Source: Armatimonadota bacterium (GTDB taxonomy: Bacteria; Sysuimicrobiota; Sysuimicrobiia; Sysuimicrobiales; Kaftiobacteriaceae). From it: a stretch of 64,000 nt of DNA. The position numbers were made by a program, and so were the translations under genes. The stretch covers positions 62,001-126,000 of the forward strand of contig JAVKHY010000007.1 of NCBI GenBank assembly GCA_031459765.1. Reading direction: 5' to 3'. Positions 1 to 64,000 of this stretch are shown one piece after another. The number at the start of each line of letters is the position of its first letter. The stretch's first letter is position 1. A model generated the notes under the pieces. It searched no databases. It was not told the DNA's origin and saw only the letters and a list, made by a program, of their open reading frames with translations.

Positions 1-1194
1 AGCTGCGCCTTCTACGGCCACCCCTCGCGGGACCTGAGCGTCATCGGCGTGACCGGGACCAACGGCAAGGGCACGACGGCCTACCTCATCGAGGCGATGC
101 TGAGGGGCGCGGGGCGGTCCTGCGGGGTCATCGGGACGATGGGGGCGCAACTTGGAGAGCGCGTCGCGGCGCTGGATCGCACGACCCCGGAGGCCCACGA
201 CTTTCAGCGTCTGCTGCGGGAGATGGCCGACGCCGGCGCGGCGTATGTCGTGGCCGAGGTGGCCTCGCACGCGCTGGCGCTGCACCGCGTCGCGGGGACG
301 CGCTTCTCGGCCGCGGTGTTCACGAACCTGACGCAGGATCACCTGGACTTTCACAAGACTCTGGACGACTACCGGGCGGCCAAACGGCGGCTCTTCGAGA
401 TGGTGGAACCCGACGGACTCTCCGTGGTCAACGCGGACGATCCGAGCGGCGAGACGATGGCGGCGGCCAGCCGCGCCGCCGTGGTCCGGTACGGTCTCGA
501 GCGCCGCGCGGACGTCCGGGCCGCGGACGTCGAGCTGCGGCCGGAAGGGGCCGTCTTCACCCTGCAGACACCTCAGGGACACCGGCGCGTCCGGACGAGA
601 TTGCGGGGGCGCTTCAACGTGTACAACGCGCTGGCCGCCGCGGCCGCCGCCGGGTCCCTGACGGTCACTCTCGACGACATCGGCCGGGCGCTGGAGACGT
701 TCCCGGGCGTCCCGGGCCGCTTCGAGCCGGTGGACGAAGGGCAGGAGTTCGGTCTGGTGGTGGACTACGCCCATACCCCCGACGGGCTGGAGCATGTTCT
801 GCGTGCGGCGCGCGACTTCGTGCGGGGGCGCACCATCGTCGTCTTCGGTGCCGGGGGAGATCGCGACCGGACGAAGCGGCCGAAGATGGGGGCCATCGCC
901 GCCCGGCTGGCTGATCTGGCCATCGTCACCTCCGACAATCCCCGCAGCGAGGATCCGGAGGCGATCATCGAGGAGATCCTGAGCGGCGTCGAAGACCGCC
1001 GGAACATCGAGGTGCAGCCCGACCGGGCCCGGGCCATCGCCCGGGCGATCGAGGTGGCGGGAGCCGGGGATTTCATCATCATCGCGGGCAAGGGTCACGA
1101 GCCCTACCAGGAAATCCGCGGCGTGCGGTATCCCTTCGACGACCGGCGCGTCGCCCGCGACGCGTTGCGCGCCCGGCTGGCGGCGCGACCCTGA
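1..1194 (+). CDS. murE: UDP-MurNAc-tripeptide synthetase MurE (5' end outside window)
   Basis: MurE adds the third stem-peptide residue to UDP-MurNAc-L-Ala-D-Glu in the cytoplasm. The frame is open from base 1, so the N-terminal domain lies outside the window. The ATP loop GVTGTNGKGTT (bases 46-78), the central-domain motif FTNLTQDHLDFH and the C-terminal motif SDNPRSEDP are all visible. DNPR is the motif associated with meso-diaminopimelate-adding enzymes, so an mDAP peptidoglycan is inferred. The stop overlaps the murF start (ATGA), which indicates translational coupling in the dcw operon. Confidence 0.97.
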   Translation, partial: SCAFYGHPSRDLSVIGVTGTNGKGTTAYLIEAMLRGAGRSCGVIGTMGAQLGERVAALDRTTPEAHDFQRLLREMADAGAAYVVAEVASHALALHRVAGTRFSAAVFTNLTQDHLDFHKTLDDYRAAKRRLFEMVEPDGLSVVNADDPSGETMAAASRAAVVRYGLERRADVRAADVELRPEGAVFTLQTPQGHRRVRTRLRGRFNVYNALAAAAAAGSLTVTLDDIGRALETFPGVPGRFEPVDEGQEFGLVVDYAHTPDGLEHVLRAARDFVRGRTIVVFGAGGDRDRTKRPKMGAIAARLADLAIVTSDNPRSEDPEAIIEEILSGVEDRRNIEVQPDRARAIARAIEVAGAGDFIIIAGKGHEPYQEIRGVRYPFDDRRVARDALRARLAARP

Positions 1195-2579
1195 TGCGGT
1201 TGACGGTGGCCGAGATCGTCCAGGTCACCGGCGGCAGGGTGGTGGACCCCCTCGGGGACGGCAGGCGGGCGGCGGTGACCGGTATCAGCACCGACACCCG
1301 GACGCTGCGGCCGGGCGACCTCTTCGTGGCGCTGAAGGGTCCCCGCGCCGACGGGGCCGAGTTCATTCCCGAGGCCTTTCGCCGCGGAGCCGCCGCCGCG
1401 CTGGCCGGGCGCGTTCCCGGTCTGCCGCCCGGTCCGGTGGTGGTGGTGACCGATCCCCTGGCGGCGCTGGGGGCGCTGGCCCGGTTCTACCGGCGCACGC
1501 TGGAGGTCACGGTGATCGGCGTGACGGGCAGCGTGGGCAAGACCAGCACGGCGGCCATGAGCGCGGCGGTGCTGGAATCGGCGTTCACGGTGGCGCGCAC
1601 GCGCGACGACTGGAACGCGGAGATCGGTGTGCCCCTGGCGTTGCTCGGTCTGACGCCCCGCCACCAGGCGGCGGTCATCGAGATGGCGATGCGCGGGCTG
1701 GGGCAGATCGCCCTGCTGGTCGAGATGGCGCAGCCGCAGATCGGCGTGGTGACCAACGTCGGCGAGACCCATCTGGAGCTGCTCGGCTCGCGCGAGAACA
1801 TCGCCCGCGCCAAGGAGGAACTGGTGGCCGGACTGCCTTCCGGAGGGACGGCGATTCTGAACCGCGACGATCCGCTGGTCGCCGGGATGCGGCCGCCTGC
1901 CGGCGTCCGCATCCTCTTCTACGGTCTGGGTCCGTCGGCGGAGATCCGGGCGGGGGAGATCGTCCACGAGCCGGCGGGGGTCCGCTTCCTCCTCGTGACG
2001 GGCGGAGGGATGGAGGAGGTGCGCCTGCGGACCTGGGGGCGCCACAACGTCTACAACGCCCTGGCCGCCGCCGCGGTGGGGGTGGCCATGGGCCTGCCCG
2101 TGGGGGAGATTGCCCGCGGGTTGGGCCGCTACGTGCCGCCGAAGATGCGGCTGCAGCCGGTGAGGGCAGGGGATCTTCTGATCGTCAACGACGCCTACAA
2201 CGCCAGTCCGGCGTCGATGGAGGCGGCCTTTGAAGTCCTGGAGTTCGTGGGAGGGGGGCGGCGGACGGTGGCGGTGCTGGGTGAGATGAAAGAGCTAGGG
2301 TCATGCTCCGCGCAGCTGCACCGCGACGTCGGCGCGGCCCTGGCCCGCCGCCGGATCGACCTGCTCGTCGCCGTCGCCGAAGGGGGCGCCTGGATCGCCG
2401 AAGGCGCGGCGGCGGGCGGGATGCTCCCCGAGGCGATCGTTCATCTGCCCTCCGTGGAGGCGGCGGTGGAGCGCCTCCCCGGTCTCCTCCGTTCCGGCGA
2501 TGTCGTCCTCGTCAAAGGCTCCCGGGCGCTGGCGATGGAACGGATCGTCGAAGCCCTGGTCGCCTCCCGCGGCTCATGA
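1194..2579 (+). CDS. murF: UDP-MurNAc-tripeptide--D-Ala-D-Ala ligase MurF
   Basis: MurF adds D-Ala-D-Ala to complete the UDP-MurNAc-pentapeptide. The 461-residue length is normal. The N-terminal substrate domain is followed by the ATP loop TGSVGKTST (about residues 106-114), the motif TNVGETHLELLGS and the C-terminal NDAYNASPASM segment typical of MurF. The start overlaps the murE stop by 1 nt and the stop overlaps the mraY start. No D-Ala-D-Ala ligase gene (ddl) lies in this cluster, so the dipeptide must be made by a gene elsewhere. Confidence 0.97.
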   Translation: MRLTVAEIVQVTGGRVVDPLGDGRRAAVTGISTDTRTLRPGDLFVALKGPRADGAEFIPEAFRRGAAAALAGRVPGLPPGPVVVVTDPLAALGALARFYRRTLEVTVIGVTGSVGKTSTAAMSAAVLESAFTVARTRDDWNAEIGVPLALLGLTPRHQAAVIEMAMRGLGQIALLVEMAQPQIGVVTNVGETHLELLGSRENIARAKEELVAGLPSGGTAILNRDDPLVAGMRPPAGVRILFYGLGPSAEIRAGEIVHEPAGVRFLLVTGGGMEEVRLRTWGRHNVYNALAAAAVGVAMGLPVGEIARGLGRYVPPKMRLQPVRAGDLLIVNDAYNASPASMEAAFEVLEFVGGGRRTVAVLGEMKELGSCSAQLHRDVGAALARRRIDLLVAVAEGGAWIAEGAAAGGMLPEAIVHLPSVEAAVERLPGLLRSGDVVLVKGSRALAMERIVEALVASRGS

Positions 2580-3535
2580 CGCCGTCTCCCGCGCTGGCCG
2601 CGACGCTGGCCGCCGTGATGACCACGGCCCTCGGCTACTGGGCGATCCCGCGGCTGCGGATGCTGCACGTCCGCCAGGCCATCCGTGAGGAAGCGCCGGT
2701 CCGCCACCGGGCGAAGGCCGGGACGCCCACGATGGGCGGCACCTTCATCATCGCGGCGATCGTTGCGGCGACGCTGCTCACCCTGGGGCGGCTGTCCCCG
2801 GGCCCGGCATTCGCCCTCCTGGTGACGGCGGGGTACGGTCTGGTCGGCGGCCTGGACGATCTCCTGAAAGTCCGCCGCCGCAGGAACATCGGCCTCCGGG
2901 CCCGCGAGCGTTTGGCGCTCCAGCTCTTCCTCGCCGCCCCGGTCGCCCTCTACGTCGCCCGCCGCCCGGACCTGGGGACGGCGCTGTCGCTGCCCGGCCT
3001 CGGGTCGTGGGACCTCGGGTGGGGGTACGTGGTCTTCGCCGTGCTCTACATCGTAGGCTTTGCCAACGCGGTCAACCTCACCGACGGCCTGGACGGCCTG
3101 GCCGCGGGGACGGTGGCCATCGCCGCCGCGGCGTACGCCGCGGTCGCCCTGCACGTCGGCCGGCCGGAGCTGAGCGCGCTTGCCGCCGCCGTCGCCGGGA
3201 GCTGTCTGGGGTTCCTGTGGTTCAACGCCCACCCCGCGCAGGTCATCATGGGCGATGTGGGCAGCAACGCCCTCGGCGCCGTCCTGGCCCTGCTGGCCAT
3301 CCTGACCAAGACGGAACTCCTCCTCTTCCTGGTCGGGCTGGTCTTCGTCCTGGAGGCCGCTTCGGACATCCTCCAGGTCGCCTACTTCAAGAGCACGGGC
3401 GGCAAGCGCATCTTCCGGATGGCGCCCCTGCACCACCACTTCGAACTCTCCGGGTGGACCGAGACCCAGACGGTGACGCGGCTGTGGCTGATGGCGCTGT
3501 TCGCCGCCCTGGCCGGGCTGGCGGTGCTGGCGTGA
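2576..3535 (+). CDS. mraY: Phospho-MurNAc-pentapeptide transferase MraY
   Basis: MraY is an integral membrane enzyme that moves phospho-MurNAc-pentapeptide from UDP to undecaprenyl phosphate, giving lipid I. The 319-residue protein has about ten hydrophobic segments. Family motifs are KAGTPTMGG (about residues 46-54), NAVNLTDGLDGLA with the catalytic aspartates, and APLHHHFELSGW near the C-terminus. The ATG at 2576 overlaps the murF stop (ATGA). The frame stays open further upstream, but that part lies inside murF and is not expected to be translated. Confidence 0.97.
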   Translation: MTPSPALAATLAAVMTTALGYWAIPRLRMLHVRQAIREEAPVRHRAKAGTPTMGGTFIIAAIVAATLLTLGRLSPGPAFALLVTAGYGLVGGLDDLLKVRRRRNIGLRARERLALQLFLAAPVALYVARRPDLGTALSLPGLGSWDLGWGYVVFAVLYIVGFANAVNLTDGLDGLAAGTVAIAAAAYAAVALHVGRPELSALAAAVAGSCLGFLWFNAHPAQVIMGDVGSNALGAVLALLAILTKTELLLFLVGLVFVLEAASDILQVAYFKSTGGKRIFRMAPLHHHFELSGWTETQTVTRLWLMALFAALAGLAVLA

Positions 3536-4983
3536 CGGCCCGGTCGCGGCTGGCCTGGTACCGCGGGAAGGAGATTCACGTCCTCGGCTTTTCCGGCACG
3601 GAGGGGTCTGCGGTGATCGACTTCCTGGTGGGGCGGGGGATCACCACGATCACCGCTCACGCCCTGCACGGTCCGGAGGAGTTCGAGCGGGAGTTCGACC
3701 GGACACACCCGTGGCTGCCGCCCGGGCCACGGCGGGAGGCCGCCGCCCGCCTGCTGGCGTATCCGATCACCTTCCGCTGGCGGGACCGCTACCTGGAGGG
3801 GCTGGAGCGCGCAGAGGTCATCTTCGTCCCGCAGTCCTGGTTCCGCTACCCGCAGAACGCCCCCGTGGCCCGGCGCGCCGAGCGCGGGGTACCGCTCAGC
3901 TCGATGACCCATCTGTTCTTCGAAGAGTGTCCCGGCCCGATCATCGGCGTGACGGGGACGAACGGGAAGTTCACCGTGGCCTATCTCGTTCACCAGATGC
4001 TGCAGCGGACCCTGGGACGGGCGTTCTTCTCGGGAAACGACCGCTCCCACGTCCCGATGCTGTACTTTCTCGACGACCTCCGCCCCACGGACTGGCTCGT
4101 CCTGGAGATCAGCAACCGTCAGCTGGTCGGGCTGCCCTACAGTCCCCGCATCGCCGTCGTGACGAACATCGCCCCGCACCACCTCGACGACCACGGTTCC
4201 TTCGAGGCGTATGTGGAGGCGAAGGCCGGGATCCTGCGGCACCAGGGGCCGGAGGACGTGGCCGTCCTCAACGCCGACAATCCCCACACGAAAGCGATGG
4301 CCGCCGGGGCCCGCAATCCCTACTTCTTCAGCCGTCTCGGTCGTGTCGCCCCGGGCGCCTTCATCGAGGCGGGGTCGATCGTGATCGTCCGCGGCCGTCT
4401 CCATCAATCCCTGCCCGTCTCCCTGCTGCGACAGCCCGGGGCTCACGCGGTGGAGAATGCGCTGGCCGCCGCGCTGACCGCCGCCCTGGCCGGGGCGTCC
4501 GCGCCGGCCATCGCCGAAACCCTCGATGAGTTCCGCGGGCTGCCCTACCGCCTGCGCCTTGCGGCGGAGCGCGGCGGCGTACGCTTCTTTGAAGATTCCC
4601 TGGCCACCAACCCGACCGCCGCGGCCGCGGCCGTCGCCAGCATGGACCGCCCCTTCATCCTCATCGCGGGTGGCGCCCGCCCGCAGGCCACCCCCGAGCA
4701 GTTCCGGCCCATGGCGGACGCCCTGCGCCGATCGCCGGTCCGCGCCGTCCTCCTCATCGGGGCCTGCGCTCCACAGTTGGCCGAGGCGCTGGCCGGGCTG
4801 CCGGTGCCGGTGCGGACGGTCGGCACCCTGGACCGCGCCGTGGCCGAAGCGACCGCCGCGGTGCGGCCCGGGGAAGCCGTGCTGCTCTCCCCGGGCTGCG
4901 AAAGCTTCGACCAGTTCCGCGACTACCGCGAGCGCGGCGACCGGTTCATCGCCCTCGTCGGGCAGGAAACTCAGAAGGTCTGA
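3532..4983 (+). CDS. murD: Divergent Mur ligase at the MurD position
   Basis: By position and overall architecture this is the D-glutamate-adding ligase MurD. A GTG start overlaps the mraY stop. It is 483 residues, somewhat longer than the usual 440-460. Conserved are the ATP loop TGTNGK (residues 141-146), E192, the His pair in IAPHHLDD, the Lys in VEAKAGI (equivalent to the carbamylated lysine) and the C-terminal LLSPGCESFDQF. Several diagnostic residues differ: the loop continues KFT rather than K-S/T-T, the ELSSFQL motif reads EISNRQL, DSKATN reads DSLATN, and the GG-x-x-K motif reads GGARPQ. MurD function is inferred from the operon. Altered substrate or kinetics is possible. Confidence 0.85.
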   Translation: MTARSRLAWYRGKEIHVLGFSGTEGSAVIDFLVGRGITTITAHALHGPEEFEREFDRTHPWLPPGPRREAAARLLAYPITFRWRDRYLEGLERAEVIFVPQSWFRYPQNAPVARRAERGVPLSSMTHLFFEECPGPIIGVTGTNGKFTVAYLVHQMLQRTLGRAFFSGNDRSHVPMLYFLDDLRPTDWLVLEISNRQLVGLPYSPRIAVVTNIAPHHLDDHGSFEAYVEAKAGILRHQGPEDVAVLNADNPHTKAMAAGARNPYFFSRLGRVAPGAFIEAGSIVIVRGRLHQSLPVSLLRQPGAHAVENALAAALTAALAGASAPAIAETLDEFRGLPYRLRLAAERGGVRFFEDSLATNPTAAAAAVASMDRPFILIAGGARPQATPEQFRPMADALRRSPVRAVLLIGACAPQLAEALAGLPVPVRTVGTLDRAVAEATAAVRPGEAVLLSPGCESFDQFRDYRERGDRFIALVGQETQKV

Positions 4984-5035
4984 CGCAACATTGCACCAGG
5001 ATGTCGCTGACGACTCACCCGACGACGGACCGCCC

Positions 5036-6211
5036 ATGGACCACCTGCACCGGCGCGCGCCGGACTACTGGCTGATCCTCCCCGTCATCGCCCTGGCCGG
5101 TTTGGGTCTGGTCATGGTCTACAGCGCCAGTTCCATCGTCGCCGGGCAGCGCTATGGCGACCCCGCCTTCTTCCTCAAACGCCAGGTCCTCTGGGTCCTG
5201 CTGGGAAGCGCCGCGCTCGGGGTCGCCCGGCACATCCACTACCCCGCCCTCCGCCGCCTGACACCCGTGCTGCTGGCGGCGGGCATCGGCCTGCTCGTGC
5301 TGGTCCTCATCCCCGGAATCGGCCGAGTGGCCGGGGGGGCGCGGCGCTGGATCACCGTCGGGGGCGCCATCGCCTTCCAGCCGTCGGAGAGCTTCAAGGT
5401 GATCCTGGCGCTGTACCTGGCCAACTTCCTCACCCATCGCGGGCCGTATCTGGACAGCTGGCGCGGCATGCTGCCCCCGGTCGTGGTCACCGCAACCGCC
5501 GCCGGCCTCATCCTGCTTCAGCCCGATCTCGGAACGGCGATGCTGCTCGGGTTGCTGACGGTGACGATGCTGTTCGTGGCCGGGGTCCGACTCCGCCACC
5601 TGGCCGCCCTCGCCGTTCCGGCGCTGGGACTGCTGGCCCTGGCCATCGGCTCGGCCGAGTACCGGCGGCGGCGCATCCTGGCCTTCCTCGATCCCTGGGC
5701 GGACGCGCAGGGGGCGGGCTTTCACATCATCCAGTCGTTGCTGGCGCTGGGATCCGGCGGCGTCCTCGGGGTCGGGCTGGGCGGGAGCCGGCAGAAGTTT
5801 TTCTATCTGCCGGAACGCCACACCGACTTCATCTTCTCCATCCTGGGAGAAGAACTCGGCCTGGTCGGCACGGGGGGCGTCGTCCTCCTGTTCGGCCTGT
5901 TCGCCCTCCGCGGCTACCGGGTGGCGCGCCGCGCGCCGGACCGCTACGGCAGCCTGCTGGCCGCGGCGCTGACCACGATGATCCTCATCCAGGCGATCAT
6001 CAACATCGGCGTGACCTCGGGGGTCCTGCCGATCACCGGCGTGCCGCTGCCCTGGGTGAGTTTCGGCGGGTCGTCGATGCTGTTCACGATGATTGCCGTC
6101 GGGATCCTGCTGAACATCTCCCAGTACGGCCGGGACGCCACCGCCGCCACCGGCACCACCCCTCCCGGCGCCGCCGCATCCGACTTCGCCCCGGCGCGCG
6201 GGCCCGGCTAG
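5036..6211 (+). CDS. ftsW: SEDS-family peptidoglycan glycosyltransferase FtsW
   Basis: FtsW is the septal lipid II polymerase, a polytopic SEDS protein acting with a class B penicillin-binding protein. The 391-residue product has about ten membrane segments. SEDS motifs include VMVYSASS near the N-terminus, the large-loop LLALGSGGVLGVGLGGS, the segment KFFYLPERHTDFIFS and the C-terminal TGVPLPWVSFGGSS. The ATG at 5036 has no clear ribosome binding site, and an in-frame TTG at 4991 just after murD is a possible alternative. The cytoplasmic tail is Ala/Thr/Pro-rich. RodA is unlikely given the flanking murD and murG. Confidence 0.95.
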   Translation: MDHLHRRAPDYWLILPVIALAGLGLVMVYSASSIVAGQRYGDPAFFLKRQVLWVLLGSAALGVARHIHYPALRRLTPVLLAAGIGLLVLVLIPGIGRVAGGARRWITVGGAIAFQPSESFKVILALYLANFLTHRGPYLDSWRGMLPPVVVTATAAGLILLQPDLGTAMLLGLLTVTMLFVAGVRLRHLAALAVPALGLLALAIGSAEYRRRRILAFLDPWADAQGAGFHIIQSLLALGSGGVLGVGLGGSRQKFFYLPERHTDFIFSILGEELGLVGTGGVVLLFGLFALRGYRVARRAPDRYGSLLAAALTTMILIQAIINIGVTSGVLPITGVPLPWVSFGGSSMLFTMIAVGILLNISQYGRDATAATGTTPPGAAASDFAPARGPG

Positions 6212-6215
6212 CCGG

Positions 6216-7310
6216 ATGCGTGTCGTAATCGCCTGCGGAGGAACCGGCGGCCACATCTACCCGGCGCTGGCCGTCGCCGAGGCGCTGCGCGAGCAGGAGC
6301 CTGCCGTTCAGATCCTCTTCGTCGGCGGTTCGCGGTTGGAGACGCAGCTTGTTCCCCAGGCGGGCTGGGCATTGCGCGCCGTTGCGGCCCGGCCCATCCC
6401 GCGCACCGTCACGCCGGGCGTCCTGACCGCCCTCGGAGCGCTCGTCGTCGGAACGGTGCAGTCGGCGCGGATCCTGCGGGACTTCCGCGCCCAGGTGGTC
6501 CTGGCCACCGGGGGATACGTCTCCGCCCCCGTCGGGGTGGCGGCGGCGATGCTCCGGGTGCCGGTGGTCCTGCAGGAGCAGAACCTCGTCCCCGGTCTGA
6601 CCACCAGGATGCTGGCGCGCCTCGCCGCGCGGGTGTCGATCCCCCACGAGACCGTCTGGGCGCGTCTGCCGGCGGGGGTGGTCACCGGGGTGCCCATCCG
6701 CCGCGGGGCGACGGGCGGGGACCGTGCCCGGGGGGTGGCCCGCTTCGGCCTGGAGGCCGGGCGGTTCACCGTCCTGGTGCTGGGCGGCAGCCAGGGGGCG
6801 CGGAGCCTGAACGAGGCGATGCTGGAAGCGGCGCGGGCGCTGCGGGCTCCCGACGCTGTCCAGGTGCTGCATCAGGCGGGTAAAGGACAGGCTGAGTGGG
6901 TCGCCCGGCGGGCGGCGCAGATCCGGACGCCGCGCTACGTCGCCGTGGGGTATATTGAGGATGTCGCCGATGCTTACGCCTGCGCCGACCTGGTCGTCTG
7001 CCGGGCGGGAGCGGGGACGCTGGCCGAGGTGACGGCGAACGGGCTCCCGGCCGTCGTCGTGCCCTATCCCCATGCGGCGGAAGGACACCAGGACGCCAAC
7101 GCGCGTCTGATGGAACGCGCCGGCGCCGCCGTGGTCATCGCCGACCGCGACCTCACGGGGGCGCGTCTGGCGGAGGTGATCGACGCCCTGCGCGAGGATG
7201 CCCCGCGGGCGCGGGCGATGGCGGAAGCGAGCCGCAGACTTGGACGCCCCGGCGCGGCCGCCGCCGTGGCCGCGCTGGTCAGGGACGCGGCCCACAAGGA
7301 GCGGGCGTGA
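6216..7310 (+). CDS. murG: Lipid II synthase MurG
   Basis: MurG is a membrane-associated GT28 glycosyltransferase that transfers GlcNAc from UDP-GlcNAc to lipid I. The N-terminal glycine-rich loop GGTGGHIYPALAVAEAL (from about residue 8), the segment LQEQNLVPGLTTRML, the second glycine loop LGGSQGARSLNE and the donor-site region CRAGAGTLAEVTANG are all present. The 364-residue length is typical. It starts 4 nt after the ftsW stop, and its own stop overlaps the murC GTG start (GTGA). Confidence 0.97.
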   Translation: MRVVIACGGTGGHIYPALAVAEALREQEPAVQILFVGGSRLETQLVPQAGWALRAVAARPIPRTVTPGVLTALGALVVGTVQSARILRDFRAQVVLATGGYVSAPVGVAAAMLRVPVVLQEQNLVPGLTTRMLARLAARVSIPHETVWARLPAGVVTGVPIRRGATGGDRARGVARFGLEAGRFTVLVLGGSQGARSLNEAMLEAARALRAPDAVQVLHQAGKGQAEWVARRAAQIRTPRYVAVGYIEDVADAYACADLVVCRAGAGTLAEVTANGLPAVVVPYPHAAEGHQDANARLMERAGAAVVIADRDLTGARLAEVIDALREDAPRARAMAEASRRLGRPGAAAAVAALVRDAAHKERA

Positions 7311-8761
7311 TCGATCGGCAGCAACGGGTCCACTTTGTCGGCATCGGCGGCGCGGGGATGAGCGCTGTGGCGCACGTCCTGCTGTCCCTCGGATACCGCG
7401 TCAGCGGCAGCGACCTGCGTTCGTCCGAGGCCGTTGGCCGGTTGGAGGCCCTGGGGGCGACCGTCCACATCGGGCACGACGCCGCCCACGTGGAAGGCGC
7501 CGACATCGTCGTCGCCTCCCGCGCCGTGCCCGATCTGAACCCGGAGATCGTCGCCGCGCGCTACCGGGGCATCCCCGTCCTCCACCGCGCCCAGGTGCTG
7601 GGGCAGCTCTTCACGGGCCGGTTCGGCATCGCCGTGGTCGGCACCCACGGCAAGACCACGACCACGGCGATGACCGCCCACGTGCTGGCCGCGGGCGGCT
7701 GCGACCCCACCGCCCTGGTCGGCGCGGACGTCGAAGGCCTCGGCGGCAACGTCCGTCTCGGGGCCGGTCGGCACATCGTCGCGGAAGTGGATGAAAGCGA
7801 CGGCTCCCTGCTGTACGTGCGTCCTTCGGCTGCGGTCGTGACCAGCCTCGACTTCACCGACCACCGGGACTACTACGGCACCGTGGCGCGGTTGACGGAG
7901 ACCTTCACGCGCTTTCTGCGCCAGTTGCCCGCGGACGGCTTTGCCGTGATGTGCAGCGACCACCCCCATGTGCGCCGGCTGGTCCCCGAGGTGACCGCGC
8001 CGGTGCACACCTACGGTCTGCAGTCGCGCGCCGGATACACCGCGGAGATCCACAGCATGGAGGGCCGCCTCACACGCTGCACCTTCCGCCGCAGGGGTCG
8101 CGCGCTGGGGGGGGTGATGCTGCCCGTGCCGGGGCGGTACAACGTCCGCAACGCCCTGGCCGCCACGGCTGTGGGAGTGGAAGTCGGGCTCACCTTCGAC
8201 CAGGTGGCCCGGGCCCTGGAAACGTTTCCCGGCGTGCGCCGCCGTTTCGAGGTGCGGGGCGAGGTGGACGGGATCATGGTGGTGGACGACTACGCGCACA
8301 ACCCGATCAAAGTGGCGGCCGTGCTGCGCGCGGCCAGGGAGTCCTGGCCCACCCGCCGTATTGTCGCCGTCTTTCAGCCGCACCGCTACACCCGCACCAA
8401 GACCACCTACCGTCGGTTCAGCCAGGCTTTCCAGGACGCCGACGAACTGGTGATCACGGAGATCTACCCCGCCGACGAGCCGCCCATTCCCGGCGTGAGC
8501 GCCGCGCTCATCGTCGACACCGTACGGGCCCGACGGCCGGTGACCTTCATCGCCCGGCTCGAAGCGGTCGTCGACTACCTGACGCCCCGGCTGCGCCCGG
8601 GGGATCTGGTGCTTACCCTTGGGGCCGGCGACGTCTGGAAGATCGCCGACCGGCTGGTGGCAGCCCTTCAGGCGGCTCGGCCTTACGGGGAGGGAGGCCA
8701 CGAAGCAGGCGAGCCCGCCCTCGCCGTCCCCCCGCCGGCAGCCGCGCCGGAGGCCCGGTAA
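7307..8761 (+). CDS. murC: UDP-N-acetylmuramate--L-alanine ligase MurC
   Basis: MurC attaches L-Ala to UDP-MurNAc, the first step of stem-peptide synthesis. Residues 8-17 carry the UDP-binding motif HFVGIGGAGM. The ATP loop is GTHGKTTT (about residues 111-118). EVDESDGS, the DDYAHNP segment and FQPHRYTRT are further family signatures. The length is 484 residues. The GTG start overlaps the murG stop by 4 nt. The last roughly 25 residues are a Pro/Ala/Glu-rich tail that may be disordered. Confidence 0.97.
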   Translation: MIDRQQRVHFVGIGGAGMSAVAHVLLSLGYRVSGSDLRSSEAVGRLEALGATVHIGHDAAHVEGADIVVASRAVPDLNPEIVAARYRGIPVLHRAQVLGQLFTGRFGIAVVGTHGKTTTTAMTAHVLAAGGCDPTALVGADVEGLGGNVRLGAGRHIVAEVDESDGSLLYVRPSAAVVTSLDFTDHRDYYGTVARLTETFTRFLRQLPADGFAVMCSDHPHVRRLVPEVTAPVHTYGLQSRAGYTAEIHSMEGRLTRCTFRRRGRALGGVMLPVPGRYNVRNALAATAVGVEVGLTFDQVARALETFPGVRRRFEVRGEVDGIMVVDDYAHNPIKVAAVLRAARESWPTRRIVAVFQPHRYTRTKTTYRRFSQAFQDADELVITEIYPADEPPIPGVSAALIVDTVRARRPVTFIARLEAVVDYLTPRLRPGDLVLTLGAGDVWKIADRLVAALQAARPYGEGGHEAGEPALAVPPPAAAPEAR

Positions 8762-8768
8762 CCCGCCC

Positions 8769-9680
8769 GTGGCGACCACGACCCAGGAGCTGGCCGGAAT
8801 CCTGCGCGCCTTCTGCCGCGAGGTCAGGGAGCAGGAGCGGCTCAGCAGGCACGTCAGCTTCCGCATCGGCGGGCCGGCCGACATCCTCCTCATCCCCCGT
8901 TCGGTAGAGGAGCTGCGCAGGGTGGCCGGCTACCTCTTCGCGGAGCGGATTCCGTTCCTCGTCCTGGGCGCCGGCAGCAATGTCCTGATCTCCGACCGGG
9001 GCATCCGCGGCGTCGTGGTCAAGGTCGGCAAGGGATTGGATCGGGCGACGTTCAGCGGCCGACGGGTCGTCGCCGAAGCGGGGGTGGGGCTTCCCCACCT
9101 CGCCCGCGAGGCCGCCGCCCGCGGCCTCGCGGGGCTGGAGTTCGCCGCCGGTATCCCGGGATCGATGGGCGGCGCTGTGGTCATGAACGCCGGCGCCCAC
9201 GGCCACGCCATGGAGGAGGTGGTCCGCGCGGTGCGGGTCATCACGCCCGAAGGCGAGCGCGTGCTGGATCCCCCCCTGCTGGAGTACGCCTATCGGTCCA
9301 GCGCGTTGCAGCGGGGACCGGCCGTCGTCCTTGAGGCCACCCTGGAGCTGGAGCCGAGTACGCCGGAGGCGGTGCGGGCCCGCACCGAGGAGTGGCTGCG
9401 CCGGCGCGGAGAAACCCAGCCCATCGGTCCGCCCAGCTCGGGATGCGTGTTCCGCAATCCTCCCGGGGATCACGCCGGCAGGCTGATCGACGCCGCCGGG
9501 GCCAAAGGACTGACCGTCGGGGGGGCGCGCGTCTCGGAGATCCACGCCAATTACATCCTGAATACGGGATCGGCCACCGCCGCCGACGTCCTCGCGCTGA
9601 TGGACAAGGTATCCCGGGCGGTCATGGAGAAGTTCGGGGTAGCACTGGAACCGGAGATCAAACTCCTGGGGGAGTTCTAA
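8769..9680 (+). CDS. murB: UDP-N-acetylenolpyruvoylglucosamine reductase MurB
   Basis: MurB is the FAD/NADPH enzyme that makes UDP-MurNAc from the enolpyruvyl intermediate. The PCMH-type FAD-binding part contains VLGAGSNVLISDRG and GIPGSMGGAVVMNAGAHG. The C-terminal half has PSSGCVFRNPPG with the catalytic serine region. The compact 303-residue form is usual for Gram-positives. I chose the GTG at 8769, 8 nt after the murC stop. The frame is open further upstream, but those residues lie inside murC and are arginine/proline-rich. Confidence 0.95.
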   Translation: MATTTQELAGILRAFCREVREQERLSRHVSFRIGGPADILLIPRSVEELRRVAGYLFAERIPFLVLGAGSNVLISDRGIRGVVVKVGKGLDRATFSGRRVVAEAGVGLPHLAREAAARGLAGLEFAAGIPGSMGGAVVMNAGAHGHAMEEVVRAVRVITPEGERVLDPPLLEYAYRSSALQRGPAVVLEATLELEPSTPEAVRARTEEWLRRRGETQPIGPPSSGCVFRNPPGDHAGRLIDAAGAKGLTVGGARVSEIHANYILNTGSATAADVLALMDKVSRAVMEKFGVALEPEIKLLGEF

Positions 9681-9745
9681 ACAGAAAAGCGTTGACCTGA
9701 CAGCATAACAGCCGTCGCCCACTCAACGTCGCATCCATCGCCGCT

Positions 9746-10564
9746 ATGGCCACCCTCTCCGCCGTCCGCGCCCATCCGGCCGCCTCCCCTCCCGCGGAGG
9801 ACGCGGCCGTCGCCCCCCGGTTTCCCCTGGCGAGGACTGCCCGATTGCTCCGTTTCGGCACCGTGATGGCCGTGGCCCTGGCCGCGGCGTCGCTGCCGTC
9901 GTCCTCCTGGTTTGTCATCCGGGAGGTAGCGGTCCTGGGGACGACGTCGATCCCCGCCGAGACGGTGGTCGCGGCCAGCGGGCTGCGCCCAGGCGACCGT
10001 CTCCTCGGCAGCCCCCCGCAGCGGGTTGCCCGGCGGGTGGCGTCGCTGCCCGCCGTCGAAGCGGCCCAGGTGACCCTGGAACTGGGAGGACGCGCGAGGA
10101 TCCGCGTCGTGGAGCGGCGGCCCTTTGCCGCGGTTCGCCTCCGCGGGCGGTATTACGTGGTGGACCCCTCAGGAGTCGTCATCGTGGGGCGGACGACCCC
10201 GGGCAGACTGCCGATCGTGGAAGCGGCAGGGCTGCACCCGGCCTGGGTGCGGGAGGGAGACCGTCTGCCCGATCCCCGGCTGGGACCCGCGCTTGCCGCG
10301 CTCTCCGCCCTTCCGGCGAAGGTGATCACCCCGGGGATCGTCCTGCATCGGGAGCACACCGGAGACCTGATCCTGGTCACCGCCGACCGCATCACCGTCA
10401 GGCTGGGGTCGCTCAAAGGTCTGCGGGAACGCGCCGCGGGACTGGCTCCTCTGCTGGACGCGGTGCGCGCCCGGGGCCTCCCCGTGCGCTCCCTCGATCT
10501 GCGCTTTGCCGGCAATGTGGTCCTGGGATCGGCTGTGGAGGACGGGGCAGGAGAACGCCGGTAG
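9746..10564 (+). CDS. ftsQ: Cell division protein FtsQ/DivIB
   Basis: FtsQ is a bitopic divisome protein linking early and late division proteins. It has a cytoplasmic N-terminal tail of about 30 residues, one membrane segment (about residues 32-56), then a POTRA-like domain beginning FVIREVAVLGTTSIPAETV and a FtsQ/DivIB domain (VRLRGRYYVVDPSGVVI). The length is 272 residues. It lies 65 bp after murB, and no clear promoter is visible in that gap. The call is robust because of its place between murB and ftsA. Confidence 0.9.
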   Translation: MATLSAVRAHPAASPPAEDAAVAPRFPLARTARLLRFGTVMAVALAAASLPSSSWFVIREVAVLGTTSIPAETVVAASGLRPGDRLLGSPPQRVARRVASLPAVEAAQVTLELGGRARIRVVERRPFAAVRLRGRYYVVDPSGVVIVGRTTPGRLPIVEAAGLHPAWVREGDRLPDPRLGPALAALSALPAKVITPGIVLHREHTGDLILVTADRITVRLGSLKGLRERAAGLAPLLDAVRARGLPVRSLDLRFAGNVVLGSAVEDGAGERR

Positions 10565-10659
10565 GGAGGGAATGTTGGCACAAGATCTGGAGGAGGGCAC
10601 GGCCGGTCTCTACCATATCTAGCAGGGCGCTCCTGCCGGCGGAGAGCTGGTGACAGCCG

Positions 10660-11898
10660 ATGGCATCGCGGAACGAGCATATCGTCGGGCTGGATATCGG
10701 GACGACAAAGGTCTGCGCCGTCGTCGGCGAGGTGGACGACGAGGGAGAGGTGCAGATTGCCGGCGTGGGGCTCGTCCCCTCGTCGGGGATCCGCAAGGGG
10801 GTGGTGGTCGACCTGGAGGCGACCACCCGGGCCATTGAGGAGGCCGTGGAGCGCGCCGAGCGCATGGCCGGCATGAAGATCTCCGCGCTGTACGTCGGCG
10901 TGTCGGGGGAGCACATCGCCTCGACCAACTCCCGCGGCGTGGTGGCCATCAGTCGGGCGGACCACGAGATCGCCCCCGCCGATGTGGAGCGGGTCGTGGA
11001 GGCGGCGCGCATGGCCGCGCTGCCCGCCAGCGACCGGGAGATCGTCCACCTGCTCCCGCGCGGTTTCGTCGTGGACGGTCACGACGGCGTGCGCAATCCG
11101 GTGGGGATGTACGGAGCCAGGCTGGAGGTGGAGGCGCACATCGTCACCGGCACCTCCACGGTGCTGGCCAACCTGGCGAAGTGCGTGCAGCGCGCGGGGC
11201 TGGAGATCGAGGAGGTGGTCCTCGAACCGCTGGCCTCCGCCGAGGCGGCGCTCACTCCGGCCGAGCGCGAGCTGGGCGTGGTCATCGCCGACATCGGCGG
11301 CGGCACCACCTCCCTGGGCGTCTTCGCCGGCGGCGGGTTGACCCACACGGCCATCCTGCCCATCGGCGGGCACCACCTCACCAGCGATATCGCCGTGGGG
11401 CTGCGCACGCCCGTGGCCGAAGCGGAAAAACTCAAGATCCGCTTCGGCGCGGCGACCCCGGCCGAGGCCAGCGAGGGCGAGTTGATCGAGGTGTTCAACG
11501 TCGGCGACCGGGAACCGCGCATCCTGCCGCGGCGCGTGCTGTGCGAGATCATCGAGCCGAGGCTGCAGGAGATCTGCAACCTGCTCCGGCTGCAGATCCG
11601 CCGCAGCGGCTACGCCCACCTCGTGCCGGCGGGAGTCGTGCTCACCGGGGGGACGGCGCTGTTGCGCGGGATCGCCCGTTTCGCCGGCGAGAAGCTCGAG
11701 TTGCCCGCTCGCGTCGGACTGCCCGAGCAGGTCGGCGGGCTGACCGACGCCGTGAGCAGTCCGATCTATGCCACCGCCGTCGGCCTGGTGCTCTACGGCG
11801 TGCGCCACCGCGCGGCGCGCACCGTCCGGCAGGCCAACGGCCACAGCTTCTGGGGGAGGATGCGCGGATGGGTGCGGGAGATGGTGCTGGGCGGTTGA
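10660..11898 (+). CDS. ftsA: Cell division protein FtsA
   Basis: FtsA is an actin-like ATPase that tethers FtsZ to the membrane. Actin-fold phosphate loops are GLDIGTTKVCAVVGEV at the N-terminus and VIADIGGGTTSLGVF in the middle. The SHS2 (1C) region follows the first loop, and VVLTGGTALLRGI is the adenosine motif. The C-terminus ends in a basic amphipathic stretch (WGRMRGWVREMVLGG) typical of the FtsA membrane-targeting sequence. The length is 412 residues. A 95-bp gap separates it from ftsQ. Confidence 0.96.
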   Translation: MASRNEHIVGLDIGTTKVCAVVGEVDDEGEVQIAGVGLVPSSGIRKGVVVDLEATTRAIEEAVERAERMAGMKISALYVGVSGEHIASTNSRGVVAISRADHEIAPADVERVVEAARMAALPASDREIVHLLPRGFVVDGHDGVRNPVGMYGARLEVEAHIVTGTSTVLANLAKCVQRAGLEIEEVVLEPLASAEAALTPAERELGVVIADIGGGTTSLGVFAGGGLTHTAILPIGGHHLTSDIAVGLRTPVAEAEKLKIRFGAATPAEASEGELIEVFNVGDREPRILPRRVLCEIIEPRLQEICNLLRLQIRRSGYAHLVPAGVVLTGGTALLRGIARFAGEKLELPARVGLPEQVGGLTDAVSSPIYATAVGLVLYGVRHRAARTVRQANGHSFWGRMRGWVREMVLGG

Positions 11899-11961
11899 CC
11901 GCCGCACCGCTCCGGTGCCGGATGCCGCGCGGGCCACACGGTCCAAAGGGGGCAGGGGACG

Positions 11962-13020
11962 ATGGCGCAGATTGATCGCGATCTCCGCAGGTACGCGGCG
12001 ATCAAGGTGGTCGGGGTCGGCGGCGGCGGGAGCAACGCGGTGAACCGTATGATCAACGCGGGGCTGCGCGGGGTCGAGTTCATCGCCATCAACACCGACG
12101 CCCAGGCCCTGGCTATGAGTAACGCCGACAAGAAGATTCATATCGGCAGCAAGCTGACCAAAGGGCTCGGCGCCGGCGGGGATCCGGAGGTCGGGCGCCA
12201 GGCGGCGGAAGAGAGCAAGGAAGACCTCACCGAGGCCCTGGAGGGCGCGGACATGGTCTTCGTCACCGCCGGCATGGGGGGCGGGACGGGGACGGGGGGC
12301 GCGCCCATCGTCGCCGAGGTCGCCCGGCAGCTGAATGCGCTGACCATCGGCGTCGTGACCAAGCCCTTCTCCTTCGAAGGCCGGCGGCGCGCGCAGGCGG
12401 CCGAGGACGGCGTGACCCGGCTGAAGCAGAAGGTCAACACGCTGATCACGATTCCCAACGACCGGCTGCTGCAGATCATCGACCGGTCGGCGACGGTGAT
12501 CGAGGCCTTCCGCACCGCGGACGACGTCCTGCGCCAGGGTGTGCAGGGGATCGCCGACCTGATCACCGTGCCGGGACTGATCAACCTGGACTTCGCCGAC
12601 GTGCGGACGATCATGCACGAGGCGGGCTCGGCGCTGATCGGCATCGGTGTGGCCGGCGGGGAGGATCGGGCCATCCGCGCCGCCCAGGCGGCGATCAGCA
12701 GTCCGCTGCTGGAGACCTCGATGCAGGGGGCCCGCGGGGTCCTGATCAACGTCACCGGCGGGCTGGACCTCGGGCTGCTGGAGGTCAGCGAGGCGGCGCA
12801 GATCATCAAGGACGCCGCCGACCCCGAGGCCAACATCATCTTCGGTGCCGTGATCGACGACAAGGTGGACGGCGAGGTCCGCATCACGGTCATCGCCACC
12901 GGGTTCGACGCCGCCCGGCGCAAGGAAGAGCCGGAGCTGCTGGAGCGCGACGAGGTCGACAACGGGGTGAAGACCCTGATCAACGACCTGGACATTCCCG
13001 CCTTCCTGCGCCGCCGCTGA
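11962..13020 (+). CDS. ftsZ: Cell division GTPase FtsZ
   Basis: FtsZ is the tubulin-like GTPase that forms the Z ring. It has the N-terminal nucleotide motif [14 protein letters not shown], the tubulin signature [10 protein letters not shown] (about residues 108-117), the T7-loop region NLDFADVR and the C-terminal peptide DIPAFLRRR, which would bind FtsA and SepF. Both partners are encoded in the window. The linker between core and C-terminal peptide is very short, about 25-30 residues, giving a 352-residue protein. A purine-rich ribosome binding site (GGGGCAGGGG) precedes the ATG. Confidence 0.98.
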
Positions 13021-13049
13021 GGGCGGCCGCGGACAGCGGCAGGAGCCCG

Positions 13050-13080
13050 GGGGGGCGCGTTTCGCCCCCCTACTCCTTTG
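13050..13080 (+). terminator. Probable intrinsic terminator after ftsZ
   Basis: An 8-bp GC stem (13050-13057 with 13063-13070) encloses a 5-nt loop and is followed by a weakly T-rich tract (TACTCCTTT). It sits 30 bp after the ftsZ stop and before an unrelated gene, so it plausibly ends the dcw transcript. Confidence 0.7.
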
Positions 13081-13110
13081 CCCGGGACACCCGTATCATG
13101 AAGGGTGCCA

Positions 13111-14169
13111 ATGGAGACCGGGGTGTGGGTGCGGGCGGAGGAACTGCGGCGGCTGGTGGAGGCGGTGTTCCCCATCGGCGAGGTCGTCTACGACCGCGGG
13201 ATGCCCGCCTTTGCCCTCCTGCCGGTTCCCGACGCCAAGGAGCGCTTCCTGGTCCTGCGCGAGCGGGTGGCGCCCCTGGGGTATCTCCCGCTGCTGCGCC
13301 GGCGTCAGGGGCGGATGGTGCTGAGCCTGGTCCCGCGTCCGGAGCCGGGACGGTGGCGGTGGTCCCTGAACCTGGCCCTGTTCCTGGCCACGCTGTTGAC
13401 CACGTTCCTTGCGGGATACATGAACAGCGGCGGGCTGATCGAAGGCGGCTACCTGCGCAGCGCCGTGGGCGGCGGGCTGGCCTTTTCGCTTCCCCTCATG
13501 CTCATCCTGGTCACGCATGAGATGGGCCACAAGGTCTTTTCGATCATCCGGGGCGTGGACAGCTCCCTGCCGTACTTCATCCCCATGGGCCCGCCGTTCG
13601 GCACGATGGGCGCGGTCATCATCACCCGCACCCCCGCGCCCAACCGGGACGCCCTGCTCGATGTGGCCGCGGCCGGACCGCTGGCCGGTTTTCTCGTCTG
13701 CCTCCCCATCCTCGCCGTCGGCGTGGCCCGCTCCTTCGTCATCAGCCCGGCGGGATTCGAGGGGATCAATTTGCCCGATCCGCTCATCCTGCAGTGGCTC
13801 ATCCGCGCCATCCTCCGTCCGCCGGAGGGCGCGGTCGTGCTGGGTCACCCGATCCTCTTCGCCGGATGGATCGGGCTGCTGGTCACGAGCCTCAATCTGC
13901 TTCCCGCCGGGATGCTGGACGGCGGGCATGCCGTCCGCGCCCTGCTCGGCCCGAGGCTGCACATGATCCTGTCCTGGGTGGCCGTGGCCGCCGCGGCCGT
14001 GCTCGGGTACTGGCTGATGGCCGTGGTCATCCTCCTGCTGGTGCGTCGGGGCCACCCGGGTCCTCTTGACGACGTCTCCCCGCCGAGCCCCGGGCGCATC
14101 GTCGTCGGACTGGCCCTGCTGCTGGTGTTCGTCCTGAGCGCCGTTCCCCTGCGAGTTCCCTTCCGATGA
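13111..14169 (+). CDS. Site-2-protease family membrane metalloprotease (M50)
   Basis: This is a polytopic membrane protein with the zinc protease motif HEMGH near residue 140 and the second ligand motif NLLPAGMLDGGH near residues 266-277, both diagnostic of M50 site-2 proteases. A roughly 75-residue cytoplasmic N-terminal domain precedes the first membrane segment, resembling the EGY1/YwhC-like group rather than RseP, and no PDZ domain is seen. The ATG at 13111 is preceded by AAGGG with suitable spacing. A GTG two codons upstream is the alternative. The stop overlaps the next gene (ATGA). The substrate is unknown. Confidence 0.85.
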   Translation: METGVWVRAEELRRLVEAVFPIGEVVYDRGMPAFALLPVPDAKERFLVLRERVAPLGYLPLLRRRQGRMVLSLVPRPEPGRWRWSLNLALFLATLLTTFLAGYMNSGGLIEGGYLRSAVGGGLAFSLPLMLILVTHEMGHKVFSIIRGVDSSLPYFIPMGPPFGTMGAVIITRTPAPNRDALLDVAAAGPLAGFLVCLPILAVGVARSFVISPAGFEGINLPDPLILQWLIRAILRPPEGAVVLGHPILFAGWIGLLVTSLNLLPAGMLDGGHAVRALLGPRLHMILSWVAVAAAAVLGYWLMAVVILLLVRRGHPGPLDDVSPPSPGRIVVGLALLLVFVLSAVPLRVPFR

Positions 14170-15407
14170 TCGGCGACCGGCCCGGCAGCCCCGCGCTCCG
14201 CCGGCGCCCGGGCGAGGAGCTCCGCGTCATCGCCGCGGTGTTTGCCAAGGAGGTGCTGGAGACAATCCGCGACCGGCGGACCGTCATCGTGGCGCTGTTG
14301 CTGCCGGTGGTCATGATGCCCATCGTGACCCTGGGCATTCCCTTCCTGTCCCAGCGCCAGCAGCGCGAGCGGGAAGAGGCCCCGGCGGTCGTGGCCGTGG
14401 TGAACGGCCGCGCCGCCCGGGAGCTGGTCGGCCTGGGGGTCCGACGGCGCCTCATTGCCGTCGCCGGCGCCGCCGACCCCCGCCGGGCGCTGCTCGACGG
14501 CGAGGTGGATGCGGTGCTGCGGGTGCCCTCGGACTTCTCCGCGCGGCTGGCCCGCGGTCCGGTCCAGATCACCGTCCTCTACGATGAGGGCCGGGCGGAG
14601 TCCGTGCTGGCCCGGCAGCGCCTTCAGGAGACGGTGGCCCTGTTCAACGCCGGCCTGACCGAGCCCCGGCTGCGGGCGCGGGGGTTGTCCCGTGCGGACC
14701 TGACGCCGGTCCGGTTGAGTGCCGAAAACGTCGCCGACGAGCGGCGCCTGGGTGCCGTCCTCCTGGCCGGACTGCTGCCTTTCTTCATCTCCGTGTGGGC
14801 GGTGCTGGGCGGGCAGTACGCCGCGCTGGACCTGGGCGCCGGGGAAAAGGAGCGCCGGACCCTCGAAGCCCTCCTGGTCACCCCTCCGAGCCGGTGGCAG
14901 TTGGTCGCCGGAAAGTTCCTGGCGGTCACGGCGGCCTCGTCGGTGGCCGTGTTCATGGTCATTGCCACCACCCTGGCCACCCTGCGGTTGGGAGCGGGGT
15001 GGGGGATCAGCGAACTGGAGCGCGCGGCCGTCGTCATCTCCGCGGGCCCGGCCGTGCTGATGCTCCTGGTGGCGTTCGCCCTGGTCTCGTTTCTCAGCGC
15101 CCTGCAGCTGGCGCTGTCGATCTATGCCCGGGGGATCCGGGAGGCGCAGCAGTACTTCACGCCCGTCTACCTCCTGCTCTCGCTGCCGGCAATGGCCGCC
15201 CCCTTCCTGGAGGGGTGGGCGGAGGTGTGGTGGACCTACCTGGCGCCGGGACTGAACGCCGTCTTCGTGTTCCGCCAGATCCTCCTGGGCGGGGAGAGCT
15301 GGATCGCCCTGGGACTCACCCTGGTCACCACGGCTGCGGCCACGGCCCTGGCCCTGGCGGCCGCCGTCCGCCTCCTCCGGACGGAGGCCGCCGCCGCCCG
15401 AGGCTAG
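14166..15407 (+). CDS. ABC-2 type permease, NatB-like
   Basis: This 413-residue membrane protein has one N-terminal membrane segment (about residues 36-56), an extracytoplasmic domain of about 160 residues, and then five or six membrane segments. That is the topology of NatB-like ABC-2 permeases. The cytoplasmic motif GEKERRTLEALLVTPPSRWQ is characteristic of the family. No ATPase gene is adjacent, so the partner is unknown. It is translationally coupled to the upstream M50 protease gene, hinting at a shared membrane or envelope role (inference). The substrate cannot be assigned. Confidence 0.85.
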   Translation: MIGDRPGSPALRRRPGEELRVIAAVFAKEVLETIRDRRTVIVALLLPVVMMPIVTLGIPFLSQRQQREREEAPAVVAVVNGRAARELVGLGVRRRLIAVAGAADPRRALLDGEVDAVLRVPSDFSARLARGPVQITVLYDEGRAESVLARQRLQETVALFNAGLTEPRLRARGLSRADLTPVRLSAENVADERRLGAVLLAGLLPFFISVWAVLGGQYAALDLGAGEKERRTLEALLVTPPSRWQLVAGKFLAVTAASSVAVFMVIATTLATLRLGAGWGISELERAAVVISAGPAVLMLLVAFALVSFLSALQLALSIYARGIREAQQYFTPVYLLLSLPAMAAPFLEGWAEVWWTYLAPGLNAVFVFRQILLGGESWIALGLTLVTTAAATALALAAAVRLLRTEAAAARG

Positions 15408-15413
15408 AGGACC

Positions 15414-15487
15414 CCGCCCGGAGGCCCCCGGCCGGGCGGCACCTCCCCCAGGCGCCCAAAGCCCCCGGCGGGCGGGTGTTTTGGGCG
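15414..15487 (+). terminator. Two GC-rich inverted repeats between permease gene and nrdR
   Basis: The first repeat is an 8-bp perfect stem (15414-15421 with 15432-15439). The second is another 8-bp perfect stem (CGCCCAAA 15453-15460 with TTTGGGCG 15480-15487), ending just before the nrdR -35 box. Neither has a strong T-tract. A termination role for the upstream pair is likely but not certain. Confidence 0.45.
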
Positions 15488-15488
15488 G

Positions 15489-15517
15489 TTGACACCCCAT
15501 GGGTTGGGGCATAGAAT
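15489..15517 (+). promoter_or_regulatory. Sigma-70-type promoter of nrdR
   Basis: TTGACA at 15489-15494 and TAGAAT at 15512-15517 are separated by exactly 17 bp. Transcription would start near 15524, which leaves a leader of about 29 nt before the nrdR ATG. Confidence 0.8.
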
Positions 15518-15525
15518 CGGTACTG

Positions 15526-15541
15526 CTTCTATATCTTGTGG
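15526..15541 (+). promoter_or_regulatory. Putative NrdR box
   Basis: CTTCTATATCTTGTGG matches the known NrdR-box consensus (ACACWATATATWGTGT) at 11 of 16 positions. It lies just downstream of the predicted nrdR start site, so it would act as an autoregulatory operator. A single box is visible; NrdR usually binds paired boxes. Confidence 0.5.
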
Positions 15542-15552
15542 AGCCTGTCCGC

Positions 15553-16080
15553 ATGAAGTGCCCCTACTGCGCGCACGAGGAGAGCAAGGTCCTGGACTCC
15601 CGGCCGGTGGAGGACGGCAGCGCCATCCGCCGGCGCCGTGAGTGCCTGGCCTGCTCCCGGCGGTTCACGACCTACGAGCGGATGGACCACGTGCCCGTGA
15701 TGGTGGTCAAGCGCGACGGTCGGCGGGAGCCCTTCGACCGGAACAAGATCCTCAAGGGACTGGTGTTGGCCTGCGGCAAGCGGCCGGTGAGCATGGACGA
15801 CCTGGAACGCATCGTCACCGAGGTCGAACGGGAGGTCATGAACCGGGGCGAGCACGAGGTCAGCACCCTGCAGATTGGCGCCCTGGTGATGGAGCGGCTG
15901 CGGCGGCTCGACGATGTGGCCTATGTCCGGTTCGCCTCCGAGCACCGCCGCTTCCGCGACGTGGACATGCTCGTGGAAGAGGCCGCCACTCTCAAGGAAC
16001 GGAAGCGGCGGGAGGAAGAGCAGCGCGCTCAGGTCCCCCTGCTCACCGTAGAGGCCGGCTCGACGAAACCGACGCCGTAG
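15553..16080 (+). CDS. nrdR: Transcriptional repressor NrdR
   Basis: NrdR is the zinc-ribbon/ATP-cone repressor of ribonucleotide reductase genes. The zinc ribbon CPYC...CLAC (residues 3-34) and the ATP-cone beginning VVKRDGRREPFDRNKILKGL are intact. The ATG at 15553 gives the standard MKCPYC start; an in-frame upstream ATG lies inside the promoter and is rejected. The C-terminus has a charged extension (KERKRREEEQ), giving 175 residues rather than about 155. It lies directly upstream of the reductase gene it probably controls. Confidence 0.96.
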   Translation: MKCPYCAHEESKVLDSRPVEDGSAIRRRRECLACSRRFTTYERMDHVPVMVVKRDGRREPFDRNKILKGLVLACGKRPVSMDDLERIVTEVEREVMNRGEHEVSTLQIGALVMERLRRLDDVAYVRFASEHRRFRDVDMLVEEAATLKERKRREEEQRAQVPLLTVEAGSTKPTP

Positions 16081-16091
16081 GGCCCGTACGA

Positions 16092-16121
16092 CCCACCCCC
16101 GGACACGCCGCCGGGGTGGGG
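16092..16121 (+). terminator. Hairpin between nrdR and nrdJ
   Basis: CCCACCCC plus CGG at 16092-16102 pairs with CCGGGGTGGG at 16111-16120, with one bulged base. No T-tract follows. It could attenuate readthrough or stabilise the nrdR mRNA end. Confidence 0.4.
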
Positions 16122-16149
16122 CCATGATCTTGCGGAAGGGGTGACTCCC

Positions 16150-18642
16150 GTGGACGCCGACGCCGTCGCAACCCAGCCCACCGCCGACCTGCCCCCCGAG
16201 ACCCTGGCCTATTTCCGCGGCGACGAGCTGCGGGCCCGGGTCTTCCACGACAAATACGCGCTGCGCTCGGCGGAGGGCCAGGTGCTGGAGCGCACCCCGG
16301 AGGAGATGTGGGCCCGCATCGCCCGCGCGCTGGCCTCCGTGGAGCGCACCCCGGAGCGGCGCCGGGAGTGGGAGGAGAAGTTCACCTGGCTGCTGCGCGA
16401 CTTCCGCTTCATTCCCGGCGGCCGGATCATGCACGGGGCCGGGAATCCGAAGCGCGTGACGATGCTCAACTGTTACGTCATCCCCGTGCGCGACGACAGC
16501 ATCGAGGCCATCTTCGACTGGATGAAGGAGGCGGCACGCACCTACTCCCTGGGCGGCGGGGTGGGGACCGACATCAGCGTGCTGCGGCCGCGGGGGGCGC
16601 CGGTCAACAACGCCGCCCGCAGCAGCACGGGCTCGGTCTCCTTCATGGAGCTGTTCTCCCTGACCACGGGGACGATCGGGCAGTCCGGCCGGCGCGGCGC
16701 CCTGATGATCACCATCCGGGACACCCACCCCGACGTCCTGGACTTCGTCCGGGTCAAACGCAACCTGGACCGGGTGCGCTACGCCAACATCAGCGTGCGC
16801 GTGAGCGACGCCTTCATGCGGGCCGTGGAGAGCGACGGGGAGTTCACCCTGGAGTTCCGCAACGAGCGGGCCGACGTGCGCCGGACCATCCGGGCCCGTG
16901 AGTTGTGGACCGAGCTGATCCGCGGGGCGCGGGACTACGCCGAGCCGGGGTTGATCTTCTGGGACCAGATCAAGCGCTGGTCCACCTCCGAGTACAACGG
17001 GATGGAGGTCATCACCACCAACCCGTGCAGCGAGATCCCGCTGGAACCCTACGGCAACTGCTGTCTGGGGAATGTGAACCTGGCCGCCGCGGTCCGCGAC
17101 CCCTTCACCAGCACGGCGCGCGTGGACTGGGAGGCGCTGGAACCGACGCTCCGCTACGCGACGCGGTTTCTGGACAACGTCCTGGACTACAACGCGGACC
17201 GGCATCCCCTGCCCGAGCAGCGGGAGGCCAGCCTCAAGTCGCGGCGCATCGGGGTGGGGTTCACCGGGCTGGGCGATATGCTCATCAAGCTCGGCCTGAA
17301 GTACGACACGGACGAGGCCATCGCCTTTGTGGACAAACTCTTCGACCGTATCAAGCACATCGTCTACGACGAGAGTGTGAATCTGGCCGAGGAGAAAGGC
17401 GTCTTCCCGGCCTTCGACCTCGAGGCGCACCTGCGCTCGCCGTTCCTCCAGCAGCTGGCCCCCTCCCTGCTGGAGCGCATCCGAGCCCACGGCCTGCGCA
17501 ACGTCGCCCTGCTCACCGTGCCGCCGGTGGGCAGCGGCGCGGCCCTGGCCGGGGTGACCAGCGGCATCGAGCCGATCTTTGACCTCTCCTATGTCCGCCG
17601 ATCCGAGTCGCTCTCGCAGGACACCTTCAAGGTGTACCACCCGCTGGTGCGCGAGTACATGGAGCGGTACGAGGTGGAGAAGGAGACGGATCTCCCCCCG
17701 TACTTCGTCACCGCGCATCAGATCAGGGCCGAGATGCGGGTGAAGATGCAGGCCACGATCCAGAAACATATCGACCACTCCATCAGCAGTACGGTCAATC
17801 TCCCGAGGGATACCCCACCGGAAGAGGTGGAGCGGATCTACTTTCTGGCCTGGAAGATGGGGTGCAAAGGGATCACGGTGTATCGCGAAGGCAGTCGCGA
17901 AGGGATTCTGCTCACCGAGCAGCAGGCCCAGGCCGCCGGGACCCTGGCCGCCCCGGCGCCGCAGGCCGCGGTGGCGCTCTCTGAACCCGTCGGGCCGCCG
18001 CGCGCCGTCCCCCGACCCCGCCCGAAGGTCACCTCCGGCCGCACCGAGCGGATCGAGACGCCGCGGGGACGGATCTATGTCGTCGTCAACGAGGACGAGT
18101 GGGGCGTGAACGAGGTCTTCGTGCATTCCCTGGACGTCGAGGCCGAAGCCTGCGGGCGGCTGGCGTCCCTGGCCCTGCGCGCGGGGGTGGACCCCCGCGA
18201 GGTGATCGAGCAGTTGTGGCGCGTGCAGAGCAAGGAGGTCGCCTTCGACCGCAGCGCCGACGGGACCGTGGTGCGGGTCACCACCATCGCCCAGGCCGTG
18301 GGGCTGGCCCTGGGCCGGGCGCTCTACGGAGACTCCTTCCGGCCGGACAAGGAGTTCCCTCGGGCGGACGTCCTCCCCGAACCGAGCCGGGTCCGCCAGG
18401 AGTCGCTGCGGTTCGCTCCCCGCACCCTGCCGCCCGGCGCCCTGCAGGGGCAGCTCATGCCGCCCGCGCCCGTGGCCGGGGGCAACGGCGACGCCCATGG
18501 GGGAAACGGGCATGCCGAGCAGGAGCGGGCGGACCTGGCCGCGCGGCTGGAATTTGTCGGGGTCTGTCCGGACTGCGGCGACTCGCTCGTGCACGAGAAC
18601 GGCTGCGCCACCTGTCGGACCTGCGGGTTCTCCAAGTGCTGA
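16150..18642 (+). CDS. nrdJ: Adenosylcobalamin-dependent ribonucleoside-diphosphate reductase (class II)
   Basis: Class II reductase makes deoxyribonucleotides without oxygen dependence, using coenzyme B12. The barrel core has NCYVIPVRDD, the SLGGGVGTDIS loop, the active-site NPCSEIP (about residue 290) and PPVGSGAALAG. After an Ala/Pro-rich linker (about residues 595-625) comes a TSCPD domain and a C-terminal cysteine cluster, CPDCG and CATCRTCG. I chose the GTG at 16150 because the ribosome binding site GGAAGGGG (16133-16140) is correctly spaced from it; the GTG at 16141 abuts that site. No cobalamin riboswitch is visible upstream. NrdR control is inferred from adjacency. Confidence 0.96.
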   Translation: MDADAVATQPTADLPPETLAYFRGDELRARVFHDKYALRSAEGQVLERTPEEMWARIARALASVERTPERRREWEEKFTWLLRDFRFIPGGRIMHGAGNPKRVTMLNCYVIPVRDDSIEAIFDWMKEAARTYSLGGGVGTDISVLRPRGAPVNNAARSSTGSVSFMELFSLTTGTIGQSGRRGALMITIRDTHPDVLDFVRVKRNLDRVRYANISVRVSDAFMRAVESDGEFTLEFRNERADVRRTIRARELWTELIRGARDYAEPGLIFWDQIKRWSTSEYNGMEVITTNPCSEIPLEPYGNCCLGNVNLAAAVRDPFTSTARVDWEALEPTLRYATRFLDNVLDYNADRHPLPEQREASLKSRRIGVGFTGLGDMLIKLGLKYDTDEAIAFVDKLFDRIKHIVYDESVNLAEEKGVFPAFDLEAHLRSPFLQQLAPSLLERIRAHGLRNVALLTVPPVGSGAALAGVTSGIEPIFDLSYVRRSESLSQDTFKVYHPLVREYMERYEVEKETDLPPYFVTAHQIRAEMRVKMQATIQKHIDHSISSTVNLPRDTPPEEVERIYFLAWKMGCKGITVYREGSREGILLTEQQAQAAGTLAAPAPQAAVALSEPVGPPRAVPRPRPKVTSGRTERIETPRGRIYVVVNEDEWGVNEVFVHSLDVEAEACGRLASLALRAGVDPREVIEQLWRVQSKEVAFDRSADGTVVRVTTIAQAVGLALGRALYGDSFRPDKEFPRADVLPEPSRVRQESLRFAPRTLPPGALQGQLMPPAPVAGGNGDAHGGNGHAEQERADLAARLEFVGVCPDCGDSLVHENGCATCRTCGFSKC

Positions 18643-18676
18643 CCCGCCCGACGCCGTAGGCCGGCGGGACCGCTGT

Positions 18677-18714
18677 GGCCCGGGGAGGGATCCCCCTCCC
18701 CCGGGCCGTTTCTT
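18677..18714 (+). terminator. Intrinsic terminator after nrdJ
   Basis: A long GC stem (GGCCCGGGGAGGG from 18677, pairing with CCCTCCCCCGGGCC ending 18707, one bulged base) with a tiny loop is followed by GTTTCTT. This is a strong rho-independent terminator 35 bp after the nrdJ stop. Confidence 0.88.
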
Positions 18715-18720
18715 GAGGAG

Positions 18721-19581
18721 ATGGAAACGTCGTCCCGAATGTTGCCTGCGGCGACCTCCCTGGGCCCGGTGGCCCTGGCTGTCGCCGATCTCGCCGCCGC
18801 GCTCGGGTTCTATCGGGATGTCCTGGGCTTCCAGGTAGCCCGCCGCAGCGAGGACGAGATCATCCTGTGCGCCACCGGGAGCCCTTCAGCCGTCCTCATC
18901 CTCAGCGCCGCGCCGGGGGCCAGGCGCCGGCCGACGGCGGGGCTCTATCACTTCGCCCTCCTGCTCCCCACCCGGGCCGATCTCGCCCGGGCGGTGCGCC
19001 ACCTCATCGGCGCGGGGGCGGCCATCGAGGGCGCCTCGGACCACGGCGTCAGCGAGGCGGTGTATCTCCACGACCCCGAGGGAAACGGGATCGAACTCTA
19101 CGCCGACCGCCCGCGGGAGCGCTGGCCCACCCGGGACGGGAGGTTGGCCATGGGCACAACGGCGCTCGATCTGGAGGACCTGCTGGCGCAGGACGCGCGC
19201 CCGTGGGAAGGGATGCCCCAGGGGACCGGCATCGGACATGTCCACCTCCGGGTGGCCGATCTGGCGCGTTCGGAGCGGTTCTACGCCGGGGTGCTGGGTT
19301 TCCAGGTCACGGTGAGGGGCTACCCCGGGGCGCTCTTCCTCTCCGCCGGCGGCTATCACCACCACATCGGCCTGAACATCTGGGCCGGAACCGGGATTCC
19401 CCCGCGGGATCCGCAGGGTCCCGGGCTGCGGTATTTCACCGTGCGCCTGCCCGACCGCGCCGACGCGCTCGCCGCCCGGCGGCGCCTGCAGGCGGCCGGC
19501 GCCCCGGTGGCCGAGGCGGGCGGGCCCGGCGGATGGTTGACGCAGGATCCGGACGGCATCGGGGTCCTGCTGGCCTGGTGA
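18721..19581 (+). CDS. Two-domain VOC superfamily protein (catechol 2,3-dioxygenase-like)
   Basis: This 286-residue protein is built from two vicinal-oxygen-chelate domains (about residues 13-132 and 168-285). Each begins with the family pattern (VALAVADLAAALGFYRDVLGF and HVHLRVADLARSERFYAGVLGF) and shows candidate metal ligands (YHFALLL, GNGIELYAD, GHVHLRV). The arrangement resembles Bacillus CatE-type proteins, but the substrate cannot be inferred. GAGGAG directly abuts the ATG at 18721; the in-frame ATG at 18739 is a possible start. It stands alone between a terminator and the citrate synthase promoter. Confidence 0.85.
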   Translation: METSSRMLPAATSLGPVALAVADLAAALGFYRDVLGFQVARRSEDEIILCATGSPSAVLILSAAPGARRRPTAGLYHFALLLPTRADLARAVRHLIGAGAAIEGASDHGVSEAVYLHDPEGNGIELYADRPRERWPTRDGRLAMGTTALDLEDLLAQDARPWEGMPQGTGIGHVHLRVADLARSERFYAGVLGFQVTVRGYPGALFLSAGGYHHHIGLNIWAGTGIPPRDPQGPGLRYFTVRLPDRADALAARRRLQAAGAPVAEAGGPGGWLTQDPDGIGVLLAW

Positions 19582-19599
19582 TCGCACTGTCTGCGCGCA

Positions 19600-19627
19600 T
19601 TGCGACGATCGCAGGCATTGGTACAAT
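19600..19627 (+). promoter_or_regulatory. Probable promoter of the citrate synthase gene
   Basis: TTGCGA (19600-19605), a 16-bp spacer and TACAAT (19622-19627) lie 31-58 bp before the citrate synthase ATG. The -10 box is good and the -35 moderate. Confidence 0.6.
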
Positions 19628-19657
19628 AGGGCGGAAGATCCTCTCGGGGGGCCGGAG

Positions 19658-20830
19658 ATGGCGGTGGAGTTCAGGGCGGGGTTGAAGGACGTCATCGCGG
19701 TCAACTCCAGCATCTGCACCGTGGACGGGGAACGAGGTCTGCTGACCTACCGCGGATACGACATCCGGGACCTGGCCACCCAGGCCACCTTCGAAGAGGT
19801 CGTCTACCTGCTCTGGTACGGCGAACTCCCCGTGCCGGCGCAGCTGTCGGGGTTCAGCGCCGAGCTCGCCGCCGCCCGGGCGCTGCCGCCTGCGGTCCTG
19901 GACTCGATGCGGACCTACCCGCGGTCGGCGCATCCGCTGGAGGCGCTGCGGACCGCGGTCTCGGTGGCCGGCATGTCCGATCCGGACACCAGGTCCAACA
20001 GCCGCGAGGCCAACCTCCGCAAGGCCGTGCGCCTGACGGCGCAGGTCCCGGTGATGGTGGCGACGTGGCACCGGCTGCGCACCGGGCGACCTCCGGTGCC
20101 GCCGCTGCCGGAGGGGAGCGCGGCGGCGAACTTCCTGTACGTCCTCACCGGGCGTCAGCCCACGGCGACGGCGGCGCGGACGATGGACATGATCTTCGTG
20201 CTCCACGCCGACCATGAGATCAATGCCAGCACCTTCGCCGCGCGCGTCGCCGCGGCCACCTTCACCGACCTGCACTCGGCGATCACCGCCGCGATCGGGA
20301 CGCTGAAGGGCCCGCGCCACGGCGGGGCCAACGAGGACGTCCTGGAGATGTTGCTCGACATCGGCGACCCCGGGCGGGCCGCGGCTTACATCGAAGAGCG
20401 CTGGGCCCAGCGGGCGCGGCTGTCCCGCGAGGAGCGCGCCCGTCCGGAGAACCGCATCCCCGGCTGGGGGCATGCCGTCTACAGGGTGGACGACCCGCGG
20501 GCCGGGGTCCTGCAGGAGATGGCCCGCCGGCTCAGCGCCGAGGCCGGGACGACGCCGGTGTACGAGACCGCGGTGCGGGTCTACGAGACGATGCACCGCA
20601 TCAGCGACCTGCCGGTGAACGTGGACTTCTTCTCCGCGGTGGTCTACCACGCCCTGGGCATTCCCATCGACCTCTGCACCTCCATCTTTGCCGCCTCCCG
20701 CGTCAGCGGCTGGTGCGCCCACGCCCTGGAGCAGTACGGCGACAGGCTCATCCGACCGCGGGCGCACTACACCGGTCCGCCGCCGCGCGCCTTCGTCCCG
20801 CTGTCCGCCCGCGGCGCGCCCGATCGGTAG
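19658..20830 (+). CDS. Citrate synthase
   Basis: This enzyme condenses acetyl-CoA (or a related acyl-CoA) with oxaloacetate. Catalytic residues are recognisable as the His in HADHEINAS, the His in GWGHAVY and the Asp in NVDFFSAV, along with LKGPRHGGAN and an N-terminal LTYRGYDI. The 390-residue length fits the short type I (Gram-positive/archaeal) family. 2-Methylcitrate synthase cannot be excluded from sequence alone, but no propionate genes are nearby. A ribosome binding site (CCGGAG) precedes the ATG, and the gene has its own promoter. No other TCA-cycle gene is adjacent. Confidence 0.93.
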   Translation: MAVEFRAGLKDVIAVNSSICTVDGERGLLTYRGYDIRDLATQATFEEVVYLLWYGELPVPAQLSGFSAELAAARALPPAVLDSMRTYPRSAHPLEALRTAVSVAGMSDPDTRSNSREANLRKAVRLTAQVPVMVATWHRLRTGRPPVPPLPEGSAAANFLYVLTGRQPTATAARTMDMIFVLHADHEINASTFAARVAAATFTDLHSAITAAIGTLKGPRHGGANEDVLEMLLDIGDPGRAAAYIEERWAQRARLSREERARPENRIPGWGHAVYRVDDPRAGVLQEMARRLSAEAGTTPVYETAVRVYETMHRISDLPVNVDFFSAVVYHALGIPIDLCTSIFAASRVSGWCAHALEQYGDRLIRPRAHYTGPPPRAFVPLSARGAPDR

Positions 20831-20914
20831 CGGGGCCCCGCAGAGGAATGGTCTTCTCCCGCCCAGAACACTGTCGGTGGATCCCACGCTGACGTCGTGA
20901 GGGAGGGGACAGGA

Positions 20915-21910
20915 GTGAGGCAGCTCAGGTACATCATGCTCCTGGCCGTGGCACTGGCCGTCGCGCTGACGGCGGTGGCGCTGCCGCCGGTTCCGGCCGC
21001 AGGCCAGACGAAGCTGGTCATGGTGTTCGTACCCTCGCGCGAAACCGACATCATCCTGTTCAGCGGGCAGCAGATCGGCCGCATGCTCGGCGTGGCGCTG
21101 GGCGTGCCGGTCGAGGCGGTGGTCAGCACCAGCTACACCGCGGCCATCGAGGCGATGTGCGCGGGGAGGGCCGACATCGGAGCGCTGAACCCCTTCAGCT
21201 ACGTCCTGGCCCACCAGAAGTGCAACGTGGAGGTGGCCGCCATCTCCGTGCGCTTCGGCCTCCCCTACTACCGGGCGCAGATCAGCGTCCGCGCCGACGC
21301 CAACATCAACAAGATCGAGGACCTGCGGGGGAAGCGCTTCGCCTTTGTCGATCCCGCCTCGACCTCGGGGTATCTCTTCCCCGCGGCCATGCTGAAGAAG
21401 ATGGGCTACGATCCCGACCGCTTCTTCTCCCAGACCGTCTTCGCCGGATCGCATCCCAACGTGATCCTGGCCATCTACCGCGGGCAGGTAGACGGCGGGG
21501 CGACCTTCGAGGACGCCCGCACCAACATTCAGGCCCAGTTCCCCGACGTCATGCAGAAGGTCAAAGTGATCGGCTACACCAACCCCATCCCCAACGACAC
21601 CTGGAGCCTGAGCGCGCGGCTGAGCCCTGAGCTGCGGGCCAGGATCAAGGACCGTCTGCTGCGCATCGCCACCACCCCCGAGGGCAAGGAGGCCCTGCGC
21701 AACCTGTACAGCATCGAGGGGCTCACCGACCGGGTGGTGCTCAGCGAGGAGCAGGTGCGCAATCTCGGCATCCGCTTCGACGAGGAGACGCGGGCCCGGA
21801 TCGTCCGCGCCGGCGGGAAGGTGACCATCCCGATCGGCGACTGGTACTTCCAGCCCATCCGCGACGCCGCCACCTACCTTGGACTGGATCTGGCCAAGCT
21901 CGCGCGGTAG
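20915..21910 (+). CDS. phnD: Phosphate/phosphonate ABC transporter substrate-binding protein (PhnD family)
   Basis: This is the extracytoplasmic ligand-binding protein of a phn-type importer. It has a signal peptide of about 28 residues ending PVPAAGQ, with no lipobox cysteine. The PhnD signature segments are VSTSYTAAIEAMCAGRADIGALNP, KRFAFVDPASTSGYLFPAAM and GGATFEDAR. I chose the GTG at 20915, which has GGGAGGGGACAGG just upstream; a GTG at 20897 is the alternative. Phosphonate, phosphite or phosphate could each be the ligand, since no C-P lyase or phosphonatase gene is nearby to decide. phnC and phnE follow. Confidence 0.92.
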   Translation: MRQLRYIMLLAVALAVALTAVALPPVPAAGQTKLVMVFVPSRETDIILFSGQQIGRMLGVALGVPVEAVVSTSYTAAIEAMCAGRADIGALNPFSYVLAHQKCNVEVAAISVRFGLPYYRAQISVRADANINKIEDLRGKRFAFVDPASTSGYLFPAAMLKKMGYDPDRFFSQTVFAGSHPNVILAIYRGQVDGGATFEDARTNIQAQFPDVMQKVKVIGYTNPIPNDTWSLSARLSPELRARIKDRLLRIATTPEGKEALRNLYSIEGLTDRVVLSEEQVRNLGIRFDEETRARIVRAGGKVTIPIGDWYFQPIRDAATYLGLDLAKLAR

Positions 21911-21934
21911 GGGCGTCTCTGCTGACATAAAATG

Positions 21935-21969
21935 ATGGGGAGGAGGGGCAGACCCTTCCTCCCCATTTT
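21935..21969 (+). terminator. Intrinsic terminator inside the phn operon
   Basis: A perfect 10-bp stem ATGGGGAGGA (21935-21944) with TCCTCCCCAT (21957-21966) is followed by TTTT. It lies between phnD and phnC, so part of the transcript would stop after the binding-protein gene. Confidence 0.8.
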
Positions 21970-22001
21970 GCTGCGGAGCGACGTTCGCTGTGGAGCGACC
22001 G

Positions 22002-22772
22002 ATGAGAGGGGCGGCGCTGCGGCTCGAGCACGTGAGCAAGATCTATCCCGACGGGACCCAGGCCCTGCGCGACATCACCTTTGCCGTGCGGCCCGGGGAG
22101 TTCGTGGTGATCATCGGGCTTTCCGGCTCGGGCAAATCCACGCTCATGCGGTGCATCAACCGCCTGATCGAACCCACGACGGGCAGGATCTACATCGACG
22201 ACGTGGAGGTCACCGCCCTCTCCCAGGCGGAGATGCGGCGGCTGCGTCGGTCCATCGGGATGATCTTCCAGCAGTTCAACCTCGTGAAGCGCTCCACGGT
22301 CCTGACCAACGTCCTCACCGGCCGCCTGGGGTACCTGCCGCCGTCCTATGCGCTGATGAACTACTTCCCGAAGGACGAGGTGGCCCGGGCCATGGCCAAC
22401 CTTGACCGCGTCGGCATTCCGGAGAAAGCCCAGGCCCGGGCGGACCAGCTGAGCGGCGGCCAGCAGCAGCGGGTCGGGATCGCCCGGGCCCTCATGCAGG
22501 AACCGACGCTCCTCCTGGCGGACGAGCCCGTGGCCAGCCTCGATCCGGCCACCTCCCACTCCGTGCTCAAGTACGTGGAGGAACTCAACAAGAAGGACGG
22601 GGTCACGGTCCTCTGCGCCCTGCACTTCCTCAGCCTGGCCCGGCGCTACGGCACGCGGATCCTGGCCCTCAAAGGCGGCGAGATCGTCTTCGACGGGCTG
22701 CCCGCGGAGATTGACGAACGGCGCTTCAAAGAGATCTACGGCGAAGAGGCTGAGGAGGTCGAGATCGCATGA
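22002..22772 (+). CDS. phnC: Phosphonate-type ABC transporter ATPase PhnC
   Basis: This is the cytoplasmic ATPase of the phn importer. It has Walker [11 protein letters not shown]-loop MIFQQFNLV, signature [15 protein letters not shown], Walker [13 protein letters not shown] and the H-loop in ALHFLS. The PhnC-typical insertion ([20 protein letters not shown]) is present. The ATG at 22002 has GGAG six bases upstream; the GTG at 21990 is a less likely start. The stop overlaps the phnE start (ATGA), so the two are translationally coupled. Confidence 0.95.
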
Positions 22773-23956
22773 AGCAGGACGCGCTCGCTCCCCGTCCGAG
22801 CCTGGCTCCGGCCCGCCCCTGGTTTACGAGCGGAAAGTTCCTGCTCTTCCTGACCGGGCTGTTGCTGGTCTACGGCTACGGCTGGCGGGTGACCCAGATC
22901 GACCTGCCCGAGCTGATCACCGGGGCCAAATTCGTGCAGCCGTTCATCCGCGACCTGGCGCGTCCCGACGTCCTGACCCGTCAGCGCCTGAGCCAGCAGG
23001 TCGAGGTGGCGATGTCGGTGGATCCCCAGGTGGCCCCGGAAGTGCTGCCGCCCCCCAGCGGTCCCGTGCTTCAGGTCTCCACCCGGGTGGCGCCGGTAGG
23101 CTCCCCGGTGCAGGTCGCCGGATCCGGGTTCCGGCCCAACGCGCTGGCCACCCTGTTCTGGGTGAACCCCATCGGCAATCCGCAGCAGGTCGGCCGGCTC
23201 ATGACCGACGCCCGGGGCGAGTTCCGCACGACCATCATCGTGCCCGAGGCGTTCCGCGGACCGGAGGCAGGGCCGCGCGGCGCCCAGCAGCGGCTGCGCG
23301 TCGTCGTGGAGTGGACGGTCGGGCCCCTGCGGCCGAGCCGCACGGCGATCATCGTCGGGCAGAAGATCGTGGAGACGGTGTTCCTGGCCCTGATGGGCAC
23401 GACCATCGCCGTCGTCGTGGCTGTGCCGCTGTCCTTCCTCGGGGCGCGCAACCTGATGACGAAGCATCCCGTCGGGACCACCGTCTACTACCTCACCCGC
23501 TCCTTCTTCAACATCATGCGGTCGATCGAGCCGCTGATCCTGGCCATCGTCTTCACCGTCTGGGTAGGCCTGGGGCCCTTCGCCGGCGTCCTGGCTCTGG
23601 GACTGCACTCCATCGCCGCGCTGGGCAAGCTGTACTCCGAACAGATTGAGTCCATCGATCCGGGACCGATCGAGGCCGTGACGGCCACCGGGGCCAGTGC
23701 CCTCCAGGTCGTGCGCTATGCCGTGATCCCGCAGATCGTTCCGCCCTTCATCGCCTTCACCATCTACCGCTGGGATACCAACGTCCGGATGTCCACCGTG
23801 ATCGGCTTCGTCGGCGGCGGCGGGATCGGCTTCATCCTGCAGCAGTACATCAACCTCCTCCAGTACCGGCAGGCTGCCACCGCGGTGTGGGCGATCACCC
23901 TCGTGGTCGCCGCCATGGACTACCTCAGCGCCGTCGTCCGCGAGAAGTACGTCTGA
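22769..23956 (+). CDS. phnE: Phosphonate-type ABC transporter permease PhnE with inserted extracytoplasmic domain
   Basis: This is the membrane channel of the phn importer. The permease core (about residues 195-395) has the family features IEPLILAIVFTVWVGLGPFAG and EAVTATGASALQVVRYAVIPQ, which is the EAA loop. At 395 residues it is over 100 longer than a typical PhnE. The extra part lies between the first membrane segment (about 25-42) and the core. It contains an Ig/TIG-like pattern (VAPVGSPVQVAGSGFRPNA, then LMTDARGEFRTTIIVP), so a beta-sandwich domain outside the membrane is inferred. It may help dock PhnD. Confidence 0.92.
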   Translation: MKQDALAPRPSLAPARPWFTSGKFLLFLTGLLLVYGYGWRVTQIDLPELITGAKFVQPFIRDLARPDVLTRQRLSQQVEVAMSVDPQVAPEVLPPPSGPVLQVSTRVAPVGSPVQVAGSGFRPNALATLFWVNPIGNPQQVGRLMTDARGEFRTTIIVPEAFRGPEAGPRGAQQRLRVVVEWTVGPLRPSRTAIIVGQKIVETVFLALMGTTIAVVVAVPLSFLGARNLMTKHPVGTTVYYLTRSFFNIMRSIEPLILAIVFTVWVGLGPFAGVLALGLHSIAALGKLYSEQIESIDPGPIEAVTATGASALQVVRYAVIPQIVPPFIAFTIYRWDTNVRMSTVIGFVGGGGIGFILQQYINLLQYRQAATAVWAITLVVAAMDYLSAVVREKYV

Positions 23957-23975
23957 TCGGTCGGGAGCCGCGCCG

Positions 23976-24749
23976 ATGGCCGCGCCGCCGTACCTCTTCT
24001 CGGGCCTGCTCCGCGCCGCCGGCATTCCCCACGCCTTCACCACGCGGGCCGCGGGGAACATGAGCCGGGGGGTGGGGGACGATCCGCGCGCCGTCGCCGC
24101 CCGCCGCGCCGCGGCGGTGCGCGCGCTGGGGTGCGATCCGGCCCGGCACGTCGAAGCGGAGCAGGTGCACGGCGTGGTCGTCGCCGCCGTCACCGCGGGC
24201 GACGGCGGGCGGATGGTGCCCGGCGCCGACGGGCTGGTCAGCCTGGAGCCCGGAACGGTCCTCGCCGTCCACAGCGCCGACTGCGTGCCGTTGCTGCTGG
24301 CCGATCCCTCGCGGGGGGTGGTCGCGGCGATCCATGCGGGGTGGCGCGGCGTGGCGGCCGGCATCCCGGTCGAGGCCGTCCGCGCGCTGTCGCGGTTGGG
24401 GGGCCGTCCGGCGGACGTGGTCGCGGCGATCGGGCCTTCCATCGGCCCCTGTCACTACGAGGTCGACGAGCCGGTCATCGAGCAGATGCGCCGGTGGCCG
24501 TGGTGGCCTGAGGTGGCTCGGCGCAACGGGAGGGAACGGTGGCAGCTGGACCTCCGCACGAGCTGCATCCGCCAGCTCACGGACGCGGGCCTCGCCGCGG
24601 GGCGGATCGAGGTGCTGGCAGTGTGCACCTACGAACGTCCGGAGCTCCTCTACTCCTACCGGCGGGACCGGACCACCGGTCGGATGGCGGCGCTCGTCGC
24701 CGTGCCCCGGGGCCCGGAGGGAACGGGTGGACGCCGAAGAATACCGTGA
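23976..24749 (+). CDS. pgeF: Peptidoglycan editing factor / purine nucleoside phosphorylase-like protein (YfiH, DUF152)
   Basis: This is a laccase-domain protein of the YfiH/PgeF family. E. coli PgeF helps remove wrongly incorporated L-Ser from peptidoglycan precursors, and relatives act as purine nucleoside phosphorylases. The zinc-site residues are seen in EQVHG, HSADCVPLLLAD and AIHAGWRG, with IGPSIGPCHYEV downstream. The length is 257 residues. Its place before yggS and sepF is the classical position in Gram-positive division clusters. Its 3' end overlaps the yggS start by 23 nt. Confidence 0.92.
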   Translation: MAAPPYLFSGLLRAAGIPHAFTTRAAGNMSRGVGDDPRAVAARRAAAVRALGCDPARHVEAEQVHGVVVAAVTAGDGGRMVPGADGLVSLEPGTVLAVHSADCVPLLLADPSRGVVAAIHAGWRGVAAGIPVEAVRALSRLGGRPADVVAAIGPSIGPCHYEVDEPVIEQMRRWPWWPEVARRNGRERWQLDLRTSCIRQLTDAGLAAGRIEVLAVCTYERPELLYSYRRDRTTGRMAALVAVPRGPEGTGGRRRIP

Positions 24750-25428
24750 CGGGACCGGGGTGGGCGCGGCGGTGTCCCGCGTCCGTGCCCGGATCGCCGC
24801 CGCGGCGGCGCGCAGCGGTCGGAGGGCCGAGGAGATCACCCTGGTCGCTGTGACCAAGGGCGTGTCCCTCGAGCGCATCCGGGAGGTGGTGGCGGCCGGG
24901 GTCGCCGACCTGGGGGAGAGCCGGGTGCAGGAAGCCGCCCCGAAGGTCGCCGCCCTCGGCGCGGCGGTCCGCTGGCACCTCGTGGGCCACCTGCAGCGAA
25001 ACAAGGCGGCGCGCGCGGCGGCGTTGTTCGAGGTCATCCACTCCGTGGATAGCGCGGCGTTGCTGGCGGCGCTCAGCCGACGGGCTTCGCGCCCGCTGGA
25101 CGTGTTGCTGCAGGTGAAGCTGACGGAGGAAGGGGGTCGGCACGGTGTCCCGCCCGAGGCGCTGGCCGCCCTGGCCCGCCAGGCGGTCGGGTTGCCCGGC
25201 GTCCGCGTCGCGGGACTGATGACGATCGCGCCGCCGGCCCGCGACCCGGAGGCGGCGCGGGCCGTGTTCCGCCGGTTGCGGGAGTTGCGGGGGGAGCTGG
25301 GGCGGCTCATCGGACCGCTGCCCCACCTCTCCATGGGGATGAGTGACGACTTCGAGGTCGCCGTTGAAGAGGGGGCGACCATGGTGCGCATCGGACGGGC
25401 GATCTTCGGACCACGGGTGGTCACCTGA
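24727..25428 (+). CDS. yggS: Pyridoxal phosphate homeostasis protein YggS/PROSC
   Basis: This is a single-domain PLP-binding TIM-barrel protein involved in PLP homeostasis. The PLP lysine lies in LVAVTKGVS. Other family markers are LGESRVQEA, WHLVGHLQRNKA, the AGLMTIAPP segment and LSMGMSDDFEVAVEEGATMVRIGRAIFG. It has 233 residues from the GTG at 24727, which overlaps the end of pgeF by 23 nt. No earlier start gives a more normal N-terminus. Confidence 0.94.
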   Translation: MDAEEYRDGTGVGAAVSRVRARIAAAAARSGRRAEEITLVAVTKGVSLERIREVVAAGVADLGESRVQEAAPKVAALGAAVRWHLVGHLQRNKAARAAALFEVIHSVDSAALLAALSRRASRPLDVLLQVKLTEEGGRHGVPPEALAALARQAVGLPGVRVAGLMTIAPPARDPEAARAVFRRLRELRGELGRLIGPLPHLSMGMSDDFEVAVEEGATMVRIGRAIFGPRVVT

Positions 25429-25485
25429 GGCCGCGGGGGAGGCCGCTTGCGGGGAGGAGGGAAAGGCCGACAGGGGGGAATCCGA

Positions 25486-25896
25486 TTGGGCGCGATGCAG
25501 CGGTTGATGAACTTTCTCGGCTTCAGCGAAATCGACCAGGAGGACGAGGGCGCGGCCGCCAACGGCGAGGTCGTGGAGCTCCCCCGACGGCGGACTACGC
25601 TCCTCAATCTCCACGCCCAGAAGCAGGAGATCGTCGTCCTGCAGCCCCGGACCTTCGACGACGCCCGCGACGGGGCCGACTACCTGAAGATGCGGCGACC
25701 CATCGTGGTCAACCTCCAGGGGACGCCGCCGGACCTGGCGCGGCGCATCGTCGACTTCACCAGCGGGGTGACCTACGCTCTGGACGGCCACCTGCTGCGC
25801 GTGGGCGAGCAGATCTTCTTGTTCACCCCGGCGCATGTGGCGATCACGGCGGATGCGGGCAGCGGCGACGACTCCGCCCTCTTCCCCCTCCAGTAG
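25486..25896 (+). CDS. sepF: Cell division protein SepF
   Basis: SepF is an FtsZ-bundling membrane anchor found in Gram-positives, cyanobacteria and archaea. An N-terminal amphipathic helix (MGAMQRLMNFLGF) is followed by an acidic linker and the SepF core, which has VLQPRTFDDARDGADYLKMRRPIVVNL and TSGVTYALDGHLLRVGEQIFLFTP. The start is a TTG at 25486, supported by GGGGGGAA 6 nt upstream and by the classical membrane-helix pattern it creates. The ATG at 25495 is the alternative. The length is 136 residues. It works with FtsA and FtsZ encoded 12 kb upstream. Confidence 0.95.
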   Translation: MGAMQRLMNFLGFSEIDQEDEGAAANGEVVELPRRRTTLLNLHAQKQEIVVLQPRTFDDARDGADYLKMRRPIVVNLQGTPPDLARRIVDFTSGVTYALDGHLLRVGEQIFLFTPAHVAITADAGSGDDSALFPLQ

Positions 25897-25918
25897 CCCT
25901 CCGGAGGCGGCGCTGGCC

Positions 25919-26176
25919 GTGCGGGTGAGCCCCCGGGCGGCGCGGGACCGCATCCGGGGATGGCGTCAGGGGCGCCTGCTCGTGGAGACGACCGCACCGC
26001 CGATCGAGGGGCGGGCCAACGACGCGGTCTGCCGGCTCGTCGCGGCGGCGGTCGGTGTGCCGCCCGCGCAGGTCCGGGTGGTGCGGGGCTTCGGCCGCCG
26101 GGACAAGACCGTCGCGGTGTCGGGCCTCCCCCCCGACAGGGTACTGCAGGCGCTCCGGCATCCCGCCTTCGTCTAG
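25919..26176 (+). CDS. DUF167 family protein (YggU)
   Basis: This is a small DUF167/YggU protein of about 85 residues. The family core VETTAPPIEGRANDAVCRLVAAAVGV, followed by a basic loop (RGFGRRDKTVAVSG), is clear. The biochemical function is not established; genomic linkage with yggS is common in bacteria. The GTG at 25919 follows GGAGG by 11 nt. A start inside the end of sepF is possible. Confidence 0.82.
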   Translation: MRVSPRAARDRIRGWRQGRLLVETTAPPIEGRANDAVCRLVAAAVGVPPAQVRVVRGFGRRDKTVAVSGLPPDRVLQALRHPAFV

Positions 26177-26178
26177 GG

Positions 26179-27246
<1,068 letters not shown>

Positions 27247-27250
27247 CCCC

Positions 27251-28597
27251 GTGCGTCACCTGGTGCTGGTTACCCTGGGGCTCCTCTGGCTGGCCGCGGT
27301 GGCGGCCAGCACCCATTACCGCGACATCACTTGGCTGCAGTACCTGTTCGTGGATGTGACCTGGATCCAGGTCGCGTTGATCTCCGCCGGCGCCTACGGC
27401 GTGTTCCTCGTCCTGACGGGCGCCCTGGCCCGGTCGGCGCCCCGTCCTCCGGGGTGCCCCGAGGTCTGGCCGATGGTGAGCATCGTGGTCCCGGCAAAGA
27501 ACGAGGAGGCGGTGATCGAGGGCACCGTGCGGAGTCTGGCCGCATTGGACTACGCCGCCCTGGGGCACCGCCGCTTTGAGATCATCGTCGTGGACGATCG
27601 TTCTACCGACCGTACGGCGGAGATCCTGGAGCGCCTGGCCGCGGAATTCCCCCTCACGGTGGTGAGGACCCCCGAGGGCAGCCGGGGGAAGGCGGCGGCC
27701 CTCAATCTGGGGATCGCCCGGGCCCGGGCCGACCTCATCGCGGTGTTCGACGCCGACGCCCGGGTGGCGCCGGATTTCCTCGCCAAGCTGGTGCCCTACG
27801 TGCTGGAACCCGGCGTCGGCGGCGTGCAGGCGCGGCGGATGCTCTACAACGCCGGACAGAATGGCGTCACCAAGGTCCAGGATGACGAGTACCGCCTCTT
27901 TCAGGCCAATCTCCAGCGGGGCCGCCGGGCCCTGGGCGGGCTCGTCTGCTTCGCGGGCAACGGCCTGCTGCTGCGGAGGGAGGCCCTGGATGAGGTCGGC
28001 GGATGGAACGAAGAAGCGCTGACCGAGGATATCGACCTCTCCGTGCGCTTCCACCTGGCCGGCTGGCCCATCCGCTACTGCGATGAGGCGGTGGTGTGGG
28101 AGGAGGCGGTGCCGGGACTGCGCGCCCTGCTGCGCCAGCGCACGCGCTGGTTCGAGGGGGCGATCCGCTGCCTGGGGGATCACCTCCCGGCCATCCTCTT
28201 CGGGCACGGGGCGCTGTTCAAGCGCCTGGACATGCTGTTCTTCCTCGGCGGCGCGCTGCTCGTGACCATGGCCGTCCTCACCACCTACCTCTATGCGCTG
28301 ATCGACGTGGCCGGCGGCGTGGTCCTGTATCTGCAGCTTCCCCGGCGGATCACGACCCTGTCCTCCCTGGTGATGAGCACCGCCCTCCTCCTGACCGCAG
28401 TCCGCGAGTATCGGCGCCCGTGGACTGCCGCAGCGGCCCTGGCGCGGATGGCGGTGTTCTCGCTGCACCGGCTGGTGGTCTTCCCCCTCGCCGTCTACCG
28501 CTACGTGCGCAGTGCGATTACCGGGGAAGTCTCCTGGGAGAAGACCGCCCACGGCACCGGGCCGGGGATGTGGACGAAGGAGACGTCGGACCGCTAG
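27251..28597 (+). CDS. Membrane glycosyltransferase family 2
   Basis: This is a processive-type GT2 enzyme. Two N-terminal membrane segments precede the catalytic domain (about residues 75-310), which has VDDRSTD, DADA, the TED motif and QRTRW, the D,D,D,QxxRW pattern of cellulose/hyaluronan/poly-GlcNAc synthases. About four C-terminal membrane segments follow. The product is probably an extracellular polysaccharide or glycolipid, but the sugar cannot be told. It starts 4 bp after mtnA. Its stop codon shares the bases CTAG with the stop of the converging GT4 gene. Confidence 0.88.
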   Translation: MRHLVLVTLGLLWLAAVAASTHYRDITWLQYLFVDVTWIQVALISAGAYGVFLVLTGALARSAPRPPGCPEVWPMVSIVVPAKNEEAVIEGTVRSLAALDYAALGHRRFEIIVVDDRSTDRTAEILERLAAEFPLTVVRTPEGSRGKAAALNLGIARARADLIAVFDADARVAPDFLAKLVPYVLEPGVGGVQARRMLYNAGQNGVTKVQDDEYRLFQANLQRGRRALGGLVCFAGNGLLLRREALDEVGGWNEEALTEDIDLSVRFHLAGWPIRYCDEAVVWEEAVPGLRALLRQRTRWFEGAIRCLGDHLPAILFGHGALFKRLDMLFFLGGALLVTMAVLTTYLYALIDVAGGVVLYLQLPRRITTLSSLVMSTALLLTAVREYRRPWTAAAALARMAVFSLHRLVVFPLAVYRYVRSAITGEVSWEKTAHGTGPGMWTKETSDR

Positions 28598-29580
28598 ACC
28601 AGCCGGCTGTAGATCGATCGCAGGCGCTGCCCCACCACTTCCAGCGAGTGCGCCCGGGCCAGCTCCAGCGCGCCCTCGGAGAGGCGCCGGGCCAGGTCGG
28701 GATCTTCGGCCACGCGGCGAATGAGGGCGGCGAACTCCTCCGGGGTGGTGCCCTTGAGGCAGTTGACGCCGTCGATGAAGCGGTCGGCGAAACAGGGCGC
28801 GTCGCGCAGGATGAGGGGTTTGCCGCAGGCGGCGGCTTCCAGCACGGCAATGCCTTCGTTCTCCACGGTGCTGGGGAAGAAGAAGATGTCGCCCGCGGCG
28901 TAGGCTTCGACCACGTCCTCGACGTAGCCGGTGAAGCGGACGTTCTCCGGCGCGGACTCGATGACCCGGAGGGTCTCGGGCTTCACCGCCTTGGAGATGC
29001 GCCCGAACCAGGTCAGGGTGAACTCCGGGAGCAGCCGCCCCACCTCGCAGAAGATATCCACGCCCTTGCGCAGCAGGACCAGCCCCACGGAAAAGGGGAC
29101 GACGCCCTCCAGCCCGAAACGGGCGCGGCCGATGAGGCGCTTGCGCCGGCTGGGGGCGAAGCGGCGGAGATCCACGCCGTTGCTCACGACCTCAATGGGC
29201 CGGTCGAGGTCGTAGTGGCGGAGGACCTCGCGGGCGTATGGGGAGGGGGCGATGAGCAGATCGGCCTTCCCGTAGAAGAACCGCAGGTACCGCCCCAGGT
29301 ACGGTGCGATCTGGTCGCTCATGCGGAAGGAGTTGGCGAAGTCCTCTGCGGTGGTGTGGCTGTGGATGACCAGCGGTCGGCGGCCGCTGTACTTCTCGGC
29401 GAGGTAGAGGGATGCCGGTCCCACCGAATGGAGGTGGAGGAGGTCGAAGGCCTCGCCGGGGTCGGTGGTCACCTGGACGCCGGCGGACTTGAGGGCTCGG
29501 AGATGGTTGTCAAAGGCCCGGCGGATTCCCCCCGACCAGTTTGAGGAATAGCCGGTCTCCAGGTAGACGCAGGCCTTCAC
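28594..29580 (-). CDS. Glycosyltransferase family 4
   Basis: This is a GT-B glycosyltransferase of about 328 residues. It has an N-terminal acceptor domain (LHLHSVGPASLYLAEKY, HSHTTAEDFANSF, APSPYAREVL) and a C-terminal donor domain ending in the E-x7-E region (STVENEGIAVLEAAACGKPLIL). Diacylglycerol or phosphatidylinositol-type glycosyltransferases are the closest in pattern, but the acceptor is not assignable. The GTG at 29580 has a G-run upstream and gives the usual MKACVYLETGYSS N-terminus; a GTG at 29595 is also in frame. It converges with the GT2 gene. Confidence 0.87.
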   Translation of the reverse strand: MKACVYLETGYSSNWSGGIRRAFDNHLRALKSAGVQVTTDPGEAFDLLHLHSVGPASLYLAEKYSGRRPLVIHSHTTAEDFANSFRMSDQIAPYLGRYLRFFYGKADLLIAPSPYAREVLRHYDLDRPIEVVSNGVDLRRFAPSRRKRLIGRARFGLEGVVPFSVGLVLLRKGVDIFCEVGRLLPEFTLTWFGRISKAVKPETLRVIESAPENVRFTGYVEDVVEAYAAGDIFFFPSTVENEGIAVLEAAACGKPLILRDAPCFADRFIDGVNCLKGTTPEEFAALIRRVAEDPDLARRLSEGALELARAHSLEVVGQRLRSIYSRLV

Positions 29581-29614
29581 CTGAGGACCCCCCACGTTTC
29601 CCCGGCCGCCCCGG

Positions 29615-30856
29615 CTATCCTAATTCCCCGCCTCGGGGAGGCGTTCCCTGCGCCGCGGCGGGCGGAGCGGCAGCGGCTTCTGCCGCACCGTGGCGGCTGA
29701 TCCGGAGAGGGCGGCTGTGGGCCAGGGCATCGTCCACCAACGCCTCGACGGTGAGGCGGGCTTCGGCACGGTCCACTTCCTCCACCGTGGGCTGGGTACG
29801 CGGATGGGCCGGGACGAACAGGCTGCAGCAGTCCTCGAAGGGCCGGATAGAAATGGCATAGGTCCCGATGGCACTGGCCCGGGCCATGATCTCGGTCTTG
29901 TCCGCGCCGATCAGCGGCCGCAACACCGGCAGGCGCGTGACGGCGGAGATCGCCGCGAGCGATTCCAGGGTCTGACTGGCGACCTGGCCCAGACTCTCCC
30001 CGGTGACCAGGGCCTGCGCACCGAGCCGCCGGGCCATCCGCTCGGCGATGCGCATCATCATCCGCCGCAGCACCAGGATGCGGAAGGCGTCGGGGACCCG
30101 CTCCGCCACCGCCCGCTGGATCTCCGTGAAATGGACAACCCACAGGTCCAGCGGGCCGGTATATTCCGCCAGCACGCGACAGAGGTCGACGACCTTCTCC
30201 CGGGCGCGGTCGCTGGTGAAGGGAAAACTGTGGAAGTGCACCGCGGTGATCACTGCGCCCCGGCGGGCGGCGTACCAGGCGGCCACGGGGCTGTCGATGC
30301 CGCCCGAGATCAGCGCCAGCACGTGTCCCCCCGTGCCGTAGGGCAGGCCGCCCGGACCGGGAACGGTCTCGGTGGCGAGGTATGCCCGATCGCGCAGCTC
30401 GATCTGCACCAGGAGGTCGGGGTCGCGCATGCGGGCGGCCAGACGGGGCAGGCGCGACTGAATGGCGCGGCCGACCTCGCGACTGAGCTCCATCGAGGTG
30501 AGGGGGAACCGTTTGTCGGCGCGTCGGGTGGACACCTTGAAGGTCGCCACCTCCGGGCGGCGCCGCAGCGCCTCCTCCGCCATGGCCACCGCCGCGGTCT
30601 TGACGGCGTCGAGATCCGGGGGGACCTCGCGGGTCGGGCTGAGCGAGACGATGCCGAAGACCTTGCGCAGTCGTTCCACGGCCAGGGCGGGATCGGCGTC
30701 GATGGAGACGTAGATCCGACCGAAGCCCGTCCGCACCTCGTGGGGGCCCAGATCGTCGATCGCGCGAACCACGTTGCGTGTCAGGGCCTCGAGGAAGAGG
30801 GGCTGGTTCTGTCCCTTGAGGGCGATCTCGCCGTAACGGAGCAGAAAGGTCGGCAC
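29615..30856 (-). CDS. thiI: tRNA 4-thiouridine synthase ThiI
   Basis: ThiI activates tRNA U8 with ATP and transfers sulfur to form s4U; it can also serve thiamine synthesis. The N-terminal ferredoxin-like/THUMP region (to about residue 165) is followed by a PP-loop ATPase (LALISGGIDSPVAAW) and the segment ALVTGESLGQVASQTLE. The rhodanese domain of E. coli ThiI is absent, as in Bacillus, so sulfur probably comes directly from the desulfurase encoded just upstream. The GTG start lies 4 bp after that gene's stop. Confidence 0.95.
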   Translation of the reverse strand: MPTFLLRYGEIALKGQNQPLFLEALTRNVVRAIDDLGPHEVRTGFGRIYVSIDADPALAVERLRKVFGIVSLSPTREVPPDLDAVKTAAVAMAEEALRRRPEVATFKVSTRRADKRFPLTSMELSREVGRAIQSRLPRLAARMRDPDLLVQIELRDRAYLATETVPGPGGLPYGTGGHVLALISGGIDSPVAAWYAARRGAVITAVHFHSFPFTSDRAREKVVDLCRVLAEYTGPLDLWVVHFTEIQRAVAERVPDAFRILVLRRMMMRIAERMARRLGAQALVTGESLGQVASQTLESLAAISAVTRLPVLRPLIGADKTEIMARASAIGTYAISIRPFEDCCSLFVPAHPRTQPTVEEVDRAEARLTVEALVDDALAHSRPLRISRHGAAEAAAAPPAAAQGTPPRGGELG

Positions 30857-30860
30857 GGCC

Positions 30861-32036
30861 TCAGCGGACCGGGGCCCGGAGGTCCCGCAGGGCCTCCGCC
30901 ACCGCCGCCGCGGCGTCGTCGATCTCCTCGACGGTGGTGAAGGGCGAGAGGCTGAAACGCAGGGCGCTGCGGCTCTCCTCCGGGGTCAGCCCGATGGCCT
31001 GCAGGACGTGGCTGGGGTGCGGGTCGCGGGCGTGGCAGGCCGAGCCGGTCGAGACGAACACGCCGGCCATTTCCAGGCGGTGCAGCAGCGTCTCCCCCCG
31101 CACTCCGCGGAAGGAGACGTTGAGGATGTGGGGCGCCGCGCCCTCTTCAGGGGTGTTCACGCGGACGTCGGGAAGTTGCTCCACGGCGCGGCGCAGTCGG
31201 TTGCGCAGCTCCGTCATGCGCCGGGCGCCCTCCTCCAGGTGGGCCAGGAGCAGCGAAGCGGCCGCGCCCATGCCGACGATACCGGGGACGTTCTCGGTGC
31301 CGGGACGCACGCCGCCTTCCTGATCCCCGCCGCCCAGCAGCGGGGTCAGGCGCAGCCCCCGGCGCACGTAGAGCGCCCCCACACCCTTGGGACCGTGGAC
31401 TTTGTGGGCCGAGAGGGTCACAAGGTCCACCCCCCACTCCCGCGGGCGCAGCGGGATCTTCCCCCAGGCCTGCACGGCGTCCACGTGCAGATAGACCGGC
31501 CGTCCGCGCGTCGTCCGGGAGCGCAACAGTCGCCCGATCTCCTCGATGGGCTGGATCGTCCCCAGTTCGTTGTTGACCGCCATGACCGAGACAAGGACCG
31601 TCTCCGGGCGCAGCGCCGCCGCGATGCGTTCAACCGACACGCGCCCCGCGCCGTCGACGGGCACGGTGGTCACGGCGTGGCCTTCCTCGGCGAGGCGGCG
31701 CACCGGGACCAGCACCGAGGAGTGCTCCACGGCTGTGGTCACGAGGTGGCGGTGGGGTCCGAGGGTCGTGACCAGTCCGCGGATGGCCAGGCTGTTGGAC
31801 TCGGTGCCCCCCGAGGTGAAGACGATCTCCTCGGGCGCCACGCCCAGGGTCTGGGCCACGGCTTCCCGCGCTCTGCGTACCAGCCGTTCGGCCGCCAGTC
31901 CCTTGCCGTGGAGGGAGGAGGGGTTGCCGTACTCCCCGGTCAGCGCCTGCGTCATCGCTTCGACGACGGCGGGGTGGGGCCTGGTCGTGGCCGCGTTGTC
32001 CAGATAGATCTCTCGTCCGACGGTCATCTGTTTCAT
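30861..32036 (-). CDS. Cysteine desulfurase (IscS/NifS family)
   Basis: This PLP enzyme takes sulfur from cysteine. It has the N-terminal IYLDNAATT, the His in EHSSV, the PLP lysine in LSAHKVHGPKG, and the active Cys in STGSACHARDPHPSHVL. The 391-residue length is standard. Pairing with thiI mirrors the Bacillus NifZ-ThiI pair dedicated to s4U. The ATG at 32036 gives MKQMTVGREIYLDN. A promoter-like sequence whose -10 overlaps this ATG suggests the ATG at 32027 could be the real start, on a leaderless mRNA. Confidence 0.95.
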   Translation of the reverse strand: MKQMTVGREIYLDNAATTRPHPAVVEAMTQALTGEYGNPSSLHGKGLAAERLVRRAREAVAQTLGVAPEEIVFTSGGTESNSLAIRGLVTTLGPHRHLVTTAVEHSSVLVPVRRLAEEGHAVTTVPVDGAGRVSVERIAAALRPETVLVSVMAVNNELGTIQPIEEIGRLLRSRTTRGRPVYLHVDAVQAWGKIPLRPREWGVDLVTLSAHKVHGPKGVGALYVRRGLRLTPLLGGGDQEGGVRPGTENVPGIVGMGAAASLLLAHLEEGARRMTELRNRLRRAVEQLPDVRVNTPEEGAAPHILNVSFRGVRGETLLHRLEMAGVFVSTGSACHARDPHPSHVLQAIGLTPEESRSALRFSLSPFTTVEEIDDAAAAVAEALRDLRAPVR

Positions 32037-32063
32037 CGTAGCGCAGCCGGTGAGACCGCTCAA
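32035..32063 (-). promoter_or_regulatory. Possible promoter of the desulfurase-thiI operon
   Basis: On the minus strand, TTGAGC (32063-32058), a 17-bp spacer and TACGAT (32040-32035) form a plausible sigma-70 promoter. Transcription would begin at about 32027-32028, at the second in-frame ATG. Confidence 0.4.
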
Positions 32064-32158
32064 GGAAACTTCCGCCGCCTCCCGCCGCGGGCGTGCGCAG
32101 GCGGGCGCCGCCTCGGCGGACACCCCGGTGCCATCGGGGGACGGCCCGGAGGATTCTG

Positions 32159-32187
32159 TTGACAGGACCGCCCGGTCATGCTATATA
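32159..32187 (+). promoter_or_regulatory. Strong sigma-70-type promoter upstream of amtB
   Basis: TTGACA (32159-32164), exactly 17 bp, then TATATA (32182-32187). The start would be near 32194, only about 30 nt before an intrinsic terminator. Confidence 0.8.
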
Positions 32188-32193
32188 CGCGAT

Positions 32194-32250
32194 AAACAAT
32201 CGATGTGATCGTTGGGCCGAGAAGCCCCGCTTCCGCGGGGCTTTTCTCGT
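32194..32250 (+). ncRNA. Short leader or small RNA ahead of amtB, ending in a terminator
   Basis: From the predicted start, a 5' hairpin (arms about 32197-32204 and 32208-32214, one bulge) is followed by a strong terminator: AAGCCCCGC (32222-32230), loop TTCC, GCGGGGCTT (32235-32243), then TTCTC. GGGC at 32214-32217 could alternatively pair with GCCC at 32224-32227, which would disrupt the terminator. That layout fits an attenuator controlling amtB-PII, or an independent RNA of about 55 nt. No sequence match to a known RNA family is recognised. Confidence 0.5.
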
Positions 32251-32265
32251 TGCGACGGGGCCGGG

Positions 32266-32296
32266 ACGCCTTCTGTGGGGAGGCGTTTCTTTATTC
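32266..32296 (+). terminator. Second hairpin with T-rich tail before amtB
   Basis: ACGCCT (32266-32271) pairs with AGGCGT (32281-32286), followed by TTCTTTATT. It is weaker than the terminator at 32222-32247. Together they leave amtB with two termination signals between it and the visible promoter. Confidence 0.5.
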
Positions 32297-32339
32297 TGGT
32301 CCGGGAATCTCAGCCCGGATGACGCCTTGGGGAGATGAG

Positions 32340-33623
32340 ATGAACGCCGCAGATACGGCCTGGATGCTGGTGGCCACCGCTCTGGTGTTGCTCATGACCC
32401 CCGCCCTGGGATTCTTTTACGGCGGGCTCGTGCGCGCCAAGAATGCGCTGAACACGCTGATGATGAGCTTTGCCGCTTTAGGCGGTGTCGCCATCGCCTG
32501 GGCGTTGGTGGGCTATTCCCTGGCCTTCGGGCCCGGGGGACCGTGGCTGGGCGGCCTCACGCGGCTGTTCCTGCGCGGGGTCGGCCTGGAGCCGAGCGGG
32601 TCCATCCCGCACGTGCTGTTCATGGCCTATCAGGGGACATTCGCCGTGATCACCGCGGCGCTGATTTCCGGTGCCATCGTCGAACGCATGCGATTCCGCG
32701 CCTACCTGCTGTTCCTGACGGTCTGGAGTCTGGTCGTCTACGCACCGATCGCCCACTGGGTCTGGGGCGGCGGATGGCTGGCGCGACTCGGCGCCCTGGA
32801 CTTTGCGGGGGGCACGGTGGTCCACGTCAATGCGGGAGCGGCGGCGGTGGTGGCCGCCCTCACCCTCGGCCCGCGCAAGGACTATGCCCGCCAGGCCATC
32901 CTGCCCCACAACGTCCCGTTCACCCTGCTCGGCGCCGGCCTGCTCTGGTTCGGGTGGTTCGGCTTCAATGCCGGCAGCGCGCTGGGCGCCAATGCGGCGG
33001 CCGCCCTGGCCTTTGTCAACACCATGCTGGCCCCGGCCGCCACCCTGGTCGTCTGGACGCTGCTCGACCTCCGGCGGGGCGGGAAGGTCACGGCGGTGGG
33101 CGCCGCGACGGCGATCGTCGTCGGGCTCGTCGCCGTCACCCCGGCGGCCGGGTTCGTCAGCCCCGCGGCGGCGATCGTGGTGGGCGGGGTGGCCGCGCTG
33201 CCCAGCTACGCCGCCATCGTCTGGCGGCCCCGGACGCGCCTCGACGACTCCCTCGACGTGCTGGCCGCCCACGGAGTAGGCGGCACCGTCGGTGCCGTCC
33301 TCACCGGTGTGCTGGCCCAGAAGATCTGGAACGGGACCGCGAACGGGCTGCTCTTTGGCGCGCCACTGCAGGTCGTCGTGCAGCTGGTCGCGGTCGTTGC
33401 CGCGGCCCTGTACAGCGCCCTGGGCACCGCGCTCATCCTGAGAGTCCTGGCGCTGTTCATGCCCCTGCGGGTCGCCGACCCCAGCCATGAAGGGTTGGGC
33501 CTGGACGTCGGGCAGCACGGCGAGGAGGCCTACGGCACCGGGGAGGGGGCCGTACTGGTTCTTCCGGACGCCGGCCCCGCGGTGGCCGCGCCCGCCACCG
33601 CGCCGGCGAGGGAGCACGCATGA
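32340..33623 (+). CDS. amtB: Ammonium transporter Amt
   Basis: This is a polytopic ammonium channel of 427 residues with about eleven membrane segments. Family motifs include ALGFFYGGLVRAKNALN near the N-terminus, the ERMRF segment, HVNAGAAAVVAAL, WFGWFGFNAGSALGAN and DDSLDVLAAHGVGGTVG. The ATG at 32340 has GGGGAG 5 nt upstream. No signal peptide is evident. The stop overlaps the start of the PII gene (ATGA), the usual amtB-glnK coupling, in which PII blocks the channel under nitrogen excess. Expression may depend on readthrough of the leader terminators. Confidence 0.95.
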   Translation: MNAADTAWMLVATALVLLMTPALGFFYGGLVRAKNALNTLMMSFAALGGVAIAWALVGYSLAFGPGGPWLGGLTRLFLRGVGLEPSGSIPHVLFMAYQGTFAVITAALISGAIVERMRFRAYLLFLTVWSLVVYAPIAHWVWGGGWLARLGALDFAGGTVVHVNAGAAAVVAALTLGPRKDYARQAILPHNVPFTLLGAGLLWFGWFGFNAGSALGANAAAALAFVNTMLAPAATLVVWTLLDLRRGGKVTAVGAATAIVVGLVAVTPAAGFVSPAAAIVVGGVAALPSYAAIVWRPRTRLDDSLDVLAAHGVGGTVGAVLTGVLAQKIWNGTANGLLFGAPLQVVVQLVAVVAAALYSALGTALILRVLALFMPLRVADPSHEGLGLDVGQHGEEAYGTGEGAVLVLPDAGPAVAAPATAPAREHA

Positions 33624-33976
33624 GACTCGTCGTCGCCATCATCCGCCCCGAGAAGTTGAGCGACGTCCTTGAGGCCCTCTTTCGCGCCGAGGTGCGCGGG
33701 GTGACCATCAGCCGGGTGCAGGGGCACGGCGGAGAGACCGAGCGCGTGGCCACCTACCGCGGGACCACCGTGAAGATGGAGCTGTCGGAGAAGGTGCGCC
33801 TGGAGATCGGCGTCTCAGATCACTTCGTCGAGCCGACCGTCCGGGCCATCCTTACGGCGGCCCGGACCGGCGAAGTCGGGGACGGCAAGGTCTTCGTCCT
33901 CCCCGTGGAGCACGTCTACCGGATCCGCACCGGCGAGCGGGACGAGGCGGCCGTGACTCCCGCCCCCGTGGCCTGA
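33620..33976 (+). CDS. glnK: PII nitrogen regulatory protein (GlnB/GlnK family)
   Basis: This small trimeric sensor of ATP/ADP and 2-oxoglutarate probably controls the Amt channel encoded just upstream. The C-terminal signature TGEVGDGKVFVLPVEHVYRIRTGERDEAAV is intact. In the T-loop, numbering matches E. coli exactly: Y46-R47-G48 are kept, but position 51 is Val, so the uridylylation tyrosine is missing. Residues 49-50 are Thr-Thr. Regulation by GlnD-type uridylylation is therefore not expected. The length is 118 residues, slightly extended at the C-terminus. Confidence 0.94.
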   Translation: MRLVVAIIRPEKLSDVLEALFRAEVRGVTISRVQGHGGETERVATYRGTTVKMELSEKVRLEIGVSDHFVEPTVRAILTAARTGEVGDGKVFVLPVEHVYRIRTGERDEAAVTPAPVA

Positions 33977-34033
33977 GGTCCGTCGGTACGCCCCGCGTGC
34001 GGCGGGTGCCGCCCCGCTCGCGGGGGTGCGCCG

Positions 34034-34063
34034 TTGACGCTCTTTTCCGCCGCGTGCTAGAAT
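34034..34063 (+). promoter_or_regulatory. Promoter of the T-box-ileS transcript
   Basis: TTGACG (34034-34039), an 18-bp spacer and TAGAAT (34058-34063) place the start near 34070, at the 5' edge of the T-box leader. Confidence 0.75.
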
Positions 34064-34067
34064 TCAC

Positions 34068-34364
34068 CAACAACAGCGATGACGGGGACAGCGTTTCCGT
34101 CGCCGGCCCCAAGCGAGCCGGGAGTGGGTGAGAGCCGGCGGGTGACGGACGGAGGACGATCGCCCCGAAGCCGCGGACCGAACCGGACCGGACAGTAGGC
34201 TCCGCCGGACCCTCCACCGTTATACGGAGGACGGAATCGAGGTCCGTCGCCCGGTGGCCTGATCCGGGGTCGACTTCTGTTCCGGAGGAGCGCCGGCGCT
34301 GCAGCGCCGGAAGCTGGGTGGTACCGCGGTCATCCGTCCCAGGAGGGGCGGATCGTTTGTTTTC
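34068..34364 (+). ncRNA. T-box riboswitch controlling ileS
   Basis: This leader fills the gap before ileS. Stem I contains the distal pattern AGCGAGCCGGGAGTGGGTGAG (from 34112) and closes with CGGGG (34083-34087) and CCCCG (34163-34167). The specifier loop shows ATC (34159-34161), an Ile codon followed by a purine. A linker CAGTAGGCTCC and CCGTTA motif follow, then an 18-base perfect palindrome CCGGCGCTGCAGCGCCGG (34293-34310). The T-box core CTGGGTGGTACCGCGG (34314-34329) contains UGGU, which pairs with an ACCA tRNA end. Uncharged tRNA-Ile should favour the antiterminator. Confidence 0.94.
34332..34364 (+). terminator. T-box-controlled intrinsic terminator
   Basis: ATCCGTCCC (34332-34340), loop AGGA, GGGGCGGAT (34345-34353), then a T-rich run to 34363. 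The CCC of the 5' arm can pair with GGG of the T-box core in the antiterminator, so the two structures exclude each other. Confidence 0.9.
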
Positions 34365-34375
34365 TGGAGGGGCCG

Positions 34376-37300
34376 ATGCCGCGTTTCAAGCCCGTCTCTT
34401 CAAAAGTCGACTTCCCGGCCATGGAGCGGGAGATCCTGGCCTGGTGGGAGACGCACCGCGTCCGCGAGCAGTACCTCCGGCGCAACGAGAACGCCCCGCG
34501 GCGCTGGTCCTTTTTGGACGGCCCGATCACCGCCAACAACCCGATGGGCGTGCACCACGCCTGGGGGCGGACCTATAAAGACCTCTTCCAGCGCTACCGG
34601 ACGATGCGTGGCTTCCGCCAGCGCTACCAGAACGGCTTCGACTGTCAGGGGCTGTGGGTAGAGGTGGAGGTGGAGAAGGACCTGGGCTTCTCCAGCAAGC
34701 GCGACATCGAGCGCTACGGCATCGAGCCCTTCGTCAACCTCTGCAAGCACCGCGTCCTGACCTATGCCGCGATCCAGACCCGCCAGTCCCTCAGGCTCGG
34801 GATGTGGATGGACTGGAACGACCCGCAGGATCTGGAGCGGCTGGCCGAGGCCGTCAAGACCGACCCGCGTCGGACGGTCGAGGTGCCCGTGCGGGGCGGG
34901 GGGTGGCTCCGGCAGAGCGCCGAGCAGATCATCGGCCGGCTGGGAGACCGTGAGATCGGCGGCTCCTACTTCACGCTGTCCGACGAGAACAACTACCAGA
35001 TCTGGGGATTCCTCAAACGCTGCCATGAGCGGGGGCTGATCTACAAGGGCCACGACGTCATGCCGTGGTGTCCCCGCTGCGCCACCGGCCTGAGCGAGCA
35101 CGAGATCGCCACGGAAGGGTACAAGGAGGTGACGCATCGGGGCGTCTTCCTGCGCCTGCCGCTCCTGGACGAGCCGCACAGCGCTCTGCTGGTGTGGACG
35201 ACGACGCCCTGGACCCTCACCAGCAACGTCGCGGCGGCCGTCCATCCGGGGCTCACCTATGTGCGCGTTCGCCAAGGCGGCGAGACGTTGTACCTCGAGG
35301 AAGGAGCCCTGGGCGTGCTGCAGGGGCCGTACCAGGTGGAGGAGCGCCTGCCGGGCGCGGCGCTGGTCGGCCGGCGCTACCGCGGACCCTTCGATCACCT
35401 GCCCCCTCAGCAGGGGGTGGAGCACCGGGTCATCCCCTGGTCGGACGTGACCAGCGCCGAGGGCACCGGCATCGTGCACATCGCTCCGGGCTGCGGCGCC
35501 GAGGACTTCCAGCTGAGCAGGGAGCACGGGTTGCCGGTCATCGCGCCGATCGACGAGGACGGCGTCTTCCTCCCCGGGTTCGGTGAGCTGACCGGCCTGC
35601 GTACCGACGAGGCCGCCCGGCCGATCATCGACTATCTGACGCGCACCGGCCGGCTGTATAAGGTGGAGCCCTACACCCACCGCTATCCGGTCTGCTGGCG
35701 GTGCGGGACCGAGCTGGTCTTCCGGCTGGTGGACGAGTGGTTCATCCGGATGGATCCGCTCCGCGAGGAGTTGATGGCCATCACCCGGCGCATCCGCTGG
35801 ATCCCGGGCTTCGGGCTGGACCGGGAGCTGGACTGGCTGCGCAACATGCACGACTGGATGATCAGCAAGAAGCGGTACTGGGGACTGGCTCTGCCCATCT
35901 ACGAGTGCTCCTCCTGCGGCGCTTTTGAGGTGATCGGCTCCCGCGAGGAGCTACGGGAGCGGGCTGTGGCAGGGTGGGAGACCTTCGAGGGCCACAGTCC
36001 CCACCGGCCGTGGGTGGATGCGGTGAAGATCCGCTGTCCGCGGTGCGGGGCCACCACCGGCCGCATCGCCGACGTGGGGAATCCCTGGCTGGACGCCGGC
36101 ATCGTCTCCATGAGCACGCTGCACTACCGCACCGATCCGGCGTACTGGCGGCAGTGGTTCCCCGCCGATTTCATCACGGAGAGCTTTCCCGGTCAGTACC
36201 GCAACTGGTTCTACTCGCTGCTGGTCATGGCCGCCGTCCTCGCCGCGGAGGAGCCCTTCCGGACCTGTCTCGGGCACGGCCTGGTGCGGGACGAGCAGGG
36301 ACGCGAGATGCACAAATCCTGGGGCAACGCCATTGAGTTCAACGAGGCCGCCGATCGGGCCGGCGTGGATACGATGCGCTGGTTGTACGTGTCCCAGAAC
36401 CCGGCCCAGAACCTCAACTTCGGCTATGGGATCCTGGACGACGTCCGCCGGCGCTTCATCATCCCGTTGTGGAACGTCTTCGCCTTCCTGGTGACCTACG
36501 CCAGCCTGGAGACCTTCGAGCTCGGCGACCTGCTCCGCCAGCCGCCCCAGGTGGGGACCCTGGACCGCTGGTTGCTCTCCCGCCTGACCCGTGTCGTCGG
36601 GACGGTCGCCGAGCGTCTCGACGACTACGACCCCCAGGGCGCCAGTCGGGTCCTGGAAGCCTTCGTCGACGACCTCTCCAACTGGTACGTGCGACGGTCG
36701 CGCCGCCGCTTCTGGAAGAGCGGGGCCGACGAGGACAAACGGGCGGCGTACTACACGCTGTACCGGACGATGCGGACCCTGACCCTCCTGCTCGCCCCCT
36801 TCATCCCGTTCCTGGCGGAGCGTCTGTACCAGGACCTGGTGCGGGTCGTCGAACCCGACGCCCCCGTCAGTGTCCACCTCTGCGACTTTCCCGAACCGGT
36901 GGAGGCGTGGCTCGACGACCAGCTGGAGGCCGAGATGGACGCCGTCCGCCGTCTCGTAACCCTGGGACGGGCCGCCCGCGGCCAGGCCAGACTCAAGGTC
37001 CGCCAGCCGCTGCCCGCCGTGCTCCTCGTCACGAAGTCCGCCGGGCTGCGGGAGCGGGCGGACCTGCTGGACATCCTGGCCGACGAGCTGAACGTGAAGG
37101 CGGTCCGGTTCGTGGACGACCCGGGCCGCTATGTCACCTTCGAAGTCAAGCCGCGGTTTGAGGTCCTGGGCCCTCGCTACGGCGCCGTGGTGCAGGCGAT
37201 CGCCAGGCAGCTGCGGACCCTCGATCCGGGCGCGGCCCTCCAGGCCCTGGCCCGCGACGGCCGCCTCCGGCTCTCCGTGGACGGACGGGACGTCGTGCTG

Positions 37301-37663
37301 ACGCCGGAGGAGCTGGAGATCCGGATGCAGAGCACCCGGGGCTACGCCGCCGAAGGAGCCGACGGGGAGTTCGCCATCCTGGAGACCGCGTTGACCCCCG
37401 ACCTGGTGCTGGAAGGCCGGGCCCGCGAGCTGGTGCACCAGGTGCAGACCCTGCGCAAGGAGCTCAACCTGGCCGTGAACGATCGCATCGTGCTCCACTA
37501 CGAGGGCCCGCTCCAGGACCTGCTCGCCGCCCACCGGGAGTACATCATGCGGGAGACCCTGACGGTCGAGGTGCGCGAGGGGGTGCCGGCGGGGCAGCCG
37601 GCCCGCACCCTGCAGCTGGACGGGGCGCAGGTCCGTCTGGCTCTGGCGCGCCACGGGCCGTAG
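34376..37663 (+). CDS. ileS: Isoleucine--tRNA ligase
   Basis: This is a class I aminoacyl-tRNA synthetase of 1,095 residues. The HIGH motif appears as GVHH (residues 58-61, in ANNPMGVHHAWG). The editing domain spans roughly residues 200-400. The second ATP motif reads EMHKSWGN (E644-N651) instead of KMSKSxGN. It is followed by an anticodon-binding domain and a C-terminal domain. CSSCG and CPRCG pairs (about residues 508-560) may bind zinc. The identity is fixed by the Ile-specific T-box. The HIGH/KMSKS variants mark a divergent IleS subfamily. A ribosome binding site (TGGAGG) precedes the ATG. Confidence 0.95.
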   Translation: MPRFKPVSSKVDFPAMEREILAWWETHRVREQYLRRNENAPRRWSFLDGPITANNPMGVHHAWGRTYKDLFQRYRTMRGFRQRYQNGFDCQGLWVEVEVEKDLGFSSKRDIERYGIEPFVNLCKHRVLTYAAIQTRQSLRLGMWMDWNDPQDLERLAEAVKTDPRRTVEVPVRGGGWLRQSAEQIIGRLGDREIGGSYFTLSDENNYQIWGFLKRCHERGLIYKGHDVMPWCPRCATGLSEHEIATEGYKEVTHRGVFLRLPLLDEPHSALLVWTTTPWTLTSNVAAAVHPGLTYVRVRQGGETLYLEEGALGVLQGPYQVEERLPGAALVGRRYRGPFDHLPPQQGVEHRVIPWSDVTSAEGTGIVHIAPGCGAEDFQLSREHGLPVIAPIDEDGVFLPGFGELTGLRTDEAARPIIDYLTRTGRLYKVEPYTHRYPVCWRCGTELVFRLVDEWFIRMDPLREELMAITRRIRWIPGFGLDRELDWLRNMHDWMISKKRYWGLALPIYECSSCGAFEVIGSREELRERAVAGWETFEGHSPHRPWVDAVKIRCPRCGATTGRIADVGNPWLDAGIVSMSTLHYRTDPAYWRQWFPADFITESFPGQYRNWFYSLLVMAAVLAAEEPFRTCLGHGLVRDEQGREMHKSWGNAIEFNEAADRAGVDTMRWLYVSQNPAQNLNFGYGILDDVRRRFIIPLWNVFAFLVTYASLETFELGDLLRQPPQVGTLDRWLLSRLTRVVGTVAERLDDYDPQGASRVLEAFVDDLSNWYVRRSRRRFWKSGADEDKRAAYYTLYRTMRTLTLLLAPFIPFLAERLYQDLVRVVEPDAPVSVHLCDFPEPVEAWLDDQLEAEMDAVRRLVTLGRAARGQARLKVRQPLPAVLLVTKSAGLRERADLLDILADELNVKAVRFVDDPGRYVTFEVKPRFEVLGPRYGAVVQAIARQLRTLDPGAALQALARDGRLRLSVDGRDVVLTPEELEIRMQSTRGYAAEGADGEFAILETALTPDLVLEGRARELVHQVQTLRKELNLAVNDRIVLHYEGPLQDLLAAHREYIMRETLTVEVREGVPAGQPARTLQLDGAQVRLALARHGP

Positions 37664-37755
37664 CCTCCTGCGACTTCGGCAGGAACCCCGCGGGCAGGAC
37701 AGAACACAGGACGGCGCGCGGCACGTCCGTGCCCCCGCTACCGGGAGCCATCATC

Positions 37756-38889
37756 GTGGCAGAGAAGATCATCGGTGTGCTCGGCGGGCTCGGCCCCTGG
37801 GCCACGGCGGACCTGTTCGAGAAGATTCTTCGCCTCACCCCGGCCCGGCGCGATCAGGATCACCTGCGCGTCATCATCGACAGCAACCCCAAGGTTCCGG
37901 ACCGCTCTGCGGCCATTCTGGGCCGGGGGGAGGATCCGACCCCCGAGCTCGTCGCCACGGCGCGCAACCTGGAGCGCGCCGGGGCCGACCTGCTCGTCAT
38001 CCCGTGTAACACGGCCCACGCCTTCTACGGGGCGATCGCCGCTGCGGTGAGGATCCCCGTGCTCCACATCATGGAAGAGGTGGCTGCCGAGGCGCGGCGC
38101 CTGATTCCCGGACTGCGCCGGGCGGGGGTGCTGGCCACGACGGCGACGATCGCCGCCGGGCTGTACCACCGCGCCTTCGAGGCGATCGGCGCGCAGGTGC
38201 TGACTTCGGACGAGGCCGCGCAGCAGATCGTGACCCGGCTGATCTACGGCGTCAAGGCCGGCCGGCGCGACGCGGAGGCCAGGGGGCAGGCCGCCGCGAT
38301 CGCCCGGGACCTGATCCGGCGGGGCGCTCAGGCGATCGTGCTGGGGTGCACCGAACTGCCGTTCCTCCTGCAGCCCGGGGAGGTCTCCGTCCCTCTGCTG
38401 GACAGCAACCTGATTCTCGCCCAGGCCGCGGTGCGCAGTGCCCTGGCGCCCGCCGGGGTGCCGCGGCGCCAGGGCTTGCCAGGGCAGAAGTCATCGGATA
38501 CACTACCGTCAGTCTGGCAGCCGGTGGCCCCCGCAGTCACCGCTGTTGCGCCTTGGAGGGGACGGGATGGCACCGAGGACCGCCAGGTCAGCTCGCACGA
38601 AGACCGGAGTGCGGCGCGGGGGACGCGTGACCACGGCAGCCGGGCCCAAGGCCGCGGGGGGGAAGAACGCCCGCCCGTCGGCGCCGGCACGGAGTCCGGC
38701 GAAGGCTCGTCCGCTCACGAAGAAGGAGCTGGCCGAGTTCCGCCGCCAGCTGGAGGAGGAGCGGACGCGCCTGCTCGAGGAACTCGAGGCCATGGAGGAG
38801 CACACCCCCGAGGTCGAGGATCAGGTGGGGATGGACATCGGGGGCGGCTACGACGAAGATCTCGCCGACGTGGCCAGCAACACCTTTGA
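37756..38889 (+). CDS. Aspartate/glutamate racemase family protein with read-through C-terminus
   Basis: The first roughly 240 residues form a complete Asp/Glu racemase domain: KIIGVLGGLGPWAT, catalytic Cys in VIPCNTAHAF and catalytic Cys in VLGCTELPFLL. It resembles amino-acid racemases of the YgeA group, and either D-Asp or D-Glu supply is possible. The GTG at 37756 has GGGAG 8 nt upstream. After the domain, near 38460, the frame meets no stop until 38889. It therefore overlaps the promoter and first 323 nt of the next gene in another frame, giving a tail of Arg/Gly/Glu-rich residues that looks non-native. Stop loss or an assembly error is possible. Confidence 0.78.
   Translation: MAEKIIGVLGGLGPWATADLFEKILRLTPARRDQDHLRVIIDSNPKVPDRSAAILGRGEDPTPELVATARNLERAGADLLVIPCNTAHAFYGAIAAAVRIPVLHIMEEVAAEARRLIPGLRRAGVLATTATIAAGLYHRAFEAIGAQVLTSDEAAQQIVTRLIYGVKAGRRDAEARGQAAAIARDLIRRGAQAIVLGCTELPFLLQPGEVSVPLLDSNLILAQAAVRSALAPAGVPRRQGLPGQKSSDTLPSVWQPVAPAVTAVAPWRGRDGTEDRQVSSHEDRSAARGTRDHGSRAQGRGGEERPPVGAGTESGEGSSAHEEGAGRVPPPAGGGADAPARGTRGHGGAHPRGRGSGGDGHRGRLRRRSRRRGQQHL
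38476..38504 (+). promoter_or_regulatory. Probable promoter of the traR/dksA-like gene
   Basis: TTGCCA (38476-38481), 17 bp, TACACT (38499-38504), about 60 bp before the ATG at 38567. It lies inside the 3' part of the racemase reading frame. Confidence 0.55.
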
Positions 38890-39097
38890 GCGCGAGAAGG
38901 GGCTGGCCCTGGAGAGCAGTGTGCAGCAGATGCTGGCCCAGGTGGAGGACGCCCTGAGCCGGATCGACGAGGGCACCTACGGTTTCTGCCAGCGCTGCGG
39001 CGATCCCATCGATATCGCGCGGTTGCGGGTGCTCCCCTTCGCCACCCTGTGCATCCGCTGCAAGGAGCTGGAAGAGCGGTCCAACGGCGGACGCTGA
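38567..39097 (+). CDS. TraR/DksA family zinc-finger protein
   Basis: This 176-residue protein has a basic, low-complexity Ala/Lys/Pro N-terminus (residues 1-48), a helical hairpin (KELAEFRRQLEEERTRLLEELEAM) and a C4 zinc finger CQRCGDPIDIARLRVLPFATLCIRC. This is the YteA/DksA-like architecture; relatives bind RNA polymerase in the secondary channel or act as stress proteins. GGAGGGG 5 nt before the ATG gives a strong ribosome binding site. The 3' end overlaps lspA by 49 nt. Its role in this organism is inferred only from the family. Confidence 0.9.
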   Translation: MAPRTARSARTKTGVRRGGRVTTAAGPKAAGGKNARPSAPARSPAKARPLTKKELAEFRRQLEEERTRLLEELEAMEEHTPEVEDQVGMDIGGGYDEDLADVASNTFEREKGLALESSVQQMLAQVEDALSRIDEGTYGFCQRCGDPIDIARLRVLPFATLCIRCKELEERSNGGR

Positions 39098-39519
39098 TCC
39101 TCCTGGGGACGGTGGTCGTGGCCGATCAGGCCGCGAAGCTCATCGTGGCCGCCCGGCTCCCCCTCGGCCACTCGGTGCCCGTGGTGCCGGGCCTGTTGGC
39201 GTTTACCCACACGCAGAATCGCGGCGTCGCCTTCGGGCTGCTGGACGGTGTCAGCCTGCTGGTCCCCGCCGCCGTGACCTTGACCCTGTTGTTGCTGCTC
39301 TTCTACAATGAGGCGCGGTGGATACGCCGCCCGATGACGCAGGCGGCGTTTGCCTTGCTGGGCGGGGGCGCGGTCTCCAATCTCACGGACCGCATCCGGG
39401 TCGGGGCCGTGGTCGACTTCATCGACGTGCACCGCTGGCCCGTCTTCAACCTGGCCGACGCCGCCGTCAGCGTCGGCGCGCTGCTGCTGGTCCTCACACT
39501 GCTGCGGGGTGAACGATGA
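39049..39519 (+). CDS. lspA: Lipoprotein signal peptidase LspA
   Basis: LspA is a membrane aspartic protease that cleaves prolipoprotein signal peptides. All family motifs are present: VADQAAK, TQNRGVAFGLL, VSNLTDRIRVGAVVDFIDV with the first catalytic Asp, and VFNLADAAVS with the second. There are four membrane segments. A GTG start at 39049 lies inside the traR-like gene; no in-frame start closer to its stop leaves a full first segment. It precedes an lgt homologue and rluD, the usual lspA-rluD order with lgt inserted. Confidence 0.93.
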   Translation: MHPLQGAGRAVQRRTLILLGTVVVADQAAKLIVAARLPLGHSVPVVPGLLAFTHTQNRGVAFGLLDGVSLLVPAAVTLTLLLLLFYNEARWIRRPMTQAAFALLGGGAVSNLTDRIRVGAVVDFIDVHRWPVFNLADAAVSVGALLLVLTLLRGER

Positions 39520-40298
39520 AGCCGATCCTGATCAGGCTCGGGCCCTTTCCCATCTCTTCGTTCGGCCTGTTCCTGTTGGGCGCGTTTCTGGTGGGCATCG
39601 CCGTGGTCCGCCGCCGGGGGAAGGAGATCGGGATCGACCCTTCCCGCATGCTGGATGCGGCGCTGTACATGATCATCGGCGGCATCGTCGCCGGTCGGAT
39701 CGGATACGTCCTGGCGAACCTTTCCGCCTTCGCCAGGGCTCCGCAGACCATGGTCACCATCTGGCGCGACTCCGGCCTGACCTTTTACGGCGCGCTGGCC
39801 GGAGCGGTGCTGGTCGGCGCCTTCTACGCCCGCCGACTGCAGGTGCCGCTGCGCGCCTTCCTGGACCTCTTCGCTCCGGCGCTGGCCCTGGGCTACGCCG
39901 TGGCCATGATCGGGGCGCTGCTGCACGGTCTGTACCTGGGCCGTCCGACCGGCGTCCCGTGGGCCGTCCAGATGTTTCTGGAGCGGCGCCATCCCACGCC
40001 CATCTACCTTCTGCTGGCCTCCCTCGGCAGTTACGCGGTGCTGCGGGCGCAGGAGCGGCGCGGGCCGCCAGCGGGCATGCTCTTCGTGCTGTGGGTGCTG
40101 CTGCTGGCGGTGAGCCGATTTGCCGTCGAGTTCTTCGTGGAGAGCCCGACCGTCGGTTCCTCCGGGCTCACCCTCGCCCAGGCGGTGAACGCCCTGGTCG
40201 CGGTGCTGGCCGTGGCAACGCTGGTTGTGCTGGCCCGGGTCGTCCCCGCACAGCCGGCGGCCGCGGCGGGTCCGCCGGAGATGCCTCCGGCGTCCTGA
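39516..40298 (+). CDS. lgt: Lgt-family membrane protein lacking key catalytic residues
   Basis: Length (260 residues), seven-segment topology, DSGLTFYGALAG, LGRPTG, HPTPIYLL and SRFAVEFF identify a prolipoprotein diacylglyceryl transferase homologue. Aligned to E. coli Lgt, position Y26 is F16, H103 is Y91, R143 is M131, N146 is A134 and E151 is L139. The equivalents of G154, R239 and E243 remain. In E. coli these lost residues are essential or important, so ordinary Lgt activity is doubtful. It is coupled to lspA by an ATGA overlap. It may be a diverged enzyme, a partner of another Lgt, or inactive. Confidence 0.82.
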   Translation: MKPILIRLGPFPISSFGLFLLGAFLVGIAVVRRRGKEIGIDPSRMLDAALYMIIGGIVAGRIGYVLANLSAFARAPQTMVTIWRDSGLTFYGALAGAVLVGAFYARRLQVPLRAFLDLFAPALALGYAVAMIGALLHGLYLGRPTGVPWAVQMFLERRHPTPIYLLLASLGSYAVLRAQERRGPPAGMLFVLWVLLLAVSRFAVEFFVESPTVGSSGLTLAQAVNALVAVLAVATLVVLARVVPAQPAAAAGPPEMPPAS

Positions 40299-41801
<1,503 letters not shown>

Positions 41802-41807
41802 CGGTCG

Positions 41808-43490
41808 TTACGGAAGTCCCGGCACCACCCGCACGGTGCGCTCCCGCTCGTAGGTCACCACCCCCGGCCGGCCGCCGGCCGGCTTGCGCACGTACCGCCG
41901 CAGGGTGCAGTCGACGGCGACGCGGCCCGAGGAGCGCGCCCGGCTGAAATAGGCGGCGATCGCCGCGGCCTGCAGGATCTCCTCCTCGCGGGCCGGCCGC
42001 CCGCCGGTGCGCAGGACGACGTGCGCACCGGGGACGCCGCGGGCGTGGAACCAGAGATCGTCGGCGCGGGCGACCTCGAAGGTGAGGCGGTCGTTCTCCC
42101 GGTTGGTCCTGCCCACCAGCACCGTGGCGCCGCCGGGGAGGGGGAAGGCGCGCGGCGCCGTCGCCGCCGCCACTCGCCGCCGGGGACGGCGCACGTAGCC
42201 TTCCTCCGCCAGCTCGTCGCGCAACGCCCGCAGGTCGTCCGCGGCGGCGGCGGACTCCACCAGGGCCAGGCTGCTCTCCAGGTAGGCGCGCTCGGCGTCC
42301 AGCTCCTGCAGCCGCCTCTCCAGCTGGGGCCGGGCCCGCCGCATCCTCGTGTAGCGGGCAAACAACGCGTTGGCGTTCTCGACGGCCGTGAGCCGCGGGT
42401 CGAGCGGGATCGCCACCGGCGCCCCGTCGTACCCGGGCACCACGACCTGCGCCGCACCGGGGGCGATCTGCGAGGCATAGGCCAGCAGCAGCTCCCCGCG
42501 CCTGCGCACCTCCTCGCCCTCTGCCGCTTCCTGCAGGTTGCGCCGCACCTCGCCCTCGGCGCGATCCACATCGGCCAGCGCTTCCCGGAGCGTCTTCTCC
42601 AGCCGGGCGCGCAGGTCGTCGACCTCACAGGAGGCGCGCGCCGCCGCCGTGACCCGCGCCACAGCCTCGCTCATCGTGGCCGTGCGCTCCATCCGCAGCC
42701 CCCTGACGTGGACCAGGGGAAAGGGGGCGTACCCGCGCAGGGTGTCTGCGGCGTAGTAGATGACCGGCTCAAAGGCGCCTCGGGCAACGAGATCGGCCAG
42801 CTCCCGCAGGACGCGCAGGAGATCCGCCGCGCGCTCGGCCGCGTCCCGGGCCGGCGCCGTCGCCGGCAGGCTGGCCCGGGCCACGACCTCCCGGGCCATC
42901 GTCGGGCTGATGCCGAAGAGGAGTGCCGGGAGCCGCTCGGCGATCGGTCCCTCCTCCGCCTCCAGGATGGCGCGGAGGACAGGCTCGCTCAGCTCCCCGG
43001 GGCTCGGGCGCCCGGCCGTCGGTGGGCGGTAGACCGACCCGGCGCTCAGGTCCCGCCCCGCAGATCGCGCGGGAGCCCTCAGCGTGCCGGCGACGACGCC
43101 GTCCTCCACAAGGATGAGGTTGCTGGCCGGGCCCCTGATCTCCGCCACCAGCGCGGGAGTCCCCAGATCGGACTGGAAGCCCAGGGTGAGGACCCGTTCA
43201 AAGGGAGGACAGCGCACCGACACGAGCCGGGCGCCTTCCAGACGGCTGTGCAGCAGCTGGGCGAACGGTCCCCGTCGGGCCTCCCCCGGCGGCGCGAGCG
43301 CGAGATGGATCCGGGCCCACTGCGGGTGGACGGAGCACAGCAGGGCGAGCGCGCGTGCGGCGCGGAACTCGAGGAGGACCTCGTGGGGGTCGTCCTGGCT
43401 GATCCGTCGCAGGCGGCTGCCGATCAGCGTGGCCAGGTCGGCGGCCACGGCGGCGAGCACGACGCTGTCGAAGGAACCGATGGGCCGCAT
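41808..43490 (-). CDS. rqcH: Ribosome quality control protein RqcH (NFACT/FbpA family)
   Basis: RqcH binds obstructed 50S subunits and adds C-terminal Ala tails to stalled peptides. The 560-residue protein has an NFACT-N domain, a coiled-coil middle (about residues 275-430) and a C-terminal NFACT-R domain with DDLWFHARGVPGAHVVLR and YVRKPAGGRPGVVTYERERTV. Fibronectin-binding annotations for this family reflect an older name. The gene is single and convergent with pyrR and divergent from yicC. Confidence 0.93.
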   Translation of the reverse strand: MRPIGSFDSVVLAAVAADLATLIGSRLRRISQDDPHEVLLEFRAARALALLCSVHPQWARIHLALAPPGEARRGPFAQLLHSRLEGARLVSVRCPPFERVLTLGFQSDLGTPALVAEIRGPASNLILVEDGVVAGTLRAPARSAGRDLSAGSVYRPPTAGRPSPGELSEPVLRAILEAEEGPIAERLPALLFGISPTMAREVVARASLPATAPARDAAERAADLLRVLRELADLVARGAFEPVIYYAADTLRGYAPFPLVHVRGLRMERTATMSEAVARVTAAARASCEVDDLRARLEKTLREALADVDRAEGEVRRNLQEAAEGEEVRRRGELLLAYASQIAPGAAQVVVPGYDGAPVAIPLDPRLTAVENANALFARYTRMRRARPQLERRLQELDAERAYLESSLALVESAAAADDLRALRDELAEEGYVRRPRRRVAAATAPRAFPLPGGATVLVGRTNRENDRLTFEVARADDLWFHARGVPGAHVVLRTGGRPAREEEILQAAAIAAYFSRARSSGRVAVDCTLRRYVRKPAGGRPGVVTYERERTVRVVPGLP

Positions 43491-43551
43491 CCCGACCTAC
43501 GATACCACAGCGAACAGGACTCCCTCGCCGCCGACAAGAAGCACAGTGCTG

Positions 43552-44433
43552 ATGATCCGCAGCATGACCGGCTACGGTCGGGCCGAGGTGCACACCCTGT
43601 TGGGCCGGTTCACCGTGGAGATGCGTTCGGTGAACCACCGCTTCGGCGAGATCCTGGTGCGGCTCCCGCGCGACCTGGCCGCGCTGGAAGACCGGGTGCG
43701 CGCGGTGGTGCAGGAGCGCGTGTTGCGGGGCCGGGTGGAGGTCACTATACTCAGGGAGGACCGCGCGCCCCGCCCCAGGTCGGTGCGCGCGGACCTCGAG
43801 CTGGCTGCGGCCTATGCGCAGGCGTTGCGGGAGCTGGCCGCCGCCCTGGGCGTCCCGAACGCGGTCAGCCTGGCCCAGATCGCCGCGTATCCCGACGTGC
43901 TCCGGGTGGAGGAGACGAAGGACGATCTCGAGGCGCTCTGGCCCGACCTGGCGACGGCGGTGCGGGCCGCCGCGGCGGACCTGGTGGAGATGCGGGAAGC
44001 GGAAGGACGCCGACTGGCCCAGGATCTGGAAACGAGACTCAGCCGCCTGGAAGAGCTCGGCGTCGTCGTGGAGCGGCGCTCCCGCGATGCGGTGGGCGAG
44101 TACGCGGCGCGGCTGCGGGAACGGATCCGGCAGTTGCTGGGAGAAGTGCCTGTGGATGAGCACCGCCTGGCCGCGGAGGTGGCCATCTTCGCCGAGCGCA
44201 GCGACGTCAGCGAGGAGGTGACCCGTCTGCGCAGCCACATCGCCCAGTTTCGCCAGGAGCTGGCCCGCGCCGAGGGCGCCGTGGGGCGGCGGCTGGAATT
44301 CGTCCTGCAGGAGATGGGCCGGGAGGTCAATACCACCGGCGCCAAGGCCAACGACCTGGAGATCACCCGCGCGGTGATCGCCATGAAGGGCGAGCTGGAA
44401 AGCATGCGCGAGCAGATCCAGAATGTGGAGTGA
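43552..44433 (+). CDS. yicC: YicC family endoribonuclease
   Basis: This 293-residue protein starts with the family hallmark [12 protein letters not shown] and continues [18 protein letters not shown]. The C-terminal DUF1732 part reads [24 protein letters not shown]. Members act as endoribonucleases. The ATG at 43552 fits the conserved N-terminus exactly. It opens the yicC-remA-(gmk)-coaBC-priA-def-fmt gene order known from Gram-positives. Its 3' end overlaps remA by 11 nt. Confidence 0.94.
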
Positions 44434-44692
44434 ACCCCGCCTGATCAACATCGGCTTCGGGAACATCGTGGCCGCCAACCGCATCATCGCCATCGTCGCC
44501 CCCGACTCCGCCCCCATCAAACGCATCATCCAGGAGGCGCGCGACAAGGGTGCGCTGATCGACGCCACCTACGGCCGCCGGACCCGCGCCGTGGTCATCA
44601 CGGACAGCGGTCACGTCCTGCTCTCCGCCGTGCAGCCGGAAACCGTGGCCCACCGCTTCACCTCCCGGGAGGGCGAGGAGGCGGCGGAGTGA
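44423..44692 (+). CDS. remA: RemA-family regulatory protein (DUF370)
   Basis: This 89-residue DUF370 protein has the conserved start [28 protein letters not shown] and [21 protein letters not shown]. In Bacillus, RemA is a DNA-binding activator of matrix and osmoprotection genes. The core is fully conserved. Its position between yicC and a nucleotide kinase gene is the usual one. Here the ATG lies 11 nt before the yicC stop. Confidence 0.93.
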
Positions 44693-44705
44693 CGCCGCCC
44701 GGCGT

Positions 44706-45242
44706 ATGATCGTCGCCATCGCCGGTCCCATCGGGGTCGGCAAGAGCACGGTGGCCCGGGCGCTGGCCGACCGGCTCGGGTACCGCTACATCTCCGGCGG
44801 CGAGGTCTTCCGCCAGATCGCCCGCGAGCGCGGCATCTCCGTGGTGGAGGTGAACAGGCTCGCCGAGACCGATCCGGAGCTGGACCGCGCGCTCGACCGG
44901 CGCCAGGCGGAGCTGGCCCGCGCGGGGAACTGCGTGGTGGAGAGCCGCCTGAGCGGGTGGATGGTGGAGGCCGATCTCAAGGTGTGGCTGCGGGCGCCCG
45001 TCGAGGTGCGCGCCGCACGGGTGGCCCGGCGCGAGGGGCTGGAGGTCACCGCGGCGCTGCGGGAGCTGGTGGAGCGCGAGCGCAGCGAGTGGGCGCGGTA
45101 CAAGGCGCTCTACGGCATCGACATCGACGACCTCACGCCCTATCAGCTGGTGATCGACACGACCCGCTGGAGCGCCGAGGTGATCGCCGACGCGCTGGCC
45201 ACCCTGGCCCGCACTCTGCTGCTGGAGACCCGCACGCCGTGA
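44706..45242 (+). CDS. Archaeal-type cytidylate kinase-like protein
   Basis: This is a P-loop nucleoside monophosphate kinase of 178 residues. The P-loop is GPIGVGKSTVA, followed by YRYISGGEVFRQIARERGISVVEVNRLAETDPELD and a RRQAEL...VVESRLSGWM segment. This pattern is typical of the short archaeal CMP kinase family, not of guanylate kinase. Nevertheless it occupies the slot where gmk is normally found, after yicC-remA, and rpoZ is also missing. CMP/dCMP is the likely substrate by family; GMP activity is an open question. It overlaps the next gene by 4 nt (GTGA). Confidence 0.83.
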   Translation: MIVAIAGPIGVGKSTVARALADRLGYRYISGGEVFRQIARERGISVVEVNRLAETDPELDRALDRRQAELARAGNCVVESRLSGWMVEADLKVWLRAPVEVRAARVARREGLEVTAALRELVERERSEWARYKALYGIDIDDLTPYQLVIDTTRWSAEVIADALATLARTLLLETRTP

Positions 45243-45799
45243 CGGCCTCCTCGCTGGAAGGACGGACGATCGTCGTCGGCGTGACCGGCGGCATCGCCGC
45301 CTTCAAGACGGTGCAGCTGGCCAGTCGTCTGCGCCAGATGGGCGCCGAGGTGCACGTCGTGATGACTCCCGCGGCCGCACGGTTCGTCAGCCCGCTCACC
45401 TTCCGCGGGGTGACCGGGCACCCCGTGGTCGCCGACCTGTGGGATCCGGCCAACCCCTACGACGAGCCGCACGTCGCCCTCGGCGAACGGGCCTCGCTCT
45501 TCGTCATCGCTCCGGCCACCGCCCACACCATCGCCAAGCTGGCCCTGGGGCTGGCCGACGACCCCGTGTCGGCGACGGCGCTGGCCACGCGCGCCCCCAT
45601 CCTGCTGGCGCCGGCGATGCACGACGCCATGTACGAGCACCCGGCGACGCAGGAACACCTCAGCACCCTGCGCCGGCGCGGCTGCCACATCATCGGTCCG
45701 GAGGTGGGCTGGCTGGCGTCGGGCAAGCAGGGCATCGGCCGGATGGCCGAACCCGACGCCATCGTGGACGAGATCCGCGCCCTCCTGGAGCGGCGCTGA
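45239..45799 (+). CDS. Phosphopantothenoylcysteine decarboxylase-like flavoprotein (CoaC domain only)
   Basis: This homo-oligomeric flavin-containing cysteine decarboxylase fold has 186 residues. It has the N-terminal VVGVTGGIAAFKTVQLA, the catalytic His in PHVALGE and APATAHTIAKLALGLADD. Bacterial CoaBC normally has PATANT and PAMN motifs; here these read PATAHT and PAMHDAMY. PAMH is a form I recall from archaeal CoaBC. The CoaB ligase half is absent, so CoaB must be separate or this is a related flavoprotein. Position before priA supports the CoA role. It uses a GTG start overlapping the kinase stop. Confidence 0.85.
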   Translation: MTASSLEGRTIVVGVTGGIAAFKTVQLASRLRQMGAEVHVVMTPAAARFVSPLTFRGVTGHPVVADLWDPANPYDEPHVALGERASLFVIAPATAHTIAKLALGLADDPVSATALATRAPILLAPAMHDAMYEHPATQEHLSTLRRRGCHIIGPEVGWLASGKQGIGRMAEPDAIVDEIRALLERR

Positions 45800-45818
45800 C
45801 CCGCGGCCTGCCGAGGCC

Positions 45819-47768
45819 ATGCTCGTCGACGTCGCGGTGAACGCGCCGCTGCGCGCGGGGGACCGCGCCTTCACCTTCGCCGTGCCCGAGGCGCTGCAGG
45901 ACCGCGTGACCGTGGGTCTGCCTGTGCGCGTGCCCTTCGGCCGGGGCCACACCACCGGCTTCGTCGTCGCCCCCGGAACCCGCACCGACCGGCCGCTGCG
46001 GCCGATTGCCGGCGTGGACGAGCGGCTCCCCCCGCTTCCCGCCGATCTGGTCGCCCTTGCCCTGTGGATGGCCGACTACTACGTCTGTTCCGTGGGCGAG
46101 GCCATCTGGGCCATGCTCCCGCCCCCCGCGGCTGCGGCGCGGGCCCGAGCGGCGGCCGAACCCCTGGGAACGCCGCCGGCGGCCGACGGGATGCCGGCCG
46201 CGCCTGAGACCGGCAGGGAACCGCCGGGCCACGGGGACGGGACCGCGCCCGTCGGCGCCCACCTGCGCCGCGACCCTGCGGCCCGGATCGCCCTGATCGC
46301 CGACGGCGCCCGCTTCCGCGGGTATGAGGAGGCGCTGCGGTGGCTGGGCGACGGCGACCGGAATGCGATCTTCCTCGTCCCGGAGGTGTCGCAGGCCGAG
46401 GCCCTGACCCGGTGGATCGCCCGCCGCAGCGCGCTGGCCACCGTCGTCATGCACGGGGAGTTGCCGGACGCGGAGCGCTGGGCTCTCTGGAGGCGGATCT
46501 CCTCCGGCGGCGTTCGGATCGTCGTCGGCACGCGCCTCGCGGTGTTCGCACCGCTGCCCCGCCTGGGCCTGATCGTGATCGACCACGAAGAGGACGCCTC
46601 ATACAAGGAGGAGCGCGCACCGCGGTATCACGCGCGCCGCGTCGCCGAGGAGCGCGCCGCCCGGAGCCGCGCCGCCCTCCTCTGGGGCACCCCGGCGCCG
46701 TCCGCGGAGGTGATGCGGGAGGTCCTGGAGCACCGCGCCCTGGCGGTGGTCGTCCCGCAGGGGCGCCCTCCCGCCGTCGTCCTCAGCAGCGCCAGGTCCG
46801 AGCGCGGGCGGCCCGCCAGCCTGATCGGTCCCCGCCTGGAGGAGGGGCTGCGGCGCGTCCTGCCCTGGGGTCGGGCGATCCTCTTCGTGCCCCGACGCGG
46901 CTTCGCCGATTTCCTGCTCTGCCGGGAGTGCGGCTGGGTGCCGCGATGCCCGCGGTGCGGCGTGGCCCTGACGTACTACGCCGGACAGCGCCGGCTGCGC
47001 TGCCATCTCTGCGGTCGCGAGGAGGGGGCGCCCCAGCTCTGCGCGCACTGCGGAGGCACACAGCTGCGGCCCCGCGGCGTGGGAACCGAACGGGTGGAGC
47101 GGGCCGCGCGCCGGTTGTTCCCGTCCCTGCCGGTCTACCGTCTGGATGCCGCCGCCGCCCCGGCGGAGCCCCAGCGACAGCGGATCTGGCGGCGGTTCGG
47201 CCGCGCCGGCGGCCTGCTGATCGGCACACAGCTGCTGCTGCGCGGCGTGGGGCAGATCGATGCGGCCGTAGTGGGCGCCATCGGCGCGGACAGTCTCCTC
47301 CACCTCCCGGACTTCCGCTCCGCCGAGCGCACCTTCCAGATCCTCCGTCGCCTGGCGTTGCTGGCGCGGGAGGAGATGATCGTGCAGACCTTCGATCCCT
47401 CGCACCCGGTCCTGCAGGCCCTGGCGGCGCAGGACGCGGCGGGATTCTACCGCCAGGAGCTCGACCTGCGCCGGCAGTTCCACTACCCGCCCTACCGCAC
47501 GCTGATCAATCTGGTCATCAGCAGCCCCACGCCCGAGGAGGCCCGGGAGGTCAGCGGGCAGTTCGCCGCGGCGATAGGCGGCGGCGACGTGCTCGGACCG
47601 TCCCCGGCACCGCTGGCCCGCGTCCGCGGTCGCTACCGCTTCCAGGTGCTGGTCAAAGAGCGGGACGAGCTGGCCGCGCGGCGCAGCCTAACCGATCTCG
47701 TCCGGTCGCGCCCCGTCCCGCGCGGGACGAAGGTCGTCGTGGACGTCGATCCCGTGGAGTTGCTGTAG
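45819..47768 (+). CDS. priA: PriA-like primosomal protein without ATPase motifs
   Basis: The N-terminal 3'-DNA-binding domain (to about residue 100) and the four zinc-binding Cys pairs (CREC, CPRC, CHLC, CAHC, about residues 368-412) are conserved, as are GTRLAVFAPLPRLGLIVID and the C-terminal HYPPYRTL. The Walker A motif expected near residue 165 is replaced by ADGARFRGYE. The DEEH box near residue 255 reads DHEE. At 649 residues it is shorter than helicase-type PriA. Actinobacterial PriA is known to lack helicase motifs similarly. It may act only as a replication-restart scaffold. Confidence 0.88.
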   Translation: MLVDVAVNAPLRAGDRAFTFAVPEALQDRVTVGLPVRVPFGRGHTTGFVVAPGTRTDRPLRPIAGVDERLPPLPADLVALALWMADYYVCSVGEAIWAMLPPPAAAARARAAAEPLGTPPAADGMPAAPETGREPPGHGDGTAPVGAHLRRDPAARIALIADGARFRGYEEALRWLGDGDRNAIFLVPEVSQAEALTRWIARRSALATVVMHGELPDAERWALWRRISSGGVRIVVGTRLAVFAPLPRLGLIVIDHEEDASYKEERAPRYHARRVAEERAARSRAALLWGTPAPSAEVMREVLEHRALAVVVPQGRPPAVVLSSARSERGRPASLIGPRLEEGLRRVLPWGRAILFVPRRGFADFLLCRECGWVPRCPRCGVALTYYAGQRRLRCHLCGREEGAPQLCAHCGGTQLRPRGVGTERVERAARRLFPSLPVYRLDAAAAPAEPQRQRIWRRFGRAGGLLIGTQLLLRGVGQIDAAVVGAIGADSLLHLPDFRSAERTFQILRRLALLAREEMIVQTFDPSHPVLQALAAQDAAGFYRQELDLRRQFHYPPYRTLINLVISSPTPEEAREVSGQFAAAIGGGDVLGPSPAPLARVRGRYRFQVLVKERDELAARRSLTDLVRSRPVPRGTKVVVDVDPVELL

Positions 47769-47769
47769 A

Positions 47770-48297
47770 ATGGAACCCGTGGAGATCGTGACCGTGGACA
47801 GCCCCAGGGCCGCCGTCCTGCGCCGCAGGGCCAGACCGGTGGGCAAAGTGACCCCCGAGGTGCGGGCGCTCATCGACGCCATGATCGAGACGATGCGCCG
47901 GGCCAACGGTGTCGGGCTGGCCGCGCCGCAGGTCGGCGTCAGCCAGCGGCTCTTCGTCGCCGAGGTGGAGGAGCGGCTGCACGTCGTGATCGACCCGCAG
48001 ATCGTCAGGATGGAGGGCGAGGAGGTCGGCACCGAAGGGTGCCTGTCCATCCCCGGCATCATCGCCGACGTCCCCCGGGCCCGGCGCGTCGTGGTCAGGG
48101 GCAAGAACCGGCGCGGCCGCGGCATCACCCTGGAGGCGGAAGGGCTGCTGGCCCGCGTCATCCAGCACGAGGTCGACCACCTGGACGGCGTGCTGTTCCT
48201 GGACCGGGTCGTGGACCGCTCCACGATTCGCGAGGTCGGCGCCACCGCGGAGGTCGAGCCGGCGGAGTCCGCGGCCCCGGCGCCGGCTGGCGGGTGA
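47770..48297 (+). CDS. def: Peptide deformylase
   Basis: This metalloenzyme removes the formyl group from nascent proteins. All three motifs are intact: GVGLAAPQVG, EGCLSIPG with the Cys ligand, and QHEVDHLDG with the His ligands and catalytic Glu. The 175-residue protein ends in a Pro/Ala-rich tail. It starts 1 bp after priA, and its stop overlaps the fmt GTG start, matching the usual def-fmt pairing. Confidence 0.96.
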   Translation: MEPVEIVTVDSPRAAVLRRRARPVGKVTPEVRALIDAMIETMRRANGVGLAAPQVGVSQRLFVAEVEERLHVVIDPQIVRMEGEEVGTEGCLSIPGIIADVPRARRVVVRGKNRRGRGITLEAEGLLARVIQHEVDHLDGVLFLDRVVDRSTIREVGATAEVEPAESAAPAPAGG

Positions 48298-49271
48298 CGC
48301 CCCTCCCGATCCGGACGGTCTTCTTCGGCACCCCGGAGTTCGCGGTGCCGTCCCTGCAGGTCCTGCTGGAGACCTGTTCGGTCGTCGCGGTCGTTACCCA
48401 ACCGGATCGCCCCCGGGGACGGGGTCGGGTCCTGGCCGCTCCGCCGGTGGCCCGAGCGGCCCGCGAGCGGGGCCTTCCCGTCCTGCAACCCGCCCGGCTC
48501 AAATCTCCCGAAGTCGTCGAGCAGCTCCGCTCGCTGCACCCGGACCTCATCGTCACCGCGGCCTACGGGAAGATCATCCCCAAGGAGATCCTCGACCTTC
48601 CGCCGCTCGGCGCCATCAACGTGCATCCGTCCCTGTTGCCGAAGCACCGCGGCGCGTCGCCCATCAGTGCCGCGATCTTGCACGGGGAGACCACCACCGG
48701 CGTCACCATTCTGTTCCAGTCCATGGAGCTCGACGCCGGCGACATCATCCTGCAGCGCGTGGTGCCGATCGCGCCGGAGGACACCGCGCGGACGCTGGAG
48801 GCCAAACTGGCCGCCGTGGGGGCCGAGGCCCTGGCCGAGGCCCTCCGCCTGATCGCGGAGGGCCGCGCCCCGCGCATCCCCCAGGATCACGCCCTGGCCA
48901 GCTATGCCGGAAAACTGGAAAAGGTCCACGGACGGATCGACTGGACCCGTCCGGCGCACGAGCTCGTCAGCCTCGTTCGGGCCATGGATCCCTGGCCCTC
49001 GGCGTATACCTGGCACCGCGGCCGACTGCTCAAGGTGTGGCGTGCGCAGGCGGAACCCGGGAAGGGGGCGCCGGGGACCGTCGTGGAGATCCGGCGCGGG
49101 GACGGGTTCACCGTCGGTACCGGGGCGGGCCTGCTGCTGATTCTGGAGGTCCAGCCGGAAAGCGGTCGGCGCATGTCGGCCGGGGAGTTCGCGCGCGGTG
49201 CCCGCCTGCGGGTGGGCGAGGTCCTGGCGATGTCCCCTCCGGGAAGACCCGGGTCGGCCGAACTGTTATAA
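48294..49271 (+). CDS. fmt: Methionyl-tRNA formyltransferase
   Basis: Fmt formylates initiator Met-tRNA using 10-formyl-THF. The N-terminal domain has VFFGTPEFAVPSL, AYGKIIPKEILDLP, NVHPSLLPKHRGASPI and the catalytic DAGDIIL region; the C-terminal OB-like domain begins near residue 205. The 325-residue length is standard. The GTG at 48294 overlaps the def stop. The stop codon itself is part of a TATAAT promoter element for the next gene. Confidence 0.95.
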   Translation: MTPLPIRTVFFGTPEFAVPSLQVLLETCSVVAVVTQPDRPRGRGRVLAAPPVARAARERGLPVLQPARLKSPEVVEQLRSLHPDLIVTAAYGKIIPKEILDLPPLGAINVHPSLLPKHRGASPISAAILHGETTTGVTILFQSMELDAGDIILQRVVPIAPEDTARTLEAKLAAVGAEALAEALRLIAEGRAPRIPQDHALASYAGKLEKVHGRIDWTRPAHELVSLVRAMDPWPSAYTWHRGRLLKVWRAQAEPGKGAPGTVVEIRRGDGFTVGTGAGLLLILEVQPESGRRMSAGEFARGARLRVGEVLAMSPPGRPGSAELL

Positions 49272-49272
49272 T
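49264..49272 (+). promoter_or_regulatory. Extended -10 promoter before the YugP-like protease gene
   Basis: TGTTATAAT combines a perfect TATAAT (49267-49272) with the extended -10 TG, overlapping the fmt stop codon (49269-49271). No good -35 is present. Start would be near 49279, leaving a leader of about 17 nt. Confidence 0.65.
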
Positions 49273-49295
49273 GGGGGCTTGACGGAGGTGAGGCG

Positions 49296-49979
49296 ATGTT
49301 CTTCGGGGATCCGACGTACGTCCTGTTGCTGCCGGCCATCATCCTGGCCGTGTACGCGCAGTTCAAGGTGCAGTCCACCTTCCGCCGCTACTCGGAGATC
49401 CGCTCCGCCACGGGCTACACCGGCGCGCAGATCGCCCTGGAGCTGCTGCGCCGGCAGGGCATCACCGACGTGAAGATCGAGCCCGTCCAGGGGATGCTGG
49501 CCGACCACTACGACCCGCGGGCCAAGGTGCTGCGGCTGTCGCCCGACGTCTACGGCAGCGACTCGCTGGCCGCGATCGGCGTGGCGGCGCACGAGACCGG
49601 GCACGCCGTGCAGCACCAGGTGCGGTACGCGCCGCTGGCCCTGCGGTCGGCGATCGTGCCGCTGGCCAGTTACGGGTCGAGCGCGGCCTGGATCCTGTTC
49701 CTGATCGGCCTGATCGTCAGCAACCGGGCGCTCATGGACCTGGGCATCCTGATCTTCCTGGGCTACGTGCTCTTCGCGCTCGTCACGCTGCCCGTGGAGT
49801 TCAACGCCAGTGCGCGCGCGGTGCAGCTGCTGCAGGGACACGGCTTCGTCCTGCCCCAGGAGGCCCAGGGGGTGCGGGCGGTGCTGAACGCCGCCGCGCT
49901 GACCTATGTGGCGGCCGCGGCGATGGCGGTGCTGCAGCTGGTCCGCCTGATCGCCCTGCGCAACATGCGCGACGACTAG
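49296..49979 (+). CDS. YugP-family zinc membrane metallopeptidase
   Basis: This is a 227-residue membrane protein with the zinc motif AAHETGHAVQH (about residues 104-114) and LPVEFNASARAVQLL, both diagnostic of the YugP/DUF-type neutral zinc metallopeptidases. One N-terminal and about three further membrane segments are evident. The substrate is unknown. Placement between fmt and rsmB is common in Gram-positive-like genomes. GGAGGTGAGG precedes the ATG, and a promoter overlaps the end of fmt, so it may be expressed separately. Confidence 0.9.
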   Translation: MFFGDPTYVLLLPAIILAVYAQFKVQSTFRRYSEIRSATGYTGAQIALELLRRQGITDVKIEPVQGMLADHYDPRAKVLRLSPDVYGSDSLAAIGVAAHETGHAVQHQVRYAPLALRSAIVPLASYGSSAAWILFLIGLIVSNRALMDLGILIFLGYVLFALVTLPVEFNASARAVQLLQGHGFVLPQEAQGVRAVLNAAALTYVAAAAMAVLQLVRLIALRNMRDD

Positions 49980-49994
49980 GGCACCGGGGTCTCG

Positions 49995-51374
49995 ATGACG
50001 ACGGTCCGCCGGGCGGCTGCCGCAGCCGCCCGGCGCGCCTCTGGGAAGAGTGCGCGGGAGGCGGCCGTCCAGGTCCTGGCCCGGGTGGAGGCGGGCGAGG
50101 CCTTCGCCAACCTTCTGCTCACCTCGGCGCTGGGGCGCGCCCGCCTCGCTCCGTCCGAGGCCGGGCTGGCCACCGAACTGGTCTACGGCGTTCTGCGCCA
50201 CCGCGCCCGGGTGGACTGGACGCTGGCCGGCGCGCTGCACCGGCCGCTGGAGGACCTCCCCCCGCACATCCGCGCCGTGCTGCGCAGCGGGTGCTACCAG
50301 TTGCTCTTCCTCACCCGGATTGCCCCGCACGCCGCGGTCGACGAGGCGGTGTCGCTGGCCCGGGCCTACGGACACCCCGGCACGGCGAAACTGGTCAACG
50401 CGGTGCTCCGCCGCGTCGCCGCGGAGGGGGAGCGCCCGCTGCCGGACGGGCCGCCGGCGAAACGCATCGCCGTGGAACACTCGCACCCACGCTGGCTGGT
50501 GGAGCGCTGGCTGGCCCGCTTCGGTGTCGAGGAGACCCTCGCCCTGTGCCGGGCCAACAACACCGCCGCGCCGACGACGGCCAGGGTCAATACCCTCAGG
50601 ATCGAGCCGCAGAGCGCGGAGCAGCGGCTGCGCGGGGAAGGCGTGCTCGTCACGCCGACGCCGCTGGCCGAGGGGATCCGCCTGGACGGGCCGTTCTCCG
50701 CGCGGCACCGCCTGGTGGCAGAGGGGCTGCTGACGATGCAGGATCTCGGGGCGATGATCGTCACGCACGTCCTGGATCCCCGGCCGGGCGAGGTGATCAT
50801 CGACGCCGCGGCGGCCCCCGGAGGGAAGACCACGCACATCGCCGAACGGATGCGGGACCGCGGGCGGATCATCGCCTGTGACATCCACCCGGGCAAGTTG
50901 CAGCGGCTCAGCGCGCGGGTGGCGGTGATGGGGCTGTCGTCCGTGGAGGCCCACCATCTGGACGCCCGCCAGGTCGGCCGGATCTTTCCCGAGCGGGCCG
51001 ACCGCGTCCTGCTCGACGCGCCCTGCACCGGACTGGGGGTGCTGCGCCGGCGTCCCGAGATCAAGTGGCGCGTGCAGCCGGACCACCTGGACGCCCTCGC
51101 CCGGTTGCAGCGCGAGATGCTGGACGGGGCGGCCCAGGCCGTGCGGCCGGGCGGTGTTCTTGTGTATAGTGTGTGCAGCACCGAGGAAGAGGAAGGTCCA
51201 GGCGTGATCGACGGATTCCTGCGGGACCATCCTGATTTCGGCCTCGAGGGCTTCAGCCTGCCCGGGGACCTCCGGCCGGCCGGCGGCGAGGAGGGGATGG
51301 TGATGCTCCTGCCCCACCGCCACGGCACCGACGGGTTCTTCATCGCGCGCCTGAGGCGCCGCCCGGGTTCCTGA
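49995..51374 (+). CDS. rsmB: 16S rRNA (cytosine-967) methyltransferase RsmB
   Basis: The N-terminal NusB-like RNA-binding domain (about residues 15-150) is followed by a SAM-dependent methyltransferase domain with DAAAAPGGKTTHIAE, DAPCTGLGVLRRRPEIKW and the catalytic Cys in VYSVCSTEEEE. The Ala/Arg-rich first 20 residues look like a basic extension. The length is 459 residues. The gene is followed 2 bp later by rlmN, forming an rRNA-modification pair. Confidence 0.94.
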   Translation: MTTVRRAAAAAARRASGKSAREAAVQVLARVEAGEAFANLLLTSALGRARLAPSEAGLATELVYGVLRHRARVDWTLAGALHRPLEDLPPHIRAVLRSGCYQLLFLTRIAPHAAVDEAVSLARAYGHPGTAKLVNAVLRRVAAEGERPLPDGPPAKRIAVEHSHPRWLVERWLARFGVEETLALCRANNTAAPTTARVNTLRIEPQSAEQRLRGEGVLVTPTPLAEGIRLDGPFSARHRLVAEGLLTMQDLGAMIVTHVLDPRPGEVIIDAAAAPGGKTTHIAERMRDRGRIIACDIHPGKLQRLSARVAVMGLSSVEAHHLDARQVGRIFPERADRVLLDAPCTGLGVLRRRPEIKWRVQPDHLDALARLQREMLDGAAQAVRPGGVLVYSVCSTEEEEGPGVIDGFLRDHPDFGLEGFSLPGDLRPAGGEEGMVMLLPHRHGTDGFFIARLRRRPGS

Positions 51375-51376
51375 GG

Positions 51377-52528
51377 ATGGCCACCTCGCTTCGGGCGCCG
51401 GTCGAACTCAAGGGCCTGACGGTGGCGGAACTGGAAGCCTTCGCCCGCGAGCAGGGCGAGCCGGCCTACCGCGGCCGGCAGCTCGCCCGCTGGCTCTACC
51501 GGGGCGGGGTCACCTCCTTCGCCGAGATGACCGATCTGCCGGGCCGACTGCGCGGCCTTCTGGCGGAGCGGGCGCATCTGCTGACCCTGTCGCCGGAGGC
51601 GGCAGTGAGCGCCGACGGTGGCGACACCGTCAAGTACCTGATCCCGCTCGGCGACGGCGGCTCCGTGGAGACCGTGTTCATGCGCTACGCCGACGGCCGC
51701 CGCAGCGTGTGCCTCTCCACTCAGGTCGGCTGCGGGATGGGCTGCACCTTTTGCGCCACCGGCCTGGCCGGTCTGACGCGCAACCTGAGCGCTGCGGAGA
51801 TCGTGGAGCAGGTGCTGCTGGTGCAGCGCGAGCAGCGGACGGCCGTGACCAACGTGGTCTTCATGGGGATGGGCGAACCCCTGGCCAACTACGCCGCCAC
51901 CCTGCGCGCCGTGCGCATCCTCAACGCCCCCTGGGGTCTGGGCATCGGCATGCGGCACCTCACGCTCTCCACCGTGGGGCTGGTCCCCCAGATCCGGGCC
52001 CTGGCCGGCGAGCGACTCCAGCTGACCCTCGCCGTCTCGCTCCACGCCCCCGACGACGAGCTGCGCAGTGCGCTGGTGCCCGTCAACCGTCGCTGGCCGA
52101 TCGCCGACCTCCTCGAGGCCTGCCGCGACTACGTGCGTCAGACCGGGCGACGGGTCTCCTTTGAGTACGTGCTGCTGGAGGGAGTCAACGACCGGCCCGA
52201 GCAGGCCGCGCATCTCGGCCGGCTGCTCACCGCCGCCGCCCGGAAGGCCGGAGGGAGTCCGGGGCGGTACTGGCACGTGAACCTGATCCCCTGGAACCCC
52301 GTCGCCGGCCTGCCGTACCGCCGGCCGTCCCGGGCGCGGGTCGACGCCTTCGCCGCCGCGCTGGCCGCCATGGATGTCCCGGCGACGATCCGCCTGGAAC
52401 GCGGCGTGGAGATCGCCGCGGCCTGCGGACAGCTCCAGCGGACGCGCGGGTTGCCGCCGGCCCCCCCGCCGCAGGGCGGACGCTCGGCGACCGGCGAACT
52501 CTCCGGTGAGGACGCGCATCAATCATGA
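51377..52528 (+). CDS. rlmN: Dual-specificity RNA C2-adenine methyltransferase RlmN
   Basis: RlmN is a radical SAM enzyme that methylates A2503 of 23S rRNA (and tRNA A37). The cluster motif is CGMGCTFC, preceded by RSVCLSTQ. GMGEPLANY, the STVGLVPQI segment and the C-terminal ERGVEIAAACGQL with the methyl-carrier Cys are present. The length is 383 residues with a Pro/Gly-rich tail. The start lies 2 bp after rsmB, and the stop overlaps the kinase gene (ATGA). Confidence 0.96.
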   Translation: MATSLRAPVELKGLTVAELEAFAREQGEPAYRGRQLARWLYRGGVTSFAEMTDLPGRLRGLLAERAHLLTLSPEAAVSADGGDTVKYLIPLGDGGSVETVFMRYADGRRSVCLSTQVGCGMGCTFCATGLAGLTRNLSAAEIVEQVLLVQREQRTAVTNVVFMGMGEPLANYAATLRAVRILNAPWGLGIGMRHLTLSTVGLVPQIRALAGERLQLTLAVSLHAPDDELRSALVPVNRRWPIADLLEACRDYVRQTGRRVSFEYVLLEGVNDRPEQAAHLGRLLTAAARKAGGSPGRYWHVNLIPWNPVAGLPYRRPSRARVDAFAAALAAMDVPATIRLERGVEIAAACGQLQRTRGLPPAPPPQGGRSATGELSGEDAHQS

Positions 52529-54414
52529 TCGCCGCGGGATCCCTGGTGGCGGGGCGCTACGAGATCCTGGACCGGATCAGCGAGGGCGGCATGGCCACCG
52601 TCTTCCGCGCCCGGCGCCTGACCGACGGCCAGGTGGTGGCCCTCAAGATCCTGCGGGAGCAGCTTGCCTCCGACAGCGAGTTCCTCGCCCGGTTCGAGCG
52701 CGAAGCCCGGGCGGTCAGCGCCCTCTCCCATCCCCACATGGTGCGTGTCTTCGACAGCGGGGCGGACGGCAACGTGCACTTCATCGCCATGGAGTACGTG
52801 GACGGAGAGAACCTCAAGGACCTCATCCGCCGGGAGGGACCCCTGCCGCCGGCGCGGGCCGTGGAGATCGCCGCGCAGGTGGCCGACGTGCTGGAATACG
52901 CCCACGCCCACGGCATCGTGCACCGCGACATCAAGCCGCAGAATATCCTGCTCACCCGCGACGGGCAGGTCAAAGTGACCGATTTCGGCATCGCCCGGGC
53001 GATGAGCGCGGCGACGATCACCCACACCGGCACGGTGCTGGGATCGGTGCAGTACCTCTCGCCGGAGCAGGCCCGGGGCGCGCCGGTGGGGCCGTCCACC
53101 GACATCTACTCCCTCGGCATCGTGCTCTACGAGATGGTCACCGGGACGCTGCCCTTCGACGGCGACTCCCCCATCGCCACCGCCCTGGCGCACGTGAACC
53201 AGCCGCCCCCTCCGCCGCGCAGCCGCGCGCCCATGCTGCCCGTGCGCATCGAGGGCATCATCCTCTTCGCCCTGGCCAAATCGCCCTCGCGGCGGTACCG
53301 CTCGCCGGGCGAGATGCGCGGCGACCTGCTGGGCGAGACCGATCTGTGGAGCCTGGTCTCCCCGCACACGTTTCTGGAGCAGCCGGATCTGCCCCCGGCC
53401 GAGGTGTCCCCGCCGCGGCCAGGGCGCCGGGTGCGCGCTCCCGCCGTCGCCCTGGCCGCCGCCCTCCTCCTCCTGGGCGGCCTGTGGAGCGGCTGGCGGG
53501 CCTTCACCAGGTATCTCTCGGTGCCGGAGGTCGCCGTGCCCGGGCTCGTCGGCTGGCCGCTGCCGGCGGCGCAGCAGATGGTCGAGTCGGTGGGGCTGAG
53601 CCTGGTCGTGCGCGAGCGCGTCTACAACTCCGCCGTTCCGGCGGAGGCGGTCATCAGCCAGGATCAGCCGCCGGGCAAGGCCGTGAAGCGCGGCCGCGTG
53701 ATCGGCGTCGTCGTCAGCCTGGGGCCCGAGATCGTGCTGGTGCCGGACGTCCAGCGGCGCTCGCTGATGGAAGCGCGCCTGTTGATCGAGCAGCGGCGCC
53801 TCGTCGTCGGCGAACTCCGGGAGCAGTTCGACGAGGAGGTGCGCGGGGGATTCGTCATCGCCCAGGATCCCCAGCCGGGCGCCCGTGTTGAGCGCGGCCG
53901 TCCCGTCAACCTCGTCGTCAGCAAGGGCCCACCGCGCGTGGAGATGCCGCCCCTGGTGGGCCGGCCCCTCCACGACGCCCGGCGCATTCTCCAGGACCTC
54001 GGGATCACGCTGAGCGAGGTGCGGAGCGCCGCGACGACGGAGGTCGACCCGGGCATCGTCATCGAGCAGTCCCCGCGGGCCGGCACCCGGATCCGTCCCA
54101 CGGACCGGGTCGCCGTGGTCGTAGCCACGCGGCCCGGCGAGGAGAGCACGCCGCCGCCCACGCCGGTGGTCACGGCGCAGCCGGAACCTTCCGGAAGCGC
54201 GGAGGAGAAGGTGACGCGCGTGCAGGTGGTCGTGCCCGAGGGCGATCCCCAGCAGACGGTGCGCATCGTGGTCATCGACGAGCAGGGGGTGCGGACGGTC
54301 TTCGAGCGCGCCCTGCCGCCCGGAGCCCGGGTGGAAGAGACCATCCGGACGCGCGGGTACACCATCATCCAGATCTTCGTACAGAACCGCCTGATCCAGG
54401 AGGTCCGCCCCTGA
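52525..54414 (+). CDS. prkC: PASTA-domain Ser/Thr protein kinase (PrkC/PknB family)
   Basis: This transmembrane kinase senses muropeptides or lipid II in relatives. The kinase domain (residues 11-270) is intact: GRYEILDRISEGGMATVF, ALKIL, HRDIKPQN, DFGIAR and the APE-like SPEQ. A single membrane segment (about 304-326) is followed by three PASTA repeats (about 331-398, 400-467 and 470-537) and a roughly 90-residue tail. The usual partner PP2C phosphatase (normally just upstream) and rsgA (downstream) are missing from this cluster. rpe follows directly. Confidence 0.95.
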   Translation: MIAAGSLVAGRYEILDRISEGGMATVFRARRLTDGQVVALKILREQLASDSEFLARFEREARAVSALSHPHMVRVFDSGADGNVHFIAMEYVDGENLKDLIRREGPLPPARAVEIAAQVADVLEYAHAHGIVHRDIKPQNILLTRDGQVKVTDFGIARAMSAATITHTGTVLGSVQYLSPEQARGAPVGPSTDIYSLGIVLYEMVTGTLPFDGDSPIATALAHVNQPPPPPRSRAPMLPVRIEGIILFALAKSPSRRYRSPGEMRGDLLGETDLWSLVSPHTFLEQPDLPPAEVSPPRPGRRVRAPAVALAAALLLLGGLWSGWRAFTRYLSVPEVAVPGLVGWPLPAAQQMVESVGLSLVVRERVYNSAVPAEAVISQDQPPGKAVKRGRVIGVVVSLGPEIVLVPDVQRRSLMEARLLIEQRRLVVGELREQFDEEVRGGFVIAQDPQPGARVERGRPVNLVVSKGPPRVEMPPLVGRPLHDARRILQDLGITLSEVRSAATTEVDPGIVIEQSPRAGTRIRPTDRVAVVVATRPGEESTPPPTPVVTAQPEPSGSAEEKVTRVQVVVPEGDPQQTVRIVVIDEQGVRTVFERALPPGARVEETIRTRGYTIIQIFVQNRLIQEVRP

Positions 54415-55085
54415 TGCGCGAGGTGCGGCTGTCGGCCAGCATCCTGGCCGCCGACTTCACCCGTCTGGGCGACGCCGTCGCCGCGGCGGAGCGCGGCGGC
54501 GTGGACTGGATCCACATCGACGTGATGGACGGCCGGTTCGTGCCGGAGATCACCATCGGGGCGGTCATCGTGGAAGCGGTCCGCCGCGTCACCCGCCTGC
54601 CCCTCGATGTGCACCTGATGGTCGCCGAACCGGAGCGCCACATCGCCCGCTTCATCCGCGCCGGCGCCGCCTCTCTCACCGTGCACGCCGAGGCGGCCGC
54701 GGACCTGCTCCAGGCGGTCCGTCAGATCAAAGCGGCGGGCGCGCGGGCCGCGGCGGCGGTCAACCCCGCCACGCCGGCGGAGGCCCTCCTGTCCGCGCTG
54801 GACGAGGTGGACATGGTCCTGGTGATGACCGTGCATCCGGGCTATGCCGGCCAGGCCTTCATTCCGGACGTGCTGCCCAAGGTGCGCCAGGTCCGGAGCT
54901 GGCTGGACGCCCGCCCCCGCGCCGTCCATCTGCAGGTCGACGGCGGGATCAACGAGACGACGGCCAAAGAAGCGATCGCGGCGGGAGCCGATGTGCTCGT
55001 GGCGGCCCAGGCCATCTTCAACGGCCCGGGCGGCATCGAAGCCTCGGTGGCCCGCCTGCGGGCGGCGGCGACGCGGCGCGCCTGA
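54414..55085 (+). CDS. rpe: Ribulose-phosphate 3-epimerase
   Basis: Rpe interconverts ribulose-5-phosphate and xylulose-5-phosphate. The TIM barrel has LSASILAADFTRLG, HIDVMDGRFVPEITIG, PLDVHLMV, MTVHPGYAGQAFIP and LQVDGGINETT, with the metal and catalytic residues intact. It has 223 residues. Start and preceding stop share one base (TGATG). Its place after the PASTA kinase matches the Gram-positive prkC-rsgA-rpe order with rsgA removed. Confidence 0.96.
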   Translation: MREVRLSASILAADFTRLGDAVAAAERGGVDWIHIDVMDGRFVPEITIGAVIVEAVRRVTRLPLDVHLMVAEPERHIARFIRAGAASLTVHAEAAADLLQAVRQIKAAGARAAAAVNPATPAEALLSALDEVDMVLVMTVHPGYAGQAFIPDVLPKVRQVRSWLDARPRAVHLQVDGGINETTAKEAIAAGADVLVAAQAIFNGPGGIEASVARLRAAATRRA

Positions 55086-55089
55086 CCCC

Positions 55090-56121
55090 GTGGCCGGCCT
55101 GGCGTTCGTCACCCATCCCGACTGCATGAAGCACCTCACCGGTCCGGGGCACCCCGAGCGGCCGGAGCGCCTCCGGGCCGTGCTGGACGCGGTGGGGGAG
55201 GCGGAGGACCTCGAACCCCACCTGCAGCGGCTCAGTGCGGAGCCGGTGGATGAGGAGGTGCTGCGCGCCGTCCACACGCCGCAGTACATCGAACAGGTCC
55301 GCCGGATCGCCGCGGAGGGGGGAGGGGCGCTGGATCAGGACACCGTGGTGTCGCCGGCCTCCTTCGACGCCGCGCGTCTGGCGGCGGGTGCCGCGGTGGA
55401 GGCCGTTCGCGCCGCGCCGGGCACCGATCGCCGGGCCGCCTTCGCCGCCGTCCGGCCTCCGGGACATCACGCCCTGCCGGGGCGGGGGATGGGGTTCTGT
55501 CTCTTCAACAACGTGGCCTGCGCCGCGGCCGTCGCCCAGCACCAGCTGGGCCGGAGGCGCGTCCTCATCCTGGACTGGGACGTGCACCACGGCAACGGCA
55601 CGCAGGAGATCTTCTACCGCAGTCCCGCCGTCCTCTATCTCTCCCTCCACCAGGAGCACTGGTATCCGGGAACGGGGGCGATGGATGAGACGGGCGCCGG
55701 CGACGGGGTCGGGTTCACGATCAACATCCCTCTCCCCGCGGGCACCGGGGATGGGGGGTACCGCCACGCCTTCGAAGAGATCGTCCTGCCTGTGGTCACG
55801 GCCTTCGCACCCGAGGTGGTGCTGATCTCCGCGGGCTACGACGCGCACATCGACGATCCGCTGGGCGGCATGGCCCTCACCGCGCGCGGCTTCTACAACC
55901 TCACCGCGCTCGTGCGGGCGGCCCACGCCGGTCCCGTGGTCCTGGTGCTGGAGGGGGGCTACGCGCTCCCGCAGCTGGGCCGCAGCGTCGTGGCCACGCT
56001 GGGCGCACTGGCCGGTCGCCCCGCCCCGGAGGCGCCCCCCGCCGACGAGCTTCCCTACACCACGGTCAGCGCGCGGGTCCGGGCCGTGCGCCGGATTGTG
56101 CGGAACTACTGGAACATCTGA
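55090..56121 (+). CDS. Histone deacetylase family protein (AcuC/acetoin utilisation type)
   Basis: This is a zinc amidohydrolase of 343 residues. Family motifs are GHPERPERL, the active His pair in RPPGHHA, the metal ligands in ILDWDVHHGNGTQ and SAGYDAHIDDPLGG, and the terminal EGGYAL. In bacteria such proteins deacylate acetyl-lysine (AcuC) or polyamines; the target here is unknown. It starts with a GTG 4 bp after rpe, in a row with a thioesterase gene. Confidence 0.9.
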   Translation: MAGLAFVTHPDCMKHLTGPGHPERPERLRAVLDAVGEAEDLEPHLQRLSAEPVDEEVLRAVHTPQYIEQVRRIAAEGGGALDQDTVVSPASFDAARLAAGAAVEAVRAAPGTDRRAAFAAVRPPGHHALPGRGMGFCLFNNVACAAAVAQHQLGRRRVLILDWDVHHGNGTQEIFYRSPAVLYLSLHQEHWYPGTGAMDETGAGDGVGFTINIPLPAGTGDGGYRHAFEEIVLPVVTAFAPEVVLISAGYDAHIDDPLGGMALTARGFYNLTALVRAAHAGPVVLVLEGGYALPQLGRSVVATLGALAGRPAPEAPPADELPYTTVSARVRAVRRIVRNYWNI

Positions 56122-56158
56122 GACAGAGGGATTCGCCGGCGGGCCGCCGTAGGCCGTA

Positions 56159-56602
56159 GTGCCGATGGGCCTGTCGGGGAGGGTGGTGGAAACCGAGATC
56201 CGCGTGCGCTACGCCGAGACCGACGCGATGGGCGTCGTGCACCACGCCGCCTATTTCGTGTGGTTCGAACTCGGCCGGACGGAGTACACACGGGCCGTCG
56301 GGCTGCCCTACCGTCAGGTGGAGGAGGGTGGGACCCGCCTGGTGGTGGTGGAAGCGGCGGCGCGATTCCGGCGCCCGGCGCGCTATGATGATATTGTTGT
56401 AGTGCGGACGGCGGTGCGCGACGTGAGTAAAGCCACGCTGACGTTCGGGTACGAGGTGTGCACGCCGGACGGCAGGGTGCTCGCGGAGGGGCAGACGGTG
56501 CATGCCGCCACCGACCGGAGCGGTCGGCTGCGTCGGATCCCCGAGGACGTCCGCACGGCGCTGACGGCCGGGGGGAGGAACCGCCCTGCGCAACGCGAAT
56601 AA
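56159..56602 (+). CDS. 4-hydroxybenzoyl-CoA thioesterase-fold protein (YbgC-like)
   Basis: This is a hotdog-fold acyl-CoA thioesterase of 147 residues. The catalytic pattern YAETDAMGVVHHAAYFVWFE, with its Asp, is the YbgC/FadM signature. The substrate is unknown. Start choice is the GTG at 56159; the ATG at 56165 is nearly equivalent. About 100 bp without a gene follow before the S1 protein gene, and nothing recognisable is seen there. Confidence 0.87.
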   Translation: MPMGLSGRVVETEIRVRYAETDAMGVVHHAAYFVWFELGRTEYTRAVGLPYRQVEEGGTRLVVVEAAARFRRPARYDDIVVVRTAVRDVSKATLTFGYEVCTPDGRVLAEGQTVHAATDRSGRLRRIPEDVRTALTAGGRNRPAQRE

Positions 56603-56704
56603 CGGTGTCGCCGCATCCGCGGATCCCTGGGCCGGTGTCCCCCCGCCGACGCGTCCGCCGTCTTTCCCGCAGGCGTCGGGACGCAGTGCGCGGCGGGGGA
56701 CGAG

Positions 56705-57931
56705 GTGGCAGGATCGATGAGCGAGGAACGGCAGACTGTTGAGGCCCCGGAGCGCGAGGAGAAGGTGGACCTCGCCCGGGTGCCGCGTCTTGCGGAGCGG
56801 CAGATCGTCACGGGGACGGTGGTGCGCGTCGACACCGAGGGCGTGCTGGTGGACGTGGGCGCCAAGTCCGAGGGCCTCATCCCCGCCCAGGAGATGTCGC
56901 GCCCCGGCGCCACCGCCGAGGTGAACGTGGGCGACCGGATCGACGTGATGGTCCTCCGCGCCGAGGGAGAGGAGGGGAACATCATCCTCTCCAAGCGCCG
57001 GGCCGACGTGGAGATGGCGTGGCGGCGCGTCCAGGACGCGCAGCGCTCCGGTGCCATCCTGCACGCCATGGTCGTGGACAAGGTGAAGGGCGGCCTGGTG
57101 GTCGATCTCGGCCTGCGCGGGTTCGTGCCCGGCTCCCACGTCGATCTGACCCAGGCCAAGGGCCGGCGCTTCGAGTGGTTCGTCGGCCAGTCCATCCCCC
57201 TCAAGGTGCTGGAGGTGGACCGCGGCAAGGGCCGCGTCGTCCTCTCCCACCGCACGGCTGTGGAGGAGCTGCGCAAGAAGGCCAAGGAGGATCTCCTCGC
57301 CCGGCTCGAGGAGGGGCAGGTCGTGGAAGGGACGGTGAAACGTCTGACCGACTTCGGCGCCTTCATCGACCTGGGCGGGGCCGACGGCCTGCTCCCCATC
57401 AGCGAGATGTCCTGGACCTACATCAAGCACCCCTCCGAGGTCCTGCGCCGCAACCAGCACCTGCGCGTGCAGGTCCTCCGGGTGGACCGGGAGAGCAAAC
57501 GGATCTCCCTGGGCCTGAAGCAGATCCTGGACGATCCCTGGCGAGGGGTGCAGCAGCGCTATCGGACGGGCGACGTCGTGCGCGGCAAGGTGGTCCGGAC
57601 CGTCGCCTCCGGCGCCTTCGTGCGGTTGGGCGATCTGGACGCGTTCTTGCCTATCTCTGAACTGGCGGAGCGGCGCGTGGCCAAGGTGGAGGATGTGGTC
57701 AAGCCCGGCGACACCGTCGAAGCGCTGGTGGCCGAGATCCGGCCGGAGGAACGGCGGATGACGCTGTCCATCCGCAGGCTGGAGCGTGACCGGGAGCGCC
57801 GTCGGGTCCGCGAGACGCTCAAGGCCCAGGAGGACGAAGGCCGCGTGACGATCGGCGAGATCGCCGGGGCCCTGCTTCAGCAGGCGGTCGGACCGCGTCC
57901 CGACGGCGAGGGGGAGTCCTCGGGACCGTAG
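56705..57931 (+). CDS. rpsA: S1 RNA-binding domain protein (ribosomal protein S1-like)
   Basis: Four S1 domains begin at about residues 33, 115, 203 and 288. The third and fourth show the full pattern (GTVKRLTDFGAFIDLGGADGLLPISEMS, GKVVRTVASGAFVRLGDLDAFLPISEL). Four-domain S1 proteins are the usual form in high-GC and other Gram-positive-like bacteria, so a role in mRNA binding on the 30S subunit is likely. The GTG at 56705 has GGGGGA upstream; the ATG at 56717 is an alternative start. The C-terminus is acidic and low in complexity. Confidence 0.9.
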   Translation: MAGSMSEERQTVEAPEREEKVDLARVPRLAERQIVTGTVVRVDTEGVLVDVGAKSEGLIPAQEMSRPGATAEVNVGDRIDVMVLRAEGEEGNIILSKRRADVEMAWRRVQDAQRSGAILHAMVVDKVKGGLVVDLGLRGFVPGSHVDLTQAKGRRFEWFVGQSIPLKVLEVDRGKGRVVLSHRTAVEELRKKAKEDLLARLEEGQVVEGTVKRLTDFGAFIDLGGADGLLPISEMSWTYIKHPSEVLRRNQHLRVQVLRVDRESKRISLGLKQILDDPWRGVQQRYRTGDVVRGKVVRTVASGAFVRLGDLDAFLPISELAERRVAKVEDVVKPGDTVEALVAEIRPEERRMTLSIRRLERDRERRRVRETLKAQEDEGRVTIGEIAGALLQQAVGPRPDGEGESSGP

Positions 57932-57948
57932 TCGGGTCCGGACGGCAG

Positions 57949-57982
57949 GCTCCCGGCCGCGGCCCTGTTCATGCCCGGGAGC
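57949..57982 (+). terminator. Inverted repeat between the S1 gene and tRNA-Pro
   Basis: A perfect 8-bp pair GCTCCCGG (57949-57956) and CCGGGAGC (57975-57982) lies 18 bp after the S1 stop. There is no T-tract, so it is only a weak terminator candidate. It overlaps the region where a tRNA -35 box would sit. Confidence 0.4.
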
Positions 57983-57988
57983 AGACGG

Positions 57989-57994
57989 TAGAAT
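57989..57994 (+). promoter_or_regulatory. -10 element of the tRNA-Pro gene
   Basis: TAGAAT lies 11 bp before the mature tRNA 5' end. The -35 region 17 bp further up (TGTTCA) is a poor match. Confidence 0.5.
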
Positions 57995-58004
57995 AGGGAC
58001 GCGT

Positions 58005-58082
58005 CGGGGAGTGGCGCAACTTGGCCAGCGCGCACGGTTCGGGTCCGTGAGGTTGCGGGTTCAAATCCCGCCTCCCCGACCA
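58005..58082 (+). tRNA. tRNA-Pro (anticodon CGG)
   Basis: A full cloverleaf can be drawn: acceptor CGGGGAG (58005-58011) with CTCCCCG (58072-58078), D stem GCGC/GCGC, anticodon stem CACGG/CCGTG and T arm GCGGG-TTCAAAT-CCCGC. The loop TTCGGGT gives anticodon CGG at 58040-58042, reading the Pro codon CCG, with G37. The discriminator is A, and CCA is encoded (58080-58082). Confidence 0.96.
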
Positions 58083-58099
58083 GGCTTCAGGCAGGATCC

Positions 58100-58426
58100 T
58101 CACCCCGTGTGCAGCCAGGTGACGATGTGCAGCAGGACGATGCCGGCGTAGATCACGGCCGCCAGACGGACCGCGGTCAGGGTGCGCGGGTGCAGGCGCT
58201 GACCGCGGCGCACGACCACCGCGATGGCCAGGGCCAGTCCGGCCAGCGGGCCGAGCTTCATGATGAACGGCCACCACGTGTACAGGTAGGGACGCACCAG
58301 CGGATTGGCTTCCAGGAAGGTGCCGCGGCTGAGGCCCAGGTAGGTGAACACCAGGTCCAGCTCGTTGGCGATGACCAGGACAGCGTACCACCGCCACAGC
58401 TCGCCGTCGGGCCGTCGCTTGCCCAC
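58100..58426 (-). CDS. Small membrane protein (DUF5658-like)
   Basis: This 108-residue protein has about three membrane segments. The motif ELDLVFTYLGLSRGTFLEANPLVRPYL (about residues 22-48) resembles DUF5658-type small membrane proteins of unknown function. The GTG start at 58426 is well supported by GGAAGGAG 5 nt upstream. A longer reading frame exists but would run into the divergent DUF402 gene. It is transcribed towards the tRNA gene. Confidence 0.78.
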   Translation of the reverse strand: MGKRRPDGELWRWYAVLVIANELDLVFTYLGLSRGTFLEANPLVRPYLYTWWPFIMKLGPLAGLALAIAVVVRRGQRLHPRTLTAVRLAAVIYAGIVLLHIVTWLHTG

Positions 58427-58496
58427 GCGTCTCCTTCCAGGGGGGCTGGCTCCTGATTCTACGCCCGGACGACGCTTCCTCTCCCGCTCTGCCGCC

Positions 58497-59018
58497 GTGG
58501 TGAAGCCGCTCGGCGCGATCAAGGAGGTCAAGACGACGCTGGGAGGCCAGCGCCAGGAGTTCGCCTGCGCCCTGCTCGACCGGTCCCCCTCCCACGTCGT
58601 GGTCTACTACCCCGTCGGCACCCGGCGCCGGGTGGGGAGTCTGCTCCTGCCCAGGGGGACGCAGAGCTTCGGTTATTTCTGGCGGGATCGGCCCTATACC
58701 GTCTACCACTGGCTGACGCCGGAAGGCCGGACGCTGGGGTTCTATGTCAACCTGGCCGACCAGGTTGAGTTCCGCCCAGGAGAAGTGCGCTGGCGGGATC
58801 TGGCCGTGGACCTCCTCTTCAATGCCGACGGCAGCCGCGTCCAGGTCCTGGACGAGGAGGAGACGGCCGGCCTTCCACCCGACCTGCGGGCAAAGATCGA
58901 CGCCCTGCGCAACCATGTGCTGACCCACCGCGACGACCTCCTCGCCGAGGTGCGGGGAGCCACCGAGCACCTCCGGCGGCGCGGCCGACGGGGAGGCGCC
59001 CTTCGGGGGCGGCAGTGA
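58497..59018 (+). CDS. DUF402 domain protein
   Basis: This protein of about 173 residues has the DUF402 pattern YYPVGTRRRVGSLLLPRGTQSFGYFWRDRPYTVYHW, then GFYVNLADQVEFRPGEVRWRDLAVDLLFNADG. Some DUF402 proteins are nucleoside phosphatases or RNA-associated; the function here is not known. Two consecutive GTG codons (58497 and 58500) are the candidate starts, and no clear ribosome binding site precedes them. It is divergent from the small membrane protein gene. Confidence 0.82.
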   Translation: MVKPLGAIKEVKTTLGGQRQEFACALLDRSPSHVVVYYPVGTRRRVGSLLLPRGTQSFGYFWRDRPYTVYHWLTPEGRTLGFYVNLADQVEFRPGEVRWRDLAVDLLFNADGSRVQVLDEEETAGLPPDLRAKIDALRNHVLTHRDDLLAEVRGATEHLRRRGRRGGALRGRQ

Positions 59019-59060
59019 TGCCGTGCGGTCCCGGGGAGGAGAGAGGAATCGGCCGTTCGG

Positions 59061-59145
59061 GGGCGAAGACGCAGAACTGAGTTTTCGCCCAACTCACCAG
59101 CCGACGGGCACGCGCATCGGACTACGGATCGTTCCTGGGGCGAAA
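59061..59145 (+). repeat. Inverted repeats in the gap before the GT4 gene
   Basis: The gap 59019-59225 holds no convincing gene. GGGCGAA (59061-59067) pairs with TTCGCCC (59084-59090), and ATCGTT pairs with AACGAT a little downstream around a second GGGGCGAA copy. Their role is unknown. Confidence 0.4.
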
Positions 59146-59225
59146 CGATGCAGGTCTTGCTGGACCGGTCTCTATTTCCGGAGCGGCCCCGCCGCTTTGC
59201 CTCCCGAGCTTCTCCCGCCGGCCTG

Positions 59226-60386
59226 ATGACGCGCCCGTTGTGCATCGCCATGTGCAGCGAATCGTACCTCCCCCGCACCAGCGGGGTGGTCCACTCCCTG
59301 GCCGCGCTGTCCCGGGCGCTGCGCGACCGAGGGCACCGGGTCGTCATCGCCGCCCCGCGCTATCCCGGCCACACCGACGAGGATCCGGACGTCATCCGCT
59401 TTCCCTCCCTGCGGCCCCCGCATCAGCCCGACTTCCCGCTGGCGCTGCCCTACGCGCCGACGGCGTGGCGACGGCTGGACGCGGTCGGGCCCGAGCTGGT
59501 GCACACCCACGGCCCGTTCGTCATGGGCGCGGTCGCCCTGCGCTTGGCCCGGCGGCGACGGCTGCCCCTGGTCTTTACCCACCACACCCTGTACGACGAG
59601 TACGTGCACTATGCGCCGCTGCTGAGCCGCCGCGTGAGCGCCCCCGCCGTGCGGAGGTTCGTCACGGCCTACGCCAACCGCTGCGCCTGCGTCGTCGCAC
59701 CCACACGGGCCGTGGCGCAGAGGCTGCGGGAGCAGGGCGTGCGTGCGCGCATCGCGGTGATCCCCACGGGGACGATTGACCTGCAGATCTTCGCCGGTCT
59801 CGACCGCGACGGTGTGCGCGGCGCCTACGGGATCCCGCAGGACATCCCCCTGGTGGTCACGGCGAGCCGCCTCGGTCGGGAGAAGAGTGTGTCGCTGGTG
59901 CTGGAGGCCTTCGCCCGCATCGCCGCGCGGCGGCCGGGAATGCTGCTGGTCGTCGGCGGCGGGCCCGAAGAGAAGCGCCTGCGGGCCCAGGCGGCCGACC
60001 TCGGACTGCGGGAGCGTGTGGTCTTTGCCGGCGCCCTGCCGCACCGGCGGGCGCTGGCCGCCATCGCCGCCGGAGATCTCTTTCTGTACGCCTCCCAGAC
60101 CGAGACCCAGGGGATCGTGGTCGTGGAGGCGATGGCCGCGGGAGTGCCGGTGGTGGCCGTCGATGCGGCGGGGGTGTCGGAGGCGGTCGCGGACGGTCAG
60201 ACCGGCCTTCTGGCGCCGGCGGAGGCGGAGGCGCTGGCCGCCCGCGCCCTCGCCCTGCTCGACGATCCGGCCCGGCGGCGGGCGATGGGCGCCGCGGCCC
60301 GGGAGGCCGCTCGGGCCTATGCGCTGGACGCGGTCACCGACCGGATGGAGGCGCTGTATGCCTCGCTGCTCGAGAGAGGAGCCTGA
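59226..60386 (+). CDS. Glycosyltransferase family 4 (glycolipid-type)
   Basis: This is a GT-B enzyme of 386 residues. The N-terminal half shows [27 protein letters not shown] and [16 protein letters not shown]. The donor half shows [20 protein letters not shown] and the E-x7-E type motif [23 protein letters not shown]. Such sequences are typical of diacylglycerol glucosyltransferases and related glycolipid enzymes, so a membrane glycolipid product is inferred, not proven. The ATG at 59226 is chosen; an upstream ATG at 59148 would add 26 atypical residues. smc starts 2 bp after its stop. Confidence 0.88.
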
Positions 60387-60388
60387 CG

Positions 60389-63300
60389 GTGTACCTGAAG
60401 CGCCTCGACCTCCACGGATTCAAGACCTTCGCCGACCGCACCGAGCTGGAGTTCACTCCCGGAATCACCGCGATCGTCGGCCCCAACGGCAGCGGCAAGA
60501 GCAACATCTTCGACGCCATCCGCTGGGCGCTGGGCGAGGTGGCCTACAGGAGCCTGCGCAGCGGCCGCATGGACGACGTCATCTTCGCCGGCAGCGAGGC
60601 CCGCCGGGCGATGGGGATGGCCGAGGTCTCGCTCACCATCAACAACGACTCGGGCCTCCTGCCCGTGGAGTACGCCGAGGTCACGGTGACGCGGCGGGCG
60701 CACCGCGGCGGCGAGGGGGAGTACCTGCTGAACATGCTGCCCTGCCGCCTGCGCGACATCCAGATGCTGTTTCTGGGCACGGGGCTGGGCGGGCGCTCCT
60801 ACTCCCTGATCGGGCAGGGCCAGGTGGACGGTGTGCTCAACGCCGGACCGGACGACCGCCGGGCTCTGCTGGAGGAGGCCGCCGGGCTGGCGCGCTACAA
60901 GCGCCGCCGCCGGGAAGCCGAGCGGCGGTTGGCCCATGCCGCCGCCAACCTCCTGCGGGTGGCCGATGTGCTCGCCGAGCTCACCGGACGGATGGAGGCG
61001 CTGCAGGCGCAGGCCGAGGCGGCCACGCAATACCAGGCCTACACCAAGGAGATCCGCGAGCTGGAGCTGGCCCTGCAGGTGGACGATGCGCGGCGCACGC
61101 TGGTCCTGCTGCGCCGGATCGCGGCGCAGACGGAGAGCATCCGGCGGCAACTGCAGGACCTGGCCGCCCGGGGCGCGGAGACCGGTCGCCGGCTGGACGA
61201 AGGCCGGGCGCGCGCCGCCGAGGCGGCCCGGCAGTGGGAAGACACCCAGCGCGCCCTGCTGCAGCTGGTGGGGGATCTCAGCGCGCGCGAGTCGGCGATC
61301 CAGGTCGTCGGCGAGCGGATGCGGTCGGCGGAGCTGCAGCGCGAGCGGCTGGTCGCGGAGAGCAGGCGTCTGGAGGCGCAGCACCTGGCCGCAGAGGAGC
61401 AGCTGGCGGCGCTGCGCCTCCAGGCCGACCAGCTGACCGTCCGGCGCGACGCCGCGCTGGAGAGGCTGCGCGCAGCGGAGGAGGCGATGGAGGCCGCCGC
61501 CGCGGGTGAGCGGGAGAGCGGGGAGCGCCTGGCGGTCCTGCGCGCCGAGATCGCCGACCTGCTGGCGGCCCGGACCAGGACGGGGCACGAGCTGGCCAGG
61601 CTGCGCGAACGCGCCGCGGCGCTGGAAGAGCAGGCCGCCGCGCTGCGGGCGCGGGGGGCGGCGCTGGGGGTGCGGGCCGAAGAGGCGGCCGCCGCCGCGT
61701 CCCAGTTGGAGACGGCCCTGGACGCGCTCCTCCGCGAGCGCGCCGCCCTGTCCGGCCGCCTGGCCGCCGCATCCGACCAGCGGCGGGCGGTGGAGGAAGA
61801 GGCGGGGCGCGTCGATGAGGAGTCCCGCCAGCTGCAGGCGGACCGGCAGGTCGTGGCCCAGACGCTTGAGTTCCTGGAGCAGATGCAGCGACGGCTGGAG
61901 GGCTACGAGCAGGGGGTGCGCGAGATTCTCCTGGCCAAGGAGGCCCAGCCGGAACGCTTCGCGGGCATCCGCTATCCCGTCCTGGACCTGCTGCGGGTCG
62001 CCGAGCCCCACCGGGCGGCCATCGAAGCGGCGCTGGGTCGGCGACTGTTTTCTCTGGTTGCCGCCAGCGTCGAGGACGTCAAGGGCGGACTGCGGTACCT
62101 GCGCGGGAACGGCCGGGGCAGCGCCTCCTTCGTTCCCGAGGAGCTGGTGACGGACCGGCCCCCGCCGGCGGTGCCCACAAGCCCGGGGGTGGTGGGACGG
62201 GCCGTCGATCTCGTCGAGCTCACCAACGGCGCCCGCGCGGTCGTCGACGCCCTGCTGGGCGACGTCGTGGTCGTCCGTTCGCTCGACGACGCCCTGGCGC
62301 TGCGGGGGCAGGGCTTTTCCGGTCGGCTGGTCACCCTCGACGGTGAGGTGCTGACCCCCGACGGCGTGATCAGCTACCGCGGCGGCCCCGACGGAGGAGC
62401 GCCGCTGCTGGGCCGGCGCGAGCAGCTGGCCGCCCTGCGTGAACGGGCCGCGGCGCTGGAGCAGGCGCTGGCGCGAATCGCCTCCCGGCGCAGGGCGCTG
62501 GACGATCAGCTCGCCGCCCTGGCCGAGCAGGTCGAGGCCCTGGAGGCGGAGCAGCGCCGGATCGACGATGCCATCGCGCAACAGCAGGCGGCGCTTGCTC
62601 CCGTGCAGGTCGAGCTGGCCCGCCTGCCGGAGGAACAGGCCGACGTCGACGGGCGTCTGCGGCAGATCGCCGAGGAGGTGCGGCGGACCGCCGATGAGAT
62701 CGACCGGCTGCTGGCCGACGACGCCGATCTGGCCCAGACGCTGGCCCGGCGTGAGGAGGAGGCGCAGCAGAGCGCGGCACGGCAGCGCGAACTGGCGGAG
62801 CGCGCGCAGGAATCTCGGGGTGTGCTCACCGACGTGCGGGTGGAACTGGCGGAGGTGTCCGGGACGCTGGAAGCGGTGGGCGAGCGCATCGATGCCGCCG
62901 CCCGCGCCGCATCCGAGGTGCGGGCCCGCTACGACCACCTGCAGGGGGAGCTGGCTGTTCTGGACGGCGAGCGGCACCTGCTGGCCCACTCCCTGGAGGA
63001 AGCCCGGCGGACCCGCGAAGCGCTGGCCCGGGAGCACGAAGCCACCCGCACACTGCTGGGCGCCCTGGAAGAGGAACGCGGCGCCCTGCAGGAGCGGCTG
63101 GCGGACCTGGAGGGTGCCTGGCGCCAGATCCAGGATCAGCTTCGGGAGCTCGAAGAGCAGGCGCACCGCCTGGAGGTGCGCCACGCGCAGGTGGAGACCG
63201 AATTCGTCGCCGCCACACGCCGCATCGCCGCGGAGTTCGGCACCGCGTGGGAAGAGGTGCGCGAGCTGCGCCTTCCGGTCGGGCGCGACGAAGCCGCGGG

Positions 63301-63958
63301 TCGCATCGAGGCGCTGCGGGGCCTGGTGGCGGCCCTGGGCCCGGTGAACCTGCGCGCCGTGGAGGAGCTGGCCGCGCTGGCGGCGCGCGTGGAGGCGCTG
63401 GGGCGCCAGGCCCAGGATCTGGAGCGTGCCCGCGCGGCGCTCGGCGCGCTGATCCGGCGACTGGACGACGTCCTGCGCGTGCGCTTTGCGGAGACCTTTG
63501 AGCGGGTCAACGAAGAGTTCCACCGCCTGTTTGTCCGCCTCTTCGCCGGCGGCGCGGCCCGCCTGCTGCTGGTGGAGGGCGAACCGGGGACCGAGCCGGG
63601 CATCGAGATCGAGGCTCAGCTGCCCGGCAAGAAGATGCGCAGCCTGTCCGCACTGTCTGGCGGGGAGCGGGTGCTCGTGGCCCTGGCCCTGATCTTTGCC
63701 ATGCTCCGCGTCCACCCCAGCCCGTTTTGCATCTTCGACGAGGTCGAGGCGGCCCTCGACGACGCCAACACAGGAAAGTTCGGCCTGCTGCTCCGCGAGC
63801 TGGCCGAACGCACCCAGGTCATCATCATCACCCATAACAAGGGCACCATGGAGACCGCCGACGTCCTCTACGGCGTGACGATGGAGAGCCCCGGCGTATC
63901 CAAGGTTATCTCGATGCGCCTCACCGGGAAGGGGATGGCCGCGTCCGTCCCGGCCTGA
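60389..63958 (+). CDS. smc: Chromosome segregation protein SMC
   Basis: This is a full-length SMC ATPase of 1,189 residues. The N-terminal head has [14 protein letters not shown] and Walker [10 protein letters not shown]. Coiled-coil arms (about residues 165-505 and 680-1020) flank the hinge (about 520-660, beginning [14 protein letters not shown]). The C-terminal head has the signature [16 protein letters not shown] and Walker [16 protein letters not shown]. It condenses and segregates chromosomes with ScpA and ScpB, which are not in the window. It uses a GTG start and is followed by the probable ftsY, the common smc-ftsY pair. Confidence 0.97.
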
Positions 63959-63978
63959 CCGGCGGCCCCCCGCGTGCC

Positions 63979-64000
63979 GTGAACCTGTTCGACCGACTGC
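63979..64000 (+). CDS. ftsY: Probable start of ftsY (truncated by window end)
   Basis: A GTG at 63979 opens a frame reading MNLFDRL to the end of the window. The N-terminus and the position 20 bp after smc fit FtsY, the signal-recognition-particle receptor. Only seven codons are visible, so this rests mainly on gene order. Confidence 0.4.

Follow-up and report, generated by a model that had tools for sequence, protein, structure and literature searches.

A catalytically degenerate Lgt homologue encoded directly after lspA in the Sysuimicrobiota: a putative pseudoenzyme of lipoprotein maturation

The gene located directly after lspA in a Candidatus Sysuimicrobiota MAG, here named lgt2, encodes a protein that has kept the fold of Lgt and lost most of the residues on which catalysis by the E. 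coli enzyme depends. The same genome encodes an intact paralogue, Lgt1, while orthologues of Lgt2 with the same losses are maintained under purifying selection across the phylum. Lgt2 has very probably ceased to be a PG:prolipoprotein diacylglyceryl transferase, and the best explanation, to which we assign a probability of about 0.55, is that it represents an Lgt pseudoenzyme acting as a putative non-catalytic helper that binds lipid or prolipoprotein. Lgt has been put forward as an antibiotic target. A family match alone is enough for its homologues to be annotated as enzymes, and Lgt2 is a trap for family-level annotation of this kind.

Genetic context of lgt2

The window, the whole stretch of 64,000 nucleotides analysed here, corresponds to C7:62001-126000 of a 2.81-Mb genome estimated to be 99% complete. 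Relatives at 67-68% identity are recorded as Terrabacteria group bacterium ANGP1, that is, Candidatus Segetimicrobium of the Candidatus Sysuimicrobiota. The genes of the string to which lgt2 belongs are the following:

38438..39097, plus strand: traR/dksA-type zinc-finger gene, upstream of lspA (open reading frame limits)
39049..39519, plus strand: lspA, signal peptidase II (PF01252, 118 bits; TIGR00077, 93.6 against a cut-off of 73.95)
39516..40298, plus strand: lgt2, putative pseudo-Lgt of 260 aa with an ATG start, a membrane protein of the Lgt fold lacking the catalytic residues
40225..41259, plus strand: rluD-type pseudouridine synthase gene (open reading frame limits; the true start probably lies just 3' of lgt2)
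41256..41801, plus strand: pyrR, last gene of the conserved string (open reading frame and conserved order)

The lspA gene is present in a single copy in the genome, and its start codon is uncertain. Its catalytic motifs are complete, as the preliminary description of this region had stated, including the aspartates of VDF (nt 39412) and FNLAD (nt 39445), and the aspartates of VxD and FNxAD are kept in all 42 loci of the phylum. In some genomes of family f4 (L035, L059, L061, L066) the NxxDR motif reads NxxER, with the catalytic aspartates retained. The stop of lspA overlaps the start of lgt2 by 4 bp (ATGA), which makes the translational coupling proposed in that description plausible.

Thirty-two loci show the order traR-lspA-lgt2-rluD-pyrR, and shorter forms occur mostly at the ends of contigs or of the stretches examined. 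Wherever a contig of the genomes carrying lgt2 spans both neighbours, the gene sits between lspA and rluD, and in most genomes of the phylum lgt2 overlaps lspA or lies close to it.

Family and fold of Lgt2

Lgt2 matches PF01790 with 132 bits (cut-off 24.9) over model positions 1-239 of 240, and the match is found in 40 of 40 orthologues. On the other hand, the protein scores 74.7 against the NCBIfam lgt equivalog TIGR00544, below the cut-off of 118.9. An AlphaFold (AF2) model built from a 40-row alignment reached a mean pLDDT of 89.7 and a pTM of 0.86. When this model was compared with the PDB using Foldseek, E. coli Lgt (5azb) was the sole significant match (E 2.3e-10, probability 1.00, TM 0.75/0.69), the next one having an E of 0.06; Lgt1 gave the same answer, E. 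coli Lgt, with an E of 1e-12.

Residues lost and retained

The residue map is based on an alignment of Lgt2 with Lgt from E. coli MG1655 and about 80 homologues. The positions that matter for the argument are the following:

39561..39563, plus strand: codon of F16, equivalent to E. coli Y26 by alignment
39768..39770, plus strand: codon of D85, an inserted aspartate, invariant in Lgt2 and absent from nearly all other Lgts
39786..39788, plus strand: codon of Y91, equivalent to H103 by alignment, with Y common in other Lgts (PMC13251419)
39906..39932, plus strand: degenerate signature motif M131-I-G-A134-L-L-H137-G-L139, which in E. coli reads R143-L-G-N146-F-I-N149-G-E151
40008..40010, plus strand: codon of L165, equivalent to E202, with L in 40 of 40 Lgt2 proteins
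40116..40118, plus strand: codon of R201, equivalent to R239, with R in 40 of 40 Lgt2 proteins
40137..40139, plus strand: codon of V208, equivalent to R246 by alignment

This alignment bears out the replacements listed in the preliminary description (Y26 by F16, H103 by Y91, R143 by M131, N146 by A134 and E151 by L139) and the retention of G154, R239 and E243 as G142, R201 and E205. The claim that only these three remain went too far, as the equivalents of R73, G99, G104, D129, G145, H196, P197 and Y201 are kept as well. The loss of the polar network is in turn wider than had been noted, with N149 replaced by H137, E202 by L165, Y235 by L197 and R246 by V208. Measured against what is expected of a functional Lgt, Lgt2 therefore retains R239 and G154, but has no R143, no Y26, neither Asn nor Cys at position 146, and none of Glu, Cys or Asp at position 151. 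Replacement of H103 by Tyr is uninformative on its own, because normal Lgts carry Y, W or F there, with Y or W in Firmicutes and Actinobacteria (PMC13251419).

Conservation among the orthologues follows the same pattern. Position 143 is M in 35 of 40 Lgt2 proteins, A, V or T in the other five and R in none; position 146 is A, T, S or G, never N or C; and position 151 is L in 38 and M or V in two. The residue at Y26 has been replaced in 37 of 40, three members of family f5 holding Y. By contrast, G154 and R239 are G and R in all 40, and position 243 is either E or D. As the losses at R143, N146 and E151 are common to all 40 orthologues of the phylum, they are not due to chance. Several formerly polar positions are now fixed hydrophobics (M131, L139, L165), while position 137 varies among H, Y, A, S, T and G. 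In addition, Lgt2 has its own conserved residues: D85, a one-residue insertion preceding the HGGL-like segment, W83 and R201 are fixed (100%), Y91 nearly so (98%), and S14, Y127 and R158 are also strongly conserved. Judged from these sequences, Lgt2 is more reminiscent of a folded protein whose surface is under constraint than of a relic.

The consequences of such replacements have been studied in E. coli Lgt, where R143A/E/K, Y26A/F/Q, G142A and E151A/Q led to loss of activity (PMC4728403); N146A is also dead, and E151A is tolerated without Lpp (PMC13251419). Lgts of monoderm or Terrabacterial origin frequently do not function in E. coli (PMC13251419). Since R143A/E/K, Y26F and N146A are dead in E. 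coli, standard Lgt activity of Lgt2 is very unlikely. The R143A protein is about 8 C more thermostable and still binds phospholipid (PMC4728403, PMC13251419), and is a precedent for an Lgt that has lost its activity but still folds and binds lipid.

Lgt1 and the lipoprotein pathway

The preliminary description had argued that, if this were the only Lgt, lipidation would have to work differently, and had proposed searching the genome for a second lgt and for lipobox proteins. A second PF01790 gene (G000:C6:54072-54770, 195 bits) encodes Lgt1, which carries Y, H, R, N, N, E, G, R and D at positions 26, 103, 143, 146, 149, 151, 154, 239 and 243, and passes TIGR00544 with 143 bits against the cut-off of 118.9. 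One Lnt is encoded in the genome (255 bits against 132.9), and Omp85/BamA is present, which indicates a diderm cell. Two versions of a lipobox scan, covering about 432 kb, gave two and three convincing proteins. As control residues were at least as frequent at the same position, the count was set aside and the individual sequences were used. With an intact Lgt1, one LspA and one Lnt, the standard lipoprotein pathway is complete without Lgt2, and a different chemistry based on an only Lgt is unnecessary.

Another observation in that description, that the signal peptide of the PhnD-type phosphonate-binding protein (domain at about 21026-21724, plus strand) has no lipobox, is right but uninformative, because no convincing lipobox was found among the other solute-binding proteins of the genome with a readable N-terminus. 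Solute-binding proteins without a lipobox are usual in diderms.

Lgt1 proteins of the phylum (e.g., L001:1477-2229) mostly hold T, S or L at the position of Y235, and D at that of E243. Y235 has been reported as essential in E. coli Lgt.

Distribution across the phylum and selection

Among the 43 Sysuimicrobiota genomes sampled, Lgt2 is present in 40, an Lgt1-type gene in 38, and both in 35. The two proteins form separate well-supported clades in the tree. Lgt1 is intact in 37 genomes, to which a divergent copy in G004 has to be added (L057:174-911, with Y26H, H103F, N149I and a long branch); the G004 assembly contains neither Lgt2 nor lspA. The other two genomes without Lgt2, G035 and G036, belong to genus g19 and are 98-99% complete. 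In both, lspA is directly followed by rluD, and Lgt1, LspA and RluD are kept, so this genus has lost lgt2 cleanly and LspA is independent of Lgt2 there.

No intact Lgt1 was found in G010, G013, G017, G030 and G041, the last of which is 94% complete. The completeness figures add up to about four missing genes per family expected in 43 genomes, and since MAG incompleteness alone predicts such gaps, the missing Lgt1s are unremarkable. When the Lgt1 neighbourhood was examined in relation to the gap in G041, no neighbour gene was conserved widely enough to serve as a guide.

lgt2 is under purifying selection. Of 13 pairs compared, 12 gave an omega between 0.04 and 0.23, close to the 0.12-0.23 of Lgt1; the remaining one, G039/G040 of family f5, whose Lgt2 branches are long in the tree, gave 0.43. 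The 40 orthologues and these omega values rule out local decay or a sequencing artefact. Two further candidates for Lgt2, L006 from Clostridiales and L077, a third copy in G033, were left out as weak matches on long branches of other Lgt types. The latter (L077:2487-3236) is a third Lgt homologue of another type, with a RIGCFLNSDCYG motif.

Ancestry of Lgt2

In about 250 genomes from outside the phylum the Lgt2 profile scored no higher than 213 bits, compared with at least 291 inside. The best 60 outside matches are nearly all Cys-type Lgts, characterized by the motif GRxGCxxxGCCYG, many of them beside lspA and/or rluD, and 59 of these 60 keep R143. Lgt2 itself does not show this motif, reading A-M-I-G-A-L-L-H-G-L-Y-L-G instead. 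In the tree, Lgt2 (100/100) groups with the Cys-type Lgts, and Lgt1 with those of the Asn type, E. coli Lgt included, the split being supported by 94/91 with a bootstrap that is not fully settled. Lgt2 thus descends from an lspA-adjacent Cys-type Lgt, which implies that the active site was lost in place. In the most parsimonious scenario, the active site disappeared from the operon Lgt where it stood, and Lgt1 did the chemistry. As Cys-type Lgts elsewhere share the adjacency to lspA, this arrangement is ancestral and alone no proof of partnership.

A similar arrangement has been found in three genomes of a second lineage (G169, G291 and G292). There the gene next to lspA encodes an Lgt carrying R143L/M, N146S, E151F and R239S, and the one after it an intact Cys-type Lgt:

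L228:234-3581, minus strand: lspA, degenerate lgt and Cys-type lgt
L229:2-3348, plus strand: lspA, degenerate lgt and Cys-type lgt
L227: lspA, degenerate lgt and Cys-type lgt

The degenerate Lgt of G169 is placed elsewhere in the tree than Lgt2, so that its loss was probably independent, and this second lspA-adjacent dead Lgt probably arose on its own. A sample survey for more R143-less Lgts yielded none further among the loci read. The same three genomes also encode long Lgt homologues (L230, L231, L232), with frames of about 400 aa, a motif like RxGCxxAHDHxG, an insertion following the signature motif, and R143 and R239 kept.

Function of Lgt2

With its fold kept, its catalytic residues lost, an intact paralogue in the same genome and purifying selection acting on the gene, Lgt2 has the features of a pseudoenzyme paralogue, its inactivity being deduced from sequence. 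In all probability it is unable to transfer diacylglycerol from PG. The ancestor would have been a lipid-transferring Cys-type Lgt already within the lspA-lgt-rluD string. In the ancestor of the Sysuimicrobiota, an Asn-type Lgt1 would have provided or taken over diacylglyceryl transfer, presumably having been acquired before Lgt2 lost catalysis. The polar network of R143, N146, E151, E202 and R246 would then have been lost and turned hydrophobic, while the seven-TM fold and the arms would have been retained, together with a lipid-accessible cavity as judged from the fold. Lgt2 may now keep phospholipid or (diacylglyceryl-)prolipoprotein close to LspA, or perhaps tune LspA or Lgt1. The preliminary description had anticipated a regulatory or chaperone paralogue in case a second Lgt existed; this fits everything found, although the role itself is one that we infer. 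That Lgt2 serves lipoprotein maturation as a membrane helper without catalytic activity is moderately probable, and placing that putative role at LspA is more tentative, at slightly under even odds. The lspA neighbourhood, inherited from an enzyme ancestor, is weak evidence for such a partnership, to which the dead lgt after lspA in the other lineage adds slightly. Against the helper reading count the retention of R239 and E/D243 and the invariant new D85, which make another activity possible, as well as the five genomes without an intact Lgt1, G041 among them, and the clean loss of lgt2 in g19, where LspA does without it.

That Lgt2 might have been repurposed outside lipoprotein maturation, serving another envelope function as a membrane protein that binds lipids or helices, and stayed in the operon by inertia, is unlikely. 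The adjacency to lspA is older than the loss of catalysis, and G035 and G036 lost lgt2 with the rest of the string intact, both of which would suit this idea; nevertheless, in the apparently independent second lineage, too, the dead copy immediately follows lspA, and the close packing or overlap of lspA and lgt2 in most genomes also speaks against it. Rather less likely is a rebuilt site for another lipid donor or acceptor, perhaps formed by D85-x-G-L-x-[FY]-Y with R201 and E/D205, through which Lgt2 would modify prolipoproteins or their lipid from a different donor. This would give the phylum two lipidation chemistries. The constancy of D85, W83, Y91 and R201, the strong purifying selection and the different substrate or mechanism proposed for other R143-less Lgts (PMC13251419) are in its favour. 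However, apart from R239/E243 the polar network has become hydrophobic or variable (M131, A/T134, L139, L165, V/M208), the motif has gained no new conserved Cys or Lys, position 137 varies, and lgt2 is dispensable in genus g19.

It is very improbable that Lgt2 is a working Lgt whose catalytic residues come from shifted positions. The full-length fold, the operon with lspA, the retention of R239 and E243 and the five genomes without an intact Lgt1 would be expected in that case, but the signature-motif alignment of the 40 orthologues offers no alternative Arg, 37 genomes have an intact Lgt1 (plus the divergent one of G004), the genomes without Lgt2 retain Lgt1, and incompleteness alone predicts about as many gaps. 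Equally hard to sustain is the idea of a degenerating leftover without function: evolution is faster in f5 and the gene has gone from G035 and G036, whereas elsewhere in the phylum the remaining families keep it under constraint, all omega values outside f5 being low. Lgt2 as a pseudoenzyme with a putative helper role consequently remains our preferred reading.

Nearly a whole uncultured phylum therefore carries an "Lgt" that should not work as one. It is a clear-cut natural example of how an enzyme encoded in an operon can lose catalysis where it stands when a second enzyme is available, be kept under selection and later be lost in one genus. That a dead Lgt follows lspA immediately in two lineages hints, in a way open to testing, at an unrecognised non-catalytic component of the lipoprotein pathway.

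Comparison with known Lgt proteins

Lgt2 shares with E. coli Lgt (PDB 5azb/5azc) the seven-TM Lgt fold, PF01790, the arms, G154, R239, E243, D129 and HP-x-x-Y, and differs from it in the replacement of Y26, R143, N146, N149, E151, E202 and R246. Cys-type Lgts (N146C, E151C) are its closest relatives outside the phylum, with the same lspA/rluD neighbourhood and usually Y at the H103 position; they keep Y26, R143 and R246, whereas R143 and R246 are gone from every Lgt2 and Y26 from 37 of the 40. The degenerate lgt of G169, G291 and G292 resembles lgt2 in its place directly after lspA, in the loss of R143 and in the intact Lgt of the same genome, but it has R239S, N146S and E151F, keeps Y26 and E202, and is followed by the intact Cys-type lgt.

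Lgts lacking R143 and R239 were described in 2026 from Deinococci, Acidimicrobiales, Anaerolineales, Acidobacteriales and Myxococcales, and other substrates or mechanisms have been proposed for them as possible alternative enzymes (PMC13251419). The invariant R143 is gone in this subgroup as in Lgt2, whereas R239, absent there, is kept in Lgt2; for the R143-less Lgt2, the ancestry and the co-resident Lgt1 are set out in the present analysis. Finally, MSMEG_5408 from M. smegmatis is a second Lgt with altered catalytic positions beside the main Lgt. In contrast to Lgt2, only Y26H and N146C have been described for it, and low activity rather than none is presumed (PMC13251419).
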